A stretch of 37,439 nt of DNA from Powellomyces hirtus (taxonomy: Eukaryota > Chytridiomycota > Chytridiomycetes > Spizellomycetales > Powellomycetaceae). The notes beneath the pieces are model-generated. The model saw only the letters and a program-made list of their open reading frames with translations. It did no database searches and was not told the origin of the DNA. A program made the position numbers and the translations under genes. Numbering within the stretch: the first letter of the stretch is position 1; each line of letters opens with the position of its first letter. The stretch spans positions 1-37,439 of the forward strand of contig JAHLKG010000041.1 of NCBI GenBank assembly GCA_025526995.1, written 5' to 3'. Below, piece after piece: positions 1-37,439 of this stretch.

Positions 1-959
1 CCCTTCCCGTCTCCTGCATCCATGACACCTGCCCGTCCACCATGGCAGTCCTCCGCTGGTATCCTTGCACCCTCATCAACTGCATGGCGCACATCCATGT
101 GTAAGTCACCTCTCTTTGATCATGCAATTACCTTACCGGGCTGATCCATTTGTTCCCTTCATATTGAAATGAAAATGGCAAATTACACACATCTCCAATG
201 CAGCCCAAGGGACAGCTGCCATGGGGCCAAGTGCCAATTCTCTTTCACTCGAATCAGCTAGTTAGTCTTACCCCTTCTTTTTCCCTCTTTCTTGTACATA
301 CCTTTGTTCTTTGTTGCGTTTGGGCCTGCCTTTCGGACCATACCAAATAAAATCTAGTCTCCAAACCTTTTCACTGTACTTCTTTGAGTCCTGTGGCACC
401 TTGTATGTGACCGCTGTGTCCAACATCACTCGGCCTTGGCCTTCTTCTGGATAGCATCACTGGATTTGAACCAGACTTCCCTTGGCTATGGTGCTCATAG
501 TCAATGCCCTACATCACTCTTCCCATCCTGAGAAAGCCACCCAGCAGCTCTTCAGGCATTGTCCTACGATGCCAGCATCTCACCCAGTGAGGCATGCCAC
601 CTGGCGGCGTTCGGCCGTCGTCCGGTGATGCCAGAAATCTTCACTGGAGCCCTCCTCTTCCCCTTTGTGTGGGTATGTACTGCAGCCATGGTCCATGCAG
701 GTCTTGAGGTATGCTGCCATGCAAATCTTGGCGCCGGTCACCTTGCCATGGTCAGTGTTGATGCGCTGCATCACCCATCTCACCCAGTGAGTCATGCTGC
801 CTTGCAGCCTTTGTCCATTATGCTACAATGCTGGCATGTAGATGCCCAACATCATCTTTCTCACCCTGTAAGGTCTTTTACCTCAGGTTTCATATCTCTT
901 GCTAAATTACAATTCAAGCTGCTATCTAGATTCTCTTTTGTCGCCTGGCTGCTAGCCTT
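1..959. other. Unresolved repeat-derived sequence left of the chromovirus relic
   Basis: I see no convincing gene here. An AATAAA-type signal lies near 345-352 in a pyrimidine-rich context, which would fit an LTR or a 3' end of a retroelement. A 16-bp string ending in CACCCAGTGAG occurs at 576-591 and again at 776-791, so part of the stretch is internally duplicated. The 3' LTR of the minus-strand chromovirus relic should lie in this interval, but I could not match it to a partner copy. Confidence 0.3.
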
Positions 960-1330
960 TTGCAGCAGTTTTCTCCGGGATGCTCCCTGAGCCACTCTTC
1001 CAGGGGTTGTTCCTTTTACATGTGCGTATATGGTTCCCATGTGTTCTGGGTGTTGTCGTAACCTGTCCACTTGACTACAAGCTGCTCGGTGTTCCTGTAC
1101 CATCTGGCGTTGAGAGTGTCATACACTCGGTAGGTCTCTTGACCATCCTCGTCCTTCTTGGGTTGGGGTGGGGTGATGAGCTGTCTGTACAGTGTACTGC
1201 CCGGTTTGTGGTAGCGTCTCAGGATGCTGACATGAAAGACCGGTGAACTCCTTGGGTCGTTCTAGCTTGTAAGTGTCAGGATGGGGGCCCTTGCCGCGTA
1301 CTGTGAATGGCCCAAAACATTGCTCAACTG
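960..1330 (-). pseudogene. Chromovirus integrase C-terminus with chromodomain (relic)
   Basis: On the minus strand, 1330-1230 reads as the end of a Ty3/gypsy integrase, with a degenerate GPF-x-V-x-x-K-G-P segment. About 1140-1000 then reads as a chromodomain: a Tyr-Arg-Val start, the core LVVKWTGYDNTQNTWEP, and an acidic Leu-rich helix to about 960. Chromodomains bind methylated histone tails and are the defining module of chromoviruses. The frame changes between the two parts, so this is a relic. It continues the integrase core that lies to its right. Confidence 0.75.
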
Positions 1331-1373
1331 ACTCCTTGTTCCTTGCAGTGACACTAGTGATTGTGATACCCTC

Positions 1374-2143
1374 TCAAGGGAGTAAGACCTCATCACCCTC
1401 TCGGTATACTTCCGGTGTGTTTTTTGCAGTCATAGTAGTTTGCCTGCTGGTTTTGTACGTCACGGAGCCATTGCTGCACAAGCAGTTCACAACAGCAAAT
1501 TCCTTAATCTGCCTTTCCAGGGCGGTTTGTGCCGATTGCTTTAATATCTGCCTGGGGTCGGGTGCCACCCATTGGTTTGGTACCCAAGGGGCACAGCCTA
1601 GATTGATCTCAAACCGAGATAGTCCCATCCATATTTGCGGCATTCAGTCGTAGATTCGTTCAAGTGTGGGGAGTAACTTCTTGCAGTTGGAGCCAGCATT
1701 GTCGAGAAAGGGGCCCATAATGCCTTTGAACGTCTTGATTGCGTTCTCCACCTTGCCATCAGTCTGTTGGTGTTGTGCCAACCTGAGTTCCTGCATGATG
1801 TCGAGCAGTATTGCCAGAATTCTGATAACCATTTGGGGTCCCGATCTCTCATGATGGTGTGGGACAGTCCAATACGGCGAAATGCCTGTTCCGGGAAGAG
1901 TTGAACTGTATCCTGAGCGCTAGCATGTGTGTCAGTAGGTAGAAGTAGCGCATGGTATGAGAGAAAATCAACAATGAGAAGCACGGCATCTGCCACCCTG
2001 ACCAGTCGGTTGTTGGTGTCTTTCAAGGGGTTCTTTGTCATGTCGGGCTCTACCCTAGCTTCCTGCCCCTTAGAGCCAGACTTGGGAAAAAAGATATCCA
2101 TGCCGCCTTGTTGTTGAATAGGTATCATCAGGAACCTCCAATG
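1374..2143 (-). pseudogene. Ty3/gypsy integrase core (relic)
   Basis: Minus-strand frames give a recognisable retroviral-type integrase core. The first catalytic Asp lies in LLIVDFLSYHALLLPTD, the second in IMRDRDPKWLSEFWQ, and the Glu in QTDGKVENAIKTF, which is read in another frame about 60 bp further on. The downstream part holds SRFEINLG and EGDEVLLP, the usual end of the core and start of the C-terminal domain. At least two frameshifts separate these blocks. The N-terminal zinc-binding part lies at 2715-2545 on the other side of an inserted LTR. Confidence 0.85.
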
Positions 2144-2541
2144 TGTTGATTGTGTGTGGAAACTCTCTTATCATTGAGAGGGAGGGGCCAGGCATCACTG
2201 GCCTTTTATAGGAGACTATCTGTACACTGCCAAGAAAGCCAAGTCCCTTGGCATGACTGTGCCTGGTCTTTGCAGACCCTGGCTGAGCGGTGCCAAGCGA
2301 TGCTGAGTTCTCCGTGGGTGTTCTGAGACTGTTATGAGCATTGCCAAGATTCTTGGCAGGGTCTCAGCTCAAACAACACAGCCTCAGGATGTAACCTGCC
2401 ACAACTTGGTAAGCTGTAGCTCCATCTAACTCAAACAATGCTCCTTGGCTGCTGCACAACCCAGGCTATTCAATGCCACCCACAGTCTGGGGATCAAGCA
2501 CCTACAGGCAGACATACAGACTCCAACACTTGTTGTCAACA
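2144..2541 (+). mobile_element. Probable solo LTR inserted in the integrase relic
   Basis: This 398-bp block has no coding similarity and splits the integrase reading. To its right, minus-strand codons run through the zinc finger to LPIPNV. To its left, they resume with HW and the catalytic core. The block starts TGTTGA and ends TCAACA, the inverted TG...CA ends typical of LTRs. A TTTTATAGGAG box near 2203 could be a promoter element for a plus-strand LTR. I found no clear 5-bp target-site duplication, so its origin is an inference. Confidence 0.6.
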
Positions 2542-2544
2542 AAC

Positions 2545-3704
2545 GTTGGGGATGGGTAAGCTGCATAGGAAGCTGATTGGTGTGGCATGCTTGTGGCGTT
2601 GGCATGTAGGGTAGGTGCGGACATATTTATACACATCATGCTTCATGTGTGGCCAAAAATACAATTCCAGAAGTTTGGCAAGCATCTGTGGAACGCTGGA
2701 GCGGTCGGTGACTTATTGATGGTCTTGGTACATCAAGAATCTGTGTCGAGGGCAGTCAGGTTCTCTTGTGGGTTGTTCGATAGTGAGTAAGGGGTTCTGG
2801 CCAAAGTCATCCAACGTAAGTGCTTGGGTCCAGTCGGCATCGGTCAGCATTTGCGTCAGTGTGGTGGTCTCTGGGTTGACAATGGCCGCAACCATGTCAA
2901 TCTTGGCCTGGCAGGTTGCACACTTGAGGGCATAAGTCGGGTTGCGACTGAGAATGTTGGCAATTGAATTACATGTGCCGGGGAGGTATTCCACTGAGAA
3001 ATGGATATGTTGGCAACCTGACAGGTGGGATTGTTTCTGAAGGTAGATCAGGGAATTGTGATTGACAAAAGCACAGAATGGGCAGTCAATAAGATCGTGA
3101 CGGTTGGCGTGTATGGATTTGACCAGTTCTAGTTGTTCATGCTCTTGTACGGGGTATTGGGTCTCGGCTGGTTGCATCTTGTGGAGTAGGCAGGGGATGA
3201 GGGTAAGGAAAGTACCCTTCCACTGGCTGTGCCAGCCATCCGCCATCAGCGTATCCTGAAGCCTCTGTAAACAAGTAGTTATCAAGCACCGGGTTGAAAG
3301 GTGCTAGGGTGGGTGCCAAGGTGCATAATTCCTTTGGGTCATTGGATGCCTTGTCTTCCTCATTGCCCCACTGCCATGGCAGTATACCGGGTTGCAAGTT
3401 TGTTAGTGGAAGAGCATTCTGTGCATACTTGGGGATGTATTCTTTGATGTAATTGACAAGGCTGATGATGGTGAGAAGCTTCAAGGAGTTGGTTCGGGGA
3501 AGTCATTCCCAAACTGCAGTCACCTTGGAGGGCGCCATATGCAGGTTGTCCTTGCTGCCTTGGTGACTACAGAATTTGATCTCGCCAACAGCCCATTGAC
3601 ATTTGCTGGGTTTGTGATCTTCCGTCAGTGTCTTGAGTACTTGTCAATGTGCTGGGTGGGCAAGTTCATGTCGGTGCTGAATATGAGAATATTATCAATG
3701 CAAG
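2545..3704 (-). pseudogene. Ty3/gypsy RT thumb, RNase H and integrase zinc finger (relic)
   Basis: In minus-strand order: a degenerate YxDD box (CIDNILIFS) near 3700-3675; the connection region (NYIKEYIPKYAQNALPLTNL) near 3465-3400; an RNase H start, LFTEASGYADGG, in which the usual TDAS Asp is Glu; an RNase H end, VEYLPGTCNSIANILSRNP, near 3000-2940; and the integrase zinc-binding segment with YFWPHMKHDVYKYV and CQRHK at 2660-2570. Several frameshifts and stops separate the blocks. The missing first half of RT is in the flipped segment to the right. Confidence 0.85.
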
Positions 3705-4542
3705 GCAGTCCCACACAGGGTGCAGACACCTACCGAGTGGCTCCCCATTGTGAAGACATCATCTACAACGGAGGATATGAGTGCAAAGGATGCTTCAACT
3801 GCAGAGGAAATGGGCTCTATGCCCACAAGTGTCCAGCAGGTAAAGGTAAGACCGGTTAATATGGGATGTTTGCTGCCCCTGTAGAGATCACTGAAGAGTC
3901 TGGGGACAATGCAATCAGCGATAGGGGCTCAGCCAACAGTTCAGAAATTAGCATCCACTAGCTGCGCTTGCGGCTTGCCACCCACTCTGGCCTACCTTGG
4001 AGAAATGCCTCATGACGCTATTCACCTAGCAGTCCGGCATGCCCCCAGACCGGGGTGATGATAATTTCACCATTTGGCTCAAACGCAGCTTGAAGCCTGT
4101 GATACAACCACTTTGACAGTTGAGTGCGGACAAACTGGACAAACTCCAACAACAGATCCAGCGTTTGATGAACAAGGATTGGATCGCACATTCTCGCAGT
4201 GCGTGGGGTGCACCCATCCTTTTTGCCCCAAAAAAGGACGGTGGCTGACACTGTTGCATTTACTACCGGGCACTGAACAAGAGGACACATAAGGATGCCA
4301 TGCCACTCCCAAATATCTCAGAGCTGCGTGGTAGGCTTGTCAACATGCGGATATTCATCGTGATTGATATCTGCGACGAATACCATTGCGTCATGATTCG
4401 ACCAGAAGATTGGGAGAAACCAGCATTCCAGACATGTTTTGGGCACTTCAAATATAGTATGCCACCTTTTGTCCTAACCAGTGCACCTGCCACTTTCCAG
4501 CAACTAACTAACAAACTTTTGGGAGATAAGTACAATGCCTAG
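3705..4542 (+). pseudogene. Flipped chromovirus segment: gag zinc knuckle and N-terminal half of RT
   Basis: This segment runs opposite to the rest of the relic. On the plus strand a CCHC-like knuckle CFNCRGNGLYAHKCP (near 3795-3840) has Leu in place of the zinc-binding His. About 4050-4542 is a Ty3/gypsy RT: SAWGAPILFAPKKDGG, an in-frame TGA at 4246-4248, YYRALNKRTH, then PLPNISEL and FVLTSAPATFQ. It stops at NKLLGDKYNA, just before the catalytic YxDD box. That box is on the minus strand at about 3700, exactly where flipping this segment back would place it. No protease could be read between knuckle and RT. Confidence 0.8.
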
Positions 4543-5550
4543 GTGATCTCATACATTGTAGGGCATGTAGCTTCCGTGTTCTCAAGCCTGGTGACTTCCT
4601 GGGTGCACTTGAGCCCGCTGGTTGACCAACATGGTTGTTTGAGAATATGTTTAAGAACTAGCTGTGCTCTTGCCTCAAGGGTAAGCCACTCCTTGTCATT
4701 GAGCGTCACAATATGGGACCAAAGGATATTGAACTTGGCAATGTACACTGATATGCTGTTGGTAAAAGATGGGGCTGCTTCATTTTTGCCTCCGCAGTGT
4801 TGCGCAAGTTAGCACGGTAGAAACAGGTATGGAGAATCCTTGTCAATTCTTCTAGCGTTGCAGACAGGTTGCTTGCACCTCTGACCATCTGCCACCGCTC
4901 ATTGGCGGTGTCTTTGAGTTTCCTGAGATAGGATTGATGTCCCAGTGATCCGTTGGTGTCAAGGTAGCATGTGTGGACCTCCAGAAACTATTGATTGTGT
5001 CCCAGTGATCCGTTGGTGTCAAGGTAGCATGTGTGGACCTCCAGAAACTGGTCTTCTTTGGACACTATTTCTTTGCTGCTGCCTTTGCCCTTGAAGTGCG
5101 TCAGCTGTTGGTATAGGTGTTGCAGCGTTCCTTTTCAGCCTGCATTTGTGCCAATTTCTTCTGCCAAGATAGTGTCAACCTGCAGTGTTCCAGTCGTTGA
5201 TTGGACTGGGGCTGGGATCTTTCACAGGAAAGCAGCAGAGTGCGGATCAGTTGCTGCGATCTGCTCCTGTAGTAAGCATTGGGTCTCCGCCGATTGTGCT
5301 GCCAACATTGTGACAGCATTGCCAATCAGTGTATCGGACCTTCTGCCAGGTTTTCTCCTGCCATTGGGCTGTTTTTGGTGCTACATGCCATTGCTGTTGT
5401 TGATGAGCTGGTGCTCCCATGTAATAATACTAGATCTGTTGCCAGAGTCTAGTCTTCCATTGACAGTGTTTGTATGTCTATTCCTGACTCTAAGTTCATA
5501 TCCTCCTGAATACGCGCTTGTTGAGGTATTGCTCTTTTTTCTGTGACTGT
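4541..5550 (-). pseudogene. Ty3/gypsy gag relic
   Basis: Minus-strand frames from about 5500 to 4541 read as a gag capsid: a Gln-rich N-terminal part (5325-5101), then YLRKLKDTANERW, a Leu-rich helix (LSATLEELTRIL) and YIAKFNILWSHIVTLNDKEW, the pattern of the retrotransposon gag family. Stops and frame changes are frequent. A 60-bp tandem duplication (about 4932-5050) repeats part of the reading frame. A possible TATAAG on the minus strand near 5620 could belong to the 5' LTR of this relic. Gag ends abruptly at about 4541, where the flipped segment starts. Confidence 0.65.
4932..5050. repeat. 60-bp tandem duplication inside the gag relic
   Basis: The 49-bp string beginning CCCAGTGATCCGTTGGTGTC is identical at 4941-4989 and 5001-5049, a period of exactly 60 bp. 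The flanks (GATTGATGT and TTGATTGTGT) are also similar. The perfect identity suggests a duplication younger than the decay of the surrounding gag. Confidence 0.95.
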
Positions 5551-5920
5551 GGAGTGCTCCCTATCACGTAATAAACCTCCAGGGACATTCCTAAGTCATA
5601 GTGCCCTTTTGGGTGCTTATACTAGCCTCAATACCATGGGGGGCTCTCACCGACATGTGTCTAGGTGTAGGCTGGTGAGCTGTACCTCATTACATAGGAG
5701 GTCTGATCCTTCCATATCGATATGATGTTCCCTTGTCTCTAGTACCTAGCTAACTTTTCGAGAATGGGGAGATGAACTATTTGGGCACCGTAGCTATGCA
5801 GTACTGAGACTCTGGGGTAAGCTCACAGAGGTGAGACCTGGGGGTCTGCCTACGAAGTATTATGATATCTGATTATCAGACACATTTGCCTTAACTTGGG
5901 ATATGGCTTTTTACTAGCTG
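5551..5920. other. Non-coding stretch between two retroelement relics
   Basis: No coding frame is convincing. It probably holds the 5' LTR and leader of the chromovirus relic (read on the minus strand) and the border with the next copia relic. I could not define LTR ends. Confidence 0.3.
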
Positions 5921-5929
5921 AACATATGA

Positions 5930-7010
5930 GAAATATATGTGAGCATTATTGCCATCTCACATCTGCACTTGAATCTTGGGATAAGCTGAAAGGAGCTGCA
6001 TGAGAGGAAAGGAGTCATCAACAGACTCTTTGTGAGGCTGAGGCATCTTGTCTCCACTGTGTCATAGGATTCCACTGATTCAACTGCCACACACATTAGC
6101 CAGATCAAGAGGATAACTCAGGAGTTGCCAACAAAACTTGAGTTTTCCAAAAAGCCCATGCATGCTTTTGCTATGCTAACTTCTCTTCTGGTACCAATAA
6201 CACCATTGTGCTGAATGCAGGAGGACAAGTCATCCAAATGGAAAAACCCTGGAAAGACACCTAATGTGGAATGGACATGCCCTATATGAATATAGTCATA
6301 AGCCTCATATATAGTAACGTCATCCCACAGCTAGTAGAAAGCTGTATCCCAATTTGAAGCAGACATGTCCTGTCATAAATTGCTGTAGCATTCATAAGTC
6401 AACTCTGCAGGTCTTAGCTTCATAAGCCAACTCCACAGTCTCAGCACTGTACAGTAACACTGCCATCCTGGACAGCCATTCTACCACACTACAAAGTTAG
6501 TAAGAACAAGAATCTAAAATAGGGGTAGAAAATGGCGCCTGAACATACTAACATCCTCAGACTTCCACCGCATTGACACCCATCTTCAATATCCTACTTC
6601 TCCACTTCTATCTCACAATCAAAGTCTCCCCACCTCAATGACTAAACACAATAATCTGCAATCTACCTTTGCCTGAAAACATAGGCATCTCACACTCAAG
6701 GCATATTCCTGATTAGCTGGAACCAGAGACCATGTTCAGAAAACCTACAAAGCTGGTGTAAACCCAGATTGGAATGAGAAGATCCTCTGTCATTACTATA
6801 ACAAGAAGGAGTCCATCAGAAAAGGGTGCAATAAGAAGACTTTAAAACAGAAACAGAACTAAAGGCTGGCCAACCAAACTCACCAGATGGCTGAAAGGTC
6901 TGGTTTCACCACCACAGAGCCTCAGATGCCATCTTTGACATCCAACACATGGATTTTTGATCCAGGAGCCTCTCAAAACATGACTGGTTGCAGGGAGCTG
7001 TTGGGGAGTA
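5930..7010 (+). pseudogene. Ty1/copia gag-protease relic
   Basis: Three consecutive landmarks on the plus strand support a copia gag-PR relic. About 5965-6180 resembles the copia gag capsid (ALESWDKLKGAA, then THISQIKRITQELPTKLEF). About 6795-6845 is a degenerate zinc knuckle, CHYYNKKESIRKGCNKK, in which the second Cys and the His are lost. About 6945-7010 has TWIFDPGASQNMTGCRELL, the protease active site with Asp-Ser-Gly changed to Asp-Pro-Gly. Many stops and frame changes are present. The block ends where a copia RT on the opposite strand begins. Confidence 0.55.
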
Positions 7011-7014
7011 TGGG

Positions 7015-7705
7015 AAGATGTCTCCTTTTGCTAACTTCATAGGGTTTGAGCTTGGTCTGATCCAGATGAGTAAATCGTCGATGTAAACAAAGATGTACTG
7101 TGATGAGTCACTTCTAGGTTAAGTTTTGATGTAAACGGCATTGTCATTTGCCAGGCACTTGAATCTCAAGAAGGTCAGCTCCTTGTGAAGTAGGCAATAC
7201 CATTTGCGCAGGGCTTGTTTCAAGCTGTAGAGGGCCTTTTAATTGAAGGATGGTCCTGACCGGAAAGCCAGAGCCTTCAGCAGTATAGATTAGTATGATT
7301 TGGATAACAATCTCATTCAGGAATGCTATTACTACATCCATTTCATTGCATTTCAAGCCTAGGCTGGCTGCACGTGTGAGAAGGACACGTTGGGTAGCAA
7401 TCTTGGCAGCCGGAGCATAGGTTTTGTTGTTAGTCCATATCATAACGTTGTTCGAAGCCTTTCACAACAAGCCGGGCCTTGTAGTGTTGAGGTTGACTGT
7501 TCAGATCTTCCTTGATTTTGCATACCCAATTGGTGCAGATGGGCTGTTGATTGTGAAGTCAGATCTTGAAATTAATGACTGTCCATTTGTCATTGGTGTG
7601 AAGGGATTTCAACTGGGCATTTATGGCCTCGGTCCACTTTGGCACGTTAAGTGAGGACCTTGAGTGAGCCTCCTGTTGCAGCCGCTGCAGCAAAGATCTT
7701 GAAGC
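7015..7705 (-). pseudogene. Ty1/copia reverse transcriptase relic
   Basis: The minus strand reads, in order: WTEAINAQLKSLHTNDKWTV, TNWVCKIKED, YKARLVVKGFEQR, TYAPAAKIATQRVLLTRAA, LKCNEMDVVIAFLNE, and FVYIDDLLIW near 7100-7070. The last is the catalytic YxDD box. These are RVT_2 (copia) RT landmarks in the correct order, broken by stops and shifts. The 5' LTR of the large copia element starts at 7706 and cuts this relic. The neighbour to the left is a copia gag-PR relic on the opposite strand. Confidence 0.8.
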
Positions 7706-7962
7706 TGTTGAGATTGGACTTTTGAGATAAACCTGTCAAATCGACAGCGCTCCAAGACTCCACGTGACCCCCGCTGCGCAACGGTGCTTCATCTGACCGC
7801 GAATGCTTAGATAGCTTGCACAGCCACCTTTCTTCTTCGTAGTGTAGCTCTCCTTCACCCATCGTTTACACTTAACAATAACACAATCATTCCATTGTCA
7901 TCGAGAGTGTCGAGCTAGCTTTTCTCTGTTGCACTACCCCTTAACCGGACCTACGCACAACA
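7706..7962 (+). repeat. 5' LTR of the copia element
   Basis: It begins TGTTGAGATTGG and ends CCTACGCACAACA, with inverted TGTTG/CAACA ends. It is about 95% identical to 12793-13048. A palindromic CACGTG (in CCACGTGA) occurs in both LTR copies and could bind a bHLH factor. No clear TATA box is seen. Confidence 0.97.
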
Positions 7963-7976
7963 GGTTATGAGCCCTG
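7963..7976 (+). other. Primer-binding site for a tRNA-iMet half molecule
   Basis: Immediately after the 5' LTR comes GGTTATGAGCCCTG. This is the complement of the anticodon stem and loop of eukaryotic initiator tRNA-Met (CAGGGCUCAUAACC, the yeast sequence as I remember it), not of a tRNA 3' end. Drosophila copia is known to prime from a 5' half of tRNA-iMet in this way, so the same mechanism is inferred here. Confidence 0.8.
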
Positions 7977-8043
7977 TCAGCCCGCTCAACGCTTAAAACG
8001 ACAAACATCCTGTATCCTTCTCCTCGTTGTTCAATACTTAATT

Positions 8044-9229
8044 ATGCCATTGTCCCGTAGCCCCATTCGGACCAGGTCCGGAACAAACACTGCCCCTGCA
8101 CTGACGCAGGATTCTACAGATGAGGGTCCTCACAGTGAGGATGACAAGGGTCAAGCCACCCAACCTGACAATGAGGTCGTCACTAATGAGTATTTGGAGA
8201 AGGTGCTGTTGGAATCCCAACACATTATTGCCAAAATGCAGGAACGCATGCTGCTGGAATTGCAGCAACTCGCCGCCAAGTCACAAAGGGAGTTTCAGCA
8301 CCTTGCAGCTGAATCCCAACAAGAGATGATGGAAAAGATGATTTCCACCTTTGCACAAATGCAAATGCAGATGGCCGCTGCTGCAAACTCTCAGGCCTTC
8401 CTGGAAGACCGCCCACGCTCTTGTTCATTGGAGAATTCTTCCTCCATGTCGTCATCGATGAATCCTGTTGCAAAGGAGCTTCTTAAGCAGGTTCCCAACT
8501 TCAACGGCGATATGAGTAGTCCGCAACTGCTTCTCAAATTCATTGCAAAAATGGACGACTTCTTTGAGGTTGCATACCTACCGCCGCTTCTCAAAACAAA
8601 AATGGTGGTGAGCTCACATCCACCACTCACATCTGGTGGAGGACTCAGAAAAGCCAAGGGACCGCTCCTCAAATGTGGAACCTTCTCAAAACAACACTAT
8701 GCCTGAGGTTTACACCACCAGCGTTCAGCTCGATGATCCGTGATAAACTGGATGATCTTTCGCAGACCACGTCGGTTATTGCATACAACAATGCGTTCAA
8801 CAAACTCGTCATGCAGATTCCCGACATGAACAAAGGAGAAATCGAGCATCGCTATCTCAAGGGACTCAAGCGTCCTATCTACTCAGCCATCATCTCAAAG
8901 GATCTCTTGGATCTGGACGCCATGCAGGAAGCTGCAATCCGACAGGAACAGCTTACCTCAGAACGGGGCGCTCGTGTGCCCAAAACCGAGTCTCACGTTG
9001 AAGCCCATGTGATGCATGGCAATTCGGACGCCAACACCAATGAACACGCGCCCCGAAAATCGTGGAAAAAAACAACGCAAGCCGCTCAGTTCCAGGATCT
9101 CCCTGCCTCCTCTGCGAACAAACCGGTCATTGGATGAAGGGACTGCCGAAAATGAAGGACGCGCGCAAGCTCCTTAAACAACATCAGCAAGAACCTGCTG
9201 CCAAAGCAAAACCTCGTTTTGGCAACTAA
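8044..9229 (+). pseudogene. gag of the copia element (frameshifted)
   Basis: The ATG at 8044 opens a frame with a Gln/Glu-rich coiled-coil-like stretch (residues about 45-120, ELQQLAAKSQREFQHLAAES). It leads into a capsid-like part (ELLKQVPNFNGDMSSPQLLL), then shifts frame near 8620-8632. The next frame holds WWRTQKSQGTAPQMWNLL and IRDKLDDLSQTTSVIAYNNAF. After another shift a zinc knuckle, CLLCEQTGHWMKG, is followed by Leu where the last Cys should be; the Cys codon TGC is present one base out of frame. The frame ends with TAA at 9227-9229. Gag packages the element RNA; as written this copy cannot make it intact. Confidence 0.85.
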
Positions 9230-12200
9230 CCACAGGTCCTCGCACTCAATCGCCCTTGATTCTTGCGCAACGCACCACATTATCAAGGACGCTATTCTCC
9301 TTACTGACCTGCGACCCATCCCGGCAGTCCAAATCAGCGTCACAAACGGCGAAAACCTTACCGCTCGCGAAGCAGGCACACTCACCATCAGCAATAACAA
9401 CACGGACGAAGCCATTGTCTGCGTCGACGTGCTCTACGTACCTGAAGCAAGCCGCAACTTGGTTTCCACATCGCCACTGAACCGGGACGGTTACGACATC
9501 ACATTCTCAACTAACGGTTCCTCCATTTTAAAGAACGGCCGTGTTATCCTACCGCTCCGCCACAACGGAAACCTGCCATTTATCGCAGGTTATGTTGAAA
9601 CCACCGCCGCTGCTTTTGCGACCGAAGCTGCAAAACAAAGGACCGCAATGTCTATAAACTATGGCATCAACGCTTTGGGCACATTGGACAACGAGCGCTT
9701 CAAGCTGCGAATCTGATCTACTCTCTCGATCTGCCAAACAACGTCAAACTGGAGCACGTGTGTGCTCCGGCTGCTCTCTTGGTAAATCTACCAGGCTGCC
9801 CTTTGATGGGCAAAACCCTCAACCTGCACCAAACCTCTTGATTGCATACATTTGGACATCCTCGACATGGGCCCCAGCCTTCTCTCTCTCTCCGGTGCCC
9901 GCTACATCCTCATGTTCATTGACAAATACACACGGTATTTCCATTCATCTACCTCCTCAAGACCAAAGATCAAACCAACGATTATTGGCAAAACTATCGC
10001 GCGTACGCTGATGCCATCTCGACTCCAAGATCAAGGAGCTGCGCTGCGATAACGGCGGTGAATACTATCCCCTACAGGCTGAGCTGCTCGCCGATGGGAT
10101 CACGTTAAACCCTACTCACCCGTACTCCTCTCAGCAAAATGGCATTGCTGAACGGTTCAACCGTACGCTCATGGACCAGGTCCGAGCGATTCTTCATGAC
10201 AGCCGCGCTCCTTTCAAACTTTGGGGAGAACTCGCTATGGCCGTCAACTACCTGCGTCAACGGATGCCATCAACGTCTCTCAACGGAGAGACCCCATACC
10301 AACATTGGTTTGGGACCCCTGCCGATGTATCGAACCTCCGCACCATCTGGAGCATGCCTATATGCATCAACCTGTGCGCCGTCGCACACACCGCAAGCTC
10401 GGAGCTCGCGCTGTCGGACCGTTCCGACTAGTGGGATATCACCCCACTAAACAAGGCAACTATTGCCTTTAATGCATCGACGGATTCGATCATCGACGCA
10501 CGAGACGTCACAATTAACGAGGCTGATTATCAGCCCTGTCGCTCAGAGCGCAACACCTCCGAATACGTGGTTGAGCCATTTACTCTCTCGCAACGGCGAA
10601 GGGGGAGAGGAATTCCTGGTCAAGTGGCTTGGCTACGACGAACCAACATGGGAACCCCTCGACAACGTCAAGGATTCAGAGGCCCTGACGCGATTCACCG
10701 GAATCGAAGATGACGGCACACCCGTAATCGCCGAACTGCATGCCGCATGCAGCACTGACATTGACGAGCCCGCCACTTACCAGGCGGCAATCAACTCGCC
10801 GTACGCGAAAGAGTGGAAACAAGCGATCGACACTGAACTCTCATCTCACCGCACTAACAAGACGTGGGACACGGACACCACGCAAACACCGTCTGGCACT
10901 CACCTTGTTGATTCCAAATGGGTCTTCAAAGTCAAACGCAACGCCGCTGGTTCCATCAAGAAGTTCAAAGCCCGCCTCGTCGCCCGAGGCTTCACGCAGC
11001 GTGAAGGCATTGACTTCAACGAAACATATGCGCCCGTCGTCAAGTTTAACACCTTGCGGGCGCTACTCGCGCTTGCCGCTAAGCTCAACCTTCACGTCCA
11101 TCAGATGGATGTCATCACCGCATTTCTCAACGGAGATCTCGACGTAGAAATCTGGATGCGGCTCCCAGCGCGCGCGTGCGACGACGTTCAAACTACGCCG
11201 TTCCCTTTACGGCCTTAAACAATCGCCGCGCCTATGGAACAAGGTTCTCGACTCCTTTCTTAACAGCTCGGGTTCTCAGTATCAGAACCGCACGCGCTCT
11301 ACTTAAGCGGACTGACAACACAAGGATCCTGATTGTTGCCGTCTACGTGGATGATCTCACGATTTTCGCATCAAACCTCGATGACCTGCTGCTCTCAAAT
11401 CCGCGCTTGCCGAACGCTTCAAGATGGAGGACATGGGGGAGATCTCTTTCCTTCTCGGTCTTCAGATTACGCGCGACCGGTCAAAGCGATGCATTACCAT
11501 CGGCCAACAGAAGTACATCAAAGACATGATCGACAAGTTTAACCTTAACGGCATGCGGCCGCATCACATCCCGATGGACCCGACCTTACATCTAAACGCG
11601 CACGATGGGGCCGACGCCCTCGACGCATCAGGAATCAAGGAATATCAGTCGATCATTGGAACACTAATGTATCTGATGTTAGGGACTCGCCCTGACCTGG
11701 CCTACTCAGTTTCCCGTTTATCTCAGTTTCTGGCAGCACCGACGGCCGCACACATGACGGCCGCAAAGAAAGTTTGCGCGTACGCAAACACAACCAGTGA
11801 TCTTTCTCTTGTCTTCCAAGATGGGGGAGATATTGTCGGATATTCGGATGCCGACTGCACGCTGTACGGACACGCGTCGCTCAACCTCCGGCTATGTATT
11901 CATGCTCAACGGAGCTGCTATTTCATGGAAATCTAACGTCAAAAATCAACGGCGCTATCCACAGCAGAAGCAGAATACATTGCACTCGCGGAATGTGCAA
12001 AGGAAGCACTCTGGATCCAGGGTCTCCTATCCGAACTGTCAGCAACGGAGCAGACAGCAGTTCTCATCTATGAGGACAATCAGGCCGCTATCAAGCTTGC
12101 CGCCAATCCGACGCATCACCAACGAACCAAACACATCGATGTCCGTTATCACTTCCTGCGAGACCTCGTCGGTAACGAGCGCATTCACCTACAGTACATT

Positions 12201-12341
12201 GAGTCCAAGCTCATGCTGGCTGACGCCCTGACGAAACCGCTACCTCGCCCATTACTTGATGATCTGCGACATGAACTGGACTCGAACGAAATCAGATTAC
12301 GCCAAATCTCACTGATATACACCCATTATAAGTCTAGTTGA
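9219..12341 (+). pseudogene. pol of the copia element: PR, INT, chromodomain, RT, RNase H (multiply frameshifted)
   Basis: Landmarks in order: protease IALDSCATHHI near 9258, where DSG has become DSC; the pre-integrase zinc segment LWHQRFGHIG near 9660 and CSGCSLGKSTRLPF near 9760-9805; integrase with Asp in LDILDMG (about 9855), Asp in CDNGGEY (10048) and Glu in NGIAERFNRT (10150-10152); a chromodomain at 10561-10710; RVT_2 RT with KARLVARGFTQREGIDF, HQMDVITAFLNGDL and YVDD at 11344-11355; RNase H with GYSDADC, LSTAEAEYIALAECAKEA, YEDNQAAIKLA and ADALTKPLPRP. The stop is TGA at 12339-12341. At least seven frame changes occur. The 3' end overlaps the antisense gene by 8 bp, tail to tail. Confidence 0.92.
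10558..10710 (+). other. Chromodomain between copia integrase and RT
   Basis: The plus strand reads SEYVVE, a one-base frame slip, then LLSRNGEGGEEFLVKWLGY, followed by DEPTWEPLDNVKDSEALTRF. That is the full chromodomain pattern: an E-Y-V-V-E strand, the F-L-V-K-W-x-G-Y core, the T-W-E-P turn and a C-terminal helix. From 10590 onward it is in one continuous frame with the RT domain. Chromodomains are normal in Ty3/gypsy chromoviruses but not a usual part of Ty1/copia pol. In a retroelement one would be expected to steer integration to marked chromatin. Confidence 0.85.
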
Positions 12342-12768
12342 AATACACCCGCGCACCAACCAATCGACGGTCCGACTTGTTGCATTTCGGGCAACGTATT
12401 TCTCCACTTCGATGCACCAGACCCCGTGAACAGCTCTCACACAGAAAACAGGGGTTTCTTTCTCCACAGGCGTGCGGCGTCCGACAGTCTTTTCTTTTGT
12501 AACACCTGTCACACCGCCTTCTCGTTACTTCCCCTTCAAAGAGGTTAATCCACTCTTTTCTGTGCAATGCGAGATATCAGTACCCTGAAACCAGCACAAC
12601 GGGGCTCCTTCCTCACCTGCAGATAACACATCTGCGTGCGGCGTCGTCAGGTGTCACCCAAATGTACTTCAAACACCGGAAGCACAGCAGGTGCCCGCAG
12701 TCCCCACAGAATTCGGCATCTTGAAAAAGACAAACGGGACACTTCGGAGCTCGACCGTTTTGTGGCAT
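12334..12768 (-). CDS. Antisense two-exon gene in the copia element: 125-residue Cys-rich RING-type protein
   Basis: Exon 1 is 12768-12617 and exon 2 is 12559-12334, with a 57-nt intron (GTGAGG...GCACAG) that joins the frames exactly. The first half has a textbook RING-HC spacing: C10-x2-C13-x10-C24-x-H26-x2-C29-x2-C32-x14-C47-x2-C50. The second half adds C67-x2-C70, C76, H80, C82, C88-x2-C91-x2-C94 and C107-x2-C110, a second zinc-binding module. In total 17 of 125 residues are Cys. RING domains usually recruit E2 enzymes for ubiquitin transfer; that role is only inferred. The start codon lies 25 bp inside the 3' LTR, and the frame stays open into the LTR as far as an ATG at 12948. The stop overlaps the pol stop by 8 bp. 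No frameshift is seen, unlike the sense genes. Confidence 0.75.
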
Positions 12769-12779
12769 GTTTGGTCTCC

Positions 12780-12792
12780 AAAGTTGGGGGAG
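12780..12792 (+). other. Polypurine-tract candidate
   Basis: AAAGTTGGGGGAG directly abuts the 3' LTR, where a plus-strand-priming polypurine tract is expected. It is interrupted by two T residues, so it is either degenerate or short (the final GGGGGAG). Confidence 0.55.
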
Positions 12793-13048
12793 TGTTGAGA
12801 TTGGACTTTGAGATAAACCTGTCAAATCGACAGCGCTCCAAGACTCCACGTGACCCCCGCTGCGCAATGGTACTTCATCTGACCGCGAATGCTTAGATAG
12901 CCTGCACAGCCACCTTTCTTCTTTGTAGTGTAGATCTCTTTCACCCATCGTTTACACTTAACAACAACACAATCATCCCATTGTCATTGAGAGTGTCGAG
13001 CTAGCTTTCCTCTGTTGCACTACATCTCAACCGGACCTACGCACAACA
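12793..13048 (+). repeat. 3' LTR of the copia element
   Basis: It starts TGTTGAGATTGG and ends GCACAACA and matches 7706-7962 with about 13 substitutions and one missing T. Most differences are transitions. Read on the minus strand it carries an open frame that is continuous with the antisense RING gene. Confidence 0.97.
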
Positions 13049-13362
13049 TTTTTCATGCAGAACGGTGCTCCCATCCATTCCTCTGCTGCAACAATGGTCT
13101 GGCTTGCACAATGAGGCATCAAGCCAATGCAGGTGGCCTGCCAAAAACATGAATCTCAAACGCCATTGAGAACATCTGGGCTGTCATCAAGCGCAAGGTC
13201 TTTGCCATCCGTCCACGTCCAACAAGTGTCGACGAGGTCAAGTTCCATGTAGATTTAGCTTGGCTGTCCCTTGAGTGAGAGTTTCTAAACAAGCTCATAG
13301 AGAGCATGCCTTACCATATGCAGGCTATCATAGATGCAGAGGAGGGATCCACTAGATATTAG
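13049..13362 (+). pseudogene. Tc1/mariner transposase, C-terminal fragment
   Basis: Directly after the LTR, plus-strand codons read FMQNGAPIHSSAATMVWLAQ, a TGA stop, and GIKPMQVACQ. This is the region of the second catalytic Asp, usually MQDNAPIH; here that Asp is Asn. After a frameshift comes NAIENIWAVIKRKV (usually NPIENLW), RPRPTSVDEVK, an internal TGA, LNKLIESMPYHMQAIIDAEE and the stop TAG at 13360-13362. These are DDE Tc1/mariner C-terminal landmarks. The N-terminal two thirds are absent, cut off at the LTR. It is clearly inactive. Confidence 0.85.
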
Positions 13363-13389
13363 ACAATAGGATAGACAATTTGTTTATGC

Positions 13390-14545
13390 GCACCAACAGT
13401 TCAACGCATTTTTCCTTACCGCTCTCTCAAAAATGGTCCAAAGAACAAAAAGAAGACAGTTCCATGCTCCCCTGTTTACGTTCTACAATGTGGTGAGGGT
13501 GCAAGGCTGGTATCTGACCAGGGGTGGAAGGAGCATGAGCAGATGTTTGAAAATGTGCAGAAATCACATTTCTATTCACCACTCTCTCCAAAATGATCCA
13601 AATAATGAAACGAAGACAGTTCTAGACTCGCGCAGGTCAGGTGTACGATTTGGTATGTCACAGAAGGCTGTATCTGTGTATATGTAGAAAGTAGTTTTTC
13701 AGCGTGTGTCTACATATATGACCTGTCATTGTATTTCTATTCACCACTCTCTCAAAAATAGTCCAAATAATGAAAAGAAAACAGTTCTAGGCTCGCGCAG
13801 ATCTGGTGTACGATGTGGTGATATTGAGAGGGTGGTATCTGTGTGGAGGCAGAAGGGGTATGAGCAGATGTGTGAAAATGCGCAGAAATCGCATTTTTAC
13901 TCACCACTCCCTCAAAGAAGGTCCAAATAATGAAAGGAAGACAGTTCTAGACTCGCGCGGGTCTGGTGTACAATGTGATAACATTGCGAGGCTGGTATCT
14001 GTGCAGTGGTGGAAGGGGTATGAGCAGATGTGCGAAAAACTGTTGAAAAATGCGAAATCAAATAACTTTGTCAATACCTGTCCAATTGACGAAAGGAAGA
14101 CAGTTCTGAACTCGCACGGATCTGTTCTACGATGGGGTATAGCAGCGCTGGGTCTACAATGGGGTATAGCAGTGCTGGGTCGTGTCAGGTTTGGGGAAGC
14201 GACATGCATGCAGAGATGTCTCTTATGGTCAAAAAATTGTCGTAAAACGCGAAATCGAATACCTCTGTCAACACCCGTCCAATTGACAAAAGGACGACAG
14301 TTCTGAACTTGCGCGGGTATGTTCTACGATGGAGTATAGCAGCGCTGAGTCTGTGTCGGGTCTGGGAAGCGAAATGCCTGCAGAGATGTCTCTTATGGTC
14401 AAAAAATTGTCAAAAAACGCGAAATCAAATAACTCTGTCAATACCTGTCCAATTGTAAGAAAGGAAGACAATTCTGAACTGGCCAGGGTCCGCTCTACAA
14501 TGTGAACATGGCGGAGGGTGGTCTGGTGTGTCTAGGTTGCGAAAT
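13390..14545. repeat. Degenerate tandem repeat, about seven copies of 158-197 bp
   Basis: The anchor GAAGACAGTTCT or close variants occurs at about 13452, 13612, 13777, 13938, 14096, 14293 and 14464, giving spacings of 160, 165, 161, 158, 197 and 171 bp. Each unit also carries variants of CTCGCGCGGGTCTGGTGTACGATG and, in the first four, CACCACTCTCTCAAAAA. The last three units switch to a subtype with TCAATACCTGTCCAATTG. The fifth unit is longer because of an internal duplication of about 27 bp (CTACRATGGGGTATAGCAG...). Open frames here merely follow the repeat period and are not genes. Confidence 0.9.
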
Positions 14546-15141
14546 GCAATGGAATTGCGGGCAGATGCTGTTTGGCTAGGTGTCCGAAGCAAACGTAAGC
14601 AAGCATAAGCAAGGCATCGCCGTCAAACAGTGGTGATACGAAGTAGTGTCCTTTGTGGGGGGGGCTCCACATTTTTGCCCACCGACTGTACTGCGGGTAT
14701 CGCTATATTCCCACTAACTCGGACCTGGAGATTGACAGATGGTGGTACAAATGATGACTGCAGGCGACGCGTCACCCCCTTTCCTGATGTGGATTTGAGG
14801 TGTGGTGTCATTTCGCGCAGCATGCTGAATTGTGAAGGAGCAGGTCTGCAAGGTCCTGAAATCATAGGGCACGATACCACCATGTGCACCGGAAAAACTA
14901 TCGTTTTCCGTAATGCTGCGTAGCTACCGAGGCATGCATGGTGAGCTATTGTCTCTTGATGTCAATGCACGTCATTGGTCCCACGCATGGTAGTCGCGCC
15001 AATGACGTGGAGGGAAATGCAGTGTTCCAGCCCCCTTCCTCAATAAATAAGGAGGAGGTCTTCAAGGACGCTCTTCCGTCTTTGCTCGCTTTCTCAGCAA
15101 CACGAGCATCACAGCTGAATCAGTGTATCAAAAACATTATC
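14546..15141. other. Intergenic stretch before the first host gene
   Basis: No gene is supported. It has a G7 run near 14657, a short AAGCAA direct repeat (about 14595-14620) and an open frame at 14630-14923 that resembles nothing known to me. The last part should contain the promoter and 5' leader of the NmrA-like gene. Confidence 0.4.
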
Positions 15142-16300
15142 ATGCCGCACAGTATCTGCATCACTAGCGCTGACGGGCAGACGGGACACCTTGTCTCAGA
15201 GTTGCTCCTCACAGACAAGACATTCTCCTCCAAGTACTCTGCTTTGGCATGCGTCAGTTTTGACAGTTCCAAGACCAGCGACCTGGAAAAGCTGGGTGCG
15301 ACGGTCGTCCCCGTCGACTTGGCCGCTACCAAGACTGCGCGATCCAAAGCTCTCGTTGATAACCTGAAGTCCAGCAAAATTGACACCATTATGCTCATCC
15401 CTCCTGCGCGCAAGGAGAAGATGAAGCTCACGATGGAAATGGTCGAGGCTGCGAAGAAGGCTGGCGTGCGGAACGTGCTTTTGCTGTCGACGGCCGGATG
15501 CGACCTTGCCGAGCGCGACACTCAACCTAATTTGAGAAGCGCCATTGACATCGAAAAGATGGTGATGGAGACGAAGGGCAATCCTGATGTGTCTACTGGT
15601 CATTCACCCTGTATCATCCGGTATGTATCGATGGCCAAGGACTCTGGTATTTGCCTACCGGTAATCCTTTCTCATCTCCTGCTTGACGCTTCCCCTTTCT
15701 ATTTTAGTGCCGGATTCTACGCCGAAAACTTACTGTTATACAGCAAGCAAACTCAGTCGGAATCGGTCCTTCCTCTGCCAATCGGTTCCAATCACAAATT
15801 TGCGCCGGTCGCTCTGGGTGACATTGCTCTCCTCGCCGCCCACATTTTGACTGGAGAAGGCAAGCATGGTTTCGCCGACGCACACCGTGGGCAGCTCATT
15901 ACCGTAACTGGCCCTATGATGGTCGCCGGCGAAGAGCTTGTGCAAGCAGTGCAGGATGCCATCGGCGTAAAACTTCAGTTCAAGGACATTGATGAGTACG
16001 TCTTCAATTCCCAGTATCGCTGTTTGTTTATCAGTGCGAATCATATTCTGATCTGACTCTTTGACATTTTTTAGGAAAACCGCAAAGAATCTCTTGACAA
16101 AAGAGACCGACGTTGACCCGTCCGAAATCGACGTCTTGCTCGAGTATTATTCCTTGGTACGCGAGGGCAAGACCAACTATGTCAGCACTGTAGCCTTCCA
16201 GGCTGTCACAGGTCAGGCTCCTCAGGAGCTGACCGAGTTTTTCAAGGTGTACGACGCTTCCTTCAGCCGCAAGAAGAGGAGGACAACAAAGGAGGAATGA
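15142..16300 (+). CDS. NmrA-like NAD(P)-binding protein (atypical SDR), 330 aa
   Basis: Three exons: 15142-15620, 15708-15995 and 16075-16300. The introns of 87 and 79 nt begin GTATGT and GTACGT and end AG. The protein opens with a Rossmann start, ITSADGQTGHLVSELL, a TGxxGxxG-type variant. It continues with a strand-helix pattern, DTIMLIPPARKEKM, then VEAAKKAGVRNVLLLSTAG, typical of NmrA/HSCARG-like redox sensors and atypical SDRs. The late FAPVALGDIALLAAHIL segment is also characteristic. Such proteins bind NAD(P) but often lack catalysis, so a specific reaction is not assigned. I chose the ATG before PHSICIT because it directly precedes the first beta strand; the frame is open upstream without similarity. 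It ends convergent with the Smr gene. Confidence 0.85.
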
Positions 16301-16590
16301 ACGTGGAGGTTGAGAGTTTGGAAGTTGGGCCACTATGAAATATCTTTTGCAGTCATTCTTGTATAATCTTTTTGAACAGGCAGGATCCCTAGGTTGGATT
16401 CGTCATATATGCATCTCTCGCTCGACATAATTCTCTTCCTACTTCTTTCTATACTGGCCATTTCTTTACGCTGCCACTACTGACCAAAAAGCACAGAGCC
16501 AACATATGTACAAACTCCATCAGTTGATCTCTTGCCTTAATAAGAAGTGTTGTCGGCTCGTTATCGTCCCAAAAATCGTGATTTTTCCGG

Positions 16591-17157
16591 TCACTGTATG
16601 AGACAATGAGAGTGAAACCATCCCACTGCCGCGCCTTCCGGAACATCGAGCTCCAATGTTACAGAACCCGGGTTCCTCGCATCCTCAATCGCCTTTATGC
16701 GCTCCCTTTTGAGGAACTCTTCGACTGCTGGTTTTATCTTGGCGATACCGTCTTTGGAATGACTGCCCCGGCCCGTGATCACTGTCGTGGTCTTTACGCC
16801 TGCTTTGCGGCACTCTCTTACATGTATCTCGAGTTTCGCCAGTGCTTCCTTAACAAAGAGACCGTGCAGATCGAGTTGCGATAGTGACGTGGATGAGCCT
16901 TTGTTCCGCGGGTTGCATTGTGCAAATGCGGTTGAGGCAGCGAGTTCATTGTACTTGTCCATTTCAGCGGCATGCAGTTTGCCTTCGGTGCTAAGCTCTT
17001 TCGCAAGTGCTTTGTCGCCGGTTTGGAACGCTCGTTGGGAACGCCGATAGCAGTCATTGCGGAGTTCGGCTTGATGGGTCGCCTTTTGACGGTAGGAATC
17101 AGCTGATTCTGACGGCACGGCAGAGGCCGGGTGGTGGTGTGAGAGGTGGCTGCCCAT
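16591..17157 (-). CDS. DUF1771-Smr domain protein, 188 aa
   Basis: From the ATG at 17157 the protein has a short His/Ser/Ala-rich start, then DUF1771 (residues about 18-80, SYRQKATHQAELRNDCYRRS to ELSTEGKLHAAEMDKYNEL). A Smr domain follows (about 96-167) with the LDLHGLFVKEALAKLE motif, a TVITGRGSHSKDGIAKIKP loop and a final beta strand, GSVTLEL. Smr domains of this fungal type are nuclease-like or nucleic-acid-binding modules related to the end of MutS2. The LDxH and TGRG motifs, linked to activity, are both present. A CTTCAG lies directly before this ATG, so a 5'-leader intron or extra N-terminal exon is possible. The frame is open to 17226. Confidence 0.85.
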   Translation of the reverse strand: MGSHLSHHHPASAVPSESADSYRQKATHQAELRNDCYRRSQRAFQTGDKALAKELSTEGKLHAAEMDKYNELAASTAFAQCNPRNKGSSTSLSQLDLHGLFVKEALAKLEIHVRECRKAGVKTTTVITGRGSHSKDGIAKIKPAVEEFLKRERIKAIEDARNPGSVTLELDVPEGAAVGWFHSHCLIQ

Positions 17158-17531
17158 CTGAAGTCTTGCTCGGTGAAGGATTGGAGGTGTGGAGTGAAGC
17201 TTGCGAATGCGGTGTGAGCGAAGCAATGGGAGGTCCAGCTGATATGCAAAAGGCGATCAACAGTCAAGCGCTTGTGGCGTGTTCTGTAACAACCAACGTC
17301 ACGCATTACGTACTGCGTGTGACTTTGCGAATCTTCCAAGCGGACCAGCGGGCTCCGGTCCGCAAAGCAAATGTACCCCATGCGTTGAAAGTTGACAAAG
17401 CACTCTTGCGCTTTATCCAGGAAACGCAAAAAGATGTGGTGTGAGACAAGGTTTGTGTCATGTGCCATAAGATGGCATCTGCGATATTAGCGCTTCAGAA
17501 CAGACGTGATATTAGAGTGTGTACAGGTTAT
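17158..17531. other. Intergenic stretch between the Smr gene and hrd1
   Basis: No gene is supported. Both neighbours are on the minus strand, so this holds the 3' end of hrd1 and the promoter or leader of the Smr gene. Open frames here do not resemble known proteins. Confidence 0.4.
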
Positions 17532-20055
17532 CTACTCGGATATGTGGGCAGCACCTTTGCCCTTCTCGTCGGTGGCGATTGAAGCGGTTGCAACGCCAGA
17601 AGCGTCATTTGCTGGTTGGGTATGATCCGGGCCAGATGCAATTCCGGATCCGGCAAGTGGTTCTTTGTCTTCAAATCCTAGGACAATGCTCGTTGTGTTC
17701 GAACTACCTCCATCCGTTCTTGTGCCGTTTCCAGGCGTGGAGGCGCCAGTGGCCATAGGTCCCGAAGGCGAGGACGATGACGCTGAACCCTGCACCTCTG
17801 AACACGATTGCTGAGAAGTGGTATGCGTAGCATTGTTGCTTGACGAAGACCCTCCTGATTCAGTCGATTGTGTTGGCGTTATCGTACTTGTGTGTTCCGG
17901 TACCATCTGCGATATCTGAGCCAATTGGGTGATCAATCCCGTAATCTGGTTTTGCACGTCCTGTAGTGCCCTTATGCGATTCGTTATCGCATCGCGTGAA
18001 CGGCCTTCCAGGGTTCGGAGTTGATCATCCGTGAGATGATCCAATGCAGGAGTCACGCTGCTACCAGACGAATGTATCTGAGTCAGATCGGCTCCGCTGA
18101 GGGGTATGAGTGGCGTAAGAGTGATGGGGTACAACATGCCACCTCCAACCGGCGAAAGGGGTATGGCACTGGATATGGACCCGGCGTGCATCTATGATGA
18201 ATTGAGTCAGGCCCGATGTTTCACGATTGCTCCGACGTATCTGCAGTGTGCACAAACCTGATTGTTGACTGCTGCACCTGGTGGTATTGCGCCAGTTTGG
18301 AGCGGAACGGCATGCGCTGGGGGAATAGGTCCAGCTGCTCCTGCCCGGGGTACGGCTGGTGCCGGTGCAGGGCCAGCAGCCCCTCCTTGGAACATGCCAC
18401 CTGCAAACTGTTGATGATGTTGTCGCAAAAAGGCTTGGAAATCGTTTACGGCACCCGGTGCAGCACCAGCGGCCCGAGCCTGGTTGGCTGGCGGTTGTGC
18501 AGCCGCTTTTGTAAGGGTCAGTGTCAAACTTGTCCGAGAAACGGCACAAGACGCATAGACTTTAGTACTCACGTTGTTCCAAAACAGATCGTCGACAGGT
18601 AGGACAGCTCTGCTGGCGTTCAAGCCAGCTTCGCAAACAGTGGAAGTGGAAGATGTGTCCACAGTGTAGCTTCTTCGGAGTATCTGGGTGCCCAGCAGGG
18701 CGAGCGGCTGCCACGGCGCCAGCGGCCGGGGCATCCGCTCCAGCTCCTTCCACATTGGGTGCTCCTGGAGCAATCTCCATGTCTTCTCGGCAAATGATGC
18801 AAACGCGATCGGTTGCCGCGAGGTCGTCAGCGGTCGCGTCCGGGTAGCGCTCATTCATATTTGCCGTTGCTCGTCGATATTGAACCAGGTCACGACATCG
18901 GCCCACAAAGCTCCGGAGTGTCATATACAGGTCACGGACAATGTGAAGGGGAAGACTGTAATAGTAAACCACAATCCCGAAAAAGCAGAAATAGGTGATC
19001 AATTTTTCGAGATCTAGAAGGGGAAGTGGACATTAGTTCATATGTGGGCGGATATGTGGGCGGAAATTGGAATAACTAATGCGTCAAGGAAGCGTTAACG
19101 CACCGTGCATGAGATCGACGTAGAAAATGTACATGGATTTCTCTTCCCATGGACGATCACGGCGCAAGTCGTAAGAGTGTAAGAGATATTTGACGAACGT
19201 GGATAGAACAAGCGAAAGCAGGATCGTATACTTAAATAAGAATATCTTGATCAGATTCTAGCCTCAAGGCTGTCTGTAGCGTGTTATTAACGATGCCTAC
19301 CTCGAATCCAAATATAATCATCATGCTTGGTCCTTTGGTGGTAGTGTACTGCACAGAGTAAAGGACCATCGCGAGATCCACAACACACATGATGCCCATG
19401 ATAGTCTGCATGCGGACATGCCAACCAACGGATGGATTTGCCGATTGTTCCATCTTCAGCAAAGAGATACGTCAGTCATTTGGTAGCCACTTGTGTTCGA
19501 GTGTTGCCATTGATTCTGGATCTTACGTACAAAGTCAACTCGATCCTGTATAATCCAGTGGAAAATCTTCACAAGCAGCAGGAATGCAAACAACATGATG
19601 AACCGTATGTCGAACTGGTCTCGGAAGATCGTCATGGCGAGGCAGGTTTCGGTAACGGCAAACCAGGATCGTTCGTACAAATGCTTGACGAACGAAGAAT
19701 GGTGTAAGCATCAACACATCTGGGACATCCTCTAGCTAAGATGGGCTTTCTACCGGGCACATACCTCGACTTCCATTGCCCTCAGTTGGCCGAAGAAGAG
19801 ACGTTGCAGCGCTTTGCCGAGTACCACCGTCAAATACAGACCCATGTTCAAGAGAACCTGGAATTTGAGGCAGAGCAGCGGTCAGTCAAATCTGTACCAT
19901 AAGGCTTTGTATGCATATAATTATACCATCAAGCTTGCGCTGGACCGAGTCAAGTGGATGCATGCCGTAAAGAACTGGCCCCGTTGAAGCCAAGAGTTCG
20001 CAACGACCGCCGCTGTCAGAGCTGCGCTCGCGCACCCGAACAAGGCAAATCTCAT
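17532..20055 (-). CDS. hrd1: ERAD E3 ubiquitin ligase Hrd1 (synoviolin), 667 aa
   Basis: Eight exons join in frame: 20055-19927, 19857-19765, 19683-19531, 19453-19301, 19230-19104, 19013-18573, 18505-18258 and 18191-17532. Introns are 66-90 nt. Exons 1-6 encode the multi-span membrane part, with FFTACIHLTRSSASLM, LTVVLGKALQRLFFGQLRAMEVE, HLYERSWFAVTETCLAMTIF and YTILLSLVLSTFVKYLL, all Hrd1 hallmarks. Exon 6 ends with a RING-H2 finger: CIICRED, then LHCGHIFHFHCLRSWL and CPTCRRSV. The rest is a Pro/Ala- and Ser/Thr-rich cytosolic tail with a short helix (RDAITNRIRALQDVQNQITG). The protein acts in the ER membrane, where it retrotranslocates and ubiquitinates misfolded proteins. The exon 7 acceptor at 18506 was chosen because it alone keeps the frame and has a CTGAC branch-point-like sequence. 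Confidence 0.93.
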
Positions 20056-20577
20056 TGCAATACGACAGCGATATATGCAGAGGGATGATTGGCCCGATGA
20101 ATTTGGGCTGCGTGTATCTGTATATTTTGCTCAAAGTCCAGGCTAATGAGACGTCGAAAGTATCAGAGGCGGGGAAAGCGGAAAGCCTCAAGTGACATCG
20201 AGTGAGTGATCTGACGCGTGCGACGTGGAGGTAAACGGACGGACTCAAATTTTAGCGTTACGTTTTTGCGTTGGTTGGCCTTTTAGCATTTCGGCACGCA
20301 AACTCCGGGGAAGTACGTCTTTTATACTATTTGGGCAGACAAAACGACGCTGATAGCGGTGGAAAATTGCCGTGACCTGCCGGAGTCGGAGTTGCCTCAG
20401 TGCCTAATGAGCAGACTGGGTAAGGGAGGGGCCAAATGCAAGAGTCTGTCACAATAGGAACGGTATCCACTGGGACAACGGGATGTGTAAAGAAAATTAA
20501 GCAACGTTTGGTATCGTGTGTCAATTCTATGTGTAATGTAGATACAAGTAGATAGAAGGGAAGCTAGTCCGATTTTG
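20056..20577. other. Intergenic stretch upstream of hrd1
   Basis: It lies between the start of hrd1 and the stop of the carrier gene, both minus strand. No coding similarity is seen. It should hold the hrd1 promoter and the carrier 3' end. Confidence 0.4.
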
Positions 20578-21958
20578 CTAATCGATGTCTAGCTGTGTCT
20601 TCATCCATTCATAAGTAAAGAATGACACAGCGCTCATTGGCATAACCTTCATGTAGCCAATGCTGAGGCCGACAAAGAAGCCCCTCCAACCCCGTTTTGC
20701 CCATATTCTAGATGCTGTTTGCAATGTGCTGCGGCGTTGCTGCCCTTCGTCAACCCTGCCAGCAACCTGCATGTTCCGTCGGATGACCTCAAACGGGTAG
20801 GCGCATGTTTGCGCAATCACTCCCGAGAGTGCGCCGCATGAGAGGTATGCCCACCATGTCAGGTCGCGTTTATTCGATGCACCCTCTGCTCGCTTCAGGG
20901 TATATGTGCCAAGTTTGGTTTTCGCGAATGTTTTTAGTCGTTCGTAGATAAGGAAGCTCACTCTACGCAAAATGAAGTTCGTCAGACAGTGTGCATGTGT
21001 TAGGAGCACAAAACCAAAAGCCTACCCAGCATATGGAATGATGCCATAGATTGTTGGCATGAATCCGCGGTAAAAGTTCATGGCTCCAGCGACGGGTTTC
21101 AACGTTGCTGAAGGGTTGAGGACAAAAGGATTCCGTTCCGCATAGATCATCCGAGCCACGTCGCCCAACTTCACCGCCTCGCGACCGTTCGTTCGAACTT
21201 CGAATGCCAATCGCACTCTGAGCAGATCTAACGGATAAGAGAAGAATACCGACACGCAACCTGCAATTGCCAGGAACGTTTTCATCAATGAAAGCTCCCG
21301 ATATTGGTATGAGAAATCACAAAGATCCCTCCCTTACCAGCTAACGATCCTGCGAGCATGTTTCTGAATGCGGTATGACTCTCCTGCGTTGGCATGATAC
21401 GGTGCTTCAGCTGCTCATACGCCATGAACTTGATGGCGGCATATGGAAATATTCGTAGCAGTGTCGCTGAGTGTCCCTGGAATAGCCCCCGCACTCCATC
21501 CGCTCGTCTTATGTCCGAGGCAGCCCGAAAAACTCCAAAAAATGACCCTGTTCATAAGAACAAACCATAAAGCACAGTGACGTCAGTTGTTTGGCTCGAG
21601 AGAATAGCAGCTCAATGATTTTGACTGCTTCACCTGTGTATTTTTGAAAATGAGGGTTGTTCGTCTGAAACAAAATCTTCACTCTGTCCAATGGAGCTAC
21701 CGCGGTTTTAGCAGCACAACCGGCGACTCCTCCTGCCACCAAGCTCCGCCATATGTAGTCGAAGCTCTGCTTGTCGAGTGGTGCCGGTCCATTGCGTATC
21801 GGTTGGGAGTTAAGCGAAGAAGTGGATGACGAGGAGAGGGAGGAGAGGGAGGCACTGTGAGATTGTGAGGTGGACGATGCGATGGAGTTGGGTCTCTGAA
21901 TAGGCTCAGAAGGCGGAAGCGCTTGTGTTGTAGCATGCTGTACTGTGGCGGTATTCAT
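20578..21958 (-). CDS. Mitochondrial carrier, Leu5/SLC25A16-type (CoA transport), 384 aa
   Basis: Four exons, 21958-21634, 21547-21338, 21260-21026 and 20962-20578, join in frame through introns of 86, 77 and 63 nt. After a Ser-rich N-terminus of about 65 residues come three carrier repeats. Each has the signature P-x-[DE]-x-x-[KR]: PLDRVK, PLDLLR and PFEVIR. Typical partners are [36 protein letters not shown] and [20 protein letters not shown]. The second repeat has a longer loop ([19 protein letters not shown]), which together with the [22 protein letters not shown] block points to the Leu5/Graves-disease carrier group, linked to coenzyme A accumulation in mitochondria. The exact substrate is inferred, as SLC25A42-like carriers are close relatives. 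Confidence 0.9.
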
Positions 21959-23113
21959 GGCGCCGGTCGCCTAATAACATACAAAACGAGAGGGTGCACA
22001 GCAAAAGCCCTCAGCAAAGCGGTGACAGTCGTCTATATGTGGAGACTGTTGACCATGGGGCCCAAGGAAACGTATTGAAGTGCAAATGGGAACGGTGAAC
22101 GGATAGGAATAGTCAGTTTGCGGACATTGCAACAATAATGATGACACTAGGGAAGGAAGTGCCAAAAAGTTGGGATGCCCGCGTGACCCGTTCATGTTCC
22201 CGTCGCGTTTGTCGCTCGTGTCGTGTGCATCTCCATGCTTTCTTCCTGTTTACCCCCAACAACTACCCCACTCTCGACAGAGGCTTTACGCAAAAATCCG
22301 ATGGTCAAATTGTCGAAAAGCTCGCATAGCAGAATTGCAAGGGAACTTGCGGATAGTGGCCCTGGGAACGCGGACTGGCTGGTCAGAGCCCCTTTGAGTT
22401 GAAATGGCAATCTGACGTCCTCTTGCGCTTTCCGTATGAGAAACAAACGTCACAGCAGCGCCCATAGGAGTTGCGTGAGCGATACGCATCTGACATGGCG
22501 AGAAGAAGCCCGTCCGCAGATTCCTGAAGTGTGGAGAATGAGCTCTTTGGAGGTCTGTTATCTGAAACAATGCATAAAATCGTCATCGGCCCAGAAAAGT
22601 TGCTTTTAATGTCCGCAGCGGAGCATCTATTTCTAAGCTGTGACTCGGCGCTCATAGGCTTTCTTCGCTAACACTGTATCAAAACGGATAGAGTGCTAGA
22701 GTCTCTTCTTTGCTCATGCAAACTTATGAGCACCTTTTACGTTTTTTTCAATGGTGATCGGGCAAGGTCAGATATGGGACCCGGAAGTGTCCGTCCATTT
22801 CGATGGAAGAGTGAGGGATGCATTCACGAGTTTGTCTCTGTCAATGCCAGATGATATGTATCCATTGTCAACACATGGGTGCATACCAGAGAGCTGCATC
22901 ACTCTTGCATGGTTGCAGTGCCGGAGAGCACGGATCACTGTGAAATAAAAGCGGCTGTCGCGTCAAACGCGTTTGTTCTCTCAAAGTTGATGACTCACTG
23001 CAGTTGTCACGCGCCCGCTGCTCTTCCTCAGCCTCGCTTTGTTGACCTTCCCTGTTCTTTTTTCTCCTTTGCATCGGAAAGATTTCCTGCCAATTATCGA
23101 ACAATATTGCCAA
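21959..23113. other. Divergent intergenic region (carrier and CBS-protein promoters)
   Basis: About 1.15 kb lies between the starts of two divergent genes. Open frames on the minus strand (22655-22192) and plus strand (22138-22397) show no similarity I recognise and no splice pattern I trust. A pyrimidine-rich tract (CCCTGTTCTTTTTTCTCC, about 23050) precedes the CBS-protein start. Confidence 0.4.
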
Positions 23114-24872
23114 ATGTCTTCCTTGTCAGACCCACTCGTCCAGAATGCCATCGCACAAGTCTACGAGAAACTCACCACCATCCCCATTTCCGCCGTGCTG
23201 AAGCACCGTAGAGAACGCAGAGGTGGTGCAAGCTATGTACCCTCGCTAATCTCCGTGCCCGAAGATGCTAGGGTTGGCGAGATCATGTTGCTGTTGAAGA
23301 ATGAGGGCATTCTTGCGTTGCCAGTCTACAGAAACATAGAGGGACAAGATGTTGGGAGGCAGTATACAGTGAGTGATTGACAGAGTTGGTCTTCATCCAA
23401 TGTATCGGTGCATGATCCTCATGTTCGATCCGGGCATAGGGTATTGTCAGCATATACGATATCCTGGCTTTCACGGTGTTCCAGAAGCTCTTTGATTCCG
23501 CGTATGTCACTTTCTGTTTTCCGTATGTGAGATTTTAGGACCTCTTTATGAAGCAAAGTGATTCTTTCTTTTCTGGATAGGGAGGGAAGCTCCGCCGATG
23601 TCGAAAAACTTAAAGGCGTGGTTGAGGCCATGCTGGAAGATCAAGAACAGTACTTTGGCACACCGGTACGCATGATTACTTCGAAACTAGAACAAAATTG
23701 CTGGCGTGCCTCATCAAAGTGTACACTCAAGATCAAAGAACTGGTCGGCAAGAGCTACGAGAGCCAGGAGTCATGGTCTTTGGATTCCAGCATGCCTTTA
23801 TCCAATCTGCTACAGCTATTCACGTCGGGTCTCTACCACCGTGCTCTTATCATTGATGACGAAGCGTTGCGTGCAGAGACAGGAAGTCAGGACGATGGGC
23901 CGGCGCCCACTTGTCCGCCGGAGGGGTCATTTACTACAATGCTCACGCAGGTAAGGAATTCCTCAGCCTCTATTGCTCCATTGGGAAGAAGCTAATTCGA
24001 GTATGGGTTCGCAGTCAGACCTGTTGAACTTTTTGGCCGACTGCAAGGACATTCCGGCTGAGGCCATGACGCGAATTCTAAGCGTGCCCTCAAGCGAAGT
24101 GGACTCACTTGCCGCTCGCAGAAATCAAGAAGGAGGTTCAAGCGCCGCAAATAATCAGACTGCACTCAAAAAAAGCCGCGTCGTGACTGTCCCAGACTCG
24201 TCCAATGCGCTTCAAGCATTCCGGTAGGCGTTCGCAGCCGGACATGCTTTGAATCGCTTCCCACCTGCTGGAAGACCGCGCTGCTTACAAGATCTTCTTC
24301 GACGCTTTCGCGGTGGGCCTTTGTCTGATTTCTAGTGATATGTACGTGAACCGAGTGAGCGCCGTGGCCGTCATTGATAAAGAAGGCGGCCTGGCTGCCA
24401 ATCTCAGTGCATCGGATCTGAGAGGTCTGAGTTCGTCAAATTTAGCTTGCCTATTCGACAACGTAAGAATGTCCGATCCATGCGGAACCTTTCATTGCGT
24501 GTGAAGTGATCCACTTGATCTTCTTGATTTCATGTTACTTCTACTTATCGTTACTTGCTACCTGGCAGGTCTACACATTCCTGGAAATTGACACCCACCG
24601 GCGCGCGGATCAAGTCAAGGCGGATCAGCTGAAGTTTGTTGAGCCCGATGCGCCTATGCATAAAGCAGCGGCCATGGTAAAGAAGCAACCCTCCGTACTG
24701 ACACTTTCCTACCCCACGCGGTTCTAAGACTGTCTTCGTCTTGTAGATGCGCGACTCCCGCATTCACAGAGTTTGGATCGCAGACGATGGCGACAAGCCC
24801 GTCGGCGTTGTCACGCTGTCCGACTTCTTAAGCGTATTTGCGCCTCACGGCAAGATAGCCAAGGAGGAGTAA
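23114..24872 (+). CDS. Four-CBS-domain protein (Snf4/AMPK-gamma- or Sds23-like), 396 aa
   Basis: Eight exons: 23114-23368, 23440-23501, 23581-23665, 23732-23950, 24015-24223, 24336-24462, 24569-24676 and 24747-24872. Introns are 64-112 nt. The protein carries two CBS pairs. Recognisable blocks are LPVYRNIEG...GIVSIYDILAF, then YHRALIIDD...SDLLNFL, then ALQAFRDMYVNRVSAVAVID...NLSASDLRGL, then MRDSRIHRVWIADD...GVVTLSDFLSVF. Such modules bind adenine nucleotides and act as energy sensors or regulatory subunits. Which fungal family it belongs to (Snf4, Sds23 or a separate CBS family) is not certain. The 66-nt intron at 23666-23731 is a multiple of three and contains no stop, so a retained form 22 residues longer is possible. 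Intron 24224-24335 contains an open stretch that I excluded because it breaks the CBS fold. Confidence 0.82.
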
Positions 24873-25607
24873 GAGATGCCTGCGGGGAGAGTTTTTGTTC
24901 CGCTCTTTTGTCATCTCCCCATTCTTTTGCATTCCGTCACTGCGGTAACTCTATCTTTCGCCATGACGGATACCGGGCATTTTTGTAGCCCACTGTGTTT
25001 TTGTTTAGCTGGATCGGCAGCTGACCACATCCCTTCCTAGCTTGTATGTTCTTCTGTTGATGTACAACTTTCTTGTTGGCTTTTGTTTCTTCATACCATT
25101 TCAGTGTGCACATCATGGTCCAACTCCCGTTGCTGATAATTCCATCTGGCTATGGCATACTTTTCTTGCTGTTCTGCTCGTATATCGTCTGGTTCTCACT
25201 TTACAACTCCCGCGTGACTCCAGAACTGCATCTCATCCCTGCTACTTCACATCCGAAAGATAGGTGGAAGACAAGGGATATGGCCCGTTCTGTTTGCTCT
25301 CCCGTTTTAGCAATGTTCTGTGCCTTTCTCTGGCGTCCGAGTTGCGCTAGCGGGAGCTGTGACTGAGAATGCTAAGCCAAATCCCAACTGAGTGACTTTC
25401 AACACAACGCGTAACAGCCTCACGTACAGCAGCGGAGCCGACGTTTGTGGCTGGTGGTCGGACGCCCTTAAAATTTAGATTAGCGCTAAAAATTTGCCAC
25501 ATGGCCGCTGCTTCTCCACTCATCTGAGTAGCTTTAATACTTCCTGACAACAACCACGCCGCGAAATCTCCGTTTTCATTCCCCCATACCCACCCTCAAC
25601 AACAACA
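24873..25607. other. Intergenic stretch
   Basis: It separates two plus-strand genes. One open frame from an ATG at 25115 to 25366 would give an 83-residue peptide with a hydrophobic segment (LLIIPSGYGILFLLFCSYIVW). I do not recognise it and do not call it a gene. The last part, with CCCCCATACCCACCCTCAACAACAACA before the next start, looks like a normal 5' leader. Confidence 0.4.
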
Positions 25608-26120
25608 ATGCACTGCTCCCTACTCCTGCTCTTCAGCCTGCTGGTACTTCTCTGCATGTCGCGGCCCGTTCATGCCCAGGAAGTAGTTCTCGGGAAGAAA
25701 CCTGCTGAACTGCCTCCTCCATGCGACGCCTGCGCACCCCCGGAATTGCAACCCGTGGACCCCCTGGATCCCAGTCTGCCTAGGAACAACATCCCCAGAC
25801 CGACTGCGCCGACCCAGCCGCAGCCGACACGGACTCCGGACGCTGAGTCTACCACGAAACAGACTCCGACGCTGACTGTTCGCCCGACTGTTGCGCCCAT
25901 AGCCACTACCGGCCGTCCCAACAGCCCTGCGCAATCAACAGCCAGCCCTGCTGCCACACCGCCGACTCCGAGGTCATCTTTGTCTGAATCTACTATGGAG
26001 ACACGGCCCACTGGCGTGCCTGCTGGCCAGCCGGCGATTGAGAATGCGGCGGTCAGGCCTGCTGCCAGCTATGTTGCATTGTTAGCCTTTGCGCTGCCTG
26101 TCTTTGCTGCGGTGTTCTAG
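25608..26120 (+). CDS. Small Pro/Thr-rich secreted, possibly GPI-anchored protein, 170 aa
   Basis: A single exon. Residues 1-23 form a clear signal peptide (a Leu-rich core LLLLFSLLVLLCMS, then a VHAQ cleavage-like site). A short Cys pair follows (PPPCDACAPPE), then about 100 residues rich in Pro, Thr, Ser and Ala, likely O-glycosylated. The last 18 residues are hydrophobic (YVALLAFALPVFAAVF) after a small-residue AAS, as in GPI-anchor signals. This layout fits a cell-surface or wall protein. I recognise no specific family. It is convergent with the bL34 gene, whose stop is 227 bp downstream. Confidence 0.75.
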   Translation: MHCSLLLLFSLLVLLCMSRPVHAQEVVLGKKPAELPPPCDACAPPELQPVDPLDPSLPRNNIPRPTAPTQPQPTRTPDAESTTKQTPTLTVRPTVAPIATTGRPNSPAQSTASPAATPPTPRSSLSESTMETRPTGVPAGQPAIENAAVRPAASYVALLAFALPVFAAVF

Positions 26121-26346
26121 AGTGCCCGCTCCATACCCTGCATACCAGTCTTTTGAGTTAGTATCAAAAGTATATAGAAGCAGCATAGATAGCAAAGGCG
26201 AGGATGGAAACAAAGGCAGAAATAGTCATGTCAAATAAAAACTGTATATGTCAATTGCTGGGCACAACTACCCTATCTATTCATCTATCTACACTGTCGT
26301 ACAGTTCACTTCTTCAGCAGTCCTTCTTCTGTCTAGTACCTCATCC

Positions 26347-26636
26347 TCAATGCGACAACCATATCCTGCCCTTCAACATCCTCCGCTTGAGCATTTTACG
26401 TCCATTGAGTGTCCGTAGCCGTTTCAGAAAACCGTGCCGCCGCTTTCGCTTCATGTTACTTGGCCGATATTCATTCCCGTAGGTGCTGCAGCGTACTCGA
26501 AGATTGTTGAATAATGGGGACAGCGAGACCAGCTTGAACTTGTTGGGTTGAGGGCTAGCGGAAGAGGGAGTGAGCGAGTCAGTGTGGTTGGGAAAGCGTA
26601 TGGCCCCGCGCTGCAAGATCAGTACCTTGGTCGCAT
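26347..26636 (-). CDS. Mitochondrial ribosomal protein bL34, 72 aa
   Basis: The second exon (26554-26347) ends with the bL34 signature [20 protein letters not shown], then [13 protein letters not shown] and a final LSH. This small, very basic protein of the large mitoribosomal subunit is almost invariant in layout. The exon itself has no usable ATG. The best model adds an 11-nt first exon (26636-26626, ATGCGACCAAG) and a 71-nt intron (GTACTG...CCGCTAG) containing CTGAC before a pyrimidine tract. This keeps frame and gives [13 protein letters not shown] as a plausible short mitochondrial presequence. The C-terminal identity is firm; the start is inferred. Confidence 0.85.
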
Positions 26637-27324
26637 CAAAATGCTGCTTTGCTGCGTTGGAAAGGACCCTCCGGCGAGAAGCGTGCTACTCGTGTGCGTC
26701 AGCTATGAAAAAGCTCGAGCACCTGTCAGTCATGACCACACATGGTACAAACCTAGTGGCCCTGCATTTCGGCGGAGACGGAGGCGAGCGAGAAGACGAC
26801 CCAATGGACATGCGCGCTAGCCGCGATAGGATAGGTGTCATATCCATGGTTTTTGTTGCTGTGTCATGGGAATGGAAAATATTGCGAACGGTCAATCTTC
26901 CCGAGTCAAATGTTATGGCCAACCTCGCCACACCGCGCCACCGCGCGGTGCGTCATGCACTTTCGGACAACGCGCGCAGAGCCCGCTTTCCCTCCCCCTC
27001 TCCCTCGGGCCCGCCAACCGACACAATGTCCAAGGCAACGTCTTCTAAAGGCACTGAAAAGAGTAGGGCCAAAACACAGATTCTGAAGATTCTGTGGGGC
27101 AATTACAAATTGCAAAATACTGGACGGGCGACGACTACAAAGAGTGGAACATTGTGTCATTCGCCGGGAGCTCATTTCAAAATACCTTCACAGTATTTGA
27201 TAAAGGCACTTAATATAAAATCTCGATTTCTACAATGCGCTGCATACGAAAAGGTTCCTATGTAACAGGACGAAGCTCCTTCTATCTATAGACAACATGA
27301 AGCAGTATTAACTGAGCTCTGTGT
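26637..27324. other. Intergenic stretch between bL34 and the WD40 gene
   Basis: An open frame of 231 codons (26570-27265, plus) crosses this stretch but overlaps the bL34 gene antisense and has no recognisable domain. I therefore treat it as chance. The region should contain the bL34 promoter and the 3' end of the WD40 gene. Confidence 0.4.
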
Positions 27325-29012
27325 TCACAGCTGCACAATATACGCCTCAATGTCGCCGTCACGAGGCGGCGCTAGTCCACCGGGAGCGGGGGTACCGTTG
27401 ATATTGCTGCTTGGATTGAGCGGCCCACCAACAAGCAAGACCACCGACTCGTCATTCATCGGAGGCAGCGCAGCCATGCAGTCAATCTTGCGGGTGGTCG
27501 TGACCCGGTGTTTCGGGATCGTGGTTGGGAGGGTGGGGATGGTAGAGGTTGATGATGATGATGATGATGAGTGGTTAATGGCCCATGTAAGGAGGGATCC
27601 ATCGAGCGAGCCGGAAATGAGGCGTGGCATGCCGGTTGCTGGAGCGAGGCGGGGAAAGGTTCTGGAGAAAAGAACCACACAAACAAACAAGAGAGAAAGA
27701 ACATCAGATCGCTACCATCATCGAGAAAGAGCCAATACAAAAATCAAACATACAACGCAGTAACCGCCCACGTATGTCCGCCTTCGAGGCGCGCGCCAAG
27801 CGAGTAAGACGTCGAATCGCCCGTGTTATTGCTGTTGTTGTTTTTTCGGCGTTTAGATTGCGGTTGCGGTGATGGAGGGGAGAACAAGGCGATGGAGCCG
27901 TCGCCGAGCCCAGCGGCGGCGATGCCGGTCGGTGGGTGAAATTCGAGTGCGTGGACAAAGGGTGGGTTGATTGTTTGAGATGTTGGTGATGGTTGGGGTA
28001 TCTCTGTTTCTGCTGTAGGAGGATGAAGAGAGGTTGGTACACAAAAGTAAAAGCGGGCATAGAGCTGCACATCGTCTTTGAAGGCCAAATGGGACTACAA
28101 TTCTCATGACTTACCCAAGTTGAAGGCCTGCGTGACGCTTCCCCGCGAGAAATCCCACCGGCGTACTGTGCAGTCCATCGAGCTGCTCCACACCTCCCAC
28201 GGTCGTGTTGGATGAAACCGTACACTGGTTGCCAGCTTGAAACAACAAAAGTCAGTTGACATGTTGGTTGTCGCCTCATTCCACCCGGCCTTTTTGGGAC
28301 TCATACATTGTTGTGGCCACTCCGGAACCGCTTGAAGGGTCGGTTAGTCCGTAAGTCGGTGACGACTATCGCCCCGCTGTCGTCTGCAGTCGTCAGGAAG
28401 GTGCCGCGCTCGTTCACTGCTATCTGGTTATGGGTTGAATTTGAGTTCCCGCGCGGGTTCAGTCAGAGGTATTCTAGCGCATCTGGCAATGAATACACCA
28501 CATATACGAACATTGTTGATATCGTCCTCGGCCGGCCGCGCGCATATGCTTTTCGCATTCATCAGGACGGGAGATGTGTTTGTTCTCAAATCAAATAGCT
28601 TAATCTTGGGGATGACATGAAAAAAAAGCATCAGTATTTCGTTCCGTCTAGAACAGTCTTCGTGCCGGCGGGACAGTCAATAATGAATTCTTTTGAGTTG
28701 TACCTCCGGTCCGAAAGACGCATAAACCAGATCCTCTCCCTGCCAGCACAGACTTGCACAATCCTGGCCCTGGGTGTCGTTCCGGAGGCCGCGAACACAT
28801 TTCCCAGTACCGACATCCCTAATTGCGTCTTGACAATAAGTACAGCACGCCTGAAAGGTTGTATTCTTCTTGTCTTCGAAATAACCGCACCAAATTCTAG
28901 CAACCCCGTCTTCACCACCCGACGCAACACGGGCCTGCGTCGGGTTGGACCCTGGCGAAAGCGCAAGACAGAGGACATTCCCCGTGTGGCCTCGCAAAGA
29001 CAGACTTGCCAT
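27325..29012 (-). CDS. WD40-repeat protein, WDR53-like, 387 aa
   Basis: Seven exons: 29012-28891, 28818-28704, 28604-28512, 28423-28307, 28235-28115, 28012-27754 and 27661-27325. Introns of 71-102 nt all join in frame. WD units are visible throughout: LRGHTGNVLCLALSP...GGEDGVARIWDVGTGKCV, KLFDLRT, IAVNERGTFLTTADDSGAIV, SVRFHPTRPWEVWSSSMDCT with VRRWDF, FVHALEFHPPTGIAAAGLGD, and GHTWAVTAL...RLISGSLDGSLLTWAI. The start LRGHTGNVLCLALS and overall length fit WDR53, a little-studied beta-propeller proposed as a substrate receptor for CUL4-DDB1. That role is not shown here. A run of six Ser comes from a (GAT)n microsatellite near 27553-27571. Confidence 0.88.
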
Positions 29013-31193
29013 TTACAACCCTGTTGAGCTGCTTCTGTATGTGTGGCTGGCGGTTATCGAGCCGGAGAGGCTGAAATATGTGGCTACTGCTCCGGAATGA
29101 CGCTTGGGAAAGTGAAAGTGTCTCTTGAAGCACTAGGGTAGATGAAAACACTTGAGAACTTTCTGAGTGGCTATGTAAGTTGAGTTTGCCTACGTTGTAC
29201 TTATTTAGGTCAATGAACAATAGCGGCGCAGTCACCGCACGTACTTTGCGATCAGGGTTCAACACTTTATAGCAGCCCAAGAGTATGCGTACCAGACCCC
29301 GCATGAATCCGAAGTTGACACAAGCGTACTGGTATTTTGTTCAACTACTGCAGCCACTCGTAAGATGTGCATGAGCACCCTCACACTAAGCGAACAGCGT
29401 TTTGGGATGGTGCGCGACGGAATGAGACGCACATGATGAATATGAGATGGGGCGCCTTTTGTATCGTCCAGGAAGTTACCTTGACACGTACATGTAATTC
29501 GCTTCTCGATAGAATAATGCTTTAGTGTGCATCTCGCTGCCTTTTGTCACTGCACTCTATGTTCCAGACAATCTGTAACACGTATCTGCTTCTAATCATC
29601 TTGTCTTTTTGCACACGTTTTGTTCTTCTTTGAAAGTACTCTGTCGTGCATGGCTCTCAGAAGACGGGTAATATTCACACCGCCGATCTCAATTCTTCGG
29701 ACATCTTGTCGAACCGCCAATTTGAATCGCTCAAAAGTCTTCATCGTCGATCTCGTTTGTGTCTTTTGCGCCGCTCACGTTCCGTGTTGGATTGCACCTG
29801 CCGGGTTGCTCGGCGATTGGTTTCCGGGGTAGTGAGAGACTTGAAGCGGAGAACCCGGGCCTGTTTTTTAGGGGGTCGCCGGTTCCGCAGAATCTTCATA
29901 TGTGGCAACTTGTTTGGGAGCAGATCGGGGATTCACTGGGGCTGCTGCTGGTTCATTGCAAATTGGTCAAAAATGCGGAGATTCGTCCCCTCCACAACTG
30001 GAAAACAAAAGCGTCCAGAGCAGACATCTAACGGTTCATCCATTTGCTGTGCAGGTTTAACAACAGCTAGTGCTGTATGATTCCCCAACTATTTCCAGCT
30101 GAACCTTCCCACCAAGGTCTACGTTCCTGTTGCCCTTTACTTCATGGTCGCGTCTCAACGAAGATGCCATTGTGCGCACCCAAATGTATTACATCAATCG
30201 CTTCCGATGCGGCACATTTGTCGCAATCGATTAAATTTTTCATCGTCTCCACTCTTTCTCTTTTTTCCGGTCCCCGGCTGTTACATTTCCGATTTAGGTG
30301 CCCCAAAACAAGCTTCTCGGTCCCAGCCTTGTGGCTCACTGCCGCGTGGGGACTGGGACAATGATAGCCAGCTCGGAAACATGGGGGCTGGTTCATTGCA
30401 GGCAATGTAGTTGTCTACGCGTGACAAGTTCAATGAAATTGGGCGGTTCCACGCACGTTTGATACTGTAGATTCGAATATTCTTGGAATAGTTCTCCATG
30501 TTCATGTCGCAAAACTTGCTGTGGCCTGGGATGCGGCAGGCTCAAGTGCGGTCCAAATCGGATGGGACAAAGTCTCGCTTCCGACTACGGTTTCGACGGT
30601 TTGAGGTGGGTTGAGCCATTTCGGTGCTGATTGACTGTAGCTCAGGCTCAGAAGACAATCAACAACGTAGGTGGCTCTGACTGGTGCAAAGCAACCTAGG
30701 ATGTGCTCCCGCGGCAAAATGTAGTGTATAAAGCTTATCAGTATGTGTTGTGGAGCGTAATGGCGGGCGAAGAAAGGCGAATAGCAGGCAGATGCAAAGT
30801 TAACGGTGCACGGATGGTAACGCCACCCTTTCATTCTTGTGACTACGAATACAAAAATCAAAAAGACGCGCCCATGATTACATCTGCAGCATCTCTGTGC
30901 TGCAACGGGCCGCATGGGGCATCGCACGAGTTCGGGATGTTGTGCATAGTTGATCAATCTTTCATCGTACAGGGAGAACTGATTTGCAGATATGCTGTCA
31001 GTGGCAATGAAGCCAGGGAATACATAGACATTGGCGAGGGGGGAAACCGGCGGTGGTGAGCAACGGTTGTTCAGAAGCCGCACCAAACTTGTGGGAGGAA
31101 AGAAAAAAAGAAAAAGGTATGCTTGTTTTCCCCTCATTCTCTCTCGTTTCGCTATGTTCCGGAGATGTTTCCGTTTCGCTTTTCTGCCAGTTC
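29013..31193. other. Long intergenic stretch (2.2 kb)
   Basis: It lies between the start of the WD40 gene and the stop of the Atg15 gene, both minus strand. Open frames up to about 144 codons exist (for example 29646-30080 plus) but none resembles a known protein or shows a believable splice pattern. The right part (30502-31193) is an open continuation in the Atg15 exon frame that lies beyond the real last exon and is 3' sequence. Confidence 0.4.
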
Positions 31194-32946
31194 TTAGCCG
31201 AATTCCCACGTGTCGCAATCGGTGCAGTTGAATTCGGGGGCACAGGGCGGCACATCTTCCGCATCTTCGAGGAAGAGTTTGATGACGTTGTTGATCTAGA
31301 TGAGAGAACGCCGCGGGGCAGGTAAGCACGCGGATAATCGGTATGGGAGAGCGGAAAGGCATGTTGCATTTTACCTGATGGTATCTGATATTCATAGTGG
31401 CGGTCTTATTGGCCGTTTCCGTGTCAGCCGCATCATAATAGAAGCGCACACCTCCGTCGCGGGCATATGGGAAGATCTGGGTCCCACCGTTCGCGTCATC
31501 GACGGCATTGACCCAGTCTTCATACTGTTGCGGGCTCAGATTTTTTTTGACGCGGACGTCATCCGGATCGTAGATGCAAGTGTTGCCAATATGACAGCCC
31601 GTTTCGAGTGCATAACCACCGAACCAGCAGCTGCTGAATGGGCCATGACACTGCCCCATAAAGACCGGGTCGCCCAAATTTCCGAAATGGTAGATGGGCA
31701 GATCCTTGGGGAGGGGGGCTGAATGATCGGGGTTGATGAGGCCGAGGCGGCGGGCAAAGGAGAGTTCGCCGGGAGCTTCAAAGGCGAAACAGGGGACCTT
31801 GTTGGTAACGGCGACGAGGGATGCAAGGGCGCCTCCGAGCGAGTGGCCGGCGACCCAGATGGTGGCGTCTGGGTTGAGCTCGCGCGTGGCGAGGTAGATG
31901 TCCTGGGCCAAGTCGTAGTAGGACTCGTTGTAGCGCGCTGCTTCGGCAAGACAAGTTTTGTTGCAGGTCTTTGCTTCGTCTCCGCAGCAGTCGCATAGGG
32001 ACCGCCAGGTCACGCCGGCTTTGCCGCAGCAGCAGGAAAACATCATGTTGTCCTAGGAAATGAATAGTGCCGTTAAGTCTGAGGATTCTGAGGATTTTTC
32101 GATGTGGATTGCGATCCGCCAAAACATACGTTAAATTTGTCTCGCTTGCTAGTCCCACCTCCACCGATGCCAAACAATGCGGTTGAGGTCCCCTTGTAGG
32201 CAAGGACAAGGTGACCTTGTTCATCATGGAAAACATAGCCGCGAACGCCGTCCTGATCCCACCCGAATCCAATGGTCTGGAATCCAGAACAAAGAGTATA
32301 AGCTTCTGCGTTTACTGGCGAACAGGTCGGTTGCATTGGGTCCGCTTAGCTTGTGACTTACCAAATTCCATTTATCAACGTCCAGCCAACGTGTGCTGTT
32401 GGGGGGCAGATACGAGTTTGACGTCATTTTTGCAAAGCTCAGAACTGTCTGCGGGTCGGTGTAGTCCGGGACGACAATAGTGTCTTGCACTTCGTCGGTC
32501 GTGTACATTGTGCTAGACTCCCCAGTGTCGCCATTCTGCACATTCAAGAAAGCATCCTTTGGCGTTAAAGCCGCCTGTCCTCGGGGCGCACGAACAGTTT
32601 TCTTCTTGACGACATGCTCGGTTGTCAATTCCGGGTCAGCAAGCTGCGCAGCGCTCAATTCCGCATTCTGCACATCCATTCGACGAAACACGCCTTCAGG
32701 TCCGCGGTGAAAGACATGCGCCAATCGAAGCCGACTCGGAGCAGTAGCTGCGTCCACTATTGACGTCTGCGGGACCACGCGGCCGCTGTTTCTGTAGCCC
32801 GTCGGTCCCTGAGAAAAGTGGTTATGGCCGCCCGCGACCGGGGGCATGGTGACGGCCACCCCAGCAAAGAGGGCGACCGTTACGATGGCATAGAGTGATG
32901 TGAAGGTGACGATGGAGAGAAGGGCGCTGGTGTGGTTCAGACGCAT
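31194..32946 (-). CDS. atg15: Autophagy lipase Atg15, 503 aa
   Basis: Four exons, 32946-32362, 32276-32130, 32052-31375 and 31295-31194, are joined by introns of 85, 77 and 79 nt. An N-terminal signal anchor (LLSIVTFTSLYAIVTVALFA, residues 10-29) is followed by a luminal part. Next come WDQDGVRGYVFHDEQGHLV, the oxyanion-type strand LAYKGTS, a Cys-rich insert (FSCCCGKAG, CDCCGDEAKTC) and the lipase elbow WVAGHSLGGALASL with the nucleophile Ser. The Asp is probably in NLGDPVFMG and the His in RYHQ, at the last exon junction. SSCWFGGYALETGCHIG and the final CTDCDTWEFG are Atg15 hallmarks. Atg15 is a vacuolar phospholipase delivered through the ER and multivesicular bodies that lyses autophagic bodies. 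Length is close to yeast Atg15 (520). Confidence 0.93.
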
Positions 32947-34101
32947 GAGGCGCGGGGCGGGGGGTGGGAGTAAAGTGCTAAATGTATTTGCGCTGATCAG
33001 TTGAGACTATTTGGGGGTTGCACGGGGGTGGGTGGGTATACGGTGAATGTTCTAGCGGGTTTTCGTGTAATTGGCAAGTGGAAAGCAGAGTGCAGAGAGA
33101 CAGTAGACGAAGAAGAGATAAAAACTAGGTTTGCCGAGTAGGTCGATAGTGGCGGGAGTGAATTTACGATGGGGAAACAGAATTTGGGTTTGGAAATGGA
33201 GAGAGGGGAAGCCAAGAGCGTCATCACTCATTCGAACACGTTCTCGATATCAACAATCATCTGCTAAGCCATGTGACTGTCAGTTGGGAAATTGACAGGT
33301 CAGTCATGGCTTATCAATCAGACCGGCCCCACATCCTTGCGCTAGTACGTCCTAGAACTAGGTCTGTCACGGTCTGATGCATTTTGGCGGCAGCTTTTTA
33401 TGTCGCATTCCGACGATTTTGCCCTGGCGAAATTTATTGAAATTTGTATGGGAATGCGCTCTCACAATTGGTTGTTCGCCGATCCGTCAGTCCGTCCGTG
33501 ACAAAATCGACGCCGTGTGTGACTGACAGACGCTAAGACCGACGGCTCACTCTTGAGTCTCACTGGCAAAAACGCGTCGAGACGCGTCGCGTGCGGAGCC
33601 TCCTTCTTTTTGCGTCATTGATAAGCAATAATGCGCTCGCCCCCCGCTTTCACACCTACGCCAAAAAAAAAAAGTTACGTGCTTGGAAAGGATAGAAACG
33701 GCTTTAGGATTACCACCCGCCTTCATGACTAAGGAAACCGCGAGCACGCCATTTGCAAACGAATTGCGCCGGTCACGGATGACACATGCCTATGGCGCAT
33801 AGGCTCACCGTTGAGTCTATTTCTTTCTTTTTTCCATTGCTACGAGCTTTCTGCGTTGTATGGCGCACGCCCTCAACAATGCTTCCCACCTCCTTCTCCG
33901 CGAATACAAAACTCGGGCGACGTGTTGGTTTAGCCCCCTCATCACCACCACCACCCCACGCACACTATTCGAGCCTGGCGCTTGAGTGTTTCGCTTCTTC
34001 TTTCTCGATCCCGTAGCTCTCCTTTGGGCACCCCCAAGTTGTTTACCGCCTGGCTGCCTTCGCATACCCATTCGTCAGCATCTGCAGTGTTCCTTACCAC
34101 A
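32947..34101. other. Divergent intergenic region (atg15 and permease promoters)
   Basis: About 1.15 kb lies between two divergent starts. It holds a GC-rich patch before atg15 (about 32950-32970), an imperfect inverted repeat at 33265-33313, an A12 run near 33662-33673 and a T-rich tract near 33826-33836. No gene is supported. Confidence 0.45.
33265..33313. repeat. Imperfect inverted repeat
   Basis: TAAGCCATGTGACTGTCA (33265-33282) pairs with the reverse complement of TGACAGGTCAGTCATGGCTTA (33293-33313), leaving a 10-nt loop. The arms differ by a few inserted or changed bases. It could be a hairpin, a factor-binding palindrome or the remains of a small element. Confidence 0.6.
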
Positions 34102-35733
34102 ATGGCTAGCAATACTACCACCACATCACCCACCTACGGTGCCTTCGACACCTCCCACTCCAGCACCACCATCCACAACGAGCAACGCTCCTCTTACACG
34201 AAAGAACAACGCCTCGAGAACCAAGTCGCCCCCACCGACGACGAACTCTCCGAACTGCCACAGGGTCGTCAACTGGGCGTCGTCTCCGCCACCTTCCTCA
34301 TCGTCAACCGCATCATCGGCACCGGTGTCTTTGCCACAACGTCCACCATCCTCGCCCAATCCGGGTCGGTCGGCATGTCGCTGATTTACTGGGCTATTGG
34401 TGCGGCGATTGCGGTTACGGGATACCTCGTCTACGCCGAGTTTGCGTCGGCGATCCCGCGGAATGGAGGGGAATTGAATTACTTGCAGCATATTTACCGG
34501 AAACCCAAGTTCCTCGTTGCGGCCATGTACGGCGCGCAAGCCCTGCTTCTCGGACAAGCCGCGGGGAATGCGTACACGGCTGGCCGATACCTGATTCGCG
34601 CCGGCGGGGGTGAAAGCGAATGGGGCGCGCGTTCCATCGGTGTCGGCGTTCTCATCGCCGCCCTTATCGTCCATGGCACGCTCCTGAAATGGGGTCTCCG
34701 ATTCCAAAACGTTGTCGGACTCGTCAAACTCGCCATCCTCGTCCTGATCGCCATTACGGGGTTCTTTGCCCTCGCCGGCAAGACCAAAGACGTGCCGGCC
34801 CCAGATAACTTCACCAACGCGTTTGAGGGAACCCGTAGCGACCTCTACGGGATCGTCAACTGCATCTACAACGCGGTCTGGTCCTACGTCGGCTACTCCA
34901 ACATCTTCTACGCCCTTGGTGAAATCCGCACCCCCGTCCGCACCATCAAAATCGCCGGTCCGCTTGCTCTCGGCGTCATCACCGTCCTCTACATGCTCGT
35001 ACAAGTCGCGTACTTTGCCGCAGTCCCCAAAGCCGAAGTCCTCACCAGCTCGCAAATCGTTGCTGCCCTCTTTTTCAAAAACATGTTTGGCGAATCATCC
35101 GCCCGCGTTCTGTCCGTCTTTGTCGCCCTCTCGGCAACCGCCAACGTCTTTTCCGTCATCTTCTCCCAGGGCCGTGTCAACCAAGCGCTCGGGCGCGACG
35201 GCATCGTCCCCTTCTCCAAAATCCTCGCCTCAAACGCTCCCTTCAAGTCCCCACTCGCGGGCATCTCGTGGCACGTTATCGTCACACTTGTCATCCTCCT
35301 CGCTCCACCCGCGGGAGACGCCTACAACTTTGTCCTCAACCTCTCATCTTACCCGCTCAATGTCGTCAACGCGGCCGTCGCCCTCGGTCTGCTGGCCGCG
35401 TACCTGCCTTACAAATTCCGCCCGGATTGGGCAAAGAGCTGGGCTCCCCCCATCCGCGCCACATTCCCCGTCGTGCTCTTCTTCTCCCTCATCTCCCTGT
35501 TCCTCGTCATTGCCCCCTGGATCCCACCAAAGAAAGACGCTGACGCCGTCTATGTGTCTTTGTGGTACGGCATTGCCCCCGCGGTGTCGGTCGCCTTCTT
35601 TGCAGCGGGTGCCATATATTGGGCCACTTGGTATGTGGTCCTGCCGAAACTTGGACACTACCGAGTCGTGCCCACGCAGACAAAGCTTGCGGATGGAACC
35701 CCCGTCCAGGTCTTTGTGCGGGAACAACTTTAG
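34102..35733 (+). CDS. Amino-acid permease, high-affinity methionine permease (Mup1) type, 543 aa
   Basis: A single uninterrupted exon. A polar N-terminal tail of about 55 residues precedes a 12-segment APC/LAT transporter: NRIIGTGVFATTSTIL (the helix-1 substrate motif GTG), SLIYWAIGAAIAVTGYLVYAE, PRNGGELNYLQHIYRKP, YNAVWSYVGYSNIFYALGEI, and later VFVALSATANVFSVIFSQGR. This block order is that of fungal Mup1-like carriers, which import methionine or related amino acids across the plasma membrane. The substrate is inferred. I chose the ATG in CCACAATGGC because the 40 upstream codons look like leader. The absence of introns contrasts with most neighbours, and the third codon positions are rich in C. 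Confidence 0.9.
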   Translation: MASNTTTTSPTYGAFDTSHSSTTIHNEQRSSYTKEQRLENQVAPTDDELSELPQGRQLGVVSATFLIVNRIIGTGVFATTSTILAQSGSVGMSLIYWAIGAAIAVTGYLVYAEFASAIPRNGGELNYLQHIYRKPKFLVAAMYGAQALLLGQAAGNAYTAGRYLIRAGGGESEWGARSIGVGVLIAALIVHGTLLKWGLRFQNVVGLVKLAILVLIAITGFFALAGKTKDVPAPDNFTNAFEGTRSDLYGIVNCIYNAVWSYVGYSNIFYALGEIRTPVRTIKIAGPLALGVITVLYMLVQVAYFAAVPKAEVLTSSQIVAALFFKNMFGESSARVLSVFVALSATANVFSVIFSQGRVNQALGRDGIVPFSKILASNAPFKSPLAGISWHVIVTLVILLAPPAGDAYNFVLNLSSYPLNVVNAAVALGLLAAYLPYKFRPDWAKSWAPPIRATFPVVLFFSLISLFLVIAPWIPPKKDADAVYVSLWYGIAPAVSVAFFAAGAIYWATWYVVLPKLGHYRVVPTQTKLADGTPVQVFVREQL

Positions 35734-36337
35734 ATATGGGACATCCGCGAATATTTTTAGATCCATGTGTAAATGTTTTTCAAATCATCTAATAAACGCA
35801 TGGCGTGACAATATCGAAATACAGAACCCCAATGACGGTTGGCACGGGTGACTTGGCTGCAATGTCCGGATAAAGCAGTCACTGTTAAAAAACCATGCGA
35901 TGCGAGCGCTTCTTGGCACGGAACTGGGCTACTGTGGTGAGGAGAGTTGAGAGAGCGCCTGGAGATAGGAGGGTGAACTTTTCGTCCCTGGCGTCAACAA
36001 CGGTGACGAGATCCTGCAGAGAATTCTGCTCAATTTCCCATAGCTCAACATGGCTGTCCTTTCACTGGTTTTTCATGTCTCGCCAGTTGAACGAGTGGGG
36101 ACGATCTGGACATTCTTTGCATCACAGCCTTGCTAATGCATCAACTCTCTGTAGCCACAGTCCATTCAAGAGCCTAATCGTTGGCCAAGTTCGTCAACTA
36201 GACCAACACATCAACCCACCGAGAACGGCCAATCCCACCTTGTTTCAGGCATGAGGCAGATGGAGACTGAACCAGGAGAAATAATTACAGGCAGCCCCTC
36301 GATAGTAATTGTTATTCTTCATGACACAATTTACAAT
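35734..36337. other. Intergenic stretch between convergent genes, with a coding remnant
   Basis: It separates the stops of the permease and the ubiquitin gene. Apart from the remnant described separately (35885-36060, minus) I see no gene. The remainder should be 3' untranslated sequence, including an AATAAA-like AATAAACG at 35790-35797. Confidence 0.45.
35885..36060 (-). pseudogene. Possible C-terminal exon remnant of an unidentified gene
   Basis: On the minus strand about 54 codons read with protein-like composition: HVELWEIEQNSLQDLVTVVD, then ARDEKFTLLSPGALSTLLTT, VAQFRAKKRSHRM, and a TAA at 35887-35885. Further upstream (to about 36240) a second frame also looks protein-like (AVMQRMSRSSPLVQLARHEK) but contains three stops. 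The ubiquitin gene begins its 3' end at 36338, so no full gene fits. I do not recognise the family; it may be a broken gene or transposon fragment. Confidence 0.35.
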
Positions 36338-36892
<555 letters not shown>

Positions 36893-37439
36893 CGACTGTG
36901 CTGTCTTTCAGAATAGATTGGCTTATTTGCTGGAAAGAAGCGTCATCACCTGCTCTGAGAGAAGTGTGTAGAGAAAAAACAGGAACTGGAAAAACGTCTC
37001 GACGGGGCGATATAGGGGCCAGCAGCGGAAAGAAAATGTGTGTCACGTGCATCCCCAGCCGGATCGAATGGAGTTTAGAACGCGTTGCTCGAGGAAGGAG
37101 GAGTTATGGAGCAGCAGCATTTGAAGATAAGAGGTTCACCAGCAGCAGCCCCCAATGACAACCAAACGCAAAGGGCGGGACGAAGAAAACCAGTCTGAGC
37201 AAGAACCGCATTCCTGCGAAACGATGATCCTCGTCGAACGCGACAGCGATGCATTATAATCGAACCGTCCGCTCCCAGCGACCGCGGAATGGAACCGCCT
37301 CCATGGACGAACCGACAGCAAATGCACACCACCGTGAGCGAAACCGTGTTCAAGTCTCGTCGTCGATAAAGCAAGCAAACAGACAAAGTCGCTAATGGGG
37401 ATACGAACTCACAACTGCAAGCACGACCGTCACCACAAC
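36893..37439. other. Promoter side of the ubiquitin-eS31 gene and window end
   Basis: No gene is supported. It should contain the transcription start and promoter of the ubiquitin-eS31 gene. Open frames in both directions are short and unlike known proteins. Confidence 0.4.

Follow-up and report, generated by a model that had tools for sequence, protein, structure and literature searches.

Does the short, interrupted reading frame that lies antisense to gag-pol in a Ty1/copia retrotransposon of the chytrid Powellomyces hirtus represent a gene of the element and, if so, what might its product do? The frame is found at positions 12334-12768 of the reverse strand of a 37,439-nucleotide stretch of contig JAHLKG010000041.1 (hereafter, the window), and a preliminary description, made from the letters of the window, proposed that it is a spliced RING-type gene that would hardly have arisen by chance. 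From the analyses below we conclude, with fair confidence, that this Ty1/copia family of P. hirtus has an accessory gene that codes for protein on the strand opposite to gag-pol and that would be spliced to yield a tandem-RING protein.

Re-reading of the locus upheld the proposed architecture. Exon 1 (12617-12768, reverse strand, 152 nt) has its start codon in the context CAAACATG and encodes a RING-HC module from Cys10 to Cys50; it is followed by a phase-2 intron of 57 nt (12560-12616, reverse strand), which begins with GTGAGG, contains a branch-like CTGAT and ends in GCACAG, and whose donor gives an in-frame stop. Exon 2 (12334-12559, reverse strand, 226 nt, with the stop codon at 12334-12336) encodes a second, C4C4-like Cys-rich module and a C-terminal tail. 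The two exons join in frame across the GT..AG intron, and the spliced product, of 125 amino acids with 17 Cys, shows exactly the RING-HC spacing that had been described (C-x2-C-x10-C-x-H-x2-C-x2-C-x14-C-x2-C), with the second module reading C-x2-C-x11-C-x5-C-x2-C-x2-C-x12-C-x2-C. The gene lies on the opposite strand to gag-pol, with RNase H on one side and the 3' LTR on the other: the last position of the RNase H frame is 12341, so that the two frames overlap at their tails by 8 nt (12334-12341), and the start codon lies 24 nt from the LTR, which begins at 12793 and may act as an antisense promoter. In one respect the preliminary description was mistaken, since it assumed a basidiomycete host; the host is a chytrid, P. 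hirtus or a very close relative, as indicated by an amino-acid permease encoded in the window, 90% of which aligns with a P. hirtus protein at 100% identity. The window copy has also suffered a net in-frame loss of 6 nt in the C-terminal tail (12334-12400, reverse strand), which the other copies shown do not share, and the tail RRLRWWLRRVYFN of the other open copies reads RRLVGARVYFN in it.

The carrier element spans positions 7706-13048 of the forward strand and is bounded by a 5' LTR (7706-7962), recognized by comparison of the LTR pair, and a 3' LTR (12793-13048) that is 94.6% identical to it. Between them are a gag-like frame (8568-9137; Pfam Retrotrans_gag, E=8e-12), the Pol beta-barrel domain of copia elements (9156-9716; Pol_BBD, E=1e-13), a chromodomain plus reverse transcriptase region (10451-11936; Chromo, E=1.7e-6; RVT_2, E=3e-29 and 9e-9) and a frame (11937-12341) that produced no Pfam match and that we take to be RNase H, partly from its motif, from its place after RVT_2 and from homologous copies elsewhere in the genome. 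The order of LTR pair, Pol_BBD, RVT_2 and RNase H is that of copia elements; the pol of the window copy is split into several frames, including two separate ones in the chromodomain and RVT_2 region (10451-11218 and 11385-11936), and no integrase model matched in those frames from Pol_BBD to RVT_2 that were scanned. Chromodomains are typical of Ty3/gypsy elements and not of copia, and in this copia-order element one is found directly before the reverse transcriptase (10589-10696, forward strand), with a Pfam Chromo match above the cut-off; a second copy also contains one (L056:5628-6290, E=1.9e-10), again above the cut-off. Likewise, the gag frame at 8568-9137 (forward strand) matches Retrotrans_gag above the cut-off and Ty3_capsid just under it, and not a copia-type gag model.

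A DNA search of the 29.3-Mb assembly of the same genome retrieved 41 matches to the antisense gene, the window included, and the alignment has 41 rows, comprising the window and 39 other loci, one of which gave two pieces; the second piece of L029, which equals L043, was left out of the alignment. The preliminary description had named stops or frameshifts in related copies as an argument against a gene, and on this point the outcome is divided: the full spliced frame, with GT..AG, is open in 20 of the 41 rows, and the other 21 are broken by stops or frameshifts, or truncated. Rows were counted as open if both exons keep the frame without an early stop and with GT..AG, a start codon not being required; among the 20, L047 lacks a start codon at that place and the Met of L037 and L043 lies one codon in. 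Exon lengths are constant at 152 and 232 nt in 29 of the 41 rows. The splice signals were counted in 35 rows, after dropping six that were truncated or poorly aligned: GT and ACAG are present in all 35, a branch-like YTRAY site in 33, and the donor creates an in-frame stop in every one of them, so that unspliced RNA would encode only the first RING. The intron measures 57 nt in 31 of these rows, 56 nt in three and 59 nt in one, L037, whose frame is open only when spliced. Divergence of the intron is 18.3%, vs 17-20% for the exons, depending on codon position.

We then asked how tightly the gene is tied to the element. From 512 RNase H candidates, 150 were scored, of which 37 rows show 73-100% identity and 113 show about 50%; the association was examined in 85 rows, namely the 37 closer ones and 48 of the 113 more distant ones. 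The preliminary description had proposed a look at related copia elements, and the same antisense gene lies at the same place, downstream of RNase H, in 36 of the 36 listed rows with at least 87% identity, with a gap of 39-152 nt to the nearest copy. It is absent beside the single listed row at 73% identity and beside all 48 sampled members of the other copia family, at about 50% identity. Because of this distribution, the antisense gene is a trait of this copia lineage, plus some stray copies. Gene copies without a listed family RNase H beside them are those at C4:1412358 and C34:56924 and the second genes at C3:1049225 and C32:110407, and the copy at C21:505398 adjoins a family RNase H that is in two pieces. 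Antisense RING genes are found paired, close together, at C3:1048396-1049648 and C32:110407-113209, perhaps within nested elements.

Selection on the frame was evaluated at several levels. Among seven diverged open copies, pairwise dN/dS (NG86) ranges from 0.19 to 0.87, and pN/pS is 0.65 in the true frame, 0.70 in one reverse frame and 0.80-0.90 in the other four, which is a small margin; in these same copies the true frame has no stops, vs 12-41 in the other five. With a codon model applied to 28 distinct frame-length copies, the gene-wide omega is 0.76 (2dlnL of 5.6 against 1); internal branches of the tree give 0.96 and terminal ones 0.66. For the RNase H of 30 distinct copies, omega is 0.22 on internal and 0.58 on terminal branches, in a fit that left out L018, L037 and L045 as incomplete.

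The constraint on the antisense gene is concentrated in its zinc ligands. Allowing two classes of sites (M1a), without specifying the ligands to the model, improves the fit over a single omega by 26 lnL units and assigns an omega of 0.14 to 41% of sites; with P>0.9, 26 codons fall in this class, including 14 of the 20 Cys/His codons and Arg51, the residue following the last Cys of the first RING. When the 20 Cys/His codons are fitted apart, with branch lengths fixed, their omega is 0.10 (2dlnL of 79 against 1), and on internal branches 0.002, the lower bound of the fit; this partition is partly circular, since ligands were defined by the majority residue and three His by inspection, a circularity that the site-class model does not share. 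Elsewhere, omega is 0.91 for the other 107 codons and 0.39 for the last 17. A count of codon cells in the alignment agrees with this: TGY codons deviate in 7/476 cells in the true frame vs 47/588 in the other five, and CAY codons in 0/84 vs 56/756, giving 7/560 vs 103/1344 for both together. One reverse frame, the same that showed a pN/pS of 0.70, comes near the true frame, with deviations in 10/420 cells, and in it the TG of an in-frame Cys codon can at the same time be part of a CAY triplet. The preliminary description had named a dN/dS near 1 as an argument against a gene, and the value is fairly high for the gene as a whole, and particularly on internal branches; since selection is focused on the zinc ligands, the gene-wide value does not refute a coding gene.

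A class of codons above 1 was also indicated for the antisense gene (M2a vs M1a: 11% of codons at omega about 2.6, 2dlnL of 9.9, a gain of 5 lnL units), with no such gain in RNase H; this signal is suggestive only, because the data include broken copies and likely recombination. Indeed, within a single copy the RING gene can differ from its RNase H neighbour in synonymous divergence (0.243 vs 0.082 for L030 and 0.182 vs 0.449 for L031), and disagreement of this kind, against L011, was seen for L030, L031, L033 and L041, which suggests recombination between subfamilies and weakens the tree-based values.

At the protein level, the eight C3HC4 ligands of the first module are at canonical spacing, and each is kept in 27-29 of the 29 frame-length copies. 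The window protein matches Pfam zf-C3HC4_4 with E=0.0034, under the gathering cut-off; a scan of eight members of the family alignment matched six Pfam families, five of them RING-type, and the best E value for seven further members, for which cut-offs are not shown, was 8.6e-5. In a profile search of PDB sequences, a tandem RNF4 chain was retrieved with E=1.3e-4 for the whole chain and with 0.22 and 1.2 for single stretches, and AlphaFold models from the single sequence of each exon alone were too poor to use (pLDDT of 47 and 54). No homologue was retrieved with one sequence query and one alignment query from a protein database in which a P. hirtus protein is present, in searches blind to proteins more than 1.75 times the length of the query. 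A viral origin was also considered and set aside: a scan of viral contigs with the family alignment gave 64 pattern matches, none of them a relative. Nor does the protein correspond to an RBR (RING-IBR-RING) ligase, because only 16 residues separate the two modules (Cys50-Cys67) and no IBR model was matched. Exact RING-HC spacing and an Arg after the last Cys, in the linchpin role, are features of RINGs that activate E2 enzymes, and this ligand spacing, together with the conserved arginine, points to a putative ubiquitin-ligase function.

Protein searches of the P. hirtus genome uncovered a second, low-copy type of the gene. Its open representative, L049 (C1:350941-351352), encodes 119 amino acids, about 50% identical to the copia protein, and contains a 67-nt intron (GTGAGT..AATAG) in the same position and phase as that of the copia gene; an AATAAA lies downstream, a dynein light chain gene adjoins it in divergent orientation, and the surrounding 9.9 kb yielded neither LTR nor gag nor RT of the window family. 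All eight Cys of the second module are also present in the L049 protein, which lacks the Cys76, His80 and His100 found in the copia protein and has Gln at the position of Arg51. Its best Pfam RING match (E=7.9e-5) is also under the gathering score. As judged from their sequences, the copia gene and L049 share ancestry, including the position of the intron, and this common position indicates that neither would derive from a mature mRNA of the other. L050 is a duplicate of L049 (93%, with one stop), and a window-family LTR (95%) lies at a distance of about 3.9 kb from it; L048, L052 and L063 are fragments of L049-type genes; L063 (C11) had seemed to be a host gene in a 218-aa frame and turned out to consist of rearranged fragments. 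Dynein light chain matches, five unbroken and one broken, occur on C1, C5, C23, C29 and C34; the duplicated L049/L050 region accounts for two of these, next to the RING gene.

In L051 (4878-5172, reverse strand), a decayed copy, the intron is missing exactly at the exon junction, for which the simplest reading would be that the intron was spliced in vivo and the spliced transcript once reverse-transcribed. The frames around L051 look, by reading and not by family search, like a gypsy remnant with a PHD-finger-like frame. We rejected L051 as the antisense gene of a second copia family, whose presumed LTR, repeated about 40 times, ends about 590 nt before it, and the RING match of L064, which shares three pieces with the L051 stretch, was unusable (best E of 0.92).

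The best reading of these results is a selected, spliced, element-carried tandem-RING gene, related to another intron-bearing gene; the RING-type zinc protein that it encodes probably serves the element as an accessory protein. In a short region beyond pol, where pN/pS alone weakly separates the frames, open frames might arise by chance on the strand antisense to unconstrained sequence; we nevertheless reject this explanation, and give it hardly any weight, in view of the conserved splice signals, the constraint on Cys/His codons and a homologue about 50% identical with an intron at the same position. The preliminary description thus holds in its core, that of an element-borne, spliceable, antisense gene with RING-type ligand spacing under selection, to which an outside relative with the same intron position can now be added. 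It seems improbable, too, that the antisense transcript is a non-coding RNA, one that for example feeds silencing or damps gag-pol, and the frame a decaying fossil. Many broken copies, a weak gene-wide omega and an intron conserved as much as the exons would fit this; the sparing of the Cys/His codons, also on internal branches of the tree, argues against it.

What the protein does, and in which direction the gene moved, can each be read in more than one way. Under the selected-gene reading, the antisense transcript would start in the 3' LTR or just outside it, and would be spliced and translated into a protein of about 127 amino acids, comprising the RING-HC, the C4C4-like module and a conserved basic and aromatic tail. 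RING 1, with its linchpin-like Arg51, would probably recruit an E2 enzyme, and the fast-evolving remainder and the tail would contact a substrate; putative targets are the Gag or integrase of the element itself, or a host restriction or silencing factor, and we have no preference among them. The intron would persist through replication, since the gag-pol RNA contains it in complementary form, and in that form it stays unspliced. A fuller account, in which the element owns a RING ubiquitin ligase acquired together with its intron, antisense placement shields that intron in reverse transcription, much as in the laboratory antisense-intron indicator cassette, and conserved ligands on a fast-evolving surface reflect conflict with a host restriction factor, is in our view tentative and, taken as a whole, rather unlikely. 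It is possible, if still doubtful, that the product is instead a zinc-binding accessory protein and not a ubiquitin ligase, with RING 1 only as a fold, that binds nucleic acid or Gag in the manner of a nucleocapsid-type helper. The Pfam RING matches falling under the cut-off wherever cut-offs are shown, the basic and aromatic tail RRLRWWLRRV, conserved as its low omega indicates, and the omega of 0.91 for the non-ligand codons taken together all suit such a protein; against it are the exactness of the RING-HC spacing and the conservation of Arg51, as in E2-activating RINGs, yet the Gln of L049 tempers the latter. Transfer may also have run the other way, the gene having arisen in transposable elements or been picked up by them first, with L049 as a stranded or domesticated copy, a minority possibility to our mind. 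L049-type copies and fragments are scattered (L048, L050, L051, L052 and L063), as for a mobile sequence, and one of them, L050, has a family LTR in its vicinity, but L049 itself lies apart from family sequences, has its own longer intron with a GTGAGT donor and a downstream AATAAA, and is present in few copies.

Antisense genes at this place in retroelements have precedents. In plant LTR elements, antisense ORFs lie between pol and the 3' LTR in most copies, with an antisense promoter for Grande, and the accessible portions of these sources state, in one review, that the ORFs have no clear similarity to known proteins and, in a paper on Retand, that 72 of the 104 antisense ORFs contain known domains, chiefly TRP28 but also Smc and others, with no RING among those named (PMC7264820, PMC11963269). 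A word search of the main texts of PMC7264820 and PMC11963269 did not find "ring" or "intron". The chytrid gene resembles these ORFs in place, orientation and presence in most copies, and differs in that its carrier is a copia element of a chytrid and that it encodes a RING and contains an intron. Among fungi, the brtn gene of Boty-like elements was reportedly treated by Zhao in 2011. The available parts of two further sources describe brtn as an additional antisense gene in the Boty-like (gypsy) elements of Botrytis cinerea (PMC8365987, PMC4227169). Both brtn and the chytrid gene are thus antisense extras in fungal LTR retrotransposons, the carrier of brtn being, in those parts of the sources, gypsy and not copia. 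The regulatory bZIP protein HBZ is encoded by a spliced gene, whose intron joins an exon in the LTR to the body of the gene. As far as the accessible text goes, HBZ is an antisense gene of HTLV-1 (PMC11963269). It is therefore, like the chytrid gene, an antisense gene of a retroelement, with a bZIP and an LTR-exon intron vs a RING and a 57-nt intron inside the frame. With RING-HC E3 ligases of the RNF4 and TRIM type, the chytrid protein has in common the ligand spacing, the CPVC start and the Arg after the last ligand; in contrast to them, it lies below the Pfam cut-offs, and has a tandem C4C4-like module and no other domain found. Bdelloid LTR elements also capture genes (PMC5408684), and a word search of that paper did not find RING and found antisense mentioned once, in an unrelated context. 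Among the known cases compared, from plants, Botrytis and bdelloids, none is of RING type or has an intron inside an antisense frame, as far as the available parts of these sources extend, and the papers listed in searches of a limited collection of literature include none that describes a copia element with an antisense gene of RING type or with an intron. With the same restriction to the available parts of the sources, antisense genes at this place are already known from plants and Botrytis, and the RING type and the intron inside the frame are new here.

Most of the antisense genes known to lie between pol and the 3' LTR come from plants. The recognizable ligand pattern of the chytrid gene, the codon-level constraint on its ligands, its intron and its outside relative make the role of such a gene testable. 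Antisense placement also offers a way for an intron-bearing gene to ride in a retrotransposon.

Two further features of the window lie outside the element: positions 2111-2518 (reverse strand) are an 84% repeat of a piece read as the LTR of the other, about 50% diverged, copia family, and just downstream of the 3' LTR, at about 13405-14547, direct repeats occur that are imperfect and offset from one another by about 165-485 bases.
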